A stretch of DNA of 64,000 nt. Origin: Bacillota bacterium (GTDB taxonomy: Bacteria > Bacillota > UBA994 > UBA5500). This document shows, piece by piece, positions 1-64,000 of the stretch; within the stretch, counting starts at the first letter, position 1, and every line of letters starts with the position of its first letter. The translations under genes and the position numbers were made by a program. The DNA lies in the NCBI GenBank assembly GCA_029781045.1, contig JAKOXL010000033.1:1-64000 (forward strand), written 5' to 3'. A model generated the notes under the pieces. It was given only the letters and a program-made list of their open reading frames with translations, made no database searches and was not told the DNA's origin.

Positions 1-902
1 ACCGGGTCGGCGTCATGGGCCAGCTGGTAGGCCGACAGAATATCGGCTGCGCAAGCCACGCCGCAGGGGTTGGTGTGTTTCACGGCTACGGCCGCCGGCT
101 GCTCGAACTCTTGCACCAGACTGAGGGCAGCGTCGGCATCATAGAGGTTACAGTAAGAGAGCTCTTTACCCTGCAACTGGCGTGCCCGAGCCAGAATCGG
201 CCCCGCCGCTTGCGGCTCGCGATAGAAGGCTGCCACCTGATGGGGGTTCTCACCGTAGCGCAACATCTGCTGGCGTTCAAAAGAGAGCGTAATGGTCTCC
301 GGTAGTACTTCATCCGGCGCAAACTGTTGCCCCAAATAGGCGGCAATCATGGCATCATAATGGGCCGTATGCCGGAAGGCGGCTAGAGCCAGCTCTTGCC
401 GCAGCTGCTGCGGCACTTCACCCTGATGACGCAGACAGTCAATGATCTGCGGATAGCGGGCCGGGTCAGTGACAACGGTGACGAAAGCGTGGTTCTTGGC
501 AGCAGCCCGCACCATGCTGGGGCCACCCACGTCGATGTTCTCTATGGCCTCCTCTAGAGTCACATGGGGGCGGGCGATAGTGGCAGCAAAGGGATAAAGG
601 TTGCACACCACCAGATCAATCGTCTCTATGCCTTGCTGGGCTAATGCTCGCATATGCTCTTCGCTGTCGCGGCGAGCTAGAATTCCGCCATGAATATGGG
701 GATGCAGGGTCTTGACCCGCCCATCGAGGATTTCGGGAAAACTGGTAACTGCATCAACTGGCTGCACCGGTATGCCCTGTTCTGTCAACAGGCGGTAGGT
801 GCCACCAGTGGAGATGAGCTCCACTCCCAGTTCTACAAGGGCCTGGGCAAACTCCACCAGGCCCGTCTTGTCGGAAACGCTTAACAAAGCCCGCTTTATC
901 AC
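1..902 (-). CDS. purH: PurH, IMP cyclohydrolase / AICAR formyltransferase (3' end cut by window)
   Basis: Bifunctional enzyme of the last two steps of IMP synthesis (AICAR formylation with 10-formyl-THF, then ring closure). The minus-strand frame opens with GTG at 902-900 and reads [15 protein letters not shown], the typical start of the N-terminal MGS-like cyclohydrolase domain. The conserved segments LHPHIHGGILARR, VCNLYPF and NIDVGGPSMVRAAAKN follow, and YGENPHQ opens the transformylase part. About 300 codons are present; the rest lies beyond base 1. GGAGGGG sits 7 bases before the GTG. The start overlaps the purN stop as GTGA, so translation is probably coupled. It is the last pur gene visible; purD may follow outside the window. 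Confidence 0.95.
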   Translation of the reverse strand, partial: MIKRALLSVSDKTGLVEFAQALVELGVELISTGGTYRLLTEQGIPVQPVDAVTSFPEILDGRVKTLHPHIHGGILARRDSEEHMRALAQQGIETIDLVVCNLYPFAATIARPHVTLEEAIENIDVGGPSMVRAAAKNHAFVTVVTDPARYPQIIDCLRHQGEVPQQLRQELALAAFRHTAHYDAMIAAYLGQQFAPDEVLPETITLSFERQQMLRYGENPHQVAAFYREPQAAGPILARARQLQGKELSYCNLYDADAALSLVQEFEQPAAVAVKHTNPCGVACAADILSAYQLAHDADP

Positions 903-1543
903 TCTTCTTCCCCTCCATCGGCCGAAGTGATACAAACACGGCGTCCTTTTCTTTGCAAACGACCTGTCAAATAGTAGCGAACTGCCTGCACATACAAACG
1001 GTGTTCTACAGCTAGTACCCGCTCTGCCAGAGTGTTAACGGTATCGTCGTCATAGACGGGCACCGCCTCCTGCAGGATGATGGGACCGTTGTCCACCCCA
1101 GCTTCCACAAAGATGATGCTGGCCCCGCTCACCTTAGCTCCGTAGTCTAGGACCGCTTGGTGTACCCGCTGCCCATAGAAGCCGGGCCCACAGAAGGCAG
1201 GAATCAGAGACGGATGAGTATTCATGATGCGCCCTTCATAGCGACGAACGAAGTCAGCGCTCAAGACTGACAGGAAGCCAGCCAGCAGTATAAGGTCAGG
1301 CTGATAGGGCTCTAAAGCCTCCAAGAGGGCCAGGCTATATGCTTCATTGTCACGGTAGGCTCGGCGTGGTACCACTAAAGTGGGAATACCGGCCTTCGCC
1401 GCCCGCTCCAAAGCAAAGGCGTCGGCACGAGAGCTAATAACAATGGCTATTTCGGCGGGCAGCAAGTTGCAAGCTATGGCGTCAATCATAGCCTGCAGAT
1501 TCGTGCCACTGCCCGATACTAAAACGGCGAGCTTAGCTGGCAC
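899..1543 (-). CDS. purN: PurN, phosphoribosylglycinamide formyltransferase
   Basis: Transfers the formyl group of 10-formyl-THF to GAR (third step of purine synthesis). 214 residues, usual for the family. The phosphate-binding SGSGTN is at 10-15, and the catalytic Asn, His and Asp correspond to N108, H110 (in the NTHPSLIP motif) and D151 (in [10 protein letters not shown]). The C-terminal tail is a little long and charged. The start overlaps the end of purM by 11 bases and the stop overlaps purH by 4, so it is translated within the pur operon. Confidence 0.95.
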
Positions 1544-2570
1544 GGTAAATCACCCCGTTACCCGCCACCACTTCACCCAAGATCCAGGCCTGTTCACCGA
1601 GAGACTGGGCAGCGGCCAGACAAGCGTCTGCCTCTTCTTGTGGTACAACCAGAACAAAACCCACACCCATATTAAAGGTACGATAACTCTCCTCGGGCGC
1701 CAGATTGCCCAACCGTTCCAGATAGCGAAAAATGGGGGGCACCTGCCAACTGTTGAGATCAACGGCGGCAGCGTAGCCTGCGGGCAATACACGGGGCACA
1801 TTCTCAGTGATGCCTCCGCCAGTGATATGGGCCATACCTCGAATGGTGAACCTAGGTAACAACTGTAGCACTGTTGGCACATAGATCCGGGTAGGGGTGA
1901 GCAGCAACTCGGCCAGAGTTTGTTCACTCAGTTCGGGCACCCGGTCGGAAAGCTGGTGGCCAGCCACCTCCAAGATCAGTTTGCGCACCAGAGAAAAGCC
2001 GTTGCTGTGCAGGCCGCTGGAGGCCAAGGCGATAAGTACATCGCCTTGGCGAATGGTGGAGCCGTCAATGACGGCCTCCCGGTCTACCACTCCCACGGCA
2101 AAGCCGGCCAGATCATAATCATTCTCTCCGTACATGCCCGGCATCTCAGCCGTTTCACCGCCGATGAGGGCGCAACCGGCCTGGCGGCACCCCTCAGCCA
2201 CCCCTTCCACCAAGGCAGCAATCTTCTCCGGTATCAACTTACCACAAGCTATATAATCCAGAAAAAAGAGGGGCTCGGCACCCTGAACTAGGATATCGTT
2301 GACACACATGGCCACACAATCGATGCCTACTGTATTGTGCTTATCGGCCATAATGGCCAGCATAATCTTGGTGCCTACGCCATCGGTGCCAGCTACTAGA
2401 ACCGGTTGTTTGTAGCCCTTTTGCGGCAAGGTGATAAGGCCGCCAAAGCCGCCCACATCACCCAGCACTTCGGGTCGAAAGGTGGAACGAATGGAACGCT
2501 TCATCAGTTCTACAGCCCGGTTGCCGGCGTCCACGTCCACTCCGGCCGCTCTATAGGTGATGGAATTCAT
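1533..2570 (-). CDS. purM: PurM, phosphoribosylformylglycinamidine cyclo-ligase (AIR synthetase)
   Basis: ATP-dependent ring closure of FGAM to AIR. The frame is open 21 codons further upstream, but ATG at 2570 ([16 protein letters not shown]) has AGGAAAGG before it and gives the usual ~345 residues. Motifs seen: the N-terminal [16 protein letters not shown], the glycine-rich [19 protein letters not shown] and the late [15 protein letters not shown]. PurM resembles PurL in fold and ATP site. It lies between purF and purN with a 5-base gap after purF. Confidence 0.96.
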
Positions 2571-2575
2571 ACGAC

Positions 2576-3970
2576 TCAATTCCTTTCCTGACAAACTTGT
2601 ACTGGATACTTGCCGGTCAGGCAAGACAAGCAATTACCACCGATGGGAACAGCTTTCAGTAGTCCCTCTAGACTAAGGAAGGCAAGGGAATCGGCTCCGA
2701 TCATCTGCCGGATTTCTTCAATAGAATATTTGGCCGCCACCAACTCACTGGCGCTGGGTGTATCGATGCCATAGTAACAAGGGGCGATGTAGGGCGGACT
2801 GGAGATGCGCATATGCACCTCGGTGGCACCAGCGTCTCGCAAGGCGCGGATCAGGTTGCGGCTGGTGGTTCCGCGTACAATAGAGTCCTCCACCACAACC
2901 ACCCGTTTCCCTTCCAACACATGGCGGTTAGGATTCAACTTCAGACGTACTTTCAGATTGCGTTGTGACTGGCCAGGAGAAATAAAGGTACGGCCCACAT
3001 AACGGTTCTTGACCAGACCTTCTTCATAGGGCAGCCCCGATTCTAAAGCATAGCCTACGGCCGCGGGCACACCTGAGTCGGGTACGCCGATAACGATATC
3101 GGCAGCGGCTGGTTGCTCTTGGGCTAGAATGCGGCCTAAGCTGCGGCGTACTGCGTGTACATTGAGCCCGTCCACTACCGAGTCCACACGGGCAAAGTAG
3201 ATATACTCAAAGATGCAGGAGTGTCGTTCCACTTCCGGACCCAGCAGGCGTTCACTGCGCAAACCGTTCTGATCGATGATGATCATTTCTCCGGGCAGCA
3301 CATCACGGATGAGTTCGGCGCCCATGGCATCAAAGGCGCAAGACTCGGAGGCAATAACATAGCCGGAACCAAGCCGCCCTAATACTAGAGGACGGAAACC
3401 ATGTTTATCGCGGACGGCAATGAGGGTGTCGTCACTCTGTAAAACCAGACTGTAGGCTCCCTGCACTTGGCTGAGGGCCCTTTGTACCGCAGTGACGATG
3501 CCCTCCCGTCGATAGCGGGCGATAAGATTCAATATGACTTCGGTATCACTAGTGGTCTGGAATATCTGTCCATTTTCCTCCAGCTCACGGCGGATACGAT
3601 TAGTGTTGGTTAGGTTACCGTTGAGGGCCAAAGCCATGCTACCCTGCAAATAACGCACTATCAGGGGTTGGGCATTGTCAGCTCCCATATCACTACTGGT
3701 ACCATAGCGCACGTGGCCAATACCTAAGCGGGGCTTAATGCTGTGCAACTGTTGTAAACAAGCAGAGGTAACCACTTCGGAGACAAGGCCCGGACCTCTG
3801 GCCAACTCCAGCTGTCTTCCGTTGCTGACTGCAATACCGGCGCTTTCTTCGCCTCGATGCTGCAGAGCAAAAAGGCCGATATACAAGAGCCATGGTAAGT
3901 CTTCGCCCACTTCGTAGGCGGCAATAACACCACATTCTTCTTTTAATGCGTCTAGTTCTGCATAAGGCAT
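2576..3970 (-). CDS. purF: PurF, amidophosphoribosyltransferase
   Basis: First committed step of purine synthesis: PRPP plus glutamine to phosphoribosylamine. ATG at 3970 has GGAGG 7 bases upstream; the open frame to 3988 would need a TTG without a site. With this start a 12-residue propeptide precedes the nucleophile in EECGVIAAY (C13), as in the Bacillus-type enzyme that is cleaved to expose the Cys. The PRPP-binding stretch [15 protein letters not shown] is present. Cysteines in [15 protein letters not shown] and NCLSCLTG fit the iron-sulfur-cluster class of PurF. Its glutaminase Cys is intact, unlike that of GuaA at 15145-16386. It overlaps the end of purL by 19 bases. Confidence 0.96.
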
Positions 3971-6153
3971 GGTATAGCCTCCTGCCAAGCCTTGGCGGCT
4001 TCGGATAGTTCTAGATCAAGGCATCGGTTTCCATTTAGCTCTAGGGTGAGCTTCGTGCCACCAACTGTGCCCAGCACTAGCGCTGGCACACCGGCAGCTT
4101 GAGCCGCAGATAGGAAGGCCTCTTGCTGATCGACGGCAACAGTAACTAGTACTCGGGACTGGCTCTCAGCGAATAGTAGCACGTCGGGCCGCAGGGTGGA
4201 CTCCAGCGTAAGCTGGCAACCCAACTGGCCACCGATGGCTGCTTCGGCAATGGCCACAGCCAAACCACCTTCAGCACAATCATGGGCCGACTTTACTTGC
4301 CCTGCTCTGATTTGGGTTAACAAGAACTTCTGCAAGTTGGTTTCGACGGTCAGGTCCAAAGCCGGCGGCGCGCCCGCCTCTAGACCATGCACCCGCTGCA
4401 GGTATTCACTGCCGCCCAATTCGGGCTTGGTTTCGCCCAACAGAATCACCACATCGCCGGCGGCCTTAAACTCTTGGGTAACAAACTTCTCGGCCTCCGG
4501 CAGCAGCCCCACAACGCCTACGGCAGGAGTAGGATATATGGCTTGTCCGTCGGTTTCGTTATACAGGCTCACGTTTCCACTGATAACAGGAGTTTCTAAG
4601 GCGCGGCAGGCATCGGCCATACCCCGTACTGCTTCCTTCAACTGCCAGAAGATCTCGGGCCGCTCGGGACTACCGAAGTTGAGACAGTTGGTGACAGCTA
4701 GGGGCTCAGCACCGCTGCAAACCAAATTACGGGCTGCCTCCGCCACCGCGATCATTCCGCCCACATAAGGATCTAAATAGACATAACGGCTATTGCAATC
4801 CACACTGATGGCCAAGGCCTTGTTGGTTCCAGGCACCCTTACAATGCCAGCATCGGAACCAGCAGGTAGCAAGGTCTCGTCCTCGCTCCCATGCTCAAAC
4901 TGTTGGTAAATCCAGGCCTTGCTGGCAATATTGGGGCTAGCCAACAACTGAAGAAGAACTGCATTTAAATCGCCCGGGCAGCCCACTTCCTCCAAGTCCA
5001 GCTGCTGCACCGCGTCTTGCCAACTGGGCCGCTCAGCAGCTGCCTGATACACAGGGGCTTCTTCCGTCAGGTGCTTAGCCAACACTTCGGCCACCACCTG
5101 TCCCCCTTCTTTAATGCGGAAGTAGCCATCGTCGGTAACTCGACCCACTACCGTAGCATCCACATCCCACTTCGCGCAAACAGACTCTACGTCGGCTACC
5201 CGCTCGGGTTCAACAACGATCAGCATGCGCTCTTGGGTTTCGGAAAGCATGATCTCATAGGCGGTTAGACTGGGATCCCGTTTTGGGACCAGGTCCATAT
5301 CCAACTCCACACCAGTGTTGGCCCGGCTAGCCATTTCGCAACCGGAGGAGGTAAAGCCAGCAGCACCCAGATCCTGCATTCCCACAATAACCTTCTGGGC
5401 GATTAGCTCCAAGCAAGCTTCCATAAGCCTTTTCTCCAAGTCGGGATCGCCTTCTTGAGTCTTCTCGGGTGCTTTGGCACCGGTTCCCGACAGCTCATCG
5501 GAAGCAAAGGTGGCACCGTGTATACCTTCTGGCCCAGTGGGGGCCCCTAGCACCATAACCACATTTCCCACGCCGCGGGCGACGCCTTTCGCCAGTTCAT
5601 CGTGGTTAACCAGACCAACGCACATGGCATTGACGAGGCAGTTGCCTCGATAGCTGTCGTTAAAGTAGACTTCGCCAGCAACCGAGGGTACTCCCAGAGT
5701 ATTGCCATAATCGGCCATGCCGGCCACCGCACCACGTAGCAGATAACGTTGATGGTCTTCGCTCAACTCACCAAAGCGCAAAGAGTTGGCGAGAGCGATG
5801 GGACGAGCTCCCATAGCAAAGACGTCGCGCACAATACCACCCACACCGGTGGCAGCACCATGATAGGGTTCGATCGCCGAAGGGTGGTTATGGCTTTCCA
5901 GTTTGAAAACTACGGCCTGACCATCACCAATATCCACCACACCTGCGTTTTCTCCCGGACCCACTAGCACACGGGGACCAGAGGTAGGAAAAATCTTTAA
6001 CACGGGCTTCGAGTGCTTATAACTACAATGCTCAGACCACATAGAAGCGAACATGCCTAACTCTACTCGGTTGGGTTCGCGACCCATTAACTCAACAATA
6101 CGCTCATACTCATGATCTTTAAGTCCCATTTCGCGCCAGAGCTGATTAGCCAT
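3952..6153 (-). CDS. purL: PurL (small type), FGAM synthetase catalytic subunit
   Basis: Converts FGAR to FGAM with ATP and ammonia. 733 residues marks the small PurL form, which by family knowledge works in a complex with the glutaminase PurQ and the small subunit PurS. Motifs: [11 protein letters not shown] near 40-50, [15 protein letters not shown] near 85-100, then two repeated AIRS-like halves (second ATP half around [12 protein letters not shown]). ATG at 6153 follows GGAGG by 9 bases. Neither purQ nor purS is next to it: only 97 bases separate it from purB, where Bacillus carries purC, purS and purQ. Confidence 0.96.
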
Positions 6154-6250
6154 CTTTCTGTGCCTCCTAAGCTAGATTTACAACAGAATAGATCAAACGT
6201 GCCAAACAACCTGATTATAAGTCGCCCTGCGTGTAGCAACCTTGATACAC

Positions 6251-7543
6251 CTAGAGTCCCAACCGGGCAAAGATCTTGTCCACCGCCGCCAAATGGTAGG
6301 AAAAGTCAAAACAAGCTCGCAGATTGGCCTCCGGCAGTACTTTTCTGATCTCGGCATCGGTAAGCAGCAAGTCTAGGAAATCGACGCCAGTTTGCCAAGC
6401 TTGCATGGCGTACTTTTGCACCAAATCATAGGCCTGTTCCCGGGTCATACCCCGATCGATCAAGGCAAGGAGTACCCGTTGAGAAAAGACCAGTCCATGG
6501 GTAACCTGCATATTGCGTCGCATATTTTCCGGGTAGACATGCAAATCGCGGATTACCCGAGTCATGACATGCAGCATATAGTGCACGGCTAAAGTGGCGT
6601 CGGGTAGGATGATGCGCTCCACGGAGGAATGGGAGATGTCTCTTTCATGCCACAAGGTCATATCTTCAAATCCGGCGATGGCATAACCACGCACCACACG
6701 AGCTAGTCCACAAACCCGCTCGCACATGATGGGGTTACGCTTGTGGGGCATGGCCGAGGACCCTTTTTGGCCCTGCCGGAAGGGCTCTTCCACTTCACGG
6801 GTTTCGGTTTTTTGCAGGCCCCGTATCTCGGTGGCCAGTTTTTCCAGAGAGCCGGCTAGAATCGCCAGAGTGCTCAATAGCTGCGCATGGCGATCCCGCT
6901 GTAAAGTTTGGGTGGAGATGGGAGCCGGCTTGAGCCCCATGCGGGAGCAGACATACTCTTCGACGAAGGGATCGATATTGGCATAGGTACCTACTGCTCC
7001 CGACAGTTTGCCATAGGCCATATTCTCGCGCGCCTGCTGGAGACGCTCAAGATTACGCTCCATTTCGGCCACATAGAGGGCCATTTTTAGACCAAAGGTG
7101 GTGGGCTCCGCATGTACTCCGTGGGTGCGACCCATCATAATCGTATATTTGTGCTCCTGAGCTTGACGCTTTAGTTCCTCTTGCAGTTTGAGTATGTCGT
7201 TTTTGATGATGTCGAGGGCTTGTACCACCATGGCCGATAAGGCCGTGTCCACCACATCCGTAGAGGTGAGACCGTAGTGAATCCATTTGGATTCGGGCCC
7301 CAAGCTCTCGGCTACACAGCGGGTAAAGGCCACCACATCATGGTTAGTTTCCTTCTCAATCTCCAAAACCCGGTCTACGGTAAAAGTGGCTTTTTGCTTA
7401 ATTAACTCAACATCTTCCCGGGGAATTATCCCCAGCTCGGCCCAAGCTTCGCAGGCGTAGATTTCGATTTCTAACCAACGACGAAACTTGTTTTCCAGAG
7501 TCCAGATGGCTTGCATATCGGGCAAGGAATAGCGATCTATCAC
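6251..7543 (-). CDS. purB: PurB, adenylosuccinate lyase
   Basis: Fumarase/aspartase-superfamily lyase acting twice: SAICAR to AICAR plus fumarate, and adenylosuccinate to AMP plus fumarate. 430 residues, normal length. The signature GSSAMPHKRNP is at 261-271, the conserved GLTSTD at 91-96 and the TH of the MGRTHGVHAEP segment at 140-141. The start is GTG at 7543, directly after the purE stop (TAAGTG); the only recognisable ribosome site, GGAG, lies about 13 bases back, so translation probably relies on coupling to purE. Confidence 0.95.
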   Translation of the reverse strand: MIDRYSLPDMQAIWTLENKFRRWLEIEIYACEAWAELGIIPREDVELIKQKATFTVDRVLEIEKETNHDVVAFTRCVAESLGPESKWIHYGLTSTDVVDTALSAMVVQALDIIKNDILKLQEELKRQAQEHKYTIMMGRTHGVHAEPTTFGLKMALYVAEMERNLERLQQARENMAYGKLSGAVGTYANIDPFVEEYVCSRMGLKPAPISTQTLQRDRHAQLLSTLAILAGSLEKLATEIRGLQKTETREVEEPFRQGQKGSSAMPHKRNPIMCERVCGLARVVRGYAIAGFEDMTLWHERDISHSSVERIILPDATLAVHYMLHVMTRVIRDLHVYPENMRRNMQVTHGLVFSQRVLLALIDRGMTREQAYDLVQKYAMQAWQTGVDFLDLLLTDAEIRKVLPEANLRACFDFSYHLAAVDKIFARLGL

Positions 7544-8077
7544 TTACTTATCGGCACTCCTCTCTGCCAAATAGGCTTTATAACCTAAAGCTTGGAGACG
7601 ACGATCTTTGCTTAGCACCGCCTCCGCCATACTTTGTTTGTACTGCTGCAAGGCAGCACTTAGTTCTTCATCATTGGTGGCAAGTATCTGCAGGGCAAGT
7701 AGAGCCGCGTTTTTGGCCGCGCCAATGCCTACCGTAGCTACAGGCACTCCCGGAGGCATCTGCACAATGCTATAGAGGGCATCTTGGCCATCTAGGACTT
7801 TGCTCTGCAGAGGGACTCCGATCACTGGCAAGGTGGTGTGTGCGGCAATCACTCCGGGCAGGTGGGCTGCCATTCCAGCGGCGGCAATGATGACTTTGAA
7901 CTGCTGGTCCTTAGCCTCACTGGCGAAGGTCGCCACCTCTTGTGGCACCCGATGGGCCGAAAGAATGCGCAGAGAAAAACCTATACCGAACTCCTCCAGT
8001 GTAGAACAAGCGGCAGCCATAACTGGCAAATCCGAATCGCTGCCTAGGACTATCAGTACTTTTGGCTCCAAACCCAT
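7544..8077 (-). CDS. purE: PurE, N5-CAIR mutase / AIR carboxylase
   Basis: Forms CAIR, the carboxylated imidazole intermediate. ATG at 8077 (MGLEPKVLIVLGSDSD) has AAAGGGG about 9 bases upstream; an upstream in-frame ATG at 8095 lacks any site. GSDSDLP and SAHRVPQEV are the phosphate and catalytic His segments. The usual GGAAHLPG loop reads GMAAHLPG. The Arg in SAHR points to the class I mutase, which normally needs PurK, yet purK is not adjacent. First pur gene of the run, separated from the permease by an attenuator-like terminator. Confidence 0.93.
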   Translation of the reverse strand: MGLEPKVLIVLGSDSDLPVMAAACSTLEEFGIGFSLRILSAHRVPQEVATFASEAKDQQFKVIIAAAGMAAHLPGVIAAHTTLPVIGVPLQSKVLDGQDALYSIVQMPPGVPVATVGIGAAKNAALLALQILATNDEELSAALQQYKQSMAEAVLSKDRRLQALGYKAYLAERSADK

Positions 8078-8111
8078 TATGCTAGCCCCTTTCATCCGAT
8101 ATTTGGGAGAT

Positions 8112-8148
8112 AAAAAACGAGAGAGTGTCTGGGCAGACTACCCCCTCG
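8112..8148 (-). terminator. Intrinsic terminator / attenuator between permease and purE
   Basis: On the minus strand a long stem pairs GAGGGGGT with ACTCTCTC (several G-U pairs), skips one bulged A, continues GTCTG with CAGAC, and is followed by six T (8112-8117). It lies in the 85-base gap between the permease stop and purE, and no clear promoter lies between. Just upstream, GGGCAG (8158-8163) could pair with CTGCCC inside the 5' half of the stem, giving a possible antiterminator. It either ends permease transcripts or sets read-through into purE. Confidence 0.75.
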
Positions 8149-8162
8149 TTGTCTGGACTGCC

Positions 8163-9473
8163 CTAACCCCAAATTAGCCAAGCGATAAATAGGGCACTCA
8201 AAAGGTACATGGTAGGAGAAACTTCTTTATGACGGCCAGAGAAGAGGCGCAGAGCTGTGTAAGACAGTATGCCCCAAACAATACCGTCGGCAATGGAGAA
8301 ACAGAAAGGCATCATAGCAATTGTCAAGAAGGCGGGAATAGCCTCCAGATAATCGGCGAAGTTAATCTTGGTCACCGGCTCCATCATGAACACACCCACG
8401 ATGATCAGAATGGGAGCAGTGGCAGCGCCCGGGATCAAGAAGGCTAAAGGAGACAGGAATAAGGAAGCGATGAACAGGAGTCCGGTTACCACAGCGGTGA
8501 GACCAGTGCGCCCACCTTCAGCGACACCAGCGGCACTCTCCACGTAAGTGGTTACAGTGCTGGTACCAAGGGCAGCGCCTGCCATGGTACCGATAGCATC
8601 GGCCATAAGAGCTTTATTAGCCCGCGGCAGATTGCCATTTTCATCGAGCATATTGGCTTTGCTGGCCACGCCCACAAAAGTTCCGATGGAGTCAAACAGG
8701 TCGACGAAACCGAAGGAGAAGACCAGAGGGATAAAGGCTAGTCCCATGGCCGCTAGTTCTTTGAAACCATCAATGAACTTGAGAGCCGTAGGAGCAAGGG
8801 AAGGCGGGGCGGCCACAAAACTGCTGATACCAGTAGGCGGGGCTACTAGACCGGTTGCCATACCAACGACTGTTGTTCCCAGAATGCCCCAAAGCAAAGC
8901 TCCCTTAACTTTCATAACAACCATGATGCCAGTGAAAACCAAACCAAAGAGAGCCAATAGGACGTTGGGATCACCCAGATTTCCAAGTACAAAAGCATTG
9001 GCACCGCCATCATAGGCAATTATCCCTGCGTTCTTGAAACCGAGAAGAGCGATAAACAGTCCGATACCAGTAGTAACAGCCATTTTCAAACTGTGCGGGA
9101 TACTATTGACAATCGCCTCGCGGGCTCTAGTTAGGGTAAGGACGAAGAACAAGATACCTGAAACCATGACAACAGCTAGAGCCGCCTGCCAACCTATTCT
9201 AGGAGCCACAGTGTAGGCGAAGAAAGCATTAAGACCCATGCCCGAAGCCAACGCAAAAGGATAATTGGCATAGAGTCCCATTAGGATGCTTGACAAGCCG
9301 GCGGAAAGAACGGTGGCTACCAGAACGGCGCCTGAGTCAAGTCCTGCAGCCGACAAAATCGACGGGTTAACGATGATGATGTAAGCCATCGTCATAAAGG
9401 TGGTGATGCCGGCTAGGATTTCTGTCTTGACGTCTGTGTTGTTTTCCTTGAGTTTGAACAGTTTCTCCAGCAT
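8163..9473 (-). CDS. NCS2-family guanine/hypoxanthine permease (PbuG/AzgA type)
   Basis: Membrane purine transporter of 436 residues. The N-terminus LEKLFKLKENNTDVKTE leads into the first helix AGITTFMTMAYIIIVNP, typical of the AzgA/PbuG branch; SGMGLNAFFAY and the later GTSTVTTYVESAAGV are conserved segments of this branch. Roughly a dozen hydrophobic segments are visible. ATG at 9473 follows GGAGG. It is the first gene behind the PRPP-type riboswitch and lies upstream of the pur operon on the same strand, so base uptake and de novo synthesis appear to share control. The exact base cannot be told from sequence alone. Confidence 0.9.
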   Translation of the reverse strand: MLEKLFKLKENNTDVKTEILAGITTFMTMAYIIIVNPSILSAAGLDSGAVLVATVLSAGLSSILMGLYANYPFALASGMGLNAFFAYTVAPRIGWQAALAVVMVSGILFFVLTLTRAREAIVNSIPHSLKMAVTTGIGLFIALLGFKNAGIIAYDGGANAFVLGNLGDPNVLLALFGLVFTGIMVVMKVKGALLWGILGTTVVGMATGLVAPPTGISSFVAAPPSLAPTALKFIDGFKELAAMGLAFIPLVFSFGFVDLFDSIGTFVGVASKANMLDENGNLPRANKALMADAIGTMAGAALGTSTVTTYVESAAGVAEGGRTGLTAVVTGLLFIASLFLSPLAFLIPGAATAPILIIVGVFMMEPVTKINFADYLEAIPAFLTIAMMPFCFSIADGIVWGILSYTALRLFSGRHKEVSPTMYLLSALFIAWLIWG

Positions 9474-9552
9474 AATCCTTCCTCCTCGTTTCTTGCTGGT
9501 TAGGTCTCCCGTTCCTGCCCAATCATTTCCAACCCTAGTGTTTCCGCGTTGG

Positions 9553-9605
9553 AAAAAACTAAGCCCGGGTGGGGAGCTTTTCTTGAAACCTCCCCGCCCG
9601 GGCTT
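9553..9605 (-). terminator. Riboswitch-controlled intrinsic terminator before the permease
   Basis: GCCCGGGCGGGGAG pairs with CTCCCCACCCGGGC (one mismatch) across a short loop and is followed by TTAGTTTTTT (T run 9553-9558). The 5' half of the stem is the conserved 3' part of the riboswitch aptamer, so the two folds exclude each other. This suits a riboswitch that turns expression on by preventing termination. Confidence 0.9.
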
Positions 9606-9699
9606 TTATCCCACCGGTGTAGCCTCGCCACGAAACTGCGAGACTTACGTCGCTCGGTCCAGACTGGCAGAAACCACGGAACCCTAGACGCACTTTCCA
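9585..9699 (-). promoter_or_regulatory. ykkC-family riboswitch, PRPP type (subtype 2b) predicted
   Basis: The minus strand carries GGAAAGTG, CTAGGGTTCCG (9677-9687), TGGACCGAG, ACACCGG (9614-9620), GGGATAAAAGCCCGGG and AGGTTTC in the order of the ykkC class. The ends GGAAA and GGTTTC can form the extra outer helix of the subtype 2 RNAs, and ACACCGG differs from the ACGG run I recall for guanidine-I RNAs. The genes downstream (guanine permease, then pur genes) fit the PRPP subtype. No guanine aptamer is visible upstream. Class assignment is from memory of the consensus; the ligand subtype is partly inferred from context. Confidence 0.85.
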
Positions 9700-9729
9700 T
9701 AGAATATTAAATTTCCTAACCTCAGGCCC

Positions 9730-9758
9730 ATCATAGCACTGGAGAATTTGCTCGTCAA
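9730..9758 (-). promoter_or_regulatory. Sigma-A promoter for permease and pur operon
   Basis: TTGACG (9753-9758), a 17-base spacer and TATGAT (9730-9735) on the minus strand, about 30 bases upstream of the riboswitch aptamer. It is divergent from the promoter at 9851-9879. Confidence 0.85.
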
Positions 9759-9850
9759 GTGGTTGGTCAAAATTAGGCCTGCCTGCACCAGCATACATGG
9801 TCATCAAAACACATATTAATATATATCCTTTAATTATTACAAGGAACACC

Positions 9851-9879
9851 TTGATATTATTTAAGAATTATGCTACGCT
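9851..9879 (+). promoter_or_regulatory. Sigma-A-like promoter for the CocE-type hydrolase
   Basis: TTGATA (9851-9856), 17-base spacer, TACGCT (9874-9879), 34 bases ahead of the start codon of the hydrolase gene. Confidence 0.6.
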
Positions 9880-9912
9880 TATGCAAATAACGCTACTTCG
9901 GAGGTGTATGAG

Positions 9913-11517
9913 ATGCCAACCACCGAGTTCATTCCCATGCGCGATGGGTGCCGGTTAGCTACCGACATCTATCTGCCAGAAGGCGGCACTGGAAGCTTTC
10001 CTGTGCTCTTGATGATGACGCCTTATGGACGCCAAGGGCTAAGCAGGTTGGCCGAACCCTTCTCTGCCGCCGGTTACGCCGTTATCATACAGGATGTGCG
10101 AGGACGCGGCGAATCTGAGGGCGAATTTCGGCCCATCGCTCAGGAGAAAGAAGACGGCCCAGTGACAGTGGAATGGATCAAACGACAGCCCTGGTTTGAT
10201 GCCAAGGCTGGTATCGGCATCATTGGCGTCTCCTATCTGGGAGAGGTAGGTTTAGCTCTGGCAGCGCGCTGTCCTGAGGTGCGTGCCATGCTCAATGTGG
10301 GCGGCATGGCAGATTTCTATGACGTTTCCCACCAGGGTGGCGCATTGAAGATCCATCACGCCCTGCCCTGGACGATCATAACCAGTCGCTCACCCCAGCC
10401 CAGCCTGAAAGGCGATCATTGGCTACAGACCTATGCCACCTGGCCACTGCAAGAGGCAGCTGCTGCCGCCGGCTTCCCCAACCCCCTCTGGGTGGAGGCA
10501 GTCGCCCATCCCAGTCGCGATGAGTATTGGGACACCTGGAGCGTACGCGACGATCTGCCCCAGGTGAACATCCCCATTCTCCATGTCTCTGGCTGGTACG
10601 ACATCTGCCTGGGTGCAACCCTAGAACTGTATAGCTACTTTCAAAAGCAAGCAACTGCCCCGCAACAGCTTTTCCTCGGCCCTTGGAGCCACAACGGCAT
10701 TATTGGCGGCCAGCAAGAGCTAGCTGGAGTTGACTTTGGCAAAGAGTCGGTAAGTCAAGTGATTCCTCGCGCCCTAGCCTGGTTCAATCGCTACTTGAAA
10801 GAAGGGACAGACGATCCGCCCCAAGGAGCTCCAGTAAATATCTGGCTCAACGGTGAAAACCGCTGGCTGACCAGCCAAGAGTGGCCACCGACGGAGACTA
10901 CGCCAGCCAGTCTCTACTTAGGCGCCAACGGCACACTGACGCGCGAGACCGGGGCCTCAGGCAGCAGCTCCTTCACTCACAACCCGGAGGATCCGGCACC
11001 AACTCTGGGCGGTTCGGTTTGGGAGTTCCCTTCCGCCGGCCTTGACCCAGGACCAGTTGATCAGTCGCCGCTCTTGGCACGCGAGGACACCCTCTGCTTC
11101 AGCACCCCAGTACTCTCTGCGCCGTTAACCCTAGCCGGCCCTGCCGAGTGTCGCCTGTTTGCCTCTATCAGCGGCGAAACAGCTGACTTCGTTGTGCGGC
11201 TTGTAGATGTGCTACCCGACGGCCAGTGCCGTTTCGTGGCCGATGGCATCCTGCGCGCCCATTACCGGATGGGTACCCACAAAATACAGCCAGTTCAGCC
11301 CGGTGTGGTAGAGGAATATCTAGTAGATCTCTGGGCAGTGGGCCACACCTTCCAGCCTGGACATCGCTTGGGCCTAATCATATCGGGGGCATCCTTCCCC
11401 AAATGGGACATCAACCGCGGTACTCTAAGCGGCCAAATTCGGCCCTGCCAACAGACCGTTCACTTTGGGGAGTCCTTTCCATCAGCCTTGCACTTCCACC
11501 AATTAAAACAGGGTTAG
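9913..11517 (+). CDS. CocE/NonD-family hydrolase (X-Pro dipeptidyl-peptidase S15-like)
   Basis: Alpha/beta hydrolase of about 534 residues. The nucleophile elbow GVSYLGE has Ser at about 107; the acid is probably the Asp in SGWYDICLG and the base the His in LGPWSHNG. The N-terminal half has the S15-type DVRGRGES and QPWFDAKAG stretches; the C-terminal half is the jelly-roll domain of CocE enzymes. No signal peptide. ATG at 9913 is chosen over GTG at 9904 because GGAGGTG is 6 bases upstream. It is a lone plus-strand gene with its own promoter, ending in a terminator shared with the methyltransferase. Substrate unknown: esters, amides or beta-lactam-like acyl compounds are all possible. Confidence 0.88.
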   Translation: MPTTEFIPMRDGCRLATDIYLPEGGTGSFPVLLMMTPYGRQGLSRLAEPFSAAGYAVIIQDVRGRGESEGEFRPIAQEKEDGPVTVEWIKRQPWFDAKAGIGIIGVSYLGEVGLALAARCPEVRAMLNVGGMADFYDVSHQGGALKIHHALPWTIITSRSPQPSLKGDHWLQTYATWPLQEAAAAAGFPNPLWVEAVAHPSRDEYWDTWSVRDDLPQVNIPILHVSGWYDICLGATLELYSYFQKQATAPQQLFLGPWSHNGIIGGQQELAGVDFGKESVSQVIPRALAWFNRYLKEGTDDPPQGAPVNIWLNGENRWLTSQEWPPTETTPASLYLGANGTLTRETGASGSSSFTHNPEDPAPTLGGSVWEFPSAGLDPGPVDQSPLLAREDTLCFSTPVLSAPLTLAGPAECRLFASISGETADFVVRLVDVLPDGQCRFVADGILRAHYRMGTHKIQPVQPGVVEEYLVDLWAVGHTFQPGHRLGLIISGASFPKWDINRGTLSGQIRPCQQTVHFGESFPSALHFHQLKQG

Positions 11518-11534
11518 GCATCAGACCTAACCCT
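11510..11534. terminator. Bidirectional terminator between convergent genes
   Basis: AGGGTTAGG and CCTAACCCT form a 9-bp stem with a 7-base loop. It overlaps the stop of the hydrolase gene on the plus strand and follows the methyltransferase stop on the minus strand, where GTTTTAATT comes after the stem. Confidence 0.75.
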
Positions 11535-11540
11535 TTGTCA

Positions 11541-12242
11541 CTAATTAAGCCGGTTAAGAGCAGGCTTTCTAGCACGCACTATCATAATGACCGGTATTTC
11601 ATCCTCCGTATCTTTTTCTTCATAGAACCCGTCTATGACAAGCCCGTTAGTGAAACATAGGTTGAATATTTCCTGCAGCGAGCGATGATAGTAATTCTGC
11701 ACCACCGGTTGCCCTTTAAGGGCCTCACCCTGATGGCTGCAGGATGTCAGATACTTGTCGGTGGGCCGTTGGAAACAGGGATGGTGGGTGGCAAAGACGA
11801 AGATTCCGTTGGGGTCGAGCATTTGGGCTACGGCCCGAAACAGAGGCTCTATATTAGCAATGTCCATGATAGCCATAAGCGACACAGCCTTGTTAAACCT
11901 CTTGTTATTTGCCAGCTTCATGAGGCCGTCATAGTCGGTGGCATCACAGACTGCGAAGGTAATTCGGTCAAGGAAGACCCGCCTTCTCTCTCTGGCGTGG
12001 GCGATCATCTTCTCGCTGAAGTCGAAGGCCACCACCTCAGCTCCCAGTTCTGCCATGCGGGCCGAGAAATTGCCAGTACCGCAGGCAATGTCGAGAATAT
12101 GGTCGCCCGGCTGCACCTGCAGCAGTTTCTCCACCGGAGGACGCACGATTTCCCTATGAAACACATTGGAATCGTCCCCCATGTAGGTGTCCCAAAAGTC
12201 GGCGTTAGTCTCCCAGATAACCTTATCTTCAGCTGTACCCAT
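11541..12242 (-). CDS. Class I SAM-dependent methyltransferase
   Basis: About 233 residues. The SAM-binding motif I reads ILDIACGTGNFSARM near 50-65, followed by the acidic end of strand 2 in VVAFDFSEKMIAHAR and by FAVCDATDYD. The substrate-binding C-terminal half is not recognisable, so the target (small molecule or cell component) is unknown. ATG at 12242 has GGAGG 9 bases upstream; the in-frame ATG at 12251 abuts that site. It is last in a three-gene minus-strand run behind the HD protein and the MFS transporter; 26 bases separate it from the latter. Confidence 0.85.
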   Translation of the reverse strand: MGTAEDKVIWETNADFWDTYMGDDSNVFHREIVRPPVEKLLQVQPGDHILDIACGTGNFSARMAELGAEVVAFDFSEKMIAHARERRRVFLDRITFAVCDATDYDGLMKLANNKRFNKAVSLMAIMDIANIEPLFRAVAQMLDPNGIFVFATHHPCFQRPTDKYLTSCSHQGEALKGQPVVQNYYHRSLQEIFNLCFTNGLVIDGFYEEKDTEDEIPVIMIVRARKPALNRLN

Positions 12243-12268
12243 ATTCACCATCCTCCTGCGGTGATATC

Positions 12269-13549
12269 TCAGGCCGCTTCTGCCTGCGACTCGATCAGTT
12301 CAGCTTGAACAAAAGCCTTGCTGTAAAGGGCCGCCGTAGGTGTCAGTAACCCCGCTACCAGAACCATCACTACCCGCAAAGAAGTGGCTGTACCGATCAG
12401 CCCCAGAACTGGTCCCCCGGCCGTTTGACCAATGGCATCCATCTGCCCGTGCATAGACAACACTGTGGCCCGGACGCGGCTTCCCACATGGCGATTGATC
12501 CAGACACTGATTAATGGCCGTTTCAGATCCACCACCACCGTAATCACAAAAAAGGCAATGGCTGCCACCAGAAAGCTGGGAGCTAAACCGAAGACCAGCA
12601 TAAACAGCAGGTGCAGAATACTTAGGACCAGCAAATGGCGGCTGACCTGACGGTCGGTGCCAGTGTTCAATCTCTTGCGGGCCCAGGTCAAAGCAGCAAT
12701 GCTTAAGAGTTTACCACCCAGATTCAGTAACCCAAACCAGAAAACGGGCTGGTAGTCTCCCACCTGAGGCAAGGCGACAGTCTGTAGAAAGTGGGCCTCC
12801 CATAAGCGGTCAAAACCTTCGGAAGCAGCACCGACAAAAAAGGCGGTAACCATCAGCAGCATCAGCACCTGCTTGCCGTGAACCAGCTTCAATCCACCCC
12901 CAAAGGTATGGCCAATAGCTCCCACCCATTTGCTGTCGCCTGGGGCTACTGGCTGAAAGTTCCTTTCCTGCATGGCTGAGATGGCATAGAGGCCTAGCGC
13001 CCCATGGACAACAGCCCCAACAAGAAAGGGAAGATGTAAAGCAAGGCTGGAGAGGGCAATACTGATGGCCATGCCCAGTAGTCCGGCCATCTGAGCCAAC
13101 TGACTGGCCCGCAGGAACACGGCCCCCGTGTCTTTCTCTCCCATCTCGTCTGTGACCCAAGCTTCATGGGCACCACTAATGCAGGTTACACCCACACCCC
13201 GAATCACCTCGCCTAAGAGCAAAAGACCAAAGAGAGGGAAAGTAGCCGGCAAAAAGGTCGCCGCCATCCAAGGAATAAGGCCCATTAGCAAGCTGGCACC
13301 ACCGATAAGGAAAATGCCGATGATCACCGACAGCCGCCTACTATAAAGGTCGGAGATAAGCCCCGTTGGTATTTCGCACAGCAGGACTGTGATCTGGTGG
13401 GCGGTGCCGATAAGCACCAATTGCAGTGGGTTTAATCCGAAATAGGTGATATGGTAAATGGCAGCCAAGGTATACATGATATCATCAGCCAGCGAGAGAA
13501 TAACCCGGTTAATAATAAAGACCTTTGCTGCCCCTGTATTTCTTGTCAT
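12269..13549 (-). CDS. Major facilitator superfamily transporter
   Basis: 426 residues with about 12 hydrophobic segments. The MFS loop 2-3 signature appears as GLISDLYSRRLSV near 60-75, after the helix 2 segment VLLCEIPTG, and LLLGEVIRGVGVTCISGA is helix 4-like. The sequence resembles drug- or metabolite-export MFS proteins, but the substrate cannot be read from it. ATG at 13549 follows GGAGG. It lies 9 bases after the HD gene and 26 before the methyltransferase gene, so the three are probably co-transcribed. Confidence 0.87.
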   Translation of the reverse strand: MTRNTGAAKVFIINRVILSLADDIMYTLAAIYHITYFGLNPLQLVLIGTAHQITVLLCEIPTGLISDLYSRRLSVIIGIFLIGGASLLMGLIPWMAATFLPATFPLFGLLLLGEVIRGVGVTCISGAHEAWVTDEMGEKDTGAVFLRASQLAQMAGLLGMAISIALSSLALHLPFLVGAVVHGALGLYAISAMQERNFQPVAPGDSKWVGAIGHTFGGGLKLVHGKQVLMLLMVTAFFVGAASEGFDRLWEAHFLQTVALPQVGDYQPVFWFGLLNLGGKLLSIAALTWARKRLNTGTDRQVSRHLLVLSILHLLFMLVFGLAPSFLVAAIAFFVITVVVDLKRPLISVWINRHVGSRVRATVLSMHGQMDAIGQTAGGPVLGLIGTATSLRVVMVLVAGLLTPTAALYSKAFVQAELIESQAEAA

Positions 13550-13558
13550 ACTAACCTC

Positions 13559-14143
13559 CTATGACTGAACGGCTCCCTTTTCTTTGGCATCGGCAAAAAT
13601 CTGCTGCACCGCTTGCCAGATAAGCTGAGAGCCAGCCTGAACATGACGATTGCTTTCCAGCAGCTGTTCGTAAGAAACATGATGGGTTCGCCAAGCATAG
13701 TAATCGGTCAAGTGGTTCTGTAATATGGGTTCGAAACGATCGATGGCAGCGGCAAACTTGGCTTCCGGTGTTTCCTGTGCTTCAAACTCTTGCCAGAGGG
13801 CCATAAACTCCTGCTTCTGGTCAGAGGGCAAAAGACCAAAAATCCTTTCCGCGGCCGCCCTTTCCTTTGCCTGAGCCAAGGTCCTATTCTGCTGGTCGTA
13901 GACGATGACATCGCCGGCATCGATCTCTACAATGTCATGGATCAGGACCATTTTGATCACCTTGGCCACATTCACCTTTTCGTTGGCATGCTCACTCAGC
14001 ACCATGGCCATGAGCGCCAAATGCCAGGCATGTTCCGCGTCGTTTTCAAAACGGGAGCCATCAAACAGCTTTGTCTTTCTAAACACGTGCTTAAGCTTGT
14101 CTATTTCGACTAAGAACTCAATTTGTTGCTTAAATCGTTCCAT
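13559..14143 (-). CDS. HD-domain phosphohydrolase (YfbR-like nucleotidase family)
   Basis: 194 residues. The metal site pattern is clear: EHAWH with H38, the HD doublet H69-D70 in VLIHDIVEIDAGD, and a later Asp in AAIDRFEPI. This matches the HD_3/YfbR group, whose E. coli member removes phosphate from deoxynucleoside monophosphates; the true substrate here is not known. ATG at 14143 has GGAGG 11 bases upstream. First gene of the HD-MFS-methyltransferase run, divergent from the small zinc-ribbon gene. Confidence 0.85.
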   Translation of the reverse strand: MERFKQQIEFLVEIDKLKHVFRKTKLFDGSRFENDAEHAWHLALMAMVLSEHANEKVNVAKVIKMVLIHDIVEIDAGDVIVYDQQNRTLAQAKERAAAERIFGLLPSDQKQEFMALWQEFEAQETPEAKFAAAIDRFEPILQNHLTDYYAWRTHHVSYEQLLESNRHVQAGSQLIWQAVQQIFADAKEKGAVQS

Positions 14144-14330
14144 TTTGTATAGTTCCTCCTCCTATCTACCCAACTAGGTGACGGTCACAGCAAGCCCAAA
14201 AGAGGACATAGTAGTGCCTTTGGCGAAATACTGTCTGCCTAACAATCATATCGGGTTCCCGAGTACATATAAAGGGGGGCTTGCCAGGCCCTTCTGTACT
14301 CTCGACATTGTGCCGAATGGAGGGATAACA

Positions 14331-14597
14331 TTGAGGAAGATCCCAAGGTTCTGGGCTAGAGTAACCATTTTGCTGGCAGGAATAGGCATCGCTCTCCTCT
14401 ATGCAGGCATCTTCACCCCTGCACCAGCGCGTGTATTAGGCTACTTAGCCGGCGTCTGCATCGTTACCAGCCTTGGCATCAAGTATCTCGTACTTCGCTG
14501 TTCCTATTGCGGCTGGGGCGGCATGATTCCCCGCTGGAGCAAGCCAGAGACTATCCACTGCCCTAAGTGCGGAAAAGTCCCCGAGTATGACTACTAA
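14331..14597 (+). CDS. Small membrane protein with C-terminal zinc ribbon, function unknown
   Basis: 88 residues from TTG at 14331, which has GGAGGG 6 bases upstream; the frame is open further upstream but that part has no site and an unlikely composition. Two hydrophobic segments (about 11-27 and 32-50) are followed by a CxxC...CxxC pair (CSYC about 15 residues before the end-region CPKC) that should bind one zinc. I do not recognise the family. It stands alone on the plus strand between two minus-strand units. Confidence 0.6.
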   Translation: MRKIPRFWARVTILLAGIGIALLYAGIFTPAPARVLGYLAGVCIVTSLGIKYLVLRCSYCGWGGMIPRWSKPETIHCPKCGKVPEYDY

Positions 14598-15076
14598 CAT
14601 AATCCTTTAACCAGTTTCTTGCCTAGAGTAGCCAGTTATGGGGAGACAAGATCATGCCCTTATCTAAAACGAAGTTGATGTAAACGAGAGCCGCATGCTT
14701 TAAGGAGTGGTCAAGCGCAGAGGCCACCAGCCCGTGGAATGGAGGCATCCCAGCTTGACCCTACGCCAGTTTATCCGCAAGAAACAGTAGCAGATCATAG
14801 TCGGCAGCTAACTCCTGACTGACTTTAGCCACAGCCGCACAACAGATGGCTGTATCTTGCTTGCATTGGCAGCCAAGAAGTTAGAGACATCTGTTTGCAG
14901 ATCTCCCGATATGGTTACGTGACGAAGATACTGCCAGCGTGACAATTGACGCACCTCTCTTCCTCCCCTTTGAAAGTCCCCTTGCCCTCTACATAATAGC
15001 CCTTCATGTATCTTTTGGTTCCCTACATAGGGGTCTTTTCCCTACCAGATAGAGAAAATGTCCCTATAAAGCAAAG
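14598..15076. other. Long intergenic stretch, mostly unassigned
   Basis: About 480 bases without a confident gene. It holds a possible gene remnant on the minus strand (14761-14954) and, around 15017-15068, three spaced CCCTA repeats. I see no tRNA or known riboswitch in it. Confidence 0.5.
14761..14954 (-). pseudogene. Possible frameshifted small gene
   Basis: GTG at 14954 has GGAGG 7 bases upstream and opens a 48-codon frame (stop at 14808) starting MRQLSRWQYLRHVTISG. After residue ~29 another frame continues with a helical, protein-like sequence (KQDTAICCAAVAKV, then DYDLLLFLADKLA) to a TAG at 14761. Together they look like one protein of about 65 residues broken by a frameshift. No family recognised. 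It could also be a real 48-residue peptide or chance. Confidence 0.3.
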
Positions 15077-15098
15077 GGGGAACGCGTTTGCGTTCCCC
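15077..15098 (-). terminator. Terminator downstream of guaA
   Basis: Perfect 9-bp stem GGGGAACGC/GCGTTCCCC with a 4-base loop; on the minus strand CTTTGCTTTATAG follows. It is 47 bases after the guaA stop. Confidence 0.75.
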
Positions 15099-15144
15099 TT
15101 GAGTCTAAGTTTCCACTAAGCTACTACCGAGCAGCAGGAAAGAA

Positions 15145-16386
15145 CTACTCCCACTCAATAGTTCCCGGTGGTTTGGAGGTAATATCGTAGACCACTCGGT
15201 TGACGCCGTCCACTTCCGTCACTATGCGCTTAGCTATCCGCTCCAGCAGATCATAGGGGAGGCGGACCCATTCGGCCGTCATGGCATCCACACTGTTGAC
15301 GGCACGGATGGCTATCAGATGGGCATAGGTGCGCTCGTGACCACTGACACCTACTGTCTGTACATCGGGAAGAATAGCAAAGGCCTGCCAAATAGAATTA
15401 TAAAGCCCCGCCTGCTTGATTTCTTCGGTAACAATGGCATCGGCGCGCCGCAGGACCTCCAACTTCTCTGCCGTTACTTCTCCTAGACAGCGTACTCCCA
15501 GACCGGGGCCGGGGAAAGGATGACGATGAACTATACTCTCGGGCAGGCCCAACAGGGCGGCCACTTCGCGTACCTCGTCTTTGAATAGCTCTCGCAGCGG
15601 CTCCACCAACTCAAAGGTCAAATCCTCTGGCAGCCCGCCCACGTTGTGGTGGGACTTAACTAAGGCGCCCCCTATACCGCTTTCGATCACATCTGGATAA
15701 ATGGTGCCTTGTACTAAGAAGGCTGCATCGCCCAACTTGCGGGCCTCTTCCTCGAAGACCCGGATAAACTCGTTGCCGATGATCTTTCGCTTCTGCTCCG
15801 GATCTCTTACGCCTGCAAGAGCATTGAGGAACCGCTGGCGAGCATCGACGGCCACCAGCTGCATCTGTAGGTGCTGGCCGAAGAACCGAACTACCTCTTC
15901 CGGCTCTCCCAGGCGCATTAGTCCGTGATCCACAAAGATACAGGTCAACTGATTCCCCACCGCTTTATGCACCAGCACGGCCGACACAGCCGAGTCGATA
16001 CCACCGCTGAGCCCACAGACGACTCTCCCGTCGCCTACCTGAGCTTTAATACGAGCCACCGCCTCCTCTATAAAACTGGCCATTGACCAGTCGGCCCGAC
16101 ACTGGGCTTGTTGCATGAGGAAGCTCTCCAGTTCTGTCTCATCCAGATCGGCAGCAACCACCAGCGTGGGAACTCCCAGCTGGGTAAAACGGGTCATAAG
16201 CTCTTCACTCGGGTTCCCGTCCAGCACCAGGGCTTGGGGCCTTACCGCTTGACTGCGCTCCCAAACATCCTCCAGAGGCCAAATCTCGCTGTACACATGC
16301 AATGCTCGAGTACGGCGGGCGATCAACTGGGCCTGCCGCCCTCCTAAGTCGACAACAACCACCACTTGCCGTTGTTGCGTGGTCAC
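15145..16386 (-). CDS. guaA: GMP synthase with degenerate, shortened glutaminase domain
   Basis: Converts XMP to GMP. 413 residues against about 510 in the family. The synthetase half is intact: ATP-pyrophosphatase P-loop SGGIDS at 127-132, [56 protein letters not shown] and the C-terminal [10 protein letters not shown]. The N-terminal region (1 to ~95) still starts like a glutaminase ([28 protein letters not shown]), but the segment carrying the nucleophile Cys (GICYG-type) and the His-Glu pair is gone. The enzyme should need free ammonia or a separate glutaminase. GTG at 16386 follows GGAGG by 7 bases and a near-consensus promoter lies upstream, so this is not a start-site error. Confidence 0.92.
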
Positions 16387-16423
16387 GATAGCACCTCCAA
16401 CCTCTCCAAAAAATATTGGACTG

Positions 16424-16453
16424 ATTATAGCAATGCCAGGAACTAACTGTCAA
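16424..16453 (-). promoter_or_regulatory. Sigma-A promoter of guaA
   Basis: Consensus TTGACA (16448-16453) and TATAAT (16424-16429) separated by 18 bases, 38 bases ahead of the GTG start. No riboswitch is visible in the short leader. Confidence 0.85.
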
Positions 16454-16479
16454 ATGGATCGCTGTACAACTCTCAGAAG

Positions 16480-16514
16480 AAAAAGAGACCCCGCTAGACT
16501 AGGGTCTAACGGGG
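16480..16514 (-). terminator. Terminator of groES-groEL
   Basis: CCCCGTTAGAC pairs with GTCTAGCGGGG (one G-U) around a CCTA loop at 16489-16514; TCTCTTTTTC follows on the minus strand. Confidence 0.85.
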
Positions 16515-16536
16515 CTATGCGCCAGTCGAGCTTATC

Positions 16537-18159
<1,623 letters not shown>

Positions 18160-18172
18160 TTATGTAGCCTCC

Positions 18173-18463
18173 TTATTTCTTTACGATTGCTAATACGTCG
18201 GATTCTCTTAGAACTAGATATTCTTCCCCGTCAATTTTAACTTCAGTTCCAGCATACTTGGAGTAGATGATGCGGTCGCCCACCTTGACCTCCATAGGAA
18301 TGCGGGAACCATTTTCGGCCACCTTACCAGGGCCAACGGCTAGAACTTCACCCTCTTGGGGCTTTTCTTTGGCCGTGTCTGGCAAAACGATCCCGCTCTT
18401 GGTTTTCTCCTCTTGCGCAATAGCCTTCACTACAATGCGGTCTGCTAATGGTTGTAGGTTCAA
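18173..18463 (-). CDS. groS: GroES co-chaperonin
   Basis: 96-residue cap of the GroEL chamber. N-terminal [13 protein letters not shown], the mobile-loop region [18 protein letters not shown] and [17 protein letters not shown] match the family. The start is TTG at 18463, eight bases after GGAGG; no ATG is available near this point. First gene of the heat-shock operon. Confidence 0.97.
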
Positions 18464-18502
18464 TTGGAAAACCTCCTTACTTCAGTTTTTAGTGGCTTAT
18501 TA

Positions 18503-18529
18503 TTAGCACTCACCGGTGGCGAGTGCTAA
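18503..18529 (-). promoter_or_regulatory. CIRCE operator (HrcA binding site)
   Basis: Perfect inverted repeat TTAGCACTC - 9 bases - GAGTGCTAA, the standard HrcA operator, 39 bases upstream of groES and just after the promoter. Confidence 0.96.
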
Positions 18530-18533
18530 TAAT

Positions 18534-18563
18534 AATATACCCAGGGGCTGAGTTCATATGCAA
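18534..18563 (-). promoter_or_regulatory. Promoter of groES-groEL
   Basis: TTGCAT (18558-18563), 18-base spacer, TATATT (18534-18539), directly upstream of CIRCE, so HrcA would block initiation. Confidence 0.65.
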
Positions 18564-18680
18564 ATAAAACCAGTTCTCCTAGGGCTTTGTTAGCGGCCAA
18601 TAATGACGATTTTCGCCCCCTTTTCTTGCTATTGCTCGCTTTTTCTCCCCCAGCTGCCATCATACCCTTGCTCGGGAAAG

Positions 18681-19238
18681 TTATGCCTGGGAAGGAACGC
18701 GCCAACAGCGGCGATCGGTCACCACATAGCATAAGGGATGATCCCAGGGATCCGCATCTATAGCCTCCACCAGCTGCCAATCGTAGCCGTAACCAATGGT
18801 CAAGCAAGCGGGTGACACCTGCGGTAAGAAGCGGTCATAATAGCCGCCTCCATAACCAATGCGGTAACCCCTAAGGTCAAAGGCAGCCCCCGGCACAATG
18901 ACCGCCTGTAAACTGGCCGGCTCCACTATCTCATAACTACCGGGAGCCGGCTCTAAGATACCATAGGCTGCCGGGCGCAGTGCATCTAGACTAGTTACCA
19001 ATGCTGGGGTCAGCCGCCGGGTGGCCCTATCGGTCAGGGGCAACACCACTTCTCCACCCTGTTCTTCTAACCAGCGAGCCACCATCAGTGTATCCAGTTC
19101 CCCTCTAAACGGCATGTACAACATAACCCGCTCGCTGCCGGTAAGCAGGGTCTGAACCTGTAATAGAGCCCCTTCTGCTGCCTGCTTACGCGCCTCTTCC
19201 GTCAATGCCAGACGCCGGGTCAACATGGCCTGGCGCAT
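18681..19238 (-). CDS. 5-formyltetrahydrofolate cyclo-ligase
   Basis: ATP-dependent conversion of 5-formyl-THF to 5,10-methenyl-THF, recycling folate for one-carbon and purine metabolism. About 185 residues. The family signature is clear: VPGAAFDLRGYRIGYGGG followed by YYDRFL near 120-140, and the N-terminal KKEMRQAMLTRR carries the ATP-binding basic residues. ATG at 19238 is preferred because GGAG lies 9 bases upstream; the TTG at 19253 lies inside that site. It stands alone after the DnaA-box region. Confidence 0.92.
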   Translation of the reverse strand: MRQAMLTRRLALTEEARKQAAEGALLQVQTLLTGSERVMLYMPFRGELDTLMVARWLEEQGGEVVLPLTDRATRRLTPALVTSLDALRPAAYGILEPAPGSYEIVEPASLQAVIVPGAAFDLRGYRIGYGGGYYDRFLPQVSPACLTIGYGYDWQLVEAIDADPWDHPLCYVVTDRRCWRVPSQA

Positions 19239-19409
19239 TTCCTTTTTCTCCAATACTAGTCGCCACCTTCGTCAAAGTATGCGTTGTCAAGCATAAACAT
19301 CCCGCATTCCCACTGTCGAAAGGTGTTGATTAACGTAAAGGGGTTTATTCCCCGCTTGTCAACAGAATAGTCCACAGAAGGAATGCTGATTTCTAAGTTA
19401 TCCCCCGTT

Positions 19410-19504
19410 TTATCCACATTATCCACAGAAACTACATAATACAACTTCCTACTTTTCCACAGACTCTAGACTATGCACCTCAATATATTCACAGCTTATC
19501 CACA
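19410..19504 (+). promoter_or_regulatory. Cluster of DnaA boxes
   Basis: Three perfect TTATCCACA boxes: 19410-19418 and 19419-19427 head to tail without spacer, and 19496-19504. Two near matches lie between: TTTTCCACA (19453-19461) and ATATTCACA (19485-19493). All have the same orientation. The cluster lies in the gap between the cyclo-ligase and tsaD and is not next to dnaA or dnaN in this window. It could be a secondary initiation region, a DnaA-titrating or regulatory cluster, or the real origin. Confidence 0.8.
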
Positions 19505-19508
19505 GCAA

Positions 19509-20516
19509 CTATTTCCAGTTAGTTAGGGGCAGGTTGGCCACTGCATTGAGGTCAAGCCCAGCAAATTTGCCAGCCCGCCAATAATGGTAGCCGGCTGCCG
19601 CAATCATGGCCGCATTATCGGTGCAAAGTCTAAGCGGTGGGAAACGAACCTCTATTCCGTGTTCAGCCGCTACCTGCGTTAGGCTTGTCCGCAAATAGCC
19701 ATTGGCGGCCACACCACCGGCCACATAGAGTATCGGAACCTCCTTGGCCTGCGCAGCAGCAACCGCCTTCGCTACCAAGACTTCCACAACGGCTTCTTGG
19801 AAACTGGCAGCCACATCGGCCACCGGAACTGAACACCCCTTTTGCTCAAAACGATGCAACTCGTTGAGCACAGCCGACTTCAAACCGCTAAAACTGAAGT
19901 TGAAGGAATCGGGCTCCAACCAGGCCCGGGGGAAACCGAAGGCCTGCGGATTCCCTTCTCTTGCCAATCGCTCGATTTCCGGTCCCCCTGGATAGGGCAG
20001 GCCAAGGGCTCGTGCGATTTTATCAAAGGCTTCGCCGGCAGCGTCATCAAGTGTATGTCCAAGCGACTCATATTGGCCATGGTCAGGCATATAGATCAGG
20101 TCCGTATGCCCCCCCGAAACTACTAGACATAACAGGGGCAACTGCACCTGGTGGGCCAAGAAATTGGCATAGATATGCCCTTCCAGATGGTTAACTCCCA
20201 CTAGAGGCAAAGATAGGCTATAGGCCAAAGCCTTGGCATAGGAGAGACCCACCAGCAGCGCCCCCACAAGTCCGGGGCCGGCGGTAACCGCAATATGGGA
20301 GAGATCATCCCAGCCTATCTGAGCGTCCTGCAACGCCGTCTCTACCACCGGGACAATGGCCTCCACATGCTGCCGGGAGGCTATCTCGGGCACCACTCCG
20401 CCATAGCGACGGTGTACCGGAATTTGGGTTGAGATCACATTAGAAAGAACCTTTTCACCGGCCTCCACCACGGCGGCCGATGTTTCGTCACAACTGGTTT
20501 CGATACCAAGCGTCAA
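19509..20516 (-). CDS. tsaD: TsaD, tRNA threonylcarbamoyl-adenosine transferase subunit
   Basis: Transfers the threonylcarbamoyl group to A37 of ANN-decoding tRNAs, in complex with TsaB and TsaE. 335 residues. ASKHA-fold N-terminus LGIETSCDETSAAVV, metal-binding HLEGH (H110 and H114), LVSGGHTDL and GGVAANGYLR are all visible. The start is uncertain: TTG at 20516 gives a family-like N-terminus with a weak GGAA-type site, whereas the strong AGGAGG lies 8 bases before an in-frame ATT at 20531; no ATG or GTG exists here. Last gene of tsaE-tsaB-rimI-tsaD. Confidence 0.95.
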   Translation of the reverse strand: MTLGIETSCDETSAAVVEAGEKVLSNVISTQIPVHRRYGGVVPEIASRQHVEAIVPVVETALQDAQIGWDDLSHIAVTAGPGLVGALLVGLSYAKALAYSLSLPLVGVNHLEGHIYANFLAHQVQLPLLCLVVSGGHTDLIYMPDHGQYESLGHTLDDAAGEAFDKIARALGLPYPGGPEIERLAREGNPQAFGFPRAWLEPDSFNFSFSGLKSAVLNELHRFEQKGCSVPVADVAASFQEAVVEVLVAKAVAAAQAKEVPILYVAGGVAANGYLRTSLTQVAAEHGIEVRFPPLRLCTDNAAMIAAAGYHYWRAGKFAGLDLNAVANLPLTNWK

Positions 20517-20543
20517 GATGGGCTTCCGAATGATACTCGCCTC

Positions 20544-21035
20544 CTAATGGGTCTGACCCAAGGTAGTTAAGCTGGCAATATCATCGAGACTATCCTTCCA
20601 CATGATCAAGGCATCTTCCCCGTTGTCGGTATAATAGCCGGGGCGTACTCCTTGAAAGTAAAAACCATGCTTGCGGTACAGTTGTTGGGCAGTCGTGTTG
20701 TGTCGACGCACCTCTAGGGTAGCCCGATTCGCACCACGTTCCTTAGCACGGGCTAGAAGCGCCAACAGAATCTGGCTTCCCAGCCCCTTACCTTGCCACC
20801 CAGGATGGACAGCCACATTAGTAATATGGGCTTCATCTAGAATAATCCACGTGCCAGCATAGGCTACAATTTGTCCATCTATCTTACCAACTATATAAAG
20901 GGCATAATGGTTTTCCGTCAGCTCCGTTTGAAAAGCGAAGCGGGACCAGGGTGTAGGGAAGCAGAGTCGTTCTATGGCTAACACCTCGTCCAGATCGCTA
21001 ACTCGCATTTCTTCAACAGTCATCTTTGGGGACAT
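20544..21035 (-). CDS. rimI: RimI-type ribosomal protein S18 alanine N-acetyltransferase
   Basis: GNAT acetyltransferase, 163 residues. The acetyl-CoA loop is in VHPGWQGKGLGSQIL near 75-90, preceded by IERLCFPTPWS and followed by EVRRHNTTAQQLYRKHGF, all typical of RimI. Known members acetylate the N-terminus of S18; a wider substrate range is possible. ATG at 21035 has GGAGG 8 bases upstream; it starts one base after the tsaB stop. The tsaB-rimI-tsaD order is common in Bacillota. Confidence 0.93.
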   Translation of the reverse strand: MSPKMTVEEMRVSDLDEVLAIERLCFPTPWSRFAFQTELTENHYALYIVGKIDGQIVAYAGTWIILDEAHITNVAVHPGWQGKGLGSQILLALLARAKERGANRATLEVRRHNTTAQQLYRKHGFYFQGVRPGYYTDNGEDALIMWKDSLDDIASLTTLGQTH

Positions 21036-21036
21036 T

Positions 21037-21717
21037 CTACCTTCCTCCCAACCTTTGCTCGGCTTGTGAGGCCCTGATATAGGCGGGACGCAGCTCTTCT
21101 ACCGTCACCGGTTGCTGCCCGGTGGCCAGCGCCACCAGAGCTAAGCTACTGGCCCGGGGCCAATCGTGGAGTGGATTGGCAAAGAGGGCCTGCGGAATGC
21201 GTTCAAGAATCTGCCCCTGATATATGCCGGCACCTTCTCCCACAAAACGCACTGAGCCCCCCTCCAGCAAAGGCGAAGCCAGCAGTTCCGATAAGGCCAT
21301 GGCAGTTGGGGACATAAGGGTTAGGAGGTCCTTTTCCTGACGCTCAAATACGGCCGTATAGACCTGCTGCCGCCGTGCGTCCAGCAGGGGGACAACCACA
21401 CCGGCCGGTTGCTGCCAGGCTAGGGCCTCTAAAGTGGAAACCGCATAAAGCGGGGTGTGGTGAGCATGGGCCAGACCCTTGGCAGTGGCCAAACCGATAC
21501 GCAATCCGGTAAAGGAACCAGGCCCGGCAGAAACGGCAATGCTATCGATATCGGGCAGCTTCATCTCGGCCATACGTAAGACTTGATCGATCATAGGCAG
21601 TAAACGTTCCGAATGGGTTAGGGCCACGCGCGAGGTCATCTCGGCCAGCACCTGGTCATCGGAGCCCACGGCCACACTGGCCACCAGCGTGGCGCTTTCA
21701 ATTGCTAGCCACCGCAT
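21037..21717 (-). CDS. tsaB: TsaB, threonylcarbamoyladenosine biosynthesis protein
   Basis: Inactive paralogue of TsaD that scaffolds the t6A complex. About 226 residues. MRWLAIESATLVASVAV and SAGPGSFTGLRIGLATAKGL are diagnostic. ATG at 21717 is preceded by AAGGAG; the longer open frame to 21762 would add an unrelated basic leader. It overlaps the tsaE stop by 20 bases. Confidence 0.94.
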   Translation of the reverse strand: MRWLAIESATLVASVAVGSDDQVLAEMTSRVALTHSERLLPMIDQVLRMAEMKLPDIDSIAVSAGPGSFTGLRIGLATAKGLAHAHHTPLYAVSTLEALAWQQPAGVVVPLLDARRQQVYTAVFERQEKDLLTLMSPTAMALSELLASPLLEGGSVRFVGEGAGIYQGQILERIPQALFANPLHDWPRASSLALVALATGQQPVTVEELRPAYIRASQAEQRLGGR

Positions 21718-22174
21718 CCAACCACTCCTTCTGCAACTGTTCACCCCGAACACCTTGGGCACTAATCTCTAAACGACGACTATTAGGTCCGGTAACGACA
21801 AAATCTATTTGTAGGTAGCTAAGGGGGAGGGCTTGGGCAAACTGGTGTCCCCACTCGATAAGCAACACGCCTTCACCATCCAGATAATCTTCCCACCCGG
21901 CAGCCCAGAGTTCGCCTTCGCTGTTGAGGCGATAGAAATCCACGTGATAGACGGGAAAAGCCGGAGTGTGATAGACATTGACCAAACTAAAGGTGGGGCT
22001 TTGCACCGCTTGCTCTGGGCTAAGTTGGGCCAGTAAAGCTTGGGCAAAGAAGGTTTTGCCCGTTCCCAAAGAGCCATTCAATACAACCGCGTCGCCCGGC
22101 AGGAGCAGCGGTGCCAACGCCGCCGCGAAGCGTCGGGTATCGATCTCCGAGTTACTAGTTAAAAAGGCCGGCAT
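21698..22174 (-). CDS. tsaE: TsaE, ATPase of the t6A complex
   Basis: P-loop ATPase needed for turnover of the TsaBD complex. About 158 residues. Walker A GSLGTGKT at 34-41, the switch-like SPTFSLVNVYHT and the VYHVDFYRL/LIEWG segments are those of the family. ATG at 22174 has AAAGGGGG about 8 bases upstream; the frame extends to 22222 without a site. First gene of the operon, with a promoter at 22229-22257. Confidence 0.94.
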   Translation of the reverse strand: MPAFLTSNSEIDTRRFAAALAPLLLPGDAVVLNGSLGTGKTFFAQALLAQLSPEQAVQSPTFSLVNVYHTPAFPVYHVDFYRLNSEGELWAAGWEDYLDGEGVLLIEWGHQFAQALPLSYLQIDFVVTGPNSRRLEISAQGVRGEQLQKEWLDAVASN

Positions 22175-22228
22175 GTGGGTCACCCCCTTTATCCTGAAAG
22201 CACAGATTACCATATTTCCCACGTCCTA

Positions 22229-22257
22229 ATTATAGTGTTCTTCCTAGGGCACCACAA
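22229..22257 (-). promoter_or_regulatory. Promoter of tsaE-tsaB-rimI-tsaD
   Basis: TTGTGG (22252-22257), 17 bases, TATAAT (22229-22234) on the minus strand, divergent from the ribU promoter. Confidence 0.65.
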
Positions 22258-22271
22258 GTTACCGACTTACC

Positions 22272-22300
22272 TTGACGCTGTCAGGTCTCTACTCTATAAT
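22272..22300 (+). promoter_or_regulatory. Sigma-A promoter of the ribU transcript
   Basis: TTGACG (22272-22277), 17-base spacer, TATAAT (22295-22300), immediately before the FMN riboswitch. Confidence 0.85.
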
Positions 22301-22308
22301 CTAAGGTA

Positions 22309-22427
22309 GAACCTTCAGGGCAGGGTGTAATTCCCGACCGGTGGTAATGCGTGAAGCTAGCCCACGAGCCGCAAGGCAGAGCTGGTGCGATTCCAGCGCC
22401 GACGGTATAGTCCGGATGGTAGAAGGT
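22309..22427 (+). promoter_or_regulatory. FMN riboswitch (RFN element)
   Basis: The conserved RFN blocks occur in order: CTTCAGGGCAGGGTG, ATTCCCGACCGGTGGTA, GAGCCGCAAGGC, GCGATTCCAGCGCCGAC, GGTATAGTCCGGATGG, AGAAGG. It is followed by an intrinsic terminator and the riboflavin transporter gene. FMN binding is expected to favour termination. Confidence 0.97.
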
Positions 22428-22450
22428 GCGTTTATACGTGCTATTTTGCT

Positions 22451-22477
22451 GCCCTGGAGGTCATTCCAGGGCTTTTT
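22451..22477 (+). terminator. Riboswitch expression-platform terminator
   Basis: GCCCTGGA/TCCAGGGC stem with 6-base loop followed by TTTTT, between the FMN aptamer and the ribU start. Confidence 0.9.
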
Positions 22478-22509
22478 GTTTGGTCAAAACTCTTGGGGGA
22501 GGTAATCGG

Positions 22510-23079
22510 ATGCAAGCAAACAAAACTCGTAACCTGGTAATGATCTCCTTATTGGCCGCCATGTCTTTCGTCTTGATGTATGCGGTGCAAATACCGCTGC
22601 TGCCAGCCGCACCCTTTCTTAAGTGGGATCCCAGTGACCTGCCCAACGTGTTGGGAGGTCTAGTTTTGGGCCCGGGGGCTGCCTTTTTCATCGCACTGCT
22701 TAAGTGTTTGCTATTCCTGCTGCTTAAGGGCAGCGAAGGCCCCATTGGTGCTTTCATGGCCTTTGCCTCTAGTGTGGCATTGGCTGTGCCCTGCTGTATT
22801 ATCTACCGCCGGTGGTCAAATCACCTGGGTTTTCTCTTGAGCTTACTGGTAAGCACAGCAATACTCACCCTGACCATGGGCTTAGTCAACTATTATTGGG
22901 CTCTGGGAGCCTGGGGCATTCCAGTAGCCCAACGCCTGCCTCTAATCAAGACAGCCATTCTGCCCTTTAACATGTTGCGGGGAGTGCTCAGCTCGGCCCT
23001 CATCTATCCGGTTTACTTGGCCCTGCGCCAGTCCCTTACCCGCTTTGTGCTTAAACAAAAGAGAGGCGAACTGGCTTAA
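22510..23079 (+). CDS. ribU: RibU, riboflavin-specific S component of an ECF transporter
   Basis: Membrane protein of 189 residues that binds riboflavin and works with the energising EcfT/EcfA1/EcfA2 module, here possibly the one at 59791-62284. About six hydrophobic segments. The N-terminal LVMISLLAAMSFVLMY and LKWDPSDLPNVLGGLVLGPG match the RibU S-component pattern. ATG at 22510 has GGAGG 7 bases upstream; the open frame starting at 22426 overlaps the riboswitch and is ignored. FMN-riboswitch control supports the substrate. Confidence 0.93.
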   Translation: MQANKTRNLVMISLLAAMSFVLMYAVQIPLLPAAPFLKWDPSDLPNVLGGLVLGPGAAFFIALLKCLLFLLLKGSEGPIGAFMAFASSVALAVPCCIIYRRWSNHLGFLLSLLVSTAILTLTMGLVNYYWALGAWGIPVAQRLPLIKTAILPFNMLRGVLSSALIYPVYLALRQSLTRFVLKQKRGELA

Positions 23080-23094
23080 GCCCGTTCGCCTTTT
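23065..23094 (+). terminator. Terminator of ribU
   Basis: GGCGAAC/GTTCGCC with an inner GGCTTAAGCC, then TTTT; the stem includes the ribU stop codon. Confidence 0.8.
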
Positions 23095-23179
23095 GCTTTA
23101 TGCATAGGGAGGCGTGTTCGTCTCTTACTTTAGGATACCTGTGACCATACAGTATCCCCTTAGACTTTCCTTCTACCTG

Positions 23180-24568
23180 CTAAACCCGGGCCTTCTGCCA
23201 ACCGCCGTGGTGGAAACGGAGGGAGGAAACAAGTGCCCGCACTCCGTGGTCAACAGACATAGCAATCCAAGCTCCCGCCAGACCCAACTCCATCACATTT
23301 ACCAACAGGTAGGCTGCGCCCAGACGTCCGGCCCAAATGCCCAGCATAGTTACCAGCATGACAAAGCGAGTATCGCCAGCCCCTCGCAACGAGCCCATCA
23401 TAACAAAGGTGGCACCCATGATGGGCTGCACAAGAGCGATAATGCGAAGGCAGATCACACCCTGTTCGATTACGGCCGGGTCATTGGTATAAAACCCGAT
23501 GATTTGCCGCGGGAAAAAGTACAGCAGCAGACCGAGAAATCCCATGGTCAACATGGCCAAGCGACGCGACTCAATGCCATAACGCTTGGCCCGTTCTGGC
23601 ATATCGGCACCCAAGCTCTGACCCACCAAGGTGGTGGAGGCCATGGAAAAGCCCATGCCAGGGGTGAAGGTAATACCTTCCGAGTTAATAGCAATTTGAT
23701 GGGCAGCATAGGGGATAGTTCCTAGACCCGATACGGTGCGGGCATAAAGCATCATACCTAGCCGCATAATCAACTGCTCCATGCTGGCGGGCAGACCCAC
23801 GTTGAGGATGCGCTTGATCAAATCCCAATCGGGGCGATAGGACTGCCCCCGCTGAAAGTGCAGCACAAACTTACCACTAAAGAAGACGGATAGTACCAAG
23901 ATAAAGGCAACCATATGGGAGATGAGGGTGGCCACCGCAGCACCCGCCACTCCTAACCGAGGGAAGGGGCCCACACCGAAGATGAGGAAAAAGTTTAGAA
24001 CAATGTTGATGATGTTGGCCAGTGCGTTTACGCACATGGGAGTGCGCATATCTCCGGCACCGCGAAGCACGCCATTAAGGATCATGCTAGTGAGGGAGAA
24101 CACCAGGCTGGCCCCAATAATACGGGAATAGGTGATGGCTAACGGAGCCACATCGGCTTCAGCTTTCATAAAGTGGATCATGGCTGGGGCGAAGAAGTAT
24201 ACCGCCACCATCAGAACTAGCGATGTACTTAGGGCCAAGATTAGGGACTGCCGCGCCGCCCGGTTGGCGGTCTTGTAATCTTGAGCGCCCATCAAACGGG
24301 CGATGAGGGCTGTACTACCGATGCTGATGGCAGAGAAAACAGCGTTGGCGGTAAAAATGGGCTGGTTACTCAAACCTACTGCCGCAATGGCGCTGGCGCC
24401 TAAGCCACCTACCATGATCATATCCGCCATGCTCACCAGTGTAACCAATAGTTGTTCTATAATGGCGGGAAAGGCTAGGTTCCAGATTTTCGCTTGAATC
24501 TGCCTTCGGCTCAGTTCCCCTTGCTCACCCACTAAGGGCTGGGCCACAACCTGTTCGGTCACTGCCAT
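23180..24568 (-). CDS. MATE-family efflux transporter
   Basis: 462 residues with about 12 hydrophobic segments in two homologous halves. Family features include FPAIIEQLLVTLVSMADMIMVGGLG near the N-terminus, a repeat of SMEQLIMRLGMM opening the second half, and GVLRGAGDMRTPM paired with GSLRGAGDTRFVM. These cation-coupled exporters remove drugs or metabolites; the substrate is unknown. ATG at 24568 has a strong GGAGGAGGGG site; the open frame to 24595 overlaps that site. It converges on ribU. Confidence 0.92.
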   Translation of the reverse strand: MAVTEQVVAQPLVGEQGELSRRQIQAKIWNLAFPAIIEQLLVTLVSMADMIMVGGLGASAIAAVGLSNQPIFTANAVFSAISIGSTALIARLMGAQDYKTANRAARQSLILALSTSLVLMVAVYFFAPAMIHFMKAEADVAPLAITYSRIIGASLVFSLTSMILNGVLRGAGDMRTPMCVNALANIINIVLNFFLIFGVGPFPRLGVAGAAVATLISHMVAFILVLSVFFSGKFVLHFQRGQSYRPDWDLIKRILNVGLPASMEQLIMRLGMMLYARTVSGLGTIPYAAHQIAINSEGITFTPGMGFSMASTTLVGQSLGADMPERAKRYGIESRRLAMLTMGFLGLLLYFFPRQIIGFYTNDPAVIEQGVICLRIIALVQPIMGATFVMMGSLRGAGDTRFVMLVTMLGIWAGRLGAAYLLVNVMELGLAGAWIAMSVDHGVRALVSSLRFHHGGWQKARV

Positions 24569-24659
24569 TACCACCCCTCCTCCTTTTTGTAACACGAAAC
24601 TTTTTCTAAGCCTAACATAAGTCAGGGGAGTAATGGTAGTTACACATTCGTAACCGGAG

Positions 24660-24683
24660 AAGGGCGCCTTTAATGGCGCCCTT
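24660..24683 (-). terminator. Hairpin at the end of the small conserved gene
   Basis: AAGGGCGCC/GGCGCCCTT, 9 bp with a 6-base loop, overlapping the 3' end of the small gene at 24670-24978; only a weak pyrimidine tail (CTTCTCC) follows, so termination strength is uncertain. Confidence 0.55.
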
Positions 24684-24978
24684 GGTCCGCTTCTTTAGCC
24701 AATTCTTCAATTCGGCAAATCAGTCTCTCCAACAACGTCCGGTCAGAGAGGATAGTAGCCGCATCGGTGAAGATATGCTCGTTCTCGGTGTAGACCCCCA
24801 AGAGTGGAGTAAAAGCGTGCACTAGCGAGCCGGCCACAAAAGATATAGGCTTGCTCAGCTCTAAGAAGAACACGGCCGGCACTTCCATGCCAAACCGTTG
24901 CACTGCCTTCGCCACCCGCTGGATCAGCTGGTTGGCCGCTTCCGGCGTAGTCTCATATCCAGGCTGCCATTGGAACAA
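24670..24978 (-). CDS. Small conserved protein, paralogue of the one at 28350-28661, unknown function
   Basis: 102 residues from TTG at 24978, eight bases after GGAGG. An N-terminal helical part is followed by a hydrophobic centre (VPAVFFLELSKPISFVAG) and a charged C-terminal helix (SDRTLLERLICRIEELAKE). The centre and tail align with the 103-residue protein at 28350-28661: FF, KP-FV, P--G, then LSDR----RL. The two flank the GlmL-like gene and the barrel-sandwich/KOW gene. I know no function. It lies behind a strong terminator (25053-25092), so it depends on read-through or its own promoter. Confidence 0.7.
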   Translation of the reverse strand: MFQWQPGYETTPEAANQLIQRVAKAVQRFGMEVPAVFFLELSKPISFVAGSLVHAFTPLLGVYTENEHIFTDAATILSDRTLLERLICRIEELAKEADQGRH

Positions 24979-25052
24979 AGGCGCCACCTCCTACCTACTG
25001 GCCCGCTTTCCTATCCTTACCACTAGCTTGTCCCAATCCGGCAGCCCTTATG

Positions 25053-25092
25053 AAAACAAAAAGCTGGGTGGGGAATATCCCCATCCAGCTTC
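25053..25092 (-). terminator. Terminator after the barrel-sandwich/KOW gene
   Basis: Minus-strand stem AAGCTGG-TGGGGA / TCCCCA-CCAGCTT with one mismatch and a 3-base loop, followed by TTTGTTTTC. Strong intrinsic terminator. Confidence 0.88.
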
Positions 25093-25102
25093 TTGTTGCA
25101 AA

Positions 25103-26221
25103 CTAACCTTCAATCAACTCAACGTTGGCGCGTGGAACGGTGACCGTTTCACCGGTTTCCAGCTTAGCCACCAACACACGGGCTTTAGTACCTGATTCGA
25201 TCTGCTGCAACTCCGGCGGCAGGGCAACGATGGTAGCCAGCTTGCCGAAGTAGGGCTCGCGGATGATACGAATCAAGGTTCCTACTTCCATACCACCACT
25301 GAACACGGTGTCATGAACTTCACTTTCTTCCTCTAGGGCCACGATAACTTCAGGCCGCATAACACCGGCGCGAATCTGAGTAGCACCATTGATGGAGGCT
25401 ACCTTACCATCTAGCGACTTCAGTAACTTGAAGGTCTTATCAGCCATACGGATCTGGCCAAAACCTTCGGTCATGATGATGGTCAGGTTGATATCTTCTT
25501 GACCGGTAATAGCCACACCAATGTCATAGCCGAGGAAGGTGACTAGGTCACGGTCAATGAGTCCACCTGCTACGATGCCGACTACGCCCACCTGGTCTGC
25601 CTTTTGAATGGCATCTAGAGTTACCAGAGAGCCACCAACGACTACGCAGCCCTTCATATCAGGAGTAATCTTATCGGCAGTTAGCACTTCATTAGGATCA
25701 TCGACGGCCATCCGCAGAACACCCTGCCGCTCGCCACCGACACCAAAGATACCTTGTACGAGAGCGGCATGGGTCTGGATAACAACGCCCTCACGATCAA
25801 GTATTTCGATTACCTTGCCGGGAATATAGGCATCGATTTCAATCGGAATAGCCGGTCCGCGAAGAGTGATCTGTCCGGTGATCGGAGAGATAATATCGAG
25901 TGTACCGTCGATCGGCGACTCCAAGGTGGACTTGAATAGACCGAAGAAACTCTTCTTCTCGGCGATGATCTCGCCCTTCTTAACAGTGTCGCCTTCCTTC
26001 TTCAGCATGCAATCGGGTACGTCTTCCGGTTCCAGACCGAGCTTGTTGGCTACGTTAACGGTTTCCGGATCGCCGGGGATTTTGGTACGAGCCACGATGG
26101 TCTCGGGTCTAACCGTGTCACCCAGATTAACCAGCACCTCACCTAGAATGGGGAGGCGGCGGCGCTTGGTGATAATCGTCGAGTCAGTAACCTTTAAACC
26201 TGGCGTATATGCATGAGCCAT
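25103..26221 (-). CDS. Conserved protein with barrel-sandwich (lipoyl-like) and KOW-like regions, unknown function
   Basis: 372 residues, soluble by composition. The N-terminal third has swivelling-domain features: GEVLVNLGDTVRPETIVART, KKEGDTVKKGEIIAEKK, ESPIDGTLDIISPITGQI, as in RnfC- or HlyD-like barrel-sandwich hybrids, but without the biotin/lipoyl MKM lysine motif. The middle (CVVVGGSLVTLDAIQ to LGYDIGVAITGQ) is alpha/beta-like. The C-terminus (IRIIREPYFGKLATIV to VTVPRANVELIE) looks like a KOW/SH3 fold. ATG at 26221 lies 27 bases after the GlmL-like gene, so the two are surely co-transcribed. No catalytic motif seen. Confidence 0.8.
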   Translation of the reverse strand: MAHAYTPGLKVTDSTIITKRRRLPILGEVLVNLGDTVRPETIVARTKIPGDPETVNVANKLGLEPEDVPDCMLKKEGDTVKKGEIIAEKKSFFGLFKSTLESPIDGTLDIISPITGQITLRGPAIPIEIDAYIPGKVIEILDREGVVIQTHAALVQGIFGVGGERQGVLRMAVDDPNEVLTADKITPDMKGCVVVGGSLVTLDAIQKADQVGVVGIVAGGLIDRDLVTFLGYDIGVAITGQEDINLTIIMTEGFGQIRMADKTFKLLKSLDGKVASINGATQIRAGVMRPEVIVALEEESEVHDTVFSGGMEVGTLIRIIREPYFGKLATIVALPPELQQIESGTKARVLVAKLETGETVTVPRANVELIEG

Positions 26222-26248
26222 CTCTTACACTCCCTTCGCGAGGCCTAT

Positions 26249-28093
26249 CTATTTCTTCACGTACTTGGCCAGAACGTCCATTGGATAGACGTCTAGAGCC
26301 TTGTACCATTCAACCAGCTTGCGGATACGGTTTTCGGTGTCCGATGGCAGGAAGAACGGCTGCCGTCCGCGGGCATCGATAATCAAGCCGCCAACGCCGC
26401 CCTCCAACTGGGCCTTCACCTCATGGCCGCGTCCGGCGCCCACATCGAAACCGCGGGCTGGACGGATAACTACATCGGCATGACCTTCTGCCAGCGGAAT
26501 TGTGTCAATGCTACCATAAGGCACCGACTTCTCCACTACTTGGCCATTGGGTAGAGTGGCAATCACGGTGACGCAAGGATCGCCTTCCTTAGCTTCGCCA
26601 ACAGGAGCGATTGCCGTACCTAGACGGATAAGGCAGTCACGCTGGAATACGTCGTTGGCAGCCTCCGGATGCAAAGTAGAGAGAACACCAAGCTGCGGAG
26701 CCATGAAGATACTGTCAACGGTAATGCGGGTAATACCTTCAGGCTGGAAGGCATCGAGCATCATAAGCACCGACTGAATACGGCGAGGTGCGTGGGACAA
26801 TACGCCACCAGAACCGATAATCATGCCGAGCTCCATGGCGTCAACCAATGTTTCACCGGTAGAGGTCTGCTCAAAGGTCTGGCTGATATCGCGAACCTGT
26901 TGGATACCGCGGAGACCAACGGCCAGCCTCTTGTGATGTTCAAAGGCCAACCGCAATGCCTCGCGAGCCAGGGCCTGCTCAATGACCAGATCCTCGAGGG
27001 TTTGCGGAATAGTGGTCGGACGAATCATCTTGTTACGGATACGGTTACGCAGATCGAAGGGGTCAATGTCAAAAGGAATCCAGCGCAAGATGTTCTCTAC
27101 GCCGGCCTCGGTTAGAACGTTACAAATACTGTAGCTCATACCGAGGTTAGCAGAAACGGTACGGTTGAAGGTTTCTTTGAAGACGGAGAAGACGTCGGTG
27201 GTAGCACCACCAATATCCACACCGACAACACTCATGTTCTCTTGCTTAGCTGTGTTCTCGATGATCAAACCAACAGCGCCGGGTGTGGGCATGATGGGCG
27301 CATCGGTCCACTTCATCAGTTTGTTATAACCAGGAGCTTGCGCCATAACGTGCTCCATGAAGAGGTTGTGGATCTCATGGCGTGCCGGACCCAGCACTTC
27401 GCGCTCCAGCACAGGGCGCAAGTTCTCGACAATGCGCAGGTCGGTCTTGTGACCAAGTATGTCCTTCACATAGTTACGAGCATCCTTGTTACCAGCATAT
27501 ATAATCGGCAGGTTGTAGCCGATACCTAGACGAGGCCGTGGTTCAGCAGCGGCAATTAGCTCGGCGATCTCAGCCACGTGGCTGATGGTACCGCCATCAA
27601 TACCACCGGAAACCAAAATCATGTCAGGACGTAACTGGCGAATGCGCTGAATCTTCTGGTGAGGCATACGGCCATCGTTAATAGCAATAGCGTCCATAAC
27701 GATAGCACCAGCGCCTAATGCTGCTCGCTCCGCACTCTCTGCTGTCATGTTCTTAACCACGCCAGCAACCATCATCTGGAGACCGCCACCAGCAGAACTG
27801 GTGGAGAGATAGAGGTCAACACCGGTTTTCTCATCGATGCGGGGGGTAATTAAGCCACGTTCTTCATCTCCAGAAAGGAACTTCCTACCCACTAGCTCTT
27901 CCAGCTCGCGGACAGCGTTACGAACACCAATCGTAACATCTTCGAAGGGGGCCTCAACCGTAGTCGGGGCTTCGCCACGGGCGATAAGACGGAAGACACC
28001 ATCAACCTTTTCAATTAGGATAGCTTTTGTTGTGGTACTACCGCAGTCGGTGGCGATGATGGAATTGATCTTTTCCTTATTAATCTGCGCCAT
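26249..28093 (-). CDS. GlmL/MutL-family ASKHA ATPase without an adjacent mutase
   Basis: 614 residues. ASKHA nucleotide-binding motifs: IIATDCGSTTTKAILIE near the N-terminus (phosphate 1), VVGVDIGGATTDVFSVF in the middle (phosphate 2) and GMIIGSGGVLSHAP (adenosine). The family is named after the accessory protein of B12-dependent glutamate mutase. The protein is about 160 residues longer than the ornithine-mutase-linked copy at 50330-51685; the extra C-terminal region includes GGLIIDARGRQPFFLPSD. No cobalamin mutase gene is nearby; the partner is the barrel-sandwich protein downstream. Role unknown: conformational ATPase or reactivase of an unknown partner is the simplest guess. ATG at 28093. 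Confidence 0.85.
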   Translation of the reverse strand: MAQINKEKINSIIATDCGSTTTKAILIEKVDGVFRLIARGEAPTTVEAPFEDVTIGVRNAVRELEELVGRKFLSGDEERGLITPRIDEKTGVDLYLSTSSAGGGLQMMVAGVVKNMTAESAERAALGAGAIVMDAIAINDGRMPHQKIQRIRQLRPDMILVSGGIDGGTISHVAEIAELIAAAEPRPRLGIGYNLPIIYAGNKDARNYVKDILGHKTDLRIVENLRPVLEREVLGPARHEIHNLFMEHVMAQAPGYNKLMKWTDAPIMPTPGAVGLIIENTAKQENMSVVGVDIGGATTDVFSVFKETFNRTVSANLGMSYSICNVLTEAGVENILRWIPFDIDPFDLRNRIRNKMIRPTTIPQTLEDLVIEQALAREALRLAFEHHKRLAVGLRGIQQVRDISQTFEQTSTGETLVDAMELGMIIGSGGVLSHAPRRIQSVLMMLDAFQPEGITRITVDSIFMAPQLGVLSTLHPEAANDVFQRDCLIRLGTAIAPVGEAKEGDPCVTVIATLPNGQVVEKSVPYGSIDTIPLAEGHADVVIRPARGFDVGAGRGHEVKAQLEGGVGGLIIDARGRQPFFLPSDTENRIRKLVEWYKALDVYPMDVLAKYVKK

Positions 28094-28150
28094 CTTTTGT
28101 GTTTTCCTCCTTTATCAGCAGAATAGGCGTCTTATGATGATCACCTAAGT

Positions 28151-28156
28151 ATTATA
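28151..28156 (-). promoter_or_regulatory. Extended -10 promoter upstream of the GlmL-like gene
   Basis: TGTTATAAT gives an extended -10 (TG-N-TATAAT) with hexamer at 28151-28156, 58 bases before the ATG. No good -35 at standard spacing. A 10-bp palindrome, TATACGTATA, lies about 70 bases further upstream (28227-28236). Confidence 0.55.
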
Positions 28157-28349
28157 ACAGAGTTTAGGAGCAGCAACCGACCAAAAGCAACAAAAACGAG
28201 CGCAGATGTTACTTACTGCGCAATATACGTATACAATATTACCGTTTCGAATCCTGAGATGCAATACAGTTTTCTTGCACAATCGAAGAACAACTTCAAA
28301 AACAGTATTAATAAATTGTTATGATTCTGTAACTTGAGCTCGGGCTGCT

Positions 28350-28661
28350 CTACTTCCTTTGGGTTTTCTTGCGCATCTCAAACTCCCGCTCTTCCAGCAT
28401 ATCCAGTAAGCGGTCGATGTTACTGCGATCCGATAACAAATGGGCATATTCTTCAATGGTGGCCTCATTAACAAAGGCCCCAGCAATAGGCGCCAAGAAA
28501 AACATTAATTGGCTGCCAACAAAGGCCAACGGTTTGCCCATACTGAAGAAAAAGGCGGCAGGAGCAAACAACTGATAGCGAGCAATAACATCCACGACCT
28601 TCTGCAGCAGTTCATCCCGTCTTTCTGGCGATACGGGTAGATCGTCATATGGCACCGTCAT
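28350..28661 (-). CDS. Small conserved protein, paralogue of the one at 24670-24978, unknown function
   Basis: 103 residues; ATG at 28661 after GAGGGGGG. The hydrophobic centre (APAAFFFSMGKPLAFVG then LMFFLAPIAGAFV) and C-terminal LLSDRSNIDRLLDMLEE mirror the paralogue. The centre may form one or two membrane-associated helices or a buried core. It lies 27 bases after the bPH-like gene and 256 bases ahead of the GlmL-like gene. Function unknown. Confidence 0.7.
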   Translation of the reverse strand: MTVPYDDLPVSPERRDELLQKVVDVIARYQLFAPAAFFFSMGKPLAFVGSQLMFFLAPIAGAFVNEATIEEYAHLLSDRSNIDRLLDMLEEREFEMRKKTQRK

Positions 28662-28688
28662 CGATTTCCCCCCCTCATGCGAAGACTA

Positions 28689-29171
28689 CTAATCATAGAA
28701 AGCATCCATGTGCTCTTTAATGATTCGTTTGATTGCCTCTCCATCGGCATCGCCGAAGTACACAAAAAGAGACTTGAGAATTCGCTCACGAATACGCCGG
28801 GGCCGGTAATTCAGATGCACCCCATCATGGAAAATGCGGTAATCCTTAAAGGCCGTCCATCGGTGAAAAACAGGAGCGTTTATACCTGTCTTTACTTCCA
28901 AACCCTTATCAAACAGGCGATAACGGCTGGGGAAAAGAAACGAGGAAAAGGAATTAATGCTAATAGCAAAAGTAAGGACGCCGGCAAACAGGTCAAAAGA
29001 GTACCACACCAGAGCGCTGAAAAGCAATGTGCTGATTAGGAGAATGGCGGTCTTACGCTTCTCCTGTAAATAGGGGCGCGCCTCCCAGCTCATCAGCACC
29101 TCTCCGTGATCACTGGTAGCCTGTTCTGGTTTGCTCGGTTTCTTGTTTTTCTTCCCCGATGCTTGCGCCAT
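28689..29171 (-). CDS. Membrane protein with bPH-like C-terminal domain (YcxB-type), unknown function
   Basis: 160 residues. A Lys-rich N-terminus (KKNKKPSKPEQ) leads to two adjacent hydrophobic segments (about 42-75, TAILLISTLLFSALVWY and VLTFAISINSFSSFLF), then a beta-rich region with YRLFDKGLEVKTG and FHRWTAFKDYRIFHDGVHL and a final helix. This is the layout of bacterial pleckstrin-homology-like membrane proteins. ATG at 29171 follows GGAGGAGG. It heads the unit containing the small paralogue. Confidence 0.65.
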   Translation of the reverse strand: MAQASGKKNKKPSKPEQATSDHGEVLMSWEARPYLQEKRKTAILLISTLLFSALVWYSFDLFAGVLTFAISINSFSSFLFPSRYRLFDKGLEVKTGINAPVFHRWTAFKDYRIFHDGVHLNYRPRRIRERILKSLFVYFGDADGEAIKRIIKEHMDAFYD

Positions 29172-29285
29172 GCGGCCTCCTCCTTATCCTTACATAGTTT
29201 ACCCATCAAGTTATTAAGCATGAATAAAGGCTGTACTCCACCCTATTCTATTCGTTACCATTGGACAAAATCCTTGCCTCGCTGC

Positions 29286-29336
29286 AAAAAAGGCCGCGGC
29301 CCTCCCTTTGCCCGTCATTAAGCATGGGCCGCGACC
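29286..29336 (-). terminator. Terminator of the peptidase-amidotransferase-desulfhydrase unit
   Basis: GGTCGCGGCCC pairs with GGGCCGCGGCC (one G-U) across a 23-base loop and is followed by TTTTTT. It lies 55 bases after the P1 peptidase stop. Confidence 0.8.
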
Positions 29337-29390
29337 TGTTCTTACCATTATATATCAGTCTATAGCGCTCACCATTTACCAAGACAAGGG

Positions 29391-30488
29391 CTAAAGGCGA
29401 CCATATCTTTTTAGCAGTTCTCTAACCCGATCTATAGGTAAAGCTGGCACCATATGATCATCGCGGCCGATGACAGTGTGGGCCCGGAAGAGAGAATTGA
29501 GCACCGCTTCCTCCACCGCTTCAATAGTGGCTTGGAACAAAAGGGTCATTAACTGGCCGTTCTCCGTTAAGGCACCATCTTGACGGGTCCCCGGCTGGCT
29601 TTCCTGCGGCTGGGTTAAGGTGGTGGAAAAGGCAATGGCAAAATCGCCACTACCGTTGGAGGCAATACCCCCTGTGCGGGCCAAGCCAAAAGGCGCCCGT
29701 TTGGCCAGACGCAAAAGCTGCCGTGATTTCAAGGGTGCGTCGGTAGCGATGATGATCATAATTGAACCGTCGTTGGGCTTTTCTTTATACTCGGCCAGCT
29801 CCTGGCCTATCGGTACTCCGGCAATGGTTAGATGGCGGCGGGCACCAAAGTTGGACAACACCAAGACACCTACCGTATATCCACCCATATCGGCGGGGAG
29901 GACGCGGGAGGAAGTGCCAATCCCGCCTTTAAAGCCGAAAGCCACCATCCCAGTCCCGGCGCCGACAGCTCCTTCTTCTACTAACCCTCCGCTGGCGGTC
30001 TGCAGGGCCTGCCACACATGCTCCGCTTGCACATGACGCCCTTGCCCATCGTTTAGGTAGCCATCGTTACACTCGCCCACCACCACATTAACCGTGCTGG
30101 TATCAATACCAATATCGGGGGCCTGCATGAGCATGTAGCTAATGAGAGCATCCGCTACTTTGGGGGCGTTAAGCGTGCTGGTCAGCAGAATAGGTGTTTC
30201 CAGCTGACCCAGCTCTTGTAATTGGGGTAGCCCTATGGATTTGCCAAAACCGTTGATAACATAGGCGGCGGCTTCCAGTTTATTGGAGAAACAATTGCCC
30301 TCTTGCGGAATAATGGCTGTTACTCCTGTACGGGCGGGACCACGCCCCGGCTGGAGTTGCCCGCAGCCGAAGTTCACAGTGGCGTGTCCTACTCGCACAC
30401 CTGCCACATCGGTAATGGCATTATGGGGGCCCACCGGTAATTCGCCTAAAACCAAACCAATATCTCTTACCCTAGGTCGTTGCCCCAC
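29391..30488 (-). CDS. P1-family (DmpA/BapA-like) aminopeptidase
   Basis: 365 residues of the S58 family of self-cleaving Ntn-type hydrolases, whose members remove N-terminal D-residues or beta-amino acids from peptides and amides. N-terminal NAITDVAGVRVGHAT, then VVVGECNDGYLND, GAVGAGTGMVAFGFKGGIGTSS near 174-194 and TVGVLVLSNFG near 205-215, where the self-processing Ser is expected; which Ser acts cannot be fixed by eye. No signal peptide, so cytoplasmic. GTG at 30488 follows GGAGGG. It lies two bases after the amidotransferase-like gene. Confidence 0.9.
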   Translation of the reverse strand: MGQRPRVRDIGLVLGELPVGPHNAITDVAGVRVGHATVNFGCGQLQPGRGPARTGVTAIIPQEGNCFSNKLEAAAYVINGFGKSIGLPQLQELGQLETPILLTSTLNAPKVADALISYMLMQAPDIGIDTSTVNVVVGECNDGYLNDGQGRHVQAEHVWQALQTASGGLVEEGAVGAGTGMVAFGFKGGIGTSSRVLPADMGGYTVGVLVLSNFGARRHLTIAGVPIGQELAEYKEKPNDGSIMIIIATDAPLKSRQLLRLAKRAPFGLARTGGIASNGSGDFAIAFSTTLTQPQESQPGTRQDGALTENGQLMTLLFQATIEAVEEAVLNSLFRAHTVIGRDDHMVPALPIDRVRELLKRYGRL

Positions 30489-30490
30489 GC

Positions 30491-31201
30491 TTATCCCTCC
30501 TGCGCCGCCCGGATAAAGGCATTAAACAGCTGATCGTAATTCTTAGCCTGATTCCACATGCATTCAGGATGCCACTGCACACCGAGCACAAAACGATGAT
30601 TCTGGCTCTCGATGGCTTCTATTACTCCGTCGGGAGCATACGCCGATGCTACAAAACCGGGTGCCACCTGAGCCACCGCTTGATGGTGGAAAGAGTTAAC
30701 CGCCAGTTCTTCCACGCCAAACAAGGTGGCTAGCTTACTGCCCGGTAGCAGACGCACCTTATGGCTGGGGAACCAACGGGGCACGTCCTGACCATGTTTC
30801 AGAACAGTCGGCACGGACCGACGCAGATCTTGGAACAAGGTACCCCCGGCTACCACATTGAGAACCTGTTCACCGCGACAGATGCCCAGGATGGGCTTAT
30901 CCCGTTCTAAGAGCAGGCGAATGAGTCTATCTTCGTAAGCATCCATCACCGGATTGACAGGACCTAGTTCGGGTACCGGTTGTTCTCCGAAGTATTGGGG
31001 ATCCATATCGGGACCGCCTGAAACCAGCAGGCCGTCGATGAGGTGAGCATGGGCTTGAATTACGTCTTCCGACTCCACCGCCGGCAAGAGTACGGGCACC
31101 CCACCCGCTTTCCGCACAGCCTGAATGTAAGTCTCGTTTTGCCGCTGACGCTCGTCCTTAATCTCCACATAGCAGGTAATCCCTATAATAGGCTTTTTCA
31201 T
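30491..31201 (-). CDS. Class I glutamine amidotransferase-like hydrolase (peptidase C26, PuuD-like)
   Basis: 236 residues. Catalytic Cys C108 in GICRGEQ, and His/Glu in VQWHPE (H211, E213) complete the class I triad; SGGPDMDPQYFGE is family-specific. PuuD members hydrolyse gamma-glutamyl-GABA, others related gamma-glutamyl amides. ATG at 31201 overlaps the stop of the upstream gene as ATGA and has GGGAGG 9 bases before it. It is not adjacent to guaA or purL and should not be assumed to serve them. Confidence 0.88.
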   Translation of the reverse strand: MKKPIIGITCYVEIKDERQRQNETYIQAVRKAGGVPVLLPAVESEDVIQAHAHLIDGLLVSGGPDMDPQYFGEQPVPELGPVNPVMDAYEDRLIRLLLERDKPILGICRGEQVLNVVAGGTLFQDLRRSVPTVLKHGQDVPRWFPSHKVRLLPGSKLATLFGVEELAVNSFHHQAVAQVAPGFVASAYAPDGVIEAIESQNHRFVLGVQWHPECMWNQAKNYDQLFNAFIRAAQEG

Positions 31202-32196
31202 ATACTATTGCCTCCCCAGAAGATCTGATCAGCAAACAAGGCCGGGCTACCCCCCGTATGCCAGAACAAGACATTGCTACCCTCGGGCCAACGTCCGGTC
31301 CGCACTGCATGGATCAGGCCAGCCACCGCTTTAGCCGTATATACCGGGTCTATAATCAGACCCTCGGTACGGGCCAGCAGTTGCAGAGCTTCCTCCGATT
31401 CTGGCGTAGGAATACCGTAGCCCTCGCCCACGAACTGGTCTAATACTTGCACATGCTCTGTTGGGTCCAGAGAGCAATTAAGTAGGCTCAGGACTAGATC
31501 AGTAAGTTCCGTTACCGTGGGTTCCAGCACTGGGCGAGGCCGACTCACACTGACACCAATTACTTCCGTCGGCAGATGATGCAGAAGAACGCCGGCCAAA
31601 AGCCCTGCTTGGGTGCCGCCGGAGCCACTGGCGTGCACAAAGGCGGAAAACTGCAGGTTTAGGGCGTCGGCCTGTTGCAGAAGCTCTCGAACAGCATTAA
31701 CATAACCCAGGGCGCCCACAGGGTTGGACCCTCCCACCGGAATAACATAGGGTTTACGTCCCTGCGCCTGCAACTCGGCGGCCAGTTTCGACATTTCCTG
31801 GGCAATATCATCAACTTCTGCCGGATTTCGCCAATGCAACTGCGCTCCCAGCAACTCATCTAATAGCAGGTTGCCTTGCCTAAGATCAAACTCCCTGCTA
31901 TTAAAGACCAAGTGACATTGCATGCCCAACTTGGCTGCCGCGGCGGCTGTCATGCGACAGTGGTTGCTTTGAGGACCGCCAGTCGTAATCACAGTGTCGC
32001 ATCCCTGAAGCAGGGCTTCGGCCAGCAAGAACTCCAACTTGCGGGCCTTATTGCCCCCGAGGGCGAGCCCACTGTTGTCGTCGCGCTTGATCCAAATGTT
32101 CACTTTCCCACCCAGAGCCTTGGAAAACCTGAGCGCTGGTTGTAAGGCTGTAGGTAAGGCGGCCAATTGGACCCGCGGAAATTTGGCCAGATACAT
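31198..32196 (-). CDS. D-cysteine desulfhydrase / ACC deaminase-family PLP enzyme
   Basis: About 332 residues, fold-type II PLP enzyme. The PLP Lys is about K50 in LALGGNKARKLEFLL; TTGGPQSNHCRMTAAAAA and GSGGTQAGLLAG are the phosphate and substrate loops of this family. Members cleave D-cysteine or, rarely, ACC; these cannot be separated here. ATG at 32196 has GGAGG 8 bases upstream; the ATG two codons earlier is too close. It heads a three-gene unit with the C26 hydrolase and the P1 aminopeptidase, which suggests use of unusual or D-amino-acid peptides. Confidence 0.85.
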   Translation of the reverse strand: MYLAKFPRVQLAALPTALQPALRFSKALGGKVNIWIKRDDNSGLALGGNKARKLEFLLAEALLQGCDTVITTGGPQSNHCRMTAAAAAKLGMQCHLVFNSREFDLRQGNLLLDELLGAQLHWRNPAEVDDIAQEMSKLAAELQAQGRKPYVIPVGGSNPVGALGYVNAVRELLQQADALNLQFSAFVHASGSGGTQAGLLAGVLLHHLPTEVIGVSVSRPRPVLEPTVTELTDLVLSLLNCSLDPTEHVQVLDQFVGEGYGIPTPESEEALQLLARTEGLIIDPVYTAKAVAGLIHAVRTGRWPEGSNVLFWHTGGSPALFADQIFWGGNSI

Positions 32197-32522
32197 GTGC
32201 ATTACCTCCTTAATTAAACCCCTCTACCCTGTTCATTCGGCAAATAAAAGCTGTTTCCTGCCCCAGTGCTCAAGTATCCAGGATGGCCATTACTAGAAGG
32301 CTTGGCCAAAGCAGCGCAGTGTCGGGGCAGACTTAGAAGGCGAGAAACAGTGGCCGATGCTTGAGGGTGCACTAAAGATAAGACCCAACCTTAGATCGGA
32401 GGGCTACACCAGTCTGATAATAGCGTCGCTGCCCTTGGCGAACTGAGCTCATTCCGACAGAGGCTGGGCACAGACGCTCTAGTATGACCACGGCCCGCTA
32501 GGGCAGAGCTGGGGCAGAAAGG
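32197..32522. other. Intergenic region between mazF and the desulfhydrase gene
   Basis: About 330 bases without a gene. The half nearest mazF is the dispersed repeat (32434 on); in the rest I see only a weak possible promoter (TTGAGC, 18 bases, TTTTAT) for the desulfhydrase gene, around 32240-32270. Confidence 0.5.
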
Positions 32523-32550
32523 AAAAAGGGCTGTTCTTCGACAGCCCCTT
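32434..32550 (-). repeat. Terminator-linked intergenic repeat, copy A
   Basis: Matches copy B (44275-44372). On the minus strand both have a GGGGCTGTC-type terminator hairpin, a short variable spacer, then the shared core GTGGTCATAYTAGAGCG, YCTGTGCC, GTCGGAA and GAGCTCRGTTCGC. Copy A follows mazF directly. No open frame and no known RNA family recognised. Confidence 0.75.
32523..32547 (-). terminator. Terminator of the acpS-alr-mazEF unit
   Basis: GGGCTGT/ACAGCCC stem with a 6-base loop and TTTTT after it, directly behind the mazF stop. Part of repeat copy A. Confidence 0.85.
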
Positions 32551-32897
32551 TAAAAGGGAATAAGGCCAAGACTTATCTCCAAAGCCTCATTGACACATTC
32601 CATTATTTCTGGTTCCAGATGGGCAACCTTTTGCGCCAAACGTTGTTTATCAATAGTGCGTATTTGCTCCAGCAGTACAACCGAATCCTTTTCCAAACTG
32701 CTTTCGGCAGCACTTATTTCCACATGGGTAGGCAACTTACCCTTATCGATCTGGGAGGTAATAGCTGCTACTATGACCGTCGGGCTATACTTGTTGCCCA
32801 CGTCATTCTGGATCACCAATACAGGTCTCATGCCTCCTTGCTCAGACCCGATGACGGGATTCAGGTCGGCAAAGAAGACGTCACCCCGCTTAATCAA
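32550..32897 (-). CDS. mazF: MazF/EndoA-type endoribonuclease toxin
   Basis: 115 residues from TTG at 32897 ([20 protein letters not shown]), which matches Bacillus EndoA start to end; GGTGGGTG lies about 9 bases upstream. Conserved segments [28 protein letters not shown] and [13 protein letters not shown]. By family knowledge it cuts single-stranded RNA at short U-rich sites and is neutralised by the protein encoded just upstream, whose end it overlaps by 8 bases. The longer frame to 32957 lies inside the antitoxin gene and is ignored. Confidence 0.94.
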
Positions 32898-33174
32898 CGT
32901 TTTTTGCACCCACCGGTTGGCGATGCCAGTATCTTTCAACCTCGTTCTCAGCGGCAAGAGCTTCTTCCGCCAGGATCAGGTTGGTTCGAGCCATCTCCTG
33001 ATAGCCCTGCTTCAGTTGCTCTCGAATCCGCTGTTTCTTCAACTCTTGCAGATACATGTGCATCGCTTCACGAATTAGCTCACTCCGATTGCGATTCTCT
33101 AAGGCCACAATCCCGTCCACCTCTGCCAGAAGAGAATCGGGCAAACTAATCATTATTCTTTTGGTCTGCGCCAA
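32890..33174 (-). CDS. mazE: MazE/EndoAI-type ribbon-helix-helix antitoxin
   Basis: About 94 residues. The N-terminal ribbon-helix-helix ([18 protein letters not shown], then [10 protein letters not shown]) binds DNA and the C-terminal part ([20 protein letters not shown]) resembles the EndoAI toxin-wrapping tail. TTG at 33174 has GGGGGGTG upstream; another TTG at 33189 overlaps that site. Immediately upstream of mazF and downstream of alr, the same order as in Bacillus. Confidence 0.9.
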
Positions 33175-33252
33175 GACTACACCCCCCAAATGTATCCGGG
33201 TAATGTGTAACGGATAGCTATATTAGATTATATACATCTCTATATAATTGTG

Positions 33253-34455
33253 TCAACGCGAGCCCCTCTCTATGCGGATTCCATGGGAATCAGACGCTAG
33301 AAGGGTGCGGAGCCCGACCACCTTGCCCTGTCGCAAATACACCCGCGGCACCCGCCGGCTTACCAAGGAAGTTATTTCATACACAATAGTCCCGATATGG
33401 TCGGCTACCTCACAGGCTGAAAGCACTTGCCCCTGCTCTTCACCCCAAACGATCACCTCATCGCCCACAGCTACCTGCGGAACCCTAGTTGCATCGGCCA
33501 TGCATTGGTCCATACATATGGTGCCCACCAAAGGCACCCTATGACCCGCTACTAGAACTTCTCCCTTATTGCTAAGGCCACGGCTCAGGCCATCGGCGTA
33601 ACCAATGGGTAAAGTGATGATATAAGAAGGTCTCTCGGTGATAAAGCGGCCACCGTAACTGATGGCTGTATTGGCTGGCAACCATTTAGCATGGGCCACC
33701 GTGGTTTTTAGTGTCATGGCAGGTCGCAATTCCACCGCTTGCGATTTACATATCTCACTGGGATAGTAGCCGTACATGGCGATCCCTAAACGGACGGCCG
33801 CCATGTGGCTGGCGGGAAAGCGCATGGTAGCCGCACTGTTGGCACAATGGGCCAGCGGAATGGGAATTCCAGCCTGCTCCAACTGGGTCAATACAGTTTG
33901 AAAACGTTCCAGTTGCAAGAGCGTGGGCGTGGAGTCCTCCTCGTCGGCCTTAGCGAAATGGGTGAAGATGCCTTCCAGTTCACATCCGTCCAGCTTCTGC
34001 AGCATGCGAGCCAGGGGCAGCACTTCCTGAGGCTGTGCTCCAATACGACTCATGCCCGTATCGACTTTGAGGTGCACTTTCAACGACGCGCCACCGGTCC
34101 TTGCCGACTGCACTAGTGCCAGCGCTTGTTGTGCCTCGTACACGGTTAAGCTGATGTTCCAGGTGGCCGCCACTACCCCTTGGGCAGTAGGAGTATAGCC
34201 GAGCACCAGAATAGGGGCGGCGATACCTGCCTGCCTCAACTCGATGGCCTCGTCCAAAATGCTGACGGCCAGCCGGGTAGCACCGGCCTCTAGGGCTGTC
34301 TGTGCCACCTCTACTGCCCCATGCCCATAAGCGTTGGCCTTAACCACAGCTATAATCTCACAGTCGGGTCGAAGGAGTTCTTTGATTGCTTGTACATTAT
34401 GTGCGATGTTATCCAGGTTGATTTCCGCCCAGGTGGGCCTGATATGAGGGTACAT
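33253..34455 (-). CDS. alr: Alanine racemase
   Basis: PLP enzyme making D-alanine for peptidoglycan. 400 residues from ATG at 34455 (MYPHIRPTWAEINLDNI); the open frame to 34533 adds an unrelated leader. The PLP Lys is K39 in AVVKANAYGHG; the opposing Tyr lies in AISYGGRF; IGYADGLSRG and the phosphate-binding region follow. Second D-amino-acid-forming racemase in the window besides ornithine racemase. Part of acpS-lipoprotein-alr-mazE-mazF. Confidence 0.95.
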   Translation of the reverse strand: MYPHIRPTWAEINLDNIAHNVQAIKELLRPDCEIIAVVKANAYGHGAVEVAQTALEAGATRLAVSILDEAIELRQAGIAAPILVLGYTPTAQGVVAATWNISLTVYEAQQALALVQSARTGGASLKVHLKVDTGMSRIGAQPQEVLPLARMLQKLDGCELEGIFTHFAKADEEDSTPTLLQLERFQTVLTQLEQAGIPIPLAHCANSAATMRFPASHMAAVRLGIAMYGYYPSEICKSQAVELRPAMTLKTTVAHAKWLPANTAISYGGRFITERPSYIITLPIGYADGLSRGLSNKGEVLVAGHRVPLVGTICMDQCMADATRVPQVAVGDEVIVWGEEQGQVLSACEVADHIGTIVYEITSLVSRRVPRVYLRQGKVVGLRTLLASDSHGIRIERGSR

Positions 34456-34480
34456 GGGTGTTTCACTTCCTAGCAGATGA

Positions 34481-35074
34481 TTAGGGGTGAAATAGCTGCT
34501 CCTCCAGAACAGGATTGAGTTTGATATTCTCAAAACGCAACTTCAACACCTGCGTCGACCCAAAGAAAAGGGACACTTCCTCCGGCAAGAGGGTTCGTTT
34601 ATCAAGCCAGAGGGAACCGATCTTGGGCTCTCCGCTCAAATCGCGCCAAGCAAACTCGCCCAAATAGCAGGATGGTCTCTCCTCCGCTGCCTGCCAATTG
34701 GCCGTCTGACCTTCCCGCCAAAGCTCCAACAAAAGAGGAGCTGTAAACAGGGCATTTTCGCTGGACAAGCGCAGCTGCTCCTCCTGACCGCTGGGTACGT
34801 GCCGTACTGTTAGGTCAGCACCCCGCAAGAAGCATTGGTAACTTATGTTGCCTGCCTGCAAAACATCGGTACGGAGCCGATCGGGAGCCTGATACCACTG
34901 CTGAATCACCAGCTGCTGCCCATCACTCTGCTCCAACTGGAGAGTGATCTGATAGCTGGTTAGATCAGCTTGTTTCTTGGCCAACTGTTCTGGCAAACTT
35001 GCCAGAGGCTGTGGCTGGCAGGCAGAAACTAGGAACAAAACCACTATTAGGCCAAATAGCCAGCGTCTAGCCAA
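34481..35074 (-). CDS. Lipoprotein, LolA-like (YdcC position), unknown function
   Basis: 197 residues from TTG at 35074 after GAGGTG. The signal peptide MARRWLFGLIVVLFLVSAC ends in the lipobox VSAC. The mature part is beta-rich (YQITLQLEQSDGQQLVIQQW, PDRLRTDV, GSLWLDKRTLLPEEV), as in LolA/LppX-like lipid-binding proteins; Bacillus has the lipoprotein YdcC at the same place before alr. Anchored on the outer face of the membrane. Function unknown. Confidence 0.8.
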   Translation of the reverse strand: MARRWLFGLIVVLFLVSACQPQPLASLPEQLAKKQADLTSYQITLQLEQSDGQQLVIQQWYQAPDRLRTDVLQAGNISYQCFLRGADLTVRHVPSGQEEQLRLSSENALFTAPLLLELWREGQTANWQAAEERPSCYLGEFAWRDLSGEPKIGSLWLDKRTLLPEEVSLFFGSTQVLKLRFENIKLNPVLEEQLFHP

Positions 35075-35131
35075 TACGCCCACCTCTTCTCAACTCGTGA
35101 TCCATTCACAATAGTATATGTGAGCTGTATT

Positions 35132-35515
35132 CTAGCTAGTACGCCCTTCCGCGATAGCAGTGGCTACAGCATATTCTAAGCTGTGGGATATAGAAAGCCA
35201 TATATGGTGTATCCCTACTACGGCTGCTCGAGCGGCAGCCCCTTCAGTCAGCGCTACTAAAGGGCGGCCCCAGAGATCATAGGAGATATGAATCTCCCGC
35301 GGGCCAAAACCTCGAAACCCGCTACCTAGCGCCTTGGCCACCGCTTCTTTGGCCGTCCAATAACCAGCTAGAGTATCCAAACGACCGCCTCGCAAGCGCC
35401 ACTGTTCTTGCTCCGCCTCAGTTAGAAGCCTCTCTAAGAATCTATCGCCATAGCGTTCCAAAGCTTTACTTATTCTCTTAATCTCCACGATATCTACGCC
35501 ACTACCAAGAATCAT
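35132..35515 (-). CDS. acpS: Holo-acyl-carrier-protein synthase
   Basis: Attaches phosphopantetheine from CoA to ACP. 127 residues, trimeric family. GSGVDIVEIKRI holds the metal-binding Asp and YWTAKEAVAKALG the Glu; LSISHSLEYAVA is the end motif. ATG at 35515 has AAGGGG 8 bases upstream. First gene of the alr-mazEF unit. Confidence 0.95.
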   Translation of the reverse strand: MILGSGVDIVEIKRISKALERYGDRFLERLLTEAEQEQWRLRGGRLDTLAGYWTAKEAVAKALGSGFRGFGPREIHISYDLWGRPLVALTEGAAARAAVVGIHHIWLSISHSLEYAVATAIAEGRTS

Positions 35516-35540
35516 GCTGGTCGCCCCTTAGCTTGTGGTT

Positions 35541-35580
35541 AAGCAAAGAAGCCCCGTTTGGCTACTAGCCAATCCGGGGC
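35541..35580 (-). terminator. Terminator of glmS
   Basis: GCCCCG/CGGGGC outer and TTGGCT/AGCCAA inner stems with a short internal mismatch (35551-35580), then TTCTTTGCTT on the minus strand. Confidence 0.8.
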
Positions 35581-35588
35581 GTCCGCTC

Positions 35589-37409
35589 CTATTCAATGGT
35601 CACACTCTTGGCCAGATTGCGCGGTTTATCCACATCACAGCCCCGCTCCAGAGCCACGAAATAAGCCAGCATCTGTAGCGGTATAATCGCCAACACTGGA
35701 CCCAAAACCGGATGGACCGGCGACAAAGGTAGCCGCCAGTTGGCTAGGCGCTCCAATTCCCCATCGCCCATAGTATCGAAGAGGAATATCTCGCCTCCTC
35801 GGGCCGCCACCTCTTCTATACTGCTCTCCATTTTCTCCCGCAATTGAGACTGGGTCAACAAGCAGACCACCGGTGTTCCCTGGGTGATAAGGGCCAATGT
35901 CCCGTGTTTCAGCTCGCCAGCCGCCAGAGCCTCCGCATGGATATAGGAAATCTCCTTCAACTTCAGGGCCGCCTCGAGGGAGCCGGCGAAGTCCAAGCCA
36001 CGCCCTATGAAGAAGATGTCCTCGTGGGTGGTCAGAGTCTTAGCCAGCTGTTGCAGCCGATCTTGCTGTTGTAAAGGTTCTTCCAGTAAGGCGGGAAGAT
36101 TGTGGACAGCCGCAACTAGAGCCGCCAGTTCCTCGTTACTAGCCGTTCCTCGCAACTGGGCTAGATGAATAGCTATCAGGGTGAGGACCACCAGTTGAGT
36201 AGTATAGGCCTTGGTTGAAGCCACCGCAATCTCCGGTCCGGCGAAGGTGGGTAGTACCGCATCGGCCTCTCGGGCTACACTGGAACCGAGCACATTAGTA
36301 ATAGCCCAAACCCGAGCCCCCAGCCGCTTAGCCTCGCGCAAAGCCGCTAGAGTATCGGCCGTTTCACCCGACTGACTGATAACTAGTACGATATCGCCTT
36401 CCTTAAGCACAGGTTTGCGATAACGAAACTCAGATGCAATGTCCACTTCCACTGGCAAGCGAGCCAAATCTTCTATCACATACTTCCCGACCAGCCCGGC
36501 GTGGTAGGAGGTACCACAGGCCACAATGGTCAGTTTCTGCATAGAACGGGCCGCTTGTTCCGTTAACCCCAGCTCCGCTAAGTTTACGCTGTTCTCATTC
36601 AGATAGGCAGCTGCTGTGGCCAGAACGGCCTGGGGTTGCTCGTGAATCTCCTTCAACATGAAGTGCTCATAGCCACCCTTTTCCGCAGCTAACGGATCCC
36701 AATCCACATGGAATACTTCCTTTTCTACCTCTTTCCCGTCAGCCATTACTCTAACTTCATGGGCCGTCACTACCGCCAACTCCCCATCTTCCAGTAAGTA
36801 AACCTCCCGGGTATAGGGAAGAAGAGCAGGAATATCGGAAGCCACGAAATTACCATTATCGCCTAGACCGACAACCAACGGGCTGGACTGTCGATAGGCA
36901 AGCACGCGGTCCGGGTGTAAGTCGGAAACCAAAATTAGGGCAAAAGCCCCTCTGAGGCGCTTAACAGCCCCTAGAAAAGCCTGTTCTAGGTTGCCAGCGT
37001 ATAGTTCTTCAACTAAGTGGGGAACCACTTCCGTATCGGTCTGGGAAGAAAACCGATGGCCTTTCGCCTCCAACTCAGCCCGCAACTCACGGAAGTTCTC
37101 AATAATACCATTGTGCACTATCATGAAATGTCCATTGCAGTCGCTATGGGGATGGGCATTGATATCCGACGGCTCGCCATGGCTGGCCCAACGGGAATGA
37201 CCTATGCCGACACCGCTGGGCCAATCCACCGTCTGCAGTTCTGCTTCTAGTACCTCTAGCCGCCCTTTTTTCTTTGCCCACTGCAACTTGCCATCTACAA
37301 TAACGGCCACACCGGCCGAATCATACCCCCGGTATTCCATGCGACGTAAACCTTCTAAGACAATAGGGAGCGCCGGGCGCTCGCCTACGTAACCTACGAG
37401 TCCACACAT
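35589..37409 (-). CDS. glmS: GlmS, glutamine-fructose-6-phosphate aminotransferase
   Basis: Makes glucosamine-6-phosphate for cell-wall synthesis. 606 residues from ATG at 37409, so that Cys2 (MCGLVGYVG) is the N-terminal nucleophile; the upstream in-frame extension would bury it. Glutaminase domain 1 to ~240 (GIGHSRWASHGEP, HNGIIENF), then two SIS domains (ISQSGETADT; ASTKAYTTQ) and the C-terminal AKSVTIE. GGAGG lies 11 bases upstream. Controlled by the glmS ribozyme in its leader. Confidence 0.96.
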   Translation of the reverse strand: MCGLVGYVGERPALPIVLEGLRRMEYRGYDSAGVAVIVDGKLQWAKKKGRLEVLEAELQTVDWPSGVGIGHSRWASHGEPSDINAHPHSDCNGHFMIVHNGIIENFRELRAELEAKGHRFSSQTDTEVVPHLVEELYAGNLEQAFLGAVKRLRGAFALILVSDLHPDRVLAYRQSSPLVVGLGDNGNFVASDIPALLPYTREVYLLEDGELAVVTAHEVRVMADGKEVEKEVFHVDWDPLAAEKGGYEHFMLKEIHEQPQAVLATAAAYLNENSVNLAELGLTEQAARSMQKLTIVACGTSYHAGLVGKYVIEDLARLPVEVDIASEFRYRKPVLKEGDIVLVISQSGETADTLAALREAKRLGARVWAITNVLGSSVAREADAVLPTFAGPEIAVASTKAYTTQLVVLTLIAIHLAQLRGTASNEELAALVAAVHNLPALLEEPLQQQDRLQQLAKTLTTHEDIFFIGRGLDFAGSLEAALKLKEISYIHAEALAAGELKHGTLALITQGTPVVCLLTQSQLREKMESSIEEVAARGGEIFLFDTMGDGELERLANWRLPLSPVHPVLGPVLAIIPLQMLAYFVALERGCDVDKPRNLAKSVTIE

Positions 37410-37494
37410 TATGAGCAGTGCCTCCTTATCTAGGGGGTCAATCCCTCTGGTGAGCGCTTTGTCCTGCTGATTACTCGGCAGTTTTGTCGCCAAC

Positions 37495-37588
37495 CTAACG
37501 ACCCGGGAAAGGCCGAGGGGAAACCCGCCGACTCTCGATAAACCCCTACCTCGTCAACTTCTTGTCAAAGACAAAAAGCCCAGGCGCT
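37495..37588 (-). ncRNA. glmS ribozyme-riboswitch
   Basis: The minus strand reads A|GCGCC at the cleavage site (between 37588 and 37587), then GTTGACGAGG (37549-37558), GGGGTTTATCGAG (37534-37546) and TCGGCGGG, all core blocks of the glucosamine-6-phosphate-activated self-cleaving ribozyme, about 85 bases ahead of the glmS ATG. The 3' limit (P4 region) is approximate. Confidence 0.95.
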
Positions 37589-37635
37589 TACTATTAGGCT
37601 TTATGGGTCGCGCAACACCTCCTTTTCGGGGACCA

Positions 37636-37657
37636 GGGGCTATCATAAGACAGCCCC
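37636..37657 (-). terminator. Hairpin between glmM and the glmS leader
   Basis: GGGGCTGTC/GATAGCCCC stem with a TTAT loop, 6 bases after the glmM stop, but without a T run. It may mark an mRNA end or a processing site rather than a strong terminator. Confidence 0.45.
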
Positions 37658-37663
37658 GCTGTT

Positions 37664-39004
37664 CTATTTACTTTCTTGAATAGCCCTCGCCACCATTTGG
37701 ACTGCCTGGGTGGCTAGAACCTCGGTTTCCGCTTCCGCCATCACCCGTATCAGCGGTTCGGTTCCGGAGGGCCGCACTACCAGCCGTCCTCGCCCCCGCA
37801 ACAACTCTTGTGCCTCGCTTATGGCTTGCTGCACTTGGGGGTGGTCTACGATGCTACGATTGGCTACTGGCACATTATGCAGGACCTGCGGAAAAGGTTT
37901 CACCACGCTGGCCAGCTGGGCTAGAGGTTGGCCACTGGCGGCCACCACTTGCAGCAGTTGCAGGGCGCTGAGTAACCCATCACCGGTGGTGGCATAATCA
38001 AGGAAGATGATGTGCCCCGACTGTTCTCCGCCCAAATTGGCTCCTACTTCTTGCATCTTGGCCAATACATAGCGATCACCCACGGGAGCCCGGAGCAAAC
38101 TAATGCCAGCGTTCAGCATAGCCTGCTCTAGCCCCATATTGCTCATGACAGTAGCCACTAGAGTATTGTTGGCCAGGCGCCCGGCTCTCTGCAGGGCCAG
38201 AGCGCAAATGGCCATGATAGCATCTCCATTCACAACTTGCCCCTGATGATCAACGGCAATGAGGCGATCTGCATCGCCGTCAAAGGCCAAGCCCATGTCG
38301 GCCCCTGCGGCTTGCACTCGGGCAGCCAGCCCCTGCGGCTGGGTGGAGCCACAGGCCACGTTTATGTTCAAACCATCGGGGTTAGCATTAATCAGCTCCG
38401 CTTGCATACGAAGACGGGAGAAGAGCTTCTTGGCCACATCAAACACGGCACCATTGGCGCAATCCACTACCACCTTTAATCCGCTGAGTGGTGTTTGAAC
38501 CAGACTGCACAGATAATCGATATAAAGATCGGGCCAAGCAGTCACCGAATACAGCCTACCAACCCCATCGCCAGCAGGTCGTGGCAGGCGCTCGGGCTGC
38601 TGCAGAAAAGCCTCAATCTCATCTTCCAGTTCATCGGGCAGCTTATACCCATCGTGGGCGAAAAACTTAATACCATTATCTGGTGCCGGATTATGGGAAG
38701 CCGAGATCATTACTCCCGCCGTCATTTGTTGACTATGGGTCAACCAGGCCACGGCCGGCGTAGGGAGTACGCCCACGGAATAGGCATTGGCCCCCACCGA
38801 AAGTATGCCGGCAATCAGCGCACTCTCCAACAAATCCCCTGAAAGCCGGGTATCCTTGCCTACAAGAATGTTAACGGGCTGTCCCGGGGTTAAGTGTCGG
38901 GCTAAGACATAGGCCCCAGCTCGCCCTAAGTTGAAAGCCAACTCGGGGGTTAATTCCGTATTGGCTACACCACGCACCCCATCGGTGCCGAAAAGCCTCG
39001 CCAT
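37664..39004 (-). CDS. glmM: GlmM, phosphoglucosamine mutase
   Basis: Isomerises glucosamine-6-phosphate to glucosamine-1-phosphate. About 446 residues from ATG at 39004 (MARLFGTDGVRGVAN). The phosphoserine is about S103 in ISASHNP; the metal loop is DGDADR and the sugar-binding loop GGEQSGH; the C-terminal VRPSGTEPLIRVM closes the phosphate site. GGAGG lies 11 bases upstream. It stands in the conserved order cdaA-cdaR-glmM-glmS. Confidence 0.96.
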   Translation of the reverse strand: MARLFGTDGVRGVANTELTPELAFNLGRAGAYVLARHLTPGQPVNILVGKDTRLSGDLLESALIAGILSVGANAYSVGVLPTPAVAWLTHSQQMTAGVMISASHNPAPDNGIKFFAHDGYKLPDELEDEIEAFLQQPERLPRPAGDGVGRLYSVTAWPDLYIDYLCSLVQTPLSGLKVVVDCANGAVFDVAKKLFSRLRMQAELINANPDGLNINVACGSTQPQGLAARVQAAGADMGLAFDGDADRLIAVDHQGQVVNGDAIMAICALALQRAGRLANNTLVATVMSNMGLEQAMLNAGISLLRAPVGDRYVLAKMQEVGANLGGEQSGHIIFLDYATTGDGLLSALQLLQVVAASGQPLAQLASVVKPFPQVLHNVPVANRSIVDHPQVQQAISEAQELLRGRGRLVVRPSGTEPLIRVMAEAETEVLATQAVQMVARAIQESK

Positions 39005-39023
39005 ACTATGGCAGTCCTCCATT

Positions 39024-39959
39024 CTATTCCTTTTCCTTTATTACTAACTGAACCTGCACCTGATCTACTGAACTGCCCACCACTCCGCTGGGCAAAACCA
39101 GTTTCACCGGCAAAGTTGTATTGGCATTTATTTCCTCTAGACTAATGGGTTCAGTAGCTATCTGCTCTAAACCAGCCAACACTTCATCGCTTCCATAAAC
39201 GTATACAGTAGTCGGTTCTATACGGCTTTCTTGCAACGTGTAACCATCGGGCAAATGACCGCTAAAGTCGGCTACCACTGACAGGAGCTTACCGGGCAGG
39301 CGAACCACATCCACATCCACAACACCCGGTTCCACCAGTAAACCCGTGACTTCTTGCCCCCGTGCGTCCAACAACCTTACAGGTAAACGCAAGCGACCGC
39401 TTTCCCGGATGGATGCCGCATTTATGACCACCTGAGCCTGCTGAACCCGCTCAAACTGGCTACGCAAGCCAGTGACTGTCACAAAGCTAGGATTGGAGGT
39501 GGCAGTGAGGTAATAGGATGGATCTTCCTTCTCCAACCCCTCAATACGGAGATCAAAATCGGCGGTGAGCTCCCGCTCCAATCGCACCTCCACTCGACCA
39601 GGAGTGGGCGTAGCATTTAGCCCTTGGGGATGAATCACCTTGACTGCATACTGACCTACACCCTCATTGGCTCCGCTCAGCGAAACATAGGCTAACAAGT
39701 TTTCTCGCAACACCTGGTTAACCACCGAATCGCTGCCACGCAGGACCACACTGACTGTGGTGGGCAGCTCATTGGTTAGAACAAGGCCGGCGGGAATATC
39801 TCTAACTTCCAGTGGTACGTTATCCCAAGTAACACTGGTTTCCGGGCGCGCAGTTACATCGGCGGTCTTTACATACGACCAAAGGACTATGGCCAACAAG
39901 AAAGCCAAAACATGCAAGGTAACGTTCTGTTGAAATAGCTTGTTGCCTCTGTTAACCAT
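39024..39959 (-). CDS. cdaR: CdaR, YbbR-domain regulator of CdaA
   Basis: 311 residues with one N-terminal membrane helix (VTLHVLAFLLAIVLWSYV) and about four extracytoplasmic YbbR repeats, visible as recurring VEVRDIP/VTVTG-type beta segments. By family knowledge it modulates the diadenylate cyclase CdaA. ATG at 39959 overlaps the cdaA stop by 8 bases; glmM follows 19 bases later. Confidence 0.92.
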   Translation of the reverse strand: MVNRGNKLFQQNVTLHVLAFLLAIVLWSYVKTADVTARPETSVTWDNVPLEVRDIPAGLVLTNELPTTVSVVLRGSDSVVNQVLRENLLAYVSLSGANEGVGQYAVKVIHPQGLNATPTPGRVEVRLERELTADFDLRIEGLEKEDPSYYLTATSNPSFVTVTGLRSQFERVQQAQVVINAASIRESGRLRLPVRLLDARGQEVTGLLVEPGVVDVDVVRLPGKLLSVVADFSGHLPDGYTLQESRIEPTTVYVYGSDEVLAGLEQIATEPISLEEINANTTLPVKLVLPSGVVGSSVDQVQVQLVIKEKE

Positions 39960-40773
39960 CCTTTTGCACCCTCCAGTTCCAGAAGGAAGGGGCTTTCACT
40001 AGCAAAAGCTCCTCAAGCTTTTCTTGTAGCGATTGAGAATCAAGGTGCCGTTCTATCTGACCATCCATGGCGATTGAAATGATGCCGGTCTCTTCGGAGA
40101 CAACGATAGCAATAGCGTCGGTTTCTTCCGTAATGCCGACGGCGGCTCGATGGCGGGTTCCCAGTTCCCGCCCTAACGATGGATTGGATGAAAGGGGTAA
40201 ATAGCAACCGGCAGCCAGCATTCGCCCATTACGGATGATCACGGCCCCATCATGCAAAGGGGTATTAGGTATAAACGTGTTAGTCAGCAGCTCCTTGCTA
40301 ACCAAGGCATCCAATAGGGTACCCGTTTCCACATACTCATTTAGACCCGTTTCCCGCTCCAGAACGATCAAGGCCCCTATTTTGTTCTTACTCAAGATGC
40401 TGGCACTGGCCACTAAATCACGGATTGGCCCAGCCCAGTCGCTTTCTTCCTGCAGAAGGGGCAATTTCTGGTTAAGGAAACTGGTGCGGCCCAATTGCTC
40501 TAAACCGCGGCGCAACTCGGGCCAAAAGACGATGGGGACAGCAATGAAACCAGCGGCAATCGCCCGGTTCAATAACCAATTCAACGTCCATAGGCGCAAC
40601 CTACCACTAAGCACTGTCGCCGTCAAGAGGACCACCAAGCCCTTAATCAACTGAACAGCCCGGGTATCCCGTATTAGGAGCAACAAGCGGTAAATCGCAT
40701 AGTAGACGATGATAATATCTATAACATCTAGCAGTGCAATCTGCTGTAAGGCCTGCCATACCCTATCTAACAT
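39952..40773 (-). CDS. cdaA: CdaA, membrane-bound diadenylate cyclase
   Basis: Makes c-di-AMP from two ATP. 273 residues: three N-terminal hydrophobic segments (to about residue 85), then the DAC domain with DGA at 175-177 and RHR at 207-209, both needed for catalysis. ATG at 40773 follows GGGGGTGGGG. Starts the cdaA-cdaR-glmM-glmS unit, which ties c-di-AMP signalling to cell-wall precursor supply. A TPR gene lies 49 bases upstream on the same strand without a terminator between. Confidence 0.95.
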   Translation of the reverse strand: MLDRVWQALQQIALLDVIDIIIVYYAIYRLLLLIRDTRAVQLIKGLVVLLTATVLSGRLRLWTLNWLLNRAIAAGFIAVPIVFWPELRRGLEQLGRTSFLNQKLPLLQEESDWAGPIRDLVASASILSKNKIGALIVLERETGLNEYVETGTLLDALVSKELLTNTFIPNTPLHDGAVIIRNGRMLAAGCYLPLSSNPSLGRELGTRHRAAVGITEETDAIAIVVSEETGIISIAMDGQIERHLDSQSLQEKLEELLLVKAPSFWNWRVQKDG

Positions 40774-40822
40774 GGCCCCACCCCCATCCCTGGCTCCTCA
40801 TTACCTATATTTAAGCACCCGA

Positions 40823-42235
40823 CTATTTGCGCAATGTCTTCAGCAGCGCATTCCACCAGCCCTTATTCTCGGGGCGGTTAAGGGGATGTTCATCTTCAGC
40901 GGGTTCTTCCGCCACTTCTTGCTTATAGAGATCCAACAAGACTGCCGCCACCTGCTGGTACTGCGGTGGAGCATTCTCCAGCAGGGAGCGATCCACACTC
41001 TCTTGCACCAATCGGATATGACGGGAGAAAACATCGGGATGATCCTGATGCAATGCAGACAACCCGGCCCATGCTTGTCCCGTGGCCCCTAAATGCAAGT
41101 GGCACAAGGAGGCAATAAACTTGATGTCGGGCTGCTCACCCTGGTCTGCCACCAGGTCCAGGGCTTGCGTATACTGCCCCAGGTGGAAATGCATAGCCAT
41201 AGCATTAATACGCACCACCTCGGCTTTGGGCTCGATTTCCAAAGCCTTACGCCAGGCCTTAAGGCTCTCTTCCCAGCGCTCTGCCTGGGCATAGGAGCTG
41301 CCTTGGGCAATGAAGACAGGCAAATAGTTGGGCTCCCTCTCCAAGGCCTTTTGCCAATACTCATTGGCCCGCTCCAGTAAGCCATGGCGAGCATAGGCTA
41401 AGCCAATATTGTAGTAGGGCTGAACAGCTTTAGGATGGATGCGGGCCGCTTCCTCCCACTCTTTCACACCCGCCTCAATTAGCCCCTTTTCCACGTAGGC
41501 TTCGCCCAAGGTTAGACGGTTATTTAGGTCTTCCGGTTCGAACTCTACTGCCTTCTGCAAGTGTTTTATGGCCGCATCGTATTCACGCCGGCGCAAATGG
41601 GCAAGGCCCAGATTAAAACGCACACCACCGCTATCTTGCCCCATATTGAGAACACGCTGACCATAATCGATGGCCAGTTGGTAGTCGCCGGTGTCGATGG
41701 CGATAGCACAGACATTGAAGGCCGCCCGGGGGTCTTCCGGATTGCTGGTGGCTACAGTTAGCCATTCGGCTTTAGCCTCCTCCAGTTCGCCTTTCGCCAA
41801 ATGGATTTCTGCAATGGCGTTCAGAATCAAGGGGTTGCCCGGCAGTAGTTTTTTAGCCCGACGGAACTCCATATGGGCCGCATCCCACATACCCTTGAGT
41901 CCATAGACCTTACCAATGAAATAATGGGCCATACCATTGAGCTTATGCTTGTTGGGCTTATCTAGTTCCAGCACCTTTTTCCAGCTGGCAATAGCCTCAT
42001 CTAGCTGCATCTTTTCTGCTCTGGCTATACCTAGAAGATAATGGGTTAGCACACTCTTGGGGGCCAACTCGGCCGCTTTGGTTAAGTGCTCCAAAGCGCC
42101 ATCCACGTCTTGCTTCTGAAAGAGTGCCACACCTAGATCGTGATGGGCGGTGGCATTTTCGGGATTTTCTGCAATGGCCTTCTGGCATAACTCGATGATT
42201 TTTTCAATATCGATGGTGTTGTTCTCAGTACTCAT
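40823..42235 (-). CDS. Tetratricopeptide-repeat protein, unknown function
   Basis: 470 residues, nearly all TPR units of about 34 residues; examples are NATAHHDLGVALFQKQDVDGAL, SVLTHYLLGIARAEKMQLDEAI and VQPYYNIGLAYARHGLLERA, with about ten units in all. No signal peptide, membrane segment or catalytic domain, so a cytoplasmic scaffold is likely. Its leader (42255-42440) is highly structured. It may be co-transcribed with cdaA. Confidence 0.85.
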   Translation of the reverse strand: MSTENNTIDIEKIIELCQKAIAENPENATAHHDLGVALFQKQDVDGALEHLTKAAELAPKSVLTHYLLGIARAEKMQLDEAIASWKKVLELDKPNKHKLNGMAHYFIGKVYGLKGMWDAAHMEFRRAKKLLPGNPLILNAIAEIHLAKGELEEAKAEWLTVATSNPEDPRAAFNVCAIAIDTGDYQLAIDYGQRVLNMGQDSGGVRFNLGLAHLRRREYDAAIKHLQKAVEFEPEDLNNRLTLGEAYVEKGLIEAGVKEWEEAARIHPKAVQPYYNIGLAYARHGLLERANEYWQKALEREPNYLPVFIAQGSSYAQAERWEESLKAWRKALEIEPKAEVVRINAMAMHFHLGQYTQALDLVADQGEQPDIKFIASLCHLHLGATGQAWAGLSALHQDHPDVFSRHIRLVQESVDRSLLENAPPQYQQVAAVLLDLYKQEVAEEPAEDEHPLNRPENKGWWNALLKTLRK

Positions 42236-42254
42236 GCCTACTGCACACTCCTTT

Positions 42255-42440
42255 TCTCGTTTCCTGCCCCAACAAAAAAGGCAAGACGTGGCTTGCTATC
42301 ACCATGCTTGCCATAAACGCTTCCCTCTCACTGCAAAGCACAGTGAGTCGCGTAATTCATCGCCCAGAATTAGCTAAGCCCATACTTACAGTATTGGCTA
42401 ACTGGGTTTTGTTATCCTGCAATTCTACCCAAAAAGTGTA
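42255..42440 (-). promoter_or_regulatory. Structured leader between the anti-sigma gene and the TPR gene
   Basis: The minus strand has three successive hairpins: one with core ATACT-GTA-AGTAT within complementary GTTAGCC/GGGCTTAGC arms, CTCACTG/CAGTGAG, and GGCAAG...CTTGCC followed by TTTTTT (about 42270-42312). The last is an intrinsic terminator or attenuator close to the TPR start. I do not recognise a riboswitch class. Confidence 0.5.
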
Positions 42441-42453
42441 GGTGGGGCCCCTT

Positions 42454-43071
42454 CTAATCATTGCCCCCTAGCAGGTGTTTAATTCGCTCCCATAGCTCTG
42501 CCCAAGCAACTGCCAGCTTGGCCTGGGGTGAGGCTATGATGCTATGCGCACTGCCCACATGCCGACCATTAGGCGCCAGCTCTATGGTGGCGTCCACCGT
42601 CTTTATGGTACCATGCACTTCGCCTCGGATCTCCAATACGCCGCGGTAGATGACCAGGTCACCGCGAACCACCTCACCTGCTGGTACTATGAAACGGTTT
42701 CCCTCTTGCACAATAACCTGCCAATCGTCAGCTATGAGCTGTGGCTGGGACAAGGTGGTCCACACATAAAGCGGCGAAACAATTAACAAACACAAGAGGG
42801 CGACAGCGCAAGCCATCCGGAGACGGGTGAAACGGGAGATACTGGGTCGCTGCTGCTGTTGCAACTTCTGCATCAGGTCAGCCGTAAAACCGGCGGGGGC
42901 AGGCACGTTGGACAACTGCTCTAGCAGAGATACCACCTGCCCCAAGGAGCGCTCCACTTTCTGGCAGGGACCACACGCCTGCAAATGGCTTTCCAGCTGC
43001 CGCTTAGCTGGCAAACTGAGGTCATTATCTAACGCTTGGTGTAACATACGTCGGGCATCGTGGCAATTCAT
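42454..43071 (-). CDS. Anti-sigma factor with zinc-binding N-terminus and bactofilin-like outer domain
   Basis: 205 residues. N-terminal ZAS-type domain with H29-x3-C33-x2-C36 (HLQACGPC), one membrane helix at about 86-106, and an outer region of short glycine-spaced beta turns (VRGDLVIYRGVLEIRGEVHG, then TIELAPNGRHVG) resembling bactofilin repeats. It should hold the ECF sigma factor at the membrane until released. ATG at 43071 follows GGAGG and overlaps the sigma gene by 4 bases. Confidence 0.85.
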   Translation of the reverse strand: MNCHDARRMLHQALDNDLSLPAKRQLESHLQACGPCQKVERSLGQVVSLLEQLSNVPAPAGFTADLMQKLQQQQRPSISRFTRLRMACAVALLCLLIVSPLYVWTTLSQPQLIADDWQVIVQEGNRFIVPAGEVVRGDLVIYRGVLEIRGEVHGTIKTVDATIELAPNGRHVGSAHSIIASPQAKLAVAWAELWERIKHLLGGND

Positions 43072-43652
43072 TGGCACTCCGCCTCCCACAAGCGACGTTC
43101 CTCGCTCAACTTCAAACGTAACGCCTCCCTGGCTCGGAACAAACGGGTCTTAACCGTGCTTACCGGAACCTGTAAGATGTCAGCTATTTCTTGGTAACTT
43201 AAATCATGCCCATGCCTCAGCAAAAATACACTACGGTAATTGGGAGGTAGCTCAGCTACCTTCTGCGCCAAATAGGCCGCTAGCTCTGCCTGCTCGTGCT
43301 GTTCTGCCGGGCCTGGCCCTTGCTCTACCAGCTCCAGACGCAGGGGCTCACCATCTACCAGAGGAGCATCAAGAGCAATGGTTGGCCGACGTCGGCGCAA
43401 GTGGTCGATGGCTAAGTTGGTAGCAATACGGTAAAGCCAAGGCCTGAAGGGCTGACCCACTTGGAAATTACGCAAGTTGCTGAAAACGCGCAAGAAGGTT
43501 TCCTGCGCTAAATCGAGGGCATCTTCTCGGTTTCCAACCATGCGATAGAGATAAGCATAAATCTTATCCCGATACTTGTCGACCAGCTCTGCAAAGGCCG
43601 AGTGATCTCCTCTTTTGGCTTTCTGCATTAACTTCTGGTCAACCCAATCCAC
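43068..43652 (-). CDS. ECF-type RNA polymerase sigma factor (SigW-like)
   Basis: 194 residues. Region 2 (FAELVDKYRDKIYAYLYRMV then DALDLAQETFLRVF) and region 4 (LPPNYRSVFLLRHGHDLSY, VPVSTVKTRLFRAREALR) are complete. GTG at 43652 has AGAGGG 7 bases upstream. Translation is coupled to the anti-sigma gene. A TGAAAC-16-CGTA promoter of the SigW type lies upstream, so it probably activates its own operon in response to envelope stress. Confidence 0.92.
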   Translation of the reverse strand: MDWVDQKLMQKAKRGDHSAFAELVDKYRDKIYAYLYRMVGNREDALDLAQETFLRVFSNLRNFQVGQPFRPWLYRIATNLAIDHLRRRRPTIALDAPLVDGEPLRLELVEQGPGPAEQHEQAELAAYLAQKVAELPPNYRSVFLLRHGHDLSYQEIADILQVPVSTVKTRLFRAREALRLKLSEERRLWEAECQ

Positions 43653-43679
43653 TACTAAGCCCTCTCTTCTATAGTTTAG

Positions 43680-43705
43680 TACGAGTTGATGCGACTAAAG
43701 TTTCA
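43680..43705 (-). promoter_or_regulatory. ECF sigma-type promoter (autoregulatory)
   Basis: TGAAAC (43700-43705), 16 bases, CGTA (43680-43683), the SigW-class consensus, 27 bases ahead of the sigma gene start. Confidence 0.8.
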
Positions 43706-43723
43706 TTTTAGGACATCGTTCTT

Positions 43724-43752
43724 ATTATACCTAGCAAAACTTGACCTGCCAA
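43724..43752 (-). promoter_or_regulatory. Sigma-A promoter upstream of the ECF sigma gene
   Basis: TTGGCA (43747-43752), 17 bases, TATAAT (43724-43729). It would give basal expression in addition to the ECF promoter. Confidence 0.75.
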
Positions 43753-43865
43753 GGAATAACAGAAAAGGCTTCATTGTTGCAAAATACAAAGTCAGTTGTC
43801 TTCTACTATAACGAAGGTCACTGCTCAGTTGGTAGCGAATAATGGCAGCGAAGGGGGTGGAGCTG

Positions 43866-44257
43866 ATGGCAAGTAAAAACAAACAGCGTGTACTAGCAAC
43901 GCAGCACAGGAGCTGGCACTTCTTGCTGCCGACCCTACTCCTGCTGTCGCTACTGCTAACAACTTGCTCGCCCTCGGATTTGACTCGGCCCACCGCATAT
44001 CTTGTCTCCTCTGGCAAGCATGAGATCGCCTATTTGAGCGGCGACCACCCAGACATAACACAGATCAGCAATGTGGTAGCTCGATCGGGGCCACCGTTAC
44101 CGCCGAGCTGAAGGTGGTTTACACCAATGTGGGAGACAAGTACGCGGGGTGGTACAAACTGCAGGAGCCAACTTTCATGGAAGCTACGTTGGAACTGCAT
44201 AAACAAGCAGATAAGTGGCTGGTTAGATCCACACAGTATTCCCATCTGAATCCTTAA
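43866..44257 (+). pseudogene. Frameshifted small lipoprotein gene
   Basis: ATG at 43866 (GGTGGAG just upstream) opens a frame with a lipoprotein signal (FLLPTLLLLSLLLTTC) and continues SPSDLTRPTAYLVSSGKHEI up to about VVAR near 44080, then stops at 44111. A second frame takes over at once, IGATVTAELKVVYTNVGDKY, then YKLQEPTFMEATLEL and DKWLVRSTQYSHLNP, ending at 44257. One missing base near 44085 explains both. The joined product would be about 130 residues. It is either a decayed gene or a sequencing error. Confidence 0.65.
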
Positions 44258-44274
44258 GTAGTGCATGCTCCCTT

Positions 44275-44372
44275 CTGCGAACCGAGCTCTTCCGACGGCG
44301 GTTGGCACAGGCGCTCTAATATGACCACTGCCCATCGGCAGAACAAAGGGGCTGTCTTACGACAGCCCCTCT
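44275..44372 (-). repeat. Terminator-linked intergenic repeat, copy B
   Basis: Second copy of the element at 32434-32550, same orientation. It comprises the terminator hairpin of the ornithine operon and the downstream core (GTGGTCATATTAGAGCG, CTGTGCC, GTCGGAAGAGCTC, GGTTCGC). It ends about 18 bases beyond the frameshifted lipoprotein gene. Confidence 0.75.
44347..44370 (-). terminator. Terminator of the ornithine-degradation operon
   Basis: AGGGGCTGTC/GACAGCCCCT, 10 bp with a 4-base loop, then TTGTTCT on the minus strand, 10 bases after the last stop codon. Being symmetric, it may also end plus-strand transcripts. Confidence 0.85.
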
Positions 44373-44380
44373 TATGCTAT

Positions 44381-45691
44381 CTAGAGTTTTAACAACTTGA
44401 GGGCATCCTCTAGGGTAGGCTGGCCGATTTCCTGCAGTTCGTAGCGGGAGCGGGTAGATGGCTGCTGAATGTTTAGCACCCGTCGCAGGTCAATAGGAGT
44501 AGCCACCAGCACCGCGTCACAAGGAGTCCGTTTGATGGTCTCCTCCAAGTCGCGAATCTGCTTCACGCCGTAGCCCATGGCCGGGAGCACTTCGGCCAGA
44601 TGGGGGTATTTGGCGAAGGTCTTGGCTATAGACTCCACTGCAAAGGGACGAGGGTCAACCAGCTCCACACCCAGTTTGCGGGCAGCAACAACGCCGGCGC
44701 CGTAAGCCATACCGCCATGGGTAAGGGTGGGGCCGTCCTCGATGATCAGTACCCGTTTACCACGGATGACTTCCGGGTCTTCCACCGTAATCGGAGAAGC
44801 GCCCTCTATAATCAAGGCATTGGGATTTACGCGCCTCACATTGTCACGCACGGTAGCAATACCCTCGGGAGAGGCACTATCTATCTTATTGATGATTACA
44901 ACATCGGCCAGGTGAACGTTGACTTCACCCGGATAGTAAGAGACTTCATTACCGGGACGATGCGGATCGACTAGGGTTATATGCAAATCGGGCTTGTAGA
45001 AAGGCGTATCGTTGTTACCGCCATCCCAGACGATGACATCGGCTTCTTTCTCCGCCTCCCGTAAGATAGCTTCATAATCAACCCCGGCATAGACCACAAT
45101 GCCACGGTCAATATGAGGCTCGTACTCTTCCCGCTCTTCTATAGTGGTTTCGTGCAAATCCAGGTCTTCATAGGTGGCAAAGCGCTGCACAGCCTGTTTG
45201 GCCAGATCACCATAAGGCATAGGATGGCGAACCGCCACGACCCGCAACCCCTTGGCCTTTAAGGTATCGCATACTTTGCGGGTAGTCTGGCTCTTACCCA
45301 CACCGGTACGGACAGCACAGACGGCTACCACCGGCTTGCTCGACTTGAGCATGGTTTGCTCTGCCCCGATCATGGTAAAGCTGGCACCAGCCGCATTAAC
45401 AAGGGCTGCCTTCGACATCACATAGTCGTAGGAAATATCGCTATAGGCAAGAACCACCTGGTCTACTTTCAGCCGCTTAATTAGCTCAGGGAGTTCTTCC
45501 TCCGCATAAATAGGAATACCTTCGGGATACAGTTTGCCGGCCAAGGCCGCCGGATACACACGCCCTTCGATATCGGGGATTTGCGTGGCTGTGAAAGCAA
45601 CTACCTCATAGTTAGGATTATCGCGATAGAGAACGTTGAAGTTGTGAAAATCTCGACCTGCTGCACCCATAATTAAGATTCTTTGTGCCAT
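44381..45691 (-). CDS. P-loop protein related to cyclic 2,3-diphosphoglycerate synthetase
   Basis: 436 residues from ATG at 45691 (AGGAGGG upstream). N-terminal Rossmann-like part (RILIMGAAGRDFHNFNV), a central P-loop in VRTGVGKSQTTRKV, DGGNNDTPF, and the GTPase-like NKIDSA. The family is named after the archaeal enzyme that cyclises 2,3-diphosphoglycerate, but most bacterial members have no proven activity. It is the last gene of the ornithine operon, after carbamate kinase, which suggests a role in that metabolism. Function uncertain. Confidence 0.75.
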   Translation of the reverse strand: MAQRILIMGAAGRDFHNFNVLYRDNPNYEVVAFTATQIPDIEGRVYPAALAGKLYPEGIPIYAEEELPELIKRLKVDQVVLAYSDISYDYVMSKAALVNAAGASFTMIGAEQTMLKSSKPVVAVCAVRTGVGKSQTTRKVCDTLKAKGLRVVAVRHPMPYGDLAKQAVQRFATYEDLDLHETTIEEREEYEPHIDRGIVVYAGVDYEAILREAEKEADVIVWDGGNNDTPFYKPDLHITLVDPHRPGNEVSYYPGEVNVHLADVVIINKIDSASPEGIATVRDNVRRVNPNALIIEGASPITVEDPEVIRGKRVLIIEDGPTLTHGGMAYGAGVVAARKLGVELVDPRPFAVESIAKTFAKYPHLAEVLPAMGYGVKQIRDLEETIKRTPCDAVLVATPIDLRRVLNIQQPSTRSRYELQEIGQPTLEDALKLLKL

Positions 45692-45842
45692 TAGTCTTCC
45701 CTCCTGTTTTTGTTTTTCGGCACTAGGCTCCCTTGGCATCGGTCAAAAAGGTAGCCCACCTGTCAGTCGGGTATCTACGTAGCACTAAAGCAACCCTAAT
45801 CGACCGGCATCACCCCTTCCAGCTAATCCTGCGCTTCGAAAA

Positions 45843-46778
45843 TTAACGGGTGAAGCGCGTCCCCGTTTTGCCCGCTAACGCTTCCGTGGCCGTCTGTAAA
45901 GAAGTGATGATGGCCATCTCACCGCCAGCCTCTATGAAGTTGCAGGCAGCGGCTACTTTGGGCCCCATACTACCTGCTAGAAAATGGCCTTCTGCTTGAT
46001 AAGCTCTAGCCTCGTCTAAGCGGACTGCACTCAGCCAGCGCTGGTTAGGTTGTCCCCAGTTGACTGCCACGGCCTCCACATCGGTGAGGATCAAGAGCAG
46101 ATCGGCGCCAACATCGTTAGCTAGCCGTTGCCCAGCCAAGTCCTTATCAATCACTGCCTCCACACCCCGCAGCCCAGTGGGAGTCTCCACCACCGGGATA
46201 CCACCACCGCCGGAGGCTATGACGATGGCACCGCTGTCAATGAGGCTGATAATTGCCTCCCGTTCCCAGATGCGCAGAGGCTGAGGTGAAGGAACAATGC
46301 GCCGCCAGCCTCCTCGGGCCCGGTCTTCCTGCATAGCCAGCCCCTCGGCCATCAGCTTCTCGGCCTCCTCCTTCGGATAGAAAGGACCAATGGGCTTGGC
46401 GGGCTTAGAAAAGGCGGGATCGTTAGCATCCACCACCACTTGAGTAACCACTGTAACCACCGGCTTGCTCATACCTCGTTCCCACAAGGTGTTGGTCAGC
46501 GACTGTTGCAGCATATAACCAATAAACCCTTGACTTTCTGCACCACAGATGTCGAGAGGCATGGCCGGCACTGCCGGGCTAGCAGCCGCATTTTGCAGGA
46601 GAATGTTGCCTACTTGCGGCCCGTTGCCGTGGGTGAGCACCACCTGATATCCGGCAATAACCAACTGGGCAATTTGCTCAGCGGCTAACCGCACATTGGC
46701 CAGCTGTTCCTCGGCCGTACCCTTTTGCCCAGCCTGTAAAATGGCATTTCCACCTAAGGCTACTACAATTTTCTTCAC
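45843..46778 (-). CDS. arcC: Carbamate kinase
   Basis: Forms ATP from carbamoyl phosphate and ADP. 311 residues, amino-acid-kinase fold: KKIVVALGGNAIL, VLTHGNGPQVGNI, IASGGGGIPVV and AVIDKDLAGQRLA are conserved. GTG at 46778 has GAGG 8 bases upstream. In this operon it would capture energy if ornithine comes from citrulline or arginine; however, no arginine deiminase or ornithine carbamoyltransferase is in the window. Confidence 0.94.
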   Translation of the reverse strand: MKKIVVALGGNAILQAGQKGTAEEQLANVRLAAEQIAQLVIAGYQVVLTHGNGPQVGNILLQNAAASPAVPAMPLDICGAESQGFIGYMLQQSLTNTLWERGMSKPVVTVVTQVVVDANDPAFSKPAKPIGPFYPKEEAEKLMAEGLAMQEDRARGGWRRIVPSPQPLRIWEREAIISLIDSGAIVIASGGGGIPVVETPTGLRGVEAVIDKDLAGQRLANDVGADLLLILTDVEAVAVNWGQPNQRWLSAVRLDEARAYQAEGHFLAGSMGPKVAAACNFIEAGGEMAIITSLQTATEALAGKTGTRFTR

Positions 46779-46816
46779 GCTATTTGCCTCGCTTCCTACT
46801 GGGAGTACACCAGCTC

Positions 46817-47791
46817 CTAAGAACTAGCACCTTCAGCTGCCATTATGGTGGGGAAGTAACGGCCACAGCCGGCACATTTTCTTTGCACCAGATTGGGTGT
46901 TACTGTGGGTACTAAACCCCGTTGGATAAGTAGGCAACCGCACTGAGGGCAATAGGTAGACTCCAGCGGCCCCACATTGCCGAGATAAACAAAGTTGAGG
47001 TGCTCCCTTGCTAAACTGGCTAACTGCTGTAAGGTAGTTAATGGAGTTGGCGCCATTGTTAACTTATAGCTGGGGAAATAGCGTGTCAAGTGCAAAGGAA
47101 TATCGGGTGACAAATCCGCTAACCAAAGGGTAAACTGTTCGAAGGCCTTAGGTTCATCGTTGACACCAGGAACCACCAAATAGGTTACTTCCACATGACT
47201 CAGTTCCCAGGCCAGTTCCACATTACGCAAAACGGGTGCTAGACTACCACCGCACAACTCTCGATAGACCTCTTCGCTAAAGGCCTTCACATCGATGTTG
47301 AGGGCATCCATGTGCTTGAGCAACTCTCGCCAGGGCTCCGCTTGCAGATAGCCATTGGTCACAAGCACTGTCTTGAGCCCCTTACTCTGAGCCAACTGGG
47401 CTGTTTCCAGCACAAACTCAAAGCCCACAGCAGGTTCGTTGTAGGTGAAGGCTAAGCCAATGTTGTTGGCTCTGCGCCGAGTCGCCTGCGCTAGATTCAC
47501 CACTGTCTGCGGCTGCATCTCCTTGCACTCGGGCTGCTCCTGGGCGATATGGTAGTTCTGGCAGTACTGACAGCGCAGATTGCAGCCTACGCTGCCAAGG
47601 GACAGTATGGTTGTCCCCGGATAGAAATGATAAAGGGGCTTCTTCTCAATGGGGTCTAGAGCCAATGAGCTCACCTGACCGTAGTTGAGGGCAACTATGC
47701 GCCCGTCCCGCAGCGTCCGCTGGCGGCAACGCCCTAGTGAACCTGCTCGCAGTTGACAAGCATGAGGACATAGCTGACAAGTGACAGTCAA
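46817..47791 (-). CDS. amrS: AmmeMemoRadiSam system radical SAM enzyme
   Basis: About 324 residues from TTG at 47791 (GGAG 9 bases upstream). Radical SAM cluster motif C-NLR-C-QY-C at about 70-77 after SLGSVG. An N-terminal cysteine set (CQLCPHACQL, GRC) resembles pyruvate-formate-lyase-activase-like members, and the C-terminal CPQC and CAGC pairs form a zinc ribbon. It belongs to the enzyme always paired with Memo-like and AMMECR1 domains; the chemistry is unknown. It follows the fused Memo/AMMECR1 gene by 14 bases. Confidence 0.88.
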   Translation of the reverse strand: MTVTCQLCPHACQLRAGSLGRCRQRTLRDGRIVALNYGQVSSLALDPIEKKPLYHFYPGTTILSLGSVGCNLRCQYCQNYHIAQEQPECKEMQPQTVVNLAQATRRRANNIGLAFTYNEPAVGFEFVLETAQLAQSKGLKTVLVTNGYLQAEPWRELLKHMDALNIDVKAFSEEVYRELCGGSLAPVLRNVELAWELSHVEVTYLVVPGVNDEPKAFEQFTLWLADLSPDIPLHLTRYFPSYKLTMAPTPLTTLQQLASLAREHLNFVYLGNVGPLESTYCPQCGCLLIQRGLVPTVTPNLVQRKCAGCGRYFPTIMAAEGASS

Positions 47792-47805
47792 GGGTGCCAA
47801 CTCCT

Positions 47806-49215
47806 TTAGTGAAAGCGTGTTACGCGAAAACGGTATAGGATGACATCCTCGTGGGGGCTGATGCCGGCCTTGCGCTTAGCCGCAGTCACTTGGGCCTCCA
47901 CCGTGTCGATGCCTGGCAGATCGGGTAAGAGCAACCCTCGTTTTCTGCCCCGCTCGACGATGACACCATAGACCTTGGGGTCCAGCTCCTTAAGACTAGC
48001 CACCCGTTCCGCCTCTCCCAGCACGTCCACCGAATAGATTAGGTGAGGCAGTTCTTCCTGCCCGATGGGCTCAAAGCGAGGGTCAGCCGCGGCCGCACTG
48101 ATGGCATTCTGCGCAATCTCTTGGCTCAGGCTGTGACAGGTGGCCTCGGTAGTACCAATACAGCCCCGCAGCTGCCCATGCTTATAGATACTGACGAAGG
48201 CCCCTGCCCGCTGCGGCAGGTGGGAAGGCAGGGCCGGTAACTGGCTGGGCAAACGCCCCGTTGTCACATAGCTTTCGACCACTTGGCGGGCCAACTGCAC
48301 CGGCGGAGATTCAGCGGCTCGGCGGCGCTCCACCGTTGCCTGCCGCTCCGCCAAAAAGCCTTGCAGATAGCTTTTCCCCTGCCCCTCTGCCACGCTGCGG
48401 GTGGCCACCAAATATCCCACACCCCAGGGGGCTTCATAGGAAAGCACCTGGAAACTTCCGGCCAGACCCTCAAAGCAGCCGAGAAAGACCGCCAGAGGCC
48501 GGAGCCCGCACTCGCCAGCTACTGTAGCCAACTCCTCTAGAGTTGGTAACTCTTGCACCCGTTGGGAACGAAGTAGCTCCGCCACCGCCGCATCAAAGCG
48601 GTGGGCCTCAGGATGGTACCCGGCGGGTGCATCCTCGCTCAAACAATGGGAGAGATCTCCGCTCCCGATGATGATGGCCCGCTTACCGGCTTGTCGTATA
48701 GCCCGTTGGATGGCCACCCCTAAGGCATAGTGCTCGATTAAGGGAAGCCCCGATACGTTAACCAGCACTACCGGTGGTAACCGGCCTTTGTTGGCTGCCC
48801 GTAAGTACCATAAAGGGATAGCCGCCCCATGATCCAACCGAGAAGTTAGACGAAAGCGCCGCTTGAGGCGGCCCGTCAAACCCGCCATGGGCAGTTCCTG
48901 AGCCTCACATTCTTTGATAATGGCCGCAGCCAGGCCTAAATCGGTAGCTACTGTAATGTGTTCCTCCTTTGCGCCAAAACCAGAAAAATCCCCCTTGATA
49001 ACCGGCTCGGTTTCCACTGTAAACGTGTCAGCAAAGAGGGGTCCATGGGGACCGCAAACTACGACCACGTCAGGGTTTAGCTCCGCCATCTCCAGAGCTG
49101 CTTGCCGCATGCCGTTGATGGTGGTAGCCGCCTGTTTCTCCTCTCCTTTGCCAACGGCGGGAATGATAATAGGTGGATGGGGACTATACCAACCTGCAAC
49201 AATCTGCCCTGCCAT
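47806..49215 (-). CDS. AmmeMemoRadiSam fused protein: Memo/LigB-like plus AMMECR1 domain
   Basis: 469 residues. N-terminal LigB/Memo-like half (about 1-280: GWYSPHPPIIIPAVGKGEE, CGPHGPLF, SRLDHGAAIPLWYL, GSGDLSHCL), with His residues typical of the metal site of extradiol-dioxygenase-like folds. The C-terminal AMMECR1 half (about 295-469) has the signature LRGCIGT and DPRFEPI. Start ATG at 49215 (GGAGGG upstream) overlaps the orr stop by one base. Together with the radical SAM gene it makes the whole three-domain system, here inserted in an ornithine operon. Confidence 0.9.
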   Translation of the reverse strand: MAGQIVAGWYSPHPPIIIPAVGKGEEKQAATTINGMRQAALEMAELNPDVVVVCGPHGPLFADTFTVETEPVIKGDFSGFGAKEEHITVATDLGLAAAIIKECEAQELPMAGLTGRLKRRFRLTSRLDHGAAIPLWYLRAANKGRLPPVVLVNVSGLPLIEHYALGVAIQRAIRQAGKRAIIIGSGDLSHCLSEDAPAGYHPEAHRFDAAVAELLRSQRVQELPTLEELATVAGECGLRPLAVFLGCFEGLAGSFQVLSYEAPWGVGYLVATRSVAEGQGKSYLQGFLAERQATVERRRAAESPPVQLARQVVESYVTTGRLPSQLPALPSHLPQRAGAFVSIYKHGQLRGCIGTTEATCHSLSQEIAQNAISAAAADPRFEPIGQEELPHLIYSVDVLGEAERVASLKELDPKVYGVIVERGRKRGLLLPDLPGIDTVEAQVTAAKRKAGISPHEDVILYRFRVTRFH

Positions 49216-50291
49216 TAGGTTCCCTCCCTTTCTGGGTGAGAAATAAACTGTTTAACCACATAGGGTGAGGTGCTGGCGGCCAACAACGCTCCGTAGGTGA
49301 GACCGAAACTGAAGACCTGCCCTACCTTTACCCCTTCTGGGTAGTCGCTGGTATCCAGTAAGAGGTGATCGCTACTGGCACCGAGCACCCGTACTCCTGG
49401 CTCCAGAGGCAATAGCCCCTCCGGATGCACATCCTGTCGCCCTAGGGCGAGGATAGCCCGACGCCTAACTCCTAGGTCTGTGAAGGCGGGGCGCTGGCCA
49501 AAGGCATCCTGCCCGATGGAACCGGTGGGCAAGGTAGGTTTCTCTTTAACCTCTATAGCCACCGCCTGCAGCGTGACAGCATCGGTAAACAGACCGGGTA
49601 AGGGGCGACGAGCAATGGTTTCTCGCCCCAGGATTATGGCCTCTCCCAAACGTAGATTATTAATCCCTTTAGGTATCTTACCCTGCTGCAACAGTTCTAG
49701 TGAACTGGAATTGCCACCGGAAATCACCTGGCACTCCACCAAACTTAGACGTTTGAGCTCGGCGGCCAGTTGAACTAGAACACCTAAGTTAGTGGGGTCG
49801 GGTAGGACACCGCTAAAGCAGGTCAGATTGGTTCCTAGACCAGCGATTTCTATCCCTGGCAGATGGAGTGCCTGGCGAACAAAGGGGATCACTTCATCAG
49901 GCCATAGACCTTCTCGCAGGTCACCCACATCCACCATTAATAGCACCCGGTGTCGCTTGCCAGCGGCTAAGGCTGCCTGACTAAGGGCTTCAAGGGTGAC
50001 CAACTCACTGTTTAAGCTCCAGTGGGCGAGACGCACCACCGCCTCCGCTTGCCGGGGATCGGGCAGCCGCAGCAAAGCTCTTTCTGCCGTTGGCAAACGG
50101 GCCAAATTCTCTAGCCGCGAATCGGCCAGTGTCGCAATGCCAGCAGCCATCATGGCTTCGCCCACTTGGACTGCACCACAGAGCACTTTGGTAACGCCCC
50201 AGATATCTATGCCCCAAGGCCTGGCCAGTTCCCTTAAGGTCTGGGTATTGTGCCGTATTTTGGCCAGATCAATGCGTAAGCGTGGATACAT
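49215..50291 (-). CDS. orr: Ornithine racemase (PLP-dependent, alanine-racemase-like barrel)
   Basis: L- to D-ornithine, which feeds ornithine aminomutase. About 358 residues from ATG at 50291 (MYPRLRIDLAKIRHN). The PLP Lys is about K35 in GVTKVLCG, and the phosphate-binding ISGGNSSSLELL and LRLGEAIILG are conserved. Context (next to oraL, oraE, oraS) supports ornithine rather than alanine as substrate; alr is separate at 33253-34455. Confidence 0.9.
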   Translation of the reverse strand: MYPRLRIDLAKIRHNTQTLRELARPWGIDIWGVTKVLCGAVQVGEAMMAAGIATLADSRLENLARLPTAERALLRLPDPRQAEAVVRLAHWSLNSELVTLEALSQAALAAGKRHRVLLMVDVGDLREGLWPDEVIPFVRQALHLPGIEIAGLGTNLTCFSGVLPDPTNLGVLVQLAAELKRLSLVECQVISGGNSSSLELLQQGKIPKGINNLRLGEAIILGRETIARRPLPGLFTDAVTLQAVAIEVKEKPTLPTGSIGQDAFGQRPAFTDLGVRRRAILALGRQDVHPEGLLPLEPGVRVLGASSDHLLLDTSDYPEGVKVGQVFSFGLTYGALLAASTSPYVVKQFISHPEREGT

Positions 50292-50329
50292 ATTACCTAC
50301 CACCACCCTTTCCTTGGCTCGGGAGGTTC

Positions 50330-51685
50330 TCAGATACCCAAACTCGCTCGCATCAGGTACCGTGCCGCCTGTGGATAGCCATTGGCCAGTACCCCCAGGG
50401 CGGCTAGATTGTAATGCTTATCTATGAGAATTTCTACCGGTCCCTTGGGCAGAAGCGCCTGTTTCGCTGGTTTAGCAAGAGTCGCTGATAATAGCTGCTT
50501 AGCCTGGGCCAGCTGGGTCAAAGGCCCGCCCGTGCCGATCACATAGCGCACATTGCTGAGGTCTCTGCCCTCAGCAATGGTGGCACGACCGTGGGGACCG
50601 TAGAGTTGTTTGAGGCGTCCGGCATGGCGCTCCAAGGCGGTCTGGACCGCTTCCTTGGTGAGTTCCTCTAATAGGCGCCTTTCCTCTTCACTAGAGGGGA
50701 TGGGTGGCCAATTGGCCAACAGATTGTCCACGCCTGCTCCCACACGGGCGGATAGCACAGAACTGTCAATGCGGGCGGCCACATGGGGGGCATTCACGTA
50801 TACGCCCAAGTCCCCTTCCACTGTGCGTTTTGCCAACGGCTCCGGATGTAGCAAGAGACGGTTTATCTCGTCGGAACCGGGTGTGACCGAATGCACGTCA
50901 GTGGTGGCCCCTCCCACATCGATGATTAAGAGATCGCCGATGTCCTCATATAACAGTTGGGCAGCCAGCAGGACGGCACCGGGGGTGGGCAGGATCTGTC
51001 CAGTAACCATCTGCCGGATTTTCTCCATGCCGGCCGCATGCACAATGTGCTCTTCAAACACCTGCTGAATAACTCGGCGCGCCGGCTCCACGTTCAACTC
51101 GTCGATGGCCGGATAGACATTGTCCACCACGTGGTAGGACAACTGGGCTGCCTGCATGATGGCCACAAACTCCCCCTGCGCCGCCCTGTTCCCCGCATAG
51201 ATAATGGGGGCCGACAACTGGAGTTCCGCCAAATGGCGGGCATTGGCCAACACGGTGGCCGATTCTCCGTAGTCAACGCCACCGGCCAGAAGGATAATAT
51301 TGGGCTTCTGTTGCTTCAGAGCTTCTAGATCATGGGGCTTCAGTTCACCAGCCGTGATCAGACCTAAAACGGCGCCGGCGCCTAAGGCGGCTTCGCGGGC
51401 AGCCCGGGCTGTCATATCGTAAACTAACCCATGCACACTCATCCGCAGTCCGCCGGCCGCGCTGCTACTGGCCAACATGGTTCGCCATGTGATGGCCTCA
51501 CCCAGATTCCTTTCCAGGTCGGCAACTGCCTGGCGGAGGCCAATGGTCACATCACCTTGGGCCACGGAGGTGGGCGCCTGCCCCTGACCTAGGAAACGGG
51601 GGTAGGCCCCCTCCAAATCAGTAAAGGCGTTAACGACGGTGGTCGTGCTACCAATCTCAGCAACCAGTACCTCTATCTGTAACAT
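50330..51685 (-). CDS. GlmL/MutL-family ATPase linked to ornithine aminomutase (OraL)
   Basis: 451 residues. ASKHA motifs: VLVAEIGSTTTVVNAF (phosphate 1), LLIIDVGGATTDVHSV (phosphate 2) and YVIGTGGPLTQL (adenosine). It overlaps the end of oraE by 29 bases. It probably protects or reactivates the B12-dependent mutase by exchanging damaged cofactor, by analogy with glutamate- and diol-dehydratase reactivases. Clearly related to the longer copy at 26249-28093 but lacking the C-terminal extension. Confidence 0.9.
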   Translation of the reverse strand: MLQIEVLVAEIGSTTTVVNAFTDLEGAYPRFLGQGQAPTSVAQGDVTIGLRQAVADLERNLGEAITWRTMLASSSAAGGLRMSVHGLVYDMTARAAREAALGAGAVLGLITAGELKPHDLEALKQQKPNIILLAGGVDYGESATVLANARHLAELQLSAPIIYAGNRAAQGEFVAIMQAAQLSYHVVDNVYPAIDELNVEPARRVIQQVFEEHIVHAAGMEKIRQMVTGQILPTPGAVLLAAQLLYEDIGDLLIIDVGGATTDVHSVTPGSDEINRLLLHPEPLAKRTVEGDLGVYVNAPHVAARIDSSVLSARVGAGVDNLLANWPPIPSSEEERRLLEELTKEAVQTALERHAGRLKQLYGPHGRATIAEGRDLSNVRYVIGTGGPLTQLAQAKQLLSATLAKPAKQALLPKGPVEILIDKHYNLAALGVLANGYPQAARYLMRASLGI

Positions 51686-53885
51686 GGTTCGGAGCTCCTT
51701 CCTGGGCCCGTTTGTACCGCTCCCGCACGAGGAAGCTGGCCACGTGATGGCCTTTGGTGCCTCGGCCGAAGCCGGCGTCTAGACCGCATTCAACCGCGAT
51801 TTCATTGGTAACCTGGGTACCTCCACCCACCAGCAGCAGTTTATGGCGTACACCCTTTTCCACGCAGAGTTCGTGCAGGCGGCGCATATTCGAGCGATGC
51901 ACATCGGCATGGGTGATGATGGTACTGATGAGAATGGCATCGGCGTCAATTTCGATGGCGGCGTCAATCACCTTTTGCACTGGTACCGAGGTGCCCAGAT
52001 AGAAGCATTGGATACCAAAACCCTCCAGGCCTCCGTGTTTTATATCAATGATCTCTCGCATACCCACCGAGTGCTCATCTTCCCCGACGGTGGCTGCCAC
52101 CACTTTCATGGGGCGTTTGGCCACCTCTTGCCGGATAATGTCCTCACTCAATAAGGGCACTTCCTCCGGTATAACCAGTTGGGAAGGGTCAATGGCGAAG
52201 GGCACCCGCCCTTTTACCTCCAGGTAGGTACCTTCTGCCGGCTGCATGACTTGTCGGTGGATAACTTCGCAGTCGGTGAGCCCAAAGCGTTTGGCCATTT
52301 CCAGCGCAGCCGCTTCTGCTGTCCGCACATCAGTGGGGAAGAAGACTTGGACATTAATCCAACCGTCCCCGCTCCATTCCACCTCCGGTACCAAAAGCCC
52401 AGCCTCTCTTAGCCCTTGAGTGGCTTCAAGACGCTTGGTCACGTTATCTTCCGGATCCAGTTCATCCACGTAGGCGATCTTCTCTGGGTGACAGAGGGTG
52501 CATCCGCCCAGCGCATCGCAGGGAGAGGTCAGGCCTTCCGGCACCCTATTGTAGCCGAAATGGGCACAGACGGGGGCGAAGTAATCGGGATCCCGAGGTA
52601 CAACCGTATCCGCGCCCACGCCACCCCGGGGATCGCGGGCAATGCCATCACCGTTGCGTTCTGGGTACTGACCCGAATCTACAAAGAAGCCCTGGCTAAC
52701 GGCAGCGAAATAACCGCCCACCTCAAGGATTTCTTCCATAAACAGGATGGCCCGCTCCTTTAACTCGCGCACCCGCTCCCGCAAGGGACCTTCTTGCTTG
52801 AGCTCCACCATATCTAGAATGCCATCTAGGGCCAAAAGGGCCTGTTTGGCGGTGTTGACGGCGGAGATGCTGTTGTAGTGCCACGGTACGTTACGCCCCT
52901 CGTCGGGCGTAATGGTGCTTTGGATATCGGCAGAGGTGAGCCGGGAGATGAGAACGTTTAGGGCATGGGTGACTATGGCCTCCCGGGTGTCGGAGTCGAT
53001 GTATCTGGTATTCATCTGGGCCCGCATCCGGTAGTCCTTGAACAACTCCCGCAGAGCCACTGCATAGGGCAGATCATAGCGCAGCGCCGGCCCCGGGCTA
53101 GCGGTGGGCGGCACGGTGGAAAGGCAGATGTTGCTCTTTTTCATGCCTACCGCCACCGAATAGGCACAGTTGATGGCGTGCTGCACCAGCAGCTCGGGCA
53201 TCACTTTCCAGCCCTCACGGGCAGTGGCGTTGGCATTGTGGGCGCCATCGATCTGCGCCATGTCAGCATAGGACATCAGGCCCTTAGCCACTGCCGCATC
53301 CACAAAGGAACGCAACATGTTCACGTTACGATAAAGCACGTTGTATTGAGGATCTTGGTGGGCACCGTTGACGCCTTCTTCCGCGAAGAGAACGGCAATT
53401 TCTGGCCCCGCTACCCCACTTACGTAGGAGTGGAGGTTGATGGGACGTCCCACTTCGTCTTCGATCAAATCCAAGGCTTTACGAGTTGCCCGCAATTGCT
53501 TGCGGGTAATGGGTACGCCTCCTACCCCTTCGGGGGTGCCTTCAATAAGGCCATCAAAATGGCTCTGACCAGCGGTGCGGATCACCATGATATGGTCGGC
53601 CCCATGCCAAGCGGCCATTCGCATACGCCGCAGATCGTCTTCAAAGCGGCCTGAGGCTATTTCCGAGGTAATAACACAGTCGGGTTGGGGATCAATGCCC
53701 CCAAAATACTTGCCTGCTGGCAGGGGGATGCTCTGCTGCAGAGGTTCTGAGGTCTGTTTATAGGTAAAAGGCCCTGCGGTTTGGTTTGGCACCGGCTTCC
53801 GCCAACTCCACCCTCGTCGCCGTGGACGATATTGTTCCAAGTCGCTAAGTATCTCTTCTATGTTCAGCTTCTCATTGGGTTGCAC
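51657..53885 (-). CDS. oraE: D-ornithine 4,5-aminomutase, large subunit OraE
   Basis: B12- and PLP-dependent migration of the terminal amino group of D-ornithine, giving 2,4-diaminopentanoate. About 742 residues from GTG at 53885 (QPNEKLNIEEIL); another GTG lies at 53891, and the open frame to 54110 overlaps oraS in a different frame and is ignored. Barrel domain with RFEDDLRRMRMAAWHGADH, GVAGPEIAVLFAEEGVNG and STITPDEGRNVPW; the C-terminal Rossmann domain has the base-off cobalamin motif DEHSVG and LLLVGGGTQVT. Nearly collinear with the Clostridium sticklandii enzyme. Confidence 0.95.
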   Translation of the reverse strand: MQPNEKLNIEEILSDLEQYRPRRRGWSWRKPVPNQTAGPFTYKQTSEPLQQSIPLPAGKYFGGIDPQPDCVITSEIASGRFEDDLRRMRMAAWHGADHIMVIRTAGQSHFDGLIEGTPEGVGGVPITRKQLRATRKALDLIEDEVGRPINLHSYVSGVAGPEIAVLFAEEGVNGAHQDPQYNVLYRNVNMLRSFVDAAVAKGLMSYADMAQIDGAHNANATAREGWKVMPELLVQHAINCAYSVAVGMKKSNICLSTVPPTASPGPALRYDLPYAVALRELFKDYRMRAQMNTRYIDSDTREAIVTHALNVLISRLTSADIQSTITPDEGRNVPWHYNSISAVNTAKQALLALDGILDMVELKQEGPLRERVRELKERAILFMEEILEVGGYFAAVSQGFFVDSGQYPERNGDGIARDPRGGVGADTVVPRDPDYFAPVCAHFGYNRVPEGLTSPCDALGGCTLCHPEKIAYVDELDPEDNVTKRLEATQGLREAGLLVPEVEWSGDGWINVQVFFPTDVRTAEAAALEMAKRFGLTDCEVIHRQVMQPAEGTYLEVKGRVPFAIDPSQLVIPEEVPLLSEDIIRQEVAKRPMKVVAATVGEDEHSVGMREIIDIKHGGLEGFGIQCFYLGTSVPVQKVIDAAIEIDADAILISTIITHADVHRSNMRRLHELCVEKGVRHKLLLVGGGTQVTNEIAVECGLDAGFGRGTKGHHVASFLVRERYKRAQEGAPNHVTDRGTGC

Positions 53886-54255
53886 CTGCACTGACCCCCT
53901 TCCCCTGAAAATGGGCATGCACCACATCCCAACCTTGCCCTTGTAGGAGCCTGCGGCCGGCGGTAAGCCCATCGCAACCCCAATGCCGGGCCGCCACATA
54001 GACCACGTGTCCGGCACCCTTAGAGAGCAAACCCTGATCGCTAATGGCCTGCACCAGCTCCTTGGCTTCCCAACTATTGAAACCCAGGCGCAAGAGCACT
54101 GAGCGTTCAATGGAGGGCGAAGTGTTCTTTTCTGCCAGTTCTATAAGGGGTTGCACGATTGCATGGGCCAATTGCCAGAACCGCTCTTCCAGCTGAGCCT
54201 CGCTTAAGTTGGCCAGGTGTTGTCGCCGGGAGGCAAAATCGTCTTTTCGCTGCAC
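53872..54255 (-). CDS. oraS: D-ornithine 4,5-aminomutase, small subunit OraS
   Basis: About 127 residues from GTG at 54255 (GGGAG 8 bases upstream). Mostly helical: RRQHLANLSEAQLEERFWQL, KNTSPSIERSVLLRLGF and GHVVYVAARH. Forms the heterotetramer with OraE, whose start it overlaps by 14 bases. Confidence 0.92.
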   Translation of the reverse strand: MQRKDDFASRRQHLANLSEAQLEERFWQLAHAIVQPLIELAEKNTSPSIERSVLLRLGFNSWEAKELVQAISDQGLLSKGAGHVVYVAARHWGCDGLTAGRRLLQGQGWDVVHAHFQGKGVSAGATQ

Positions 54256-54317
54256 TTTTCCCACTCCCTTATGACCAAGTATCTACTTATTGCGGCCGTT
54301 AGGCACCGCTCTAACAG

Positions 54318-55733
54318 CTAGGGCAGGCGTACCTGCTGCTCCGCTGCCACTTGTTCAATCAGTTCCAGGCGGGCACGGCTATCGGCCCGCAAGAAATCCA
54401 CATCCAGTTGGCTCAACTGACGGTTCTTAACCTGGCGCAAGGCATTCCGCAAATAGGAGCGGCGCAAGTCATCCAGCGGATACTCCTGAACCCTTATCTG
54501 CTCTGGACGCTCAGGTATAATAATGGACCTTCCCGGCTGGCTACTGCGCGGATCGCCCCGGCGCACTTCAATGCCCCGCTGGCGAGCAAAGGTTAGTTGG
54601 GCCGTGGGATGCTTGCCAGCTCCCGTATATTCGGTTTCCTGCACGACCAACATCTGGTCGGCTGGCATGGTTTGGGCGATGGCAAAGGCGGCCGCCAAAG
54701 CCGTATTGCCGGCCGGCCCCCGCTCCAAACCTTCCAACTGGGCCAACATTTCCGTGGTATAGAACACTTCCCCTTGGGTTACAGTCACATATTGATCCAA
54801 ATAACGCAGGGGACGGGCCGCATTACGGGGCACATCGGCCCGGTCTGGCCAAGTGGCGAAAGGCACTCCGAAACCGGTATGACCAGTGGTGAAGGACTTG
54901 CGGTTGAAGTCACCATCGCTGGCCATATGCAGACCGTGAAGATCCACACTGGCCCCGATTACCCTCGTAGTGGTAGCTCCCGCCTTGCGTAAGCCGCGGG
55001 CCGTACCCGTCACGTTGCCACCGCCAGCGTGGGTAACCACAACCGCGTCAGGATAGCGGCCCGTACGGGCTAGTATTTCCTCGGCAATTTCGGCCCCTAT
55101 AGTTTCAATCCCGGCAATGGCATAGGGGGTATAGAGGCTGGCGTTGAAATAGCCGGTCTCTTCCAACAGGCAGAGAAAAACGTAGAATAATTCAGGTCCG
55201 ACAGTAAGCTGACATACTTCCGCACCATAGGCTTCACAGGCGCGAGCCTTTTCCAAGATCTCTGGCTGCCCCACTCCCTCGCTATCATAGACTTCTTGCA
55301 CTACGATGCATTTTAGGCCGTGCATAGCGGCCTGCGAGGCCACGGCGGCCCCATAATTGCCACTGGTGGCCGCAATGACACCCTCGTATCCCAGCTGTTT
55401 GGCCTGATAAACAGATATGGCTGCCCGCCGGGCTTTGAAACTACCGGAAGGGTTGCAGGCTTCGTCTTTCAGAAAGATGCGGGCACCACATCCGGGCGGT
55501 GCCAACCGCCGGGCCAGTTTGGTTATGTTGCGCAGTTCGTAGAGAGGCGTATTACCAACTCCCGTTAGGGCTTGCACGCGCCGAACCTGGGCCAAATCAA
55601 AGCCGGTGGCGTCCATCATGGCCTCGTAGTCAAAGGCCAGCGACGTCTGTTCAAACTGCTGGTAATCAAAGCCCACGGCTCGTTTCATTATCTCGTTCTG
55701 GCGCCCCATGACAGCCTGATAACTACTTGCCAT
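54318..55733 (-). CDS. ortB: 2-amino-4-oxopentanoate thiolase beta subunit OrtB (PLP)
   Basis: CoA-dependent cleavage of 2-amino-4-oxopentanoate to acetyl-CoA and D-alanine, together with OrtA. 471 residues from ATG at 55733 (GGAGGG 8 bases upstream). Fold-type II PLP enzyme related to threonine synthase: the PLP Lys is about K100 in NPSGSFKARRA; ATSGNYGAAVASQAA and HAGGGNVTGTARG bind phosphate and substrate. Starts inside the last codons of ortA. Confidence 0.93.
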   Translation of the reverse strand: MASSYQAVMGRQNEIMKRAVGFDYQQFEQTSLAFDYEAMMDATGFDLAQVRRVQALTGVGNTPLYELRNITKLARRLAPPGCGARIFLKDEACNPSGSFKARRAAISVYQAKQLGYEGVIAATSGNYGAAVASQAAMHGLKCIVVQEVYDSEGVGQPEILEKARACEAYGAEVCQLTVGPELFYVFLCLLEETGYFNASLYTPYAIAGIETIGAEIAEEILARTGRYPDAVVVTHAGGGNVTGTARGLRKAGATTTRVIGASVDLHGLHMASDGDFNRKSFTTGHTGFGVPFATWPDRADVPRNAARPLRYLDQYVTVTQGEVFYTTEMLAQLEGLERGPAGNTALAAAFAIAQTMPADQMLVVQETEYTGAGKHPTAQLTFARQRGIEVRRGDPRSSQPGRSIIIPERPEQIRVQEYPLDDLRRSYLRNALRQVKNRQLSQLDVDFLRADSRARLELIEQVAAEQQVRLP

Positions 55734-56043
55734 CGTCGTTTCCCTCCAATAGACGCCGTAGTTCCATCCCGATGGGTAACAGCTCGGGCACCGGCTCCCC
55801 AAAATCATGGGTATGGCGAGGATTTATTCGGGTGACTATGCCCTTTTGGGTGCGCCCGATAAGGGTGGTGACAACAGCCTCTTGACCTAGGGAAGCCGGC
55901 TCTTGCAAGAAGCCTTTAACCCGCAACTCCAGAGGCACAGAGGCCGTATCGGCGGGCACTTGAGGCGCCCGTTCCCCGGGCGCTAAGACAATCCGGCATA
56001 TCTCCACCCAGGTACCTGGGGGATATACCTTGGCTTCCAGCAT
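55723..56043 (-). CDS. ortA: 2-amino-4-oxopentanoate thiolase alpha subunit OrtA
   Basis: 106 residues, small beta-rich subunit (TWVEICRIVLAPGERAPQVP, VTTLIGRTQKGIVTRINPRH, DFGEPVPELLPIG), matching OrtA in length and order. ATG at 56043 overlaps the ord stop as TAATG, and its end overlaps ortB by 11 bases. Confidence 0.92.
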   Translation of the reverse strand: MLEAKVYPPGTWVEICRIVLAPGERAPQVPADTASVPLELRVKGFLQEPASLGQEAVVTTLIGRTQKGIVTRINPRHTHDFGEPVPELLPIGMELRRLLEGNDDGK

Positions 56044-57068
56044 TACTTCACCACCTCCGCTAACATGGCAACGGGTAGGGGCAGATCCCGCATGGTTTTG
56101 AGGCCGGGACTAGCAGCTAGCACATGGGGGATCATGTTCACCGCCATTGCGATGGTACCAACGCCACCGGGAATCTCCGGTTTAATGTGTAGGTCTATAC
56201 TGGGAGTGCCGGTAATCCGTATGTAGTCGCCCGTCTCCACTCCTGCCAGGTCCGGTCGCACCTGTTGCGGGTGCTCCATAATCAGCTTGACTTCTCCCCT
56301 GCACTTGCCATAGGCAATATGCCGGCAGCCAGCCACCATACCGGGATGAACCACCACGTGGGGCGTTTCTCTGTAGACATGGGAGATAATAGGTTCCTTC
56401 GTCTCCACAATCTCATCCAGTTGCCAACCCAAGGCGTCGGCTATCATGGCCATGGACTGGGGGAAACCCACGTGCCCCACGATGGTGCCATCAGCAATAC
56501 CGGCTGCGAACTGCTCGGGAGTGGTGCCTACTCCTTGGGTTCGCATGACCATGGGACCAAAGGCGGAAAGATCGTTTATGCGTTTGGCATGAATACTTTG
56601 CACGTCCAGGCAGACACCGGTTAACATAATGATGAGGGCATCTAGTACAAATCCCGGGTTTATACCCGTGCCTAAGACAGTAACACCGTGTTTCTTGGCC
56701 AGCGCATCCAGTTCCTGCGCCACTTCCGGGTGCTGTGCCGCCGGATAAGCCATTTCCTCGGCAATAGTAATCACATTCATGCCTGCCCGCACTGCCTGTT
56801 CAATCTGGGGGCGCACCACCTCCAGAAAGGAGGAAGTGGCTATCAACACCAGGTCGGCGGCTCCCTGCTGCAGCAGGGAAACCGGGTCGTTGCAGACTAC
56901 TATGTCGCAGTGACCTTCCCCAATGACGGAGGAGAGGGTCTTGCCAACCCAAGCCTCATTCACTTCGAGCACGCCTACAATCTTCATATTGGACCGCCGC
57001 AGCAAAGCCTTGGCTATACCACGACCCATGGCGCCAAGTCCCCAGAGAATGACTCGCACCTGTTCCAT
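56043..57068 (-). CDS. ord: 2,4-diaminopentanoate dehydrogenase
   Basis: Oxidative deamination of 2,4-diaminopentanoate to 2-amino-4-oxopentanoate, reducing NAD(P) and releasing ammonia. About 341 residues from ATG at 57068 (AAGGTG 5 bases upstream). The dinucleotide loop WGLGAMGRGIAKAL is at the N-terminus; GTGINPGFVLDALIIML and the dihydrodipicolinate-reductase-like C-terminal half follow. First gene behind the sigma-54 promoter, 46 bases from the -12 element. Confidence 0.93.
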   Translation of the reverse strand: MEQVRVILWGLGAMGRGIAKALLRRSNMKIVGVLEVNEAWVGKTLSSVIGEGHCDIVVCNDPVSLLQQGAADLVLIATSSFLEVVRPQIEQAVRAGMNVITIAEEMAYPAAQHPEVAQELDALAKKHGVTVLGTGINPGFVLDALIIMLTGVCLDVQSIHAKRINDLSAFGPMVMRTQGVGTTPEQFAAGIADGTIVGHVGFPQSMAMIADALGWQLDEIVETKEPIISHVYRETPHVVVHPGMVAGCRHIAYGKCRGEVKLIMEHPQQVRPDLAGVETGDYIRITGTPSIDLHIKPEIPGGVGTIAMAVNMIPHVLAASPGLKTMRDLPLPVAMLAEVVK

Positions 57069-57113
57069 TACCGCACCTTCCCTCACATGTTTCTCCTATT
57101 ATCCAGTTAATGT

Positions 57114-57129
57114 AGCAAAACCCGTGCCA
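57114..57129 (-). promoter_or_regulatory. Sigma-54 promoter of the ornithine-degradation operon
   Basis: TGGCACG-GGTT-TTGCT, a full match to the -24/-12 consensus (GG at -24, GC at -12 with the right spacing). No competing sigma-A promoter of similar quality is nearby. Implies control by a sigma-54 activator; its gene is not in the window. Confidence 0.85.
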
Positions 57130-57154
57130 AGAATCTTGAAGAAAAATAAGACAC

Positions 57155-57166
57155 TTGCATATGCAA
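57155..57166 (-). promoter_or_regulatory. Palindrome upstream of the sigma-54 promoter
   Basis: TTGCATATGCAA, a perfect 12-bp palindrome 26 bases before the -24 element and touching the T run of the cwlD terminator. Possible binding site for the activator or a repressor. Confidence 0.5.
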
Positions 57167-57200
57167 AAAGAAATACCCAACAGCCCTGCTGCCGGGTATT
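57166..57200 (-). terminator. Terminator of cwlD
   Basis: AATACCC/GGGTATT stem with an inner CAGC/GCTG (57172-57200), followed by TCTTTTT on the minus strand. Confidence 0.85.
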
Positions 57201-57234
57201 CGTCAGCTAGTGCCCAATAATGGGCGGATGGCAT

Positions 57235-57906
57235 TCAGTTGCCTGCTAACCAATCTTGCAAACCTAAATAGATGGCCCACACGATCTTTTGGCGATAGTT
57301 CTCGTTTGCTAGCAAAGCCGCTTCTTCCGGGTTACTAATGAAGCCTACTTCTACTAAGACCACTGGGCAACGGGAATCATTGAGCACCCGGTAATCCCCC
57401 ACTTTGGCCACCCGATTGGTGTTCTGTAGAACACGGGTGAGGGAGTTCTGAATGGCCTTGGCTAAGCGCTCTGACTCCGGATCATCGGGTGGGTAGAACA
57501 CCTGGGCACCCCGCCAGCGACTGGAGCCAATGGCGTTAACGTGTAACGACAGGGCTGCATCGGGTTGCCACTCGTTAATCAGCTCCACTCTCCGTAGAAT
57601 GTCCCGCCGCTTACGACCGCCCGGGAGAGCCGGGTTTTCGTCGGCCAGGTCACCATCGCTCTCTCGCGTCATAAAAGTTACCGCTCCCGCATTACCTAAC
57701 AGCTGTCGGAGTCTAAAACCTAAATCGAGAACGATGTCTTTCTCCAGCAATGTTCCTCGGGTTGCCCCCGGATCAGGTCCGCCATGTCCCGGGTCGATGG
57801 CTATGACCTTGCCCCAGAGGGGCAGAGATGCTTGCGCCGCCTTTGGCTGCGGGGAACAAGCGAGTAGACTTATAAGCAGCAGGGCGCTAGCCAGTTTGCG
57901 CCACAC
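57235..57906 (-). CDS. cwlD: CwlD-type N-acetylmuramoyl-L-alanine amidase, lipoprotein form
   Basis: 223 residues from GTG at 57906 (GGAGG 7 bases upstream). Signal peptide WRKLASALLLISLLAC with lipobox LLAC, then an Amidase_3 domain: AIDPGHGGPDPGA, LEKDIVLDL, MTRESDGDLA, LSLHVNAIGSSRWRGAQVF, VEVGFISNPEE, with the zinc His/Glu residues in place. CwlD removes peptide stems so that muramic-delta-lactam can form in the spore cortex, so this marks a spore former. It follows rpsI, as in Bacillus. Confidence 0.92.
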   Translation of the reverse strand: MWRKLASALLLISLLACSPQPKAAQASLPLWGKVIAIDPGHGGPDPGATRGTLLEKDIVLDLGFRLRQLLGNAGAVTFMTRESDGDLADENPALPGGRKRRDILRRVELINEWQPDAALSLHVNAIGSSRWRGAQVFYPPDDPESERLAKAIQNSLTRVLQNTNRVAKVGDYRVLNDSRCPVVLVEVGFISNPEEAALLANENYRQKIVWAIYLGLQDWLAGN

Positions 57907-57966
57907 ACAACCACCTCCCACAGTAACACACATCTATAGTCTGCTCATAAAGGGAGGCTAACATAA

Positions 57967-58000
57967 CAGGAAAGCCCTCTGCTGGCAACAGCAAAGGGCT
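57967..58000 (-). terminator. Terminator of rplM-rpsI
   Basis: AGCCCTTTGCTG/CAGCAGAGGGCT stem (one G-U) with a 4-base loop at 57973-58000, followed by TTCCTGTT. Confidence 0.8.
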
Positions 58001-58015
58001 TGTAAAACTATGCAA

Positions 58016-58408
58016 TTAGCGCTTGGAGAATTGAGGAGCGCGACGGGCTTTTTTCAAGCCGTATTTCTTGCGTTCTTTCATGCGTGGGTCGCGCGTCAAG
58101 AAGCCAGCCGGCTTCAAGATGGGCCGCATCTGGTCATCCACTTGCAAGAGAGCACGGGCAATGCCATGCCGAATCGCACCAGCCTGTCCAGAGAAGCCGC
58201 CACCGTGAACTTTGGCATACACATCAAAGCGATTCAAAGAATCGGTCAGCTCCAACGGCTGACGCACGATCAACTTCAGTGTTTCCAGACCGAAGTACTC
58301 ATCGATGGTCTTGCCGTTGATGAAGATGTTGCCAGTGCCTGGAAGTAAACGGACGCGGGCGACCGCCTTCTTACGCCGTCCGGTACCATAATAGAAAACC
58401 TTTGCCAT
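58016..58408 (-). CDS. rpsI: 30S ribosomal protein S9
   Basis: 130 residues, normal length. N-terminal [16 protein letters not shown] and the basic tail [14 protein letters not shown] that reaches the P site are present. 24 bases after rplM. Confidence 0.98.
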
Positions 58409-58432
58409 TGCTTCTTACTCCTCCTTCCCAGG

Positions 58433-58870
58433 CTAGCCCCGGAGAACCCAAGTTTCGGGTTTCTGGGCTTGATGAGGATGATCAGGGCCACTATAAACCT
58501 TGAGTTTCTTTGCCATTGCCCGGCCCAAACGGTTGTGAGGCAACATGCCTTTAACGGCCTTTTCTACCACAAACTCAGGTTTCGTTTGCATGAGAGTGCG
58601 ATACGTGGTGGACTTGAAACCACCGGGATAACCGCTATGGCGGTTATACCTTTTCTGGTCAAGTTTCTTGCCGGTTAGCACAACTTTATCTGCATTTACA
58701 ACGATTACAAAGTCGCCGGCATCCACATGGGGTGTGTAGGTCGGTTTATGCTTACCACGCAAAATACTAGCAACCTCAGACGCTAGGCGACCCAACGTTT
58801 GGCCGGCGGCATCAACGACATACCATTGGCGCGTTATGTTCTGCGCGTTGGCCATGAAGGTTGTGCGCAT
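58433..58870 (-). CDS. rplM: 50S ribosomal protein L13
   Basis: 145 residues from ATG at 58870 (GGAGGG upstream). [29 protein letters not shown] and the family motif [15 protein letters not shown] are intact. Leads rplM-rpsI; a structured leader of about 135 bases precedes it. Confidence 0.98.
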
Positions 58871-58885
58871 GGTGATTCCCTCCAA

Positions 58886-59006
58886 TTATACGAAAATTAT
58901 TGAGATGGCCAGCCACGTCGGTCTTGTTTCGACTGATTGCTAAGTTATCAGCCCAAGACAGAAAGCGCACGGCCTACATGGTTGACCTGCGGGGCTAATC
59001 AGGCCA
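58886..59006 (-). promoter_or_regulatory. Structured 5' leader of rplM (candidate L13 leader)
   Basis: Between the promoter and rplM the minus strand can fold GGCCT with AGGCC, and further short stems follow. Bacillota rplM mRNAs are known to carry an L13-binding autoregulatory leader; position and length fit, but I could not match the consensus base by base. Confidence 0.5.
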
Positions 59007-59012
59007 ACAAAC

Positions 59013-59041
59013 ATTTTATCCTAGCCCATTTCCAGTGTCAA
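59013..59041 (-). promoter_or_regulatory. Sigma-A promoter of rplM-rpsI, at the 3' end of truA
   Basis: TTGACA (59036-59041), 17 bases, TAAAAT (59013-59018); the -35 lies within the end of truA. Confidence 0.8.
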
Positions 59042-59794
59042 GGAGAGCTGGGGCGGATAAAAGACCTTTTCTAAACATAATCCGTGGGGTGGCGCAGTGG
59101 GTCCCGCCAGGTCCCGGTTACGGCTAGCTAAGATAGCGGTCATGTCAGACACAGGCCGCTTGCCCAAACCTACCTCCAGCAGGGTGCCGACTATTATGCG
59201 CACCATGTTGTACAGGAAGCCATTGCCTTCGGCACAGATGAGGATGCGGCTGGCTTCTGGTTGCTCTACCTTAAGTTGCCACAGATGACGCACCGTGCTC
59301 TCCACCGAACTCCCCACCGCTTGGAAGGCCTTAAAGTCATGTTCTCCTTCTAAAAGGGCGGCTGCCTGCCGCATGGCCTCCACACTCAAACCCTGAGGTA
59401 CATGATAGCTGAAATGACGCCGGAAAGCGGAAGGCTGACGGCGATTACAAATCTCATAGACATAGCGTTTGCCTAGGGCCCAGTAGCGGGCATGAAAATC
59501 CAAATCCACTTCCACAGCTTTCAGCACTACGATGCTTTTGGGCAAGTTGGCATTCAGGGCGAAAGGAAAACGCTCCACCGGAATACGGCTGTTTGTATAG
59601 AAGTTGCACACCTGTCCTCTAGCGTGTACACCCGCATCGGTGCGGGAGGCGCCAGTCACGCGAATGGTTTCGCCGGTGATGGTTGCGAGAGCTGCTTCTA
59701 GCGCGCCTTGAATCGTGGGCGCATTCTTCTGCAGTTGCCACCCATGCCAGTCGGTTCCGTCGTATTCTAAGCTGAGCACTATATTGCGCTTCAT
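59021..59794 (-). CDS. truA: TruA, tRNA pseudouridine(38-40) synthase
   Basis: About 257 residues. Catalytic Asp in GASRTDAGVHARGQV (about residue 57), YEICNRRQPSAF and NGFLYNMVRIIVGTL are typical. ATG at 59794 overlaps the ecfT stop as ATGA; an in-frame ATG two codons upstream is also possible. Confidence 0.95.
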   Translation of the reverse strand: MKRNIVLSLEYDGTDWHGWQLQKNAPTIQGALEAALATITGETIRVTGASRTDAGVHARGQVCNFYTNSRIPVERFPFALNANLPKSIVVLKAVEVDLDFHARYWALGKRYVYEICNRRQPSAFRRHFSYHVPQGLSVEAMRQAAALLEGEHDFKAFQAVGSSVESTVRHLWQLKVEQPEASRILICAEGNGFLYNMVRIIVGTLLEVGLGKRPVSDMTAILASRNRDLAGPTAPPHGLCLEKVFYPPQLSLTLEMG

Positions 59795-60600
59795 ACCCAT
59801 CGCCCCAAGAAGTAGGCTATGCCAAAGGCCAGGGCCGCTAAGAAATAGGCCCAGAAATCTTTAGCGGTGTACTTTAGTACCTTCAAACGGGTGCGATGCT
59901 TACCCCCGCGATAGGCCCGAGCTTCCATGGCCATAGCCAACTCGTCGGCGCGGCGAAAAGCACTCACAAAAAGAGGAACTAGTAGAGGCAAAAGGCTTTT
60001 GGCCCTCTTAATCAGCCCACCACTTTCAAAGTCGGCTCCCCGGGCCAGCTGTGCCCGCATTATCTTGTCGGCTTCCTCGATTAAGGTAGGAATGAAGCGC
60101 AAGGCAATGGTCATCATCATGGCCAGTTCATGGGCCGGTAACCCAAAACGAGCACCGGGACTCAGAATGCGCTCCAGCCCATCAGTCAAAGCAATGGGCG
60201 AGGTGGTTAGGGTCAGCAAGGAAGTGGCTACCACCAACAAGATCAGTCGAAACGCGAGGAAAGCTCCTTGGGCCAAGCCGTTGCTTTCGATACGTAAGAA
60301 GCCCAGTTGCCAGAGAACAGTGCCACCGCGGGTAGTAAAAAGATGCAAGAGAAAGGTAAGGGCAATTATGAATTTCAAGGGACTCAGGCCACGGAGCATT
60401 ATCTTCAGGGGTACACGGGCAATTTGTGCTACCACCATCACCAAGGCGGCCAACCAGAGGTAAGGCAGGAAGCCGTTGACTAAGAACAGCACAATGATGA
60501 AGGCAAAACTGAGAACCAACTTGGTGCGGGGATCCAGTCGATGTACAACCGAGTCGCCAGGGTAGTATTGGCCAATGGTGACGTTTTTCAGTATGCTCAC
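59791..60600 (-). CDS. ecfT: EcfT, transmembrane component of the ECF transporter
   Basis: 269 residues with about five hydrophobic segments and the conserved coupling-helix Ala-Arg-Gly motifs (RAQLARGADFESG and AMEARAYRGG) that contact EcfA1/A2. N-terminal QYYPGDSVVHRLDPRTKLV is family-typical. GTG at 60600 overlaps the ecfA2 stop as GTGA. Energises several S components, among them probably RibU. Confidence 0.94.
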   Translation of the reverse strand: MSILKNVTIGQYYPGDSVVHRLDPRTKLVLSFAFIIVLFLVNGFLPYLWLAALVMVVAQIARVPLKIMLRGLSPLKFIIALTFLLHLFTTRGGTVLWQLGFLRIESNGLAQGAFLAFRLILLVVATSLLTLTTSPIALTDGLERILSPGARFGLPAHELAMMMTIALRFIPTLIEEADKIMRAQLARGADFESGGLIKRAKSLLPLLVPLFVSAFRRADELAMAMEARAYRGGKHRTRLKVLKYTAKDFWAYFLAALAFGIAYFLGRWV

Positions 60601-61460
60601 TGCCCCTCACCCCCACGGTGAAGCCCGAGAATAATGGCACAAGCTTCTTCTACTGTTAGGGCAACTTCGGGAACTGGATAGCCCTTTTCCCGCAGAGCCA
60701 ACATCAGTTCTGTCACCTGGGGCACTCCTAGCCCTACGTCCATTAGCATTTTAGCTTGAGTAAAGACCTGCCGGGGCGAACCGTCAGCCACTATCTGTCC
60801 ACGATGCAAAACCACCAGTCGGGTAGCAACACGAGCTATATCCTCCATGCTGTGGGAAACTAGGATGACTGTCATGCCCGCTCGGCTATGCAACTGCTGC
60901 AACTGGTCCAGCAACTCATCTCTCCCTTGCGGGTCCAGCCCGGCGGTAGGCTCATCCAGAACCAGAACCTTGGGCCGCATGGCTAGAATACCGGCAATGG
61001 CTACGCGACGCATCTGCCCACCACTCAGTTCAAAGGGAGAGCGATCGCAGATGGCAGAGGGATCTAGGCCAACCAGAGTCAAAGCCTCGTTTACCCTCTC
61101 CTTTAACTCGGCCTCAGGCACGCCCTGGTTCTTTGGACCAAAAGCCACATCGGCAAAGACCGTTTCTTCAAAAAGTTGATGTTCCGGGTACTGAAAGACC
61201 AGACCCACCCTTTGCCTAACTTCCCGTAAATCGGTGGCCTTATCGGTTAGGCTGCGCCCGTCAACTACTACCTCCCCCTGGCTGGGGCGAATCAAACCAT
61301 TGAAGTGCTGCACCAGAGTGGATTTGCCACTACCGGTAGGGCCTATAAGGCCCACAAACTCGCCCTCCCCGATGGAAAGGTTGATATTGTCCAGGGCCCG
61401 CACCTCAAAGGGTGTGCCTGGGTTGTAGACACTACTTAGGTTTCTTATAGTAATTGACAT
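60597..61460 (-). CDS. ecfA2: EcfA2, ECF transporter ATPase
   Basis: 287 residues. Walker A GPTGSGKST, signature LSGGQMRRVAIA, Walker B VLVLDEPTAGLD and H-loop in VSHSMEDIA. ATG at 61460 has GGAG 5 bases upstream and overlaps the ecfA1 end by 16 bases. Confidence 0.94.
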   Translation of the reverse strand: MSITIRNLSSVYNPGTPFEVRALDNINLSIGEGEFVGLIGPTGSGKSTLVQHFNGLIRPSQGEVVVDGRSLTDKATDLREVRQRVGLVFQYPEHQLFEETVFADVAFGPKNQGVPEAELKERVNEALTLVGLDPSAICDRSPFELSGGQMRRVAIAGILAMRPKVLVLDEPTAGLDPQGRDELLDQLQQLHSRAGMTVILVSHSMEDIARVATRLVVLHRGQIVADGSPRQVFTQAKMLMDVGLGVPQVTELMLALREKGYPVPEVALTVEEACAIILGLHRGGEGQ

Positions 61461-62284
61461 AACTGCTCCACCATTTCCCCAACCGTTAGCACGTCGGGCT
61501 GCAAATTGAGACCCTGCTCCCGCAGTAGCTGGGCTAGACTAGTGACCTGAGGCACGTCCAACCCCAGCTGTCGTAGCAGGTCCACCTGGCTAAATACTTC
61601 ACGGGTGCTGCCATCCAGGACGACACGCCCTCTGTCCAGCACGATAACCCGTTCTGCCCGTACCGCCTCGTCCATATGGTGAGTAATCAATACTACGGTC
61701 ATACCCCGCTCCCGATTCAAACGCAGGGCAGTCTCCATCACTTCCTGGCGCCCAAGAGGGTCTAACATGGCCGTCGACTCGTCCAAAATGAGAATCTTTG
61801 GATGCATAGCTAGAACGCCAGCTATGGCTACCCGTTGCTTCTGCCCGCCGGACAACAAATGGGGTGGGTGCAAAGCATAATCGCTCATCCGCACCAAGCT
61901 CAAAGCCTCATCGATGCGTCGTCGAATCTCGTCGGACGGAATCCCCAAGTTCTCAGGACCAAAAGCCACATCTTCTTCCACGATGGTAGCCACGATTTGG
62001 TTATCGGGATTCTGAAAAACCATGCCCGCGATCTGCCGGATGGCAAATACCGAGTCTGTATCTTTAGTGCTAATGCCATCCACCCATACCTCGCCGGAGG
62101 TAGGGGTTAGGATGGCATTGATGTGCTTCGCCAAAGTGGATTTTCCAGACCCATTGCGGCCAACGATGGCCACAAACTCACCAGGCTCAATGGATAAGGA
62201 GACGCCCTGTAACGCCTGAGTCTGCTGGGGATCGTCGCTATTGTAGCTGAAGCTAACCCCCTCCATGCGGATGATAGCGGACAC
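61445..62284 (-). CDS. ecfA1: EcfA1, ECF transporter ATPase
   Basis: 279 residues. Walker A GRNGSGKST, signature LSGGQKQRVAIA, Walker B ILILDESTAMLD (Ser where EcfA2 has Pro-Thr) and H-loop ITHHMDEA. GTG at 62284 has GGAGGG 7 bases upstream, 18 bases after rplQ, so the ecf genes are read with the ribosomal operon. Confidence 0.94.
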   Translation of the reverse strand: MSAIIRMEGVSFSYNSDDPQQTQALQGVSLSIEPGEFVAIVGRNGSGKSTLAKHINAILTPTSGEVWVDGISTKDTDSVFAIRQIAGMVFQNPDNQIVATIVEEDVAFGPENLGIPSDEIRRRIDEALSLVRMSDYALHPPHLLSGGQKQRVAIAGVLAMHPKILILDESTAMLDPLGRQEVMETALRLNRERGMTVVLITHHMDEAVRAERVIVLDRGRVVLDGSTREVFSQVDLLRQLGLDVPQVTSLAQLLREQGLNLQPDVLTVGEMVEQLCQLL

Positions 62285-62302
62285 GGCGATCCCTCCTATT
62301 GA

Positions 62303-62644
62303 CTACTCTACCAGCTCAAGGATTGCCATTGGCGCACCATCACCCTGGCGGAAGTTGGTCTTGATGATGCGTGTATAGCCTCCTGGACGATTGGCATAAC
62401 GTGGAGCCAATTCTTCAAAGACTTTTGTTACCACCGACTCGTCCCAAATATAGGCTAGAGCCTGACGACGGGCATGCAAATCGCCCCGTTTACCAAGAGA
62501 AATGATCTTTTCCGCAATAGGTTGCACCGATTTGGCCCGGGTTTCGGTAGTTTCAATACGCCCATTGGCCAAGAAGGATGTCACCAAGTTGCGTAGCATA
62601 GAACGACGATGGTTAGTCGGTCGACCTAGTTTACGATATGGCAC
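62303..62644 (-). CDS. rplQ: 50S ribosomal protein L17
   Basis: 113 residues from GTG at 62644 (GGAGG 8 bases upstream; a GTG three codons earlier overlaps that site). [19 protein letters not shown] and the C-terminal [18 protein letters not shown] are typical. Confidence 0.97.
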
Positions 62645-62660
62645 GGAGTACACCTCCCCC

Positions 62661-63608
62661 TTAGTCTTCCGCTTTCCGTAGGCTCAGCCCTAGTTCAGCC
62701 AGTTTACTTGTCACTTCTTCTAGAGACTTCTTGCCTAAATTGCGGACTTTCATCATGTCTTCTTCCGTCTTTTCAATGAGCTCCGACACCATATTGATGC
62801 CCGCTCGTTTCAGACAGTTGTAAGAGCGAACCGACAAATCCAGCTCTTCAATAGTCATATCTAGAATACGGTCGCGCTCTTCGTCTTCCTCAGACACCAA
62901 AATTTGCTCTTGCTTAGCCCGATCGGTTAAGCCGATAAACGAATCCAGGTGGCGGGAAAGAATCTTGGCGCCCACACTGACTGCCTCTTCTGGGCTAAGG
63001 CTACCGTCGGTCCAAACCTCTAAGATCAACTTGTCCAGATCGGTAACATCGCCCCGACGCGTATTCTCCACCTTATAGTTGACTTTATTAATAGGCGTGA
63101 AAATCGAATCGACGGGAATAACACCGATTGGTTGGTTAGGACGCTTGTTGCGCTCGGCGGACACATAACCGCGGCCCCGCTCAGCAGTCATTTCCACACG
63201 TAAGCGCGCTCCATCCGCTAGGTTGGCTATTACCAGATCCGGGTTCAGTATGGTTACGTCAGCATCGCAGATGATGTCAGCACCGGTAACCACGCCCGGT
63301 CCTTCCTTGTCAATCCGTAGCGTCTTCGTTTCTTCACTTAAGATGCGCAGCCGGAGTTCTTTTAGGTTGAGGATCATCTCGGTCGTGTCCTCTACCACCC
63401 CAGGGATAGTAGAGAACTCATGGAGAACACCTTCTATTCGCACCGAAGTAATTGCTGCGCCTGGCAACGAAGATAGCAACACTCGCCGCAGGGAGTTACC
63501 CAGCGTAGTACCGTATCCCCGTTCTAGAGGCTCAACAACAAAACGCCCGTAAGTCTTCTCTTCATTGATCTCAGCGCACTCGATCTTCGGTTTTTCAATC
63601 TCGATCAT
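62661..63608 (-). CDS. rpoA: RNA polymerase alpha subunit
   Basis: 315 residues. N-terminal assembly domain with [21 protein letters not shown], linker, and C-terminal DNA-binding domain with [16 protein letters not shown] and [15 protein letters not shown] at 63608. Standard place between rpsD and rplQ. Confidence 0.98.
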
Positions 63609-63666
63609 TGGCGTTAACCCTCCTTACTTCCCCATCTCCGCTCCGGTAGATTACACGAGGGTGCCG

Positions 63667-64000
63667 TTATCTAGAGTACTTCTCAACGATGTAGTGCTCC
63701 TGCACTGGGATGTCGATCTCATCGCGCTCAGGTAGGCGTACTACTCGACCGGTCATATTGGCCGCGTCCAGAGTTAGCCACTCGGGGATACGACGATCGC
63801 CTAATACTTCACTTAGATTTTTGAAATAGGCGCGGTCGCGACTAGATTCACGCACGGCAATCTCATCGTTCTCCCTAACCAAATAGGAAGGAATATCGAC
63901 ATTGCGACCATTTACCGAGAAGTGCCCATGATTCACCAACTGCCGGGCTTGCGCACGGGAGTCGGCAAAACCTAGGCGGTAAATCACATTGTCTAGACGC
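63667..64000 (-). CDS. rpsD: 30S ribosomal protein S4 (5' end cut by window)
   Basis: C-terminal 110 residues; the frame runs on past base 64000 without a start. [20 protein letters not shown] is the S4 RNA-binding core, followed by [20 protein letters not shown]. In Bacillota a separately autoregulated rpsD is common, but here it precedes rpoA. Confidence 0.96.

Follow-up and report, generated by a model that had tools for sequence, protein, structure and literature searches.

An array of eight DnaA boxes, all in one orientation, was found directly downstream of tsaD in a 64,000-nucleotide stretch of DNA from a Bacillota bacterium (hereafter, the window). Because the same array stands at the same place across much of Bacillota, including a known DnaA site of Bacillus subtilis, its probable role is that of an ancient brake on replication. 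The gene called gcp in B. subtilis is tsaD, and it is likely that this ancient cluster, at the same site as the gcp-ydiF cluster of that organism, holds ATP-DnaA cooperatively and lowers the amount of free DnaA available to oriC.

Layout of the array

The whole array lies in a 255-bp gap between a gene for 5-formyltetrahydrofolate cyclo-ligase and tsaD. Eight plus-strand matches to the DnaA box TTATCCACA were found in this gap, three of them perfect, one with one mismatch and four with two mismatches. All eight are antisense to tsaD. The features of the locus are as follows:

18681..19253, minus strand: 5-formyltetrahydrofolate cyclo-ligase gene, a variable neighbor (Pfam PF01812, E 1e-31)
19254..19508, no strand: intergenic region with the array
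19356..19364, plus strand: weak box TTGTCAACA, two mismatches, lying at -54 relative to the head-to-tail pair, a phylum-wide peak
19368..19376, plus strand: weak box TAGTCCACA, two mismatches, at offset -42, a phylum-wide peak
19398..19406, plus strand: weak box TTATCCCCC, two mismatches, at offset -12, invariant in four family members
19410..19418, plus strand: perfect box TTATCCACA, first of the head-to-tail pair
19419..19427, plus strand: perfect box TTATCCACA, second of the head-to-tail pair, 0 bp from the first
19453..19461, plus strand: box TTTTCCACA, one mismatch, perfect in the relatives G001 and G002
19485..19493, plus strand: weak box ATATTCACA, two mismatches, stronger in relatives
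19496..19504, plus strand: perfect box TTATCCACA, 4 bp from the tsaD stop codon
19509..20516, minus strand: tsaD (gcp), tRNA t6A synthesis, the gene linked to the array across the phylum (Pfam PF00814, E 4e-102)

The initial annotation had described three perfect boxes, two of them head to tail without a gap, and these were confirmed at 19410, 19419 and 19496 on the plus strand. The single orientation and the position between the cyclo-ligase gene and tsaD also held, and both genes were confirmed by Pfam. Two one-mismatch boxes had been counted as well. One of them is TTTTCCACA at 19453, whereas the other, apparently ATATTCACA at 19485, differs from TTATCCACA at two positions and is one mismatch away from the degenerate TTATNCACA. 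The same-strand sites TTGTCAACA, TAGTCCACA and TTATCCCCC are additional to that count. These weak boxes at 19356, 19368 and 19398 were counted as parts of the array because their offsets from the head-to-tail pair are exactly -54, -42 and -12. A structured single-stranded element was rejected, since folding of the array as a single strand gave an energy that was ordinary for its composition (z -0.18, DNA parameters).

DnaA boxes in the genome

That the cluster was very unlikely to have arisen by chance, as had been supposed, was supported by controls with scrambled 9-mers and with the reversed motif. Scrambled 9-mers gave at most 2 sites per 96-bp span of the window, and the DnaA box gave 4 (with at most one mismatch). 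Throughout the genome (2.0 Mb), 32 perfect boxes were found versus 12 matches to the reversed motif. Three perfect sites in 95 bp would be expected approximately 6e-5 times per genome at the reversed-motif rate and approximately 1e-3 times at the observed box density.

Other clusters were sought from perfect boxes as seeds, a search that would miss clusters consisting of weak boxes alone. The surroundings of 30 perfect boxes were inspected (all except two on contig C54), and clusters were present only at oriC and at the tsaD site. The array 3' of tsaD is the only non-oriC cluster found in the genome from perfect-box seeds.

Relation of the array to the replication origin

The suggestion that the array might be a real origin was not borne out. 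The dnaA gene was found on another contig (G000:C9:70516; the window is on C45), and an oriC-like group of boxes in both orientations lies just upstream of it. No switch of GC skew occurs within the window, where the skew is -0.03 to -0.12 throughout, and in complete relatives tsaD is located 0.2-1.3 Mb from dnaA. The origin reading was rejected on these three grounds. They also apply to a secondary or ancestral replication origin, for which the clustering of DnaA boxes with a moderately A+T-rich stretch could be cited. However, this stretch, the A+T maximum in 40 bp at the array (72.5%, compared with 77.5% in the oriC region), is made largely of the boxes themselves, and such an origin is extremely improbable.

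Conservation of the cluster downstream of tsaD

The tsaD loci of 54 genomes of the same phylum and of 80 records with organism names were compared. At least three boxes with no more than one mismatch were present within 600 bp 3' of tsaD in 36 of the 54 genomes and in 21 of 29 families; this set was not random, since 30 loci came from near relatives and one-per-family representatives and 24 were the next best TsaD matches. At least three boxes were found in none of the 54 genomes when the 600 bp upstream of tsaD or 600 bp inside it were considered. In the clusters of the first 110 loci, 181 boxes were antisense and 21 were sense. Absence of the boxes from close relatives had been named beforehand as a refuting result, and boxes were found in each of the three closest relatives as well as in far more distant ones.

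Among the named bearers of the cluster, Kroppenstedtia, Brevibacillus, Bacillus, Planococcus and Macrococcus belong to Bacilli, Alkaliphilus to Clostridia and Sporomusa to Negativicutes; Paucisalibacillus, Amphibacillus and Saccharibacillus also carry it. In Thermovorax, the array begins in or at the end of tsaD. The cluster was absent from the flank seen in most of the Lachnospiraceae sampled and in some other Clostridia, and no cluster was found in named records of other phyla (Chloroflexi, Deltaproteobacteria, Nitrospina/Nitrospiraceae, Coriobacteriia and others).

The head-to-tail 18-mer TTATNCACATTATNCACA was present in 178 of 399 genomes of the phylum, and the reversed 18-mer used as a control was present in one genome among the matches listed. 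Thirty-six of the 89 listed 18-mers, from 35 genomes (60 genomes were comparable), were located no more than 900 bp 3' of tsaD, without exception in the antisense orientation.

In some lineages, the boxes stood farther from tsaD. A tandem antisense pair was found 2, 2.8 and 20 kb 3' of tsaD in family f16 (G027:C1:2139544, G268:C1:2302119, G144:C6:15743 and G221:C1:100562), as if genes had been inserted between tsaD and a retained element. Two Paenibacillus loci had a cluster 2.5-2.8 kb from tsaD with a gene between. In other Bacillota families, head-to-tail DnaA boxes also recurred at a second site, near the gene that encodes the ribosome hibernation factor HPF (Pfam S30AE). These HPF-linked pairs were located around 1501-1566 in loci L149, L151, L158-L162, L164 and L165, and several of them had another box 44 bp away.

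It was also considered that the array might be an inert relic, consisting of boxes inherited from an ancestral cluster and now decaying without a present role. Half of the boxes in the window are degenerate, and the cluster has been lost in some lineages, as would be expected of a relic. However, in the alignment of the four family members the best-conserved stretches were the block AAGTTATCCCCC...TTATCCACATTATCCACA and the element TGTCGAAAG..TG..GATTAACGTAA, and the core of the array was the best-conserved block of the gap. Moreover, the boxes keep their sequence, strand and spacing over many families, whereas the neighboring gene and the remainder of the gap change. A relic is therefore highly improbable.

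The depth of conservation, the constancy of strand and the spacing rule are new as far as the literature found is concerned, and the two primary papers on the B. subtilis clusters, Okumura 2012 and Ishikawa 2007, may contain earlier notice of them. Among the papers searched, none dealing with whether the B. subtilis clusters are conserved in other genera was found.

Spacing of the boxes

The commonest spacings between antisense boxes were 9, 21, 12, 42, 51 and 54 bp. When the loci were anchored on the head-to-tail pair (46 loci), additional boxes were found at -12 (50%), +21 (33%), -42 (30%) and -54 (20%). The spacing of the boxes is helically phased. Spacings of 25-130 bp had a period of 11.0 bp with R 0.41, and jittered controls gave at most 0.165; this periodicity is a description more than a test, since shared ancestry inflates it and the control was lenient. 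Dozens of natural variants of the array can be aligned, and the geometry of DnaA assembly outside oriC could be read from them.

The neighboring gene

Pfam searches were carried out with the whole neighboring gene for the window and with 230-residue pieces for the other loci. The gene beyond the array differed between lineages and encoded a cyclo-ligase, ABC-F, Lgt, radical SAM, lytic transglycosylase, Mur ligase, LytR-CpsA-Psr or GAF-domain kinase protein. These genes ran in either direction and were often convergent. In Bacillus-like loci, tsaD and the array were followed by a convergent ABC-F gene, the same arrangement as at gcp-ydiF in B. subtilis. Because the neighbor varies between lineages and is often convergent, the array is unlikely to have a conserved role in the promoter of any one gene, and it was rejected as a conserved regulator of a single neighboring gene. 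The earlier suggestion that it regulates a neighbor thus failed as a conserved function, and a local side role in this family may exist.

Such a role would have DnaA act as a transcription factor upstream of the cyclo-ligase promoter, coupling this gene, and perhaps the following ones, to replication status. The boxes lie approximately 50-250 bp upstream of the cyclo-ligase start, and a promoter-like site (19319-19290, minus strand) was found inside or beside a 25-bp element conserved in the family. The cyclo-ligase gene also adjoins the array in some other families, and at some sites in B. subtilis DnaA is known to regulate transcription (PMC4447404). However, the promoter scan was weak (4 sites versus 1.7 expected), neighbors elsewhere in the phylum vary and often converge on the array with no promoter facing it, and the constant partner of the array is the 3' end of tsaD, where there is no promoter. 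This reading is possible but not probable. The sequence TGTCGAAAGGTGTTGATTAACGTAA at 19313-19337, between the boxes and the cyclo-ligase start, was nearly invariant in the four family members and is perhaps a promoter or an operator.

The cluster of B. subtilis at the same site

In B. subtilis, the eight regions with high affinity for DnaA include one "downstream of gcp; downstream of ydiF" (Smith and Grossman, PMC4447404). This region contains 10 predicted boxes in 300 bp and is among the strongest non-oriC DnaA-binding regions of that organism; its apparent Kd was 0.15 uM for ATP-DnaA and 0.33 uM for ADP-DnaA, and at 55 nM, 16-fold more DNA was recovered with ATP-DnaA than with ADP-DnaA (PMC4447404). 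Removal of six non-oriC clusters caused early initiation, which was strong only when all six were gone and was partly relieved by one cluster restored at various places (PMC5295017, PMC13220808). From these three reports (PMC4447404, PMC5295017, PMC13220808), we infer that the gcp-ydiF region was one of the six deleted clusters. Judging by its sequence and position, the array is most appropriately classed with the B. subtilis type of non-oriC DnaA-box clusters, at the same site as gcp-ydiF.

The product of ywlC is TsaC, the partner of TsaD in t6A synthesis. Another strong DnaA region of B. subtilis lies upstream of ywlC (PMC4447404 Table 1). That two B. subtilis DnaA clusters flank t6A genes is possibly a coincidence; a literature search for a link between t6A-synthesis genes and DnaA yielded nothing useful.

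Proposed function

Among the three readings offered in the initial annotation, titration of DnaA and control of replication timing is the best supported, given the known B. subtilis DnaA region and the phenotype of the six-cluster deletion (PMC4447404, PMC5295017). We infer that DnaA binds to the array and is titrated by it. The genome encodes a DnaA with ATPase and DNA-binding domains. This protein would be bound cooperatively to the boxes, mainly as ATP-DnaA, with the head-to-tail pair as the nucleation point, from which binding would spread along one face of the helix to the phased weaker boxes. After initiation, the fork would duplicate the array, which is probably origin-proximal, and thereby increase the binding capacity. 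The added capacity would leave less free DnaA for oriC, and re-initiation would be delayed.

The source assembly consists of 57 contigs, and the distances between dnaA and tsaD were taken from relatives. Of the 11 near-complete genomes that carry the array at or near tsaD, 9 had a distance of 8-19% of the chromosome and the other 2 a distance of 31-35% (sizes rounded to 0.1 Mb). The site in B. subtilis is at approximately 15% of the chromosome (628 kb of 4.2 Mb, PMC4447404). A site near the origin is duplicated soon after initiation, as would be favorable for titration, although tsaD may have kept its position for unrelated reasons. Counting against titration, four of the eight boxes have two mismatches, and in many lineages the flank seen contains no cluster.

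Initiation in Bacillota is generally believed to be controlled by proteins acting on DnaA at oriC, and the non-oriC clusters of B. subtilis have been treated as minor. If, in Bacilli, Clostridia and Negativicutes alike, a cluster has been kept at one gene, on one strand and under one spacing rule, it has been under very long selection, and this would argue for a real and general role.

Comparison with known systems

Like the gcp-ydiF cluster, the array is intergenic, lies directly 3' of tsaD/gcp and outside oriC and contains many DnaA boxes in about 200-300 bp; judging by most of the near-complete relatives, it is probably also on the origin-proximal side. It differs in that the cyclo-ligase gene is co-directional, whereas ydiF is convergent, and in that half of its boxes are weak. 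B. subtilis has six non-oriC clusters, whereas one was found here from perfect-box seeds; genomes with a single cluster, like this one, avoid the six-fold redundancy that masks the phenotype in B. subtilis. YabA, the anti-cooperativity protein of B. subtilis, was not found in this genome, which was rated 100% complete, and the cooperativity of DnaA must therefore be restrained otherwise, if at all.

In Escherichia coli, DARS reactivates ADP-DnaA, and its core boxes are oppositely oriented. The array shares with DARS1 and DARS2 the character of a non-coding DnaA-box element with fixed spacing, but all eight of its boxes are on the plus strand. With E. coli datA it shares the character of a non-oriC DnaA-box cluster that would restrain initiation. 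However, datA acts with IHF and promotes hydrolysis of ATP bound to DnaA, and its gene context differs.

The array might itself actively change DnaA, as a Bacillota counterpart of datA (ATP hydrolysis) or of DARS (nucleotide exchange). Its fixed, helically phased geometry suggests an ordered complex rather than a random sink, and the B. subtilis site strongly prefers ATP-DnaA at low concentration (PMC4447404). On the other hand, no factor that converts ATP-DnaA and ADP-DnaA into each other is known in B. subtilis (PMC5295017, PMC13220808), IHF is absent from that organism according to a review, and the boxes do not have the opposed orientation of the DARS core. Such a counterpart is unlikely. 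It is also conceivable, although doubtful, that an ancestral, Bacillota-wide DnaA-oligomerizing element with fixed 9/12/42/54-bp phasing actively sets the DnaA pool or its nucleotide state and has been kept beside tsaD by selection. If this were true, Bacillota, in which no equivalent of datA/DARS is believed to exist, would possess a functional counterpart of them.

The array that we consider likely to titrate DnaA also resembles the oriC of Bacillota (rpmH-dnaA region), with which it shares the clustering of DnaA boxes and their consensus. In this genome, the oriC boxes are beside dnaA in both orientations, whereas those of the array are beside tsaD on one strand.
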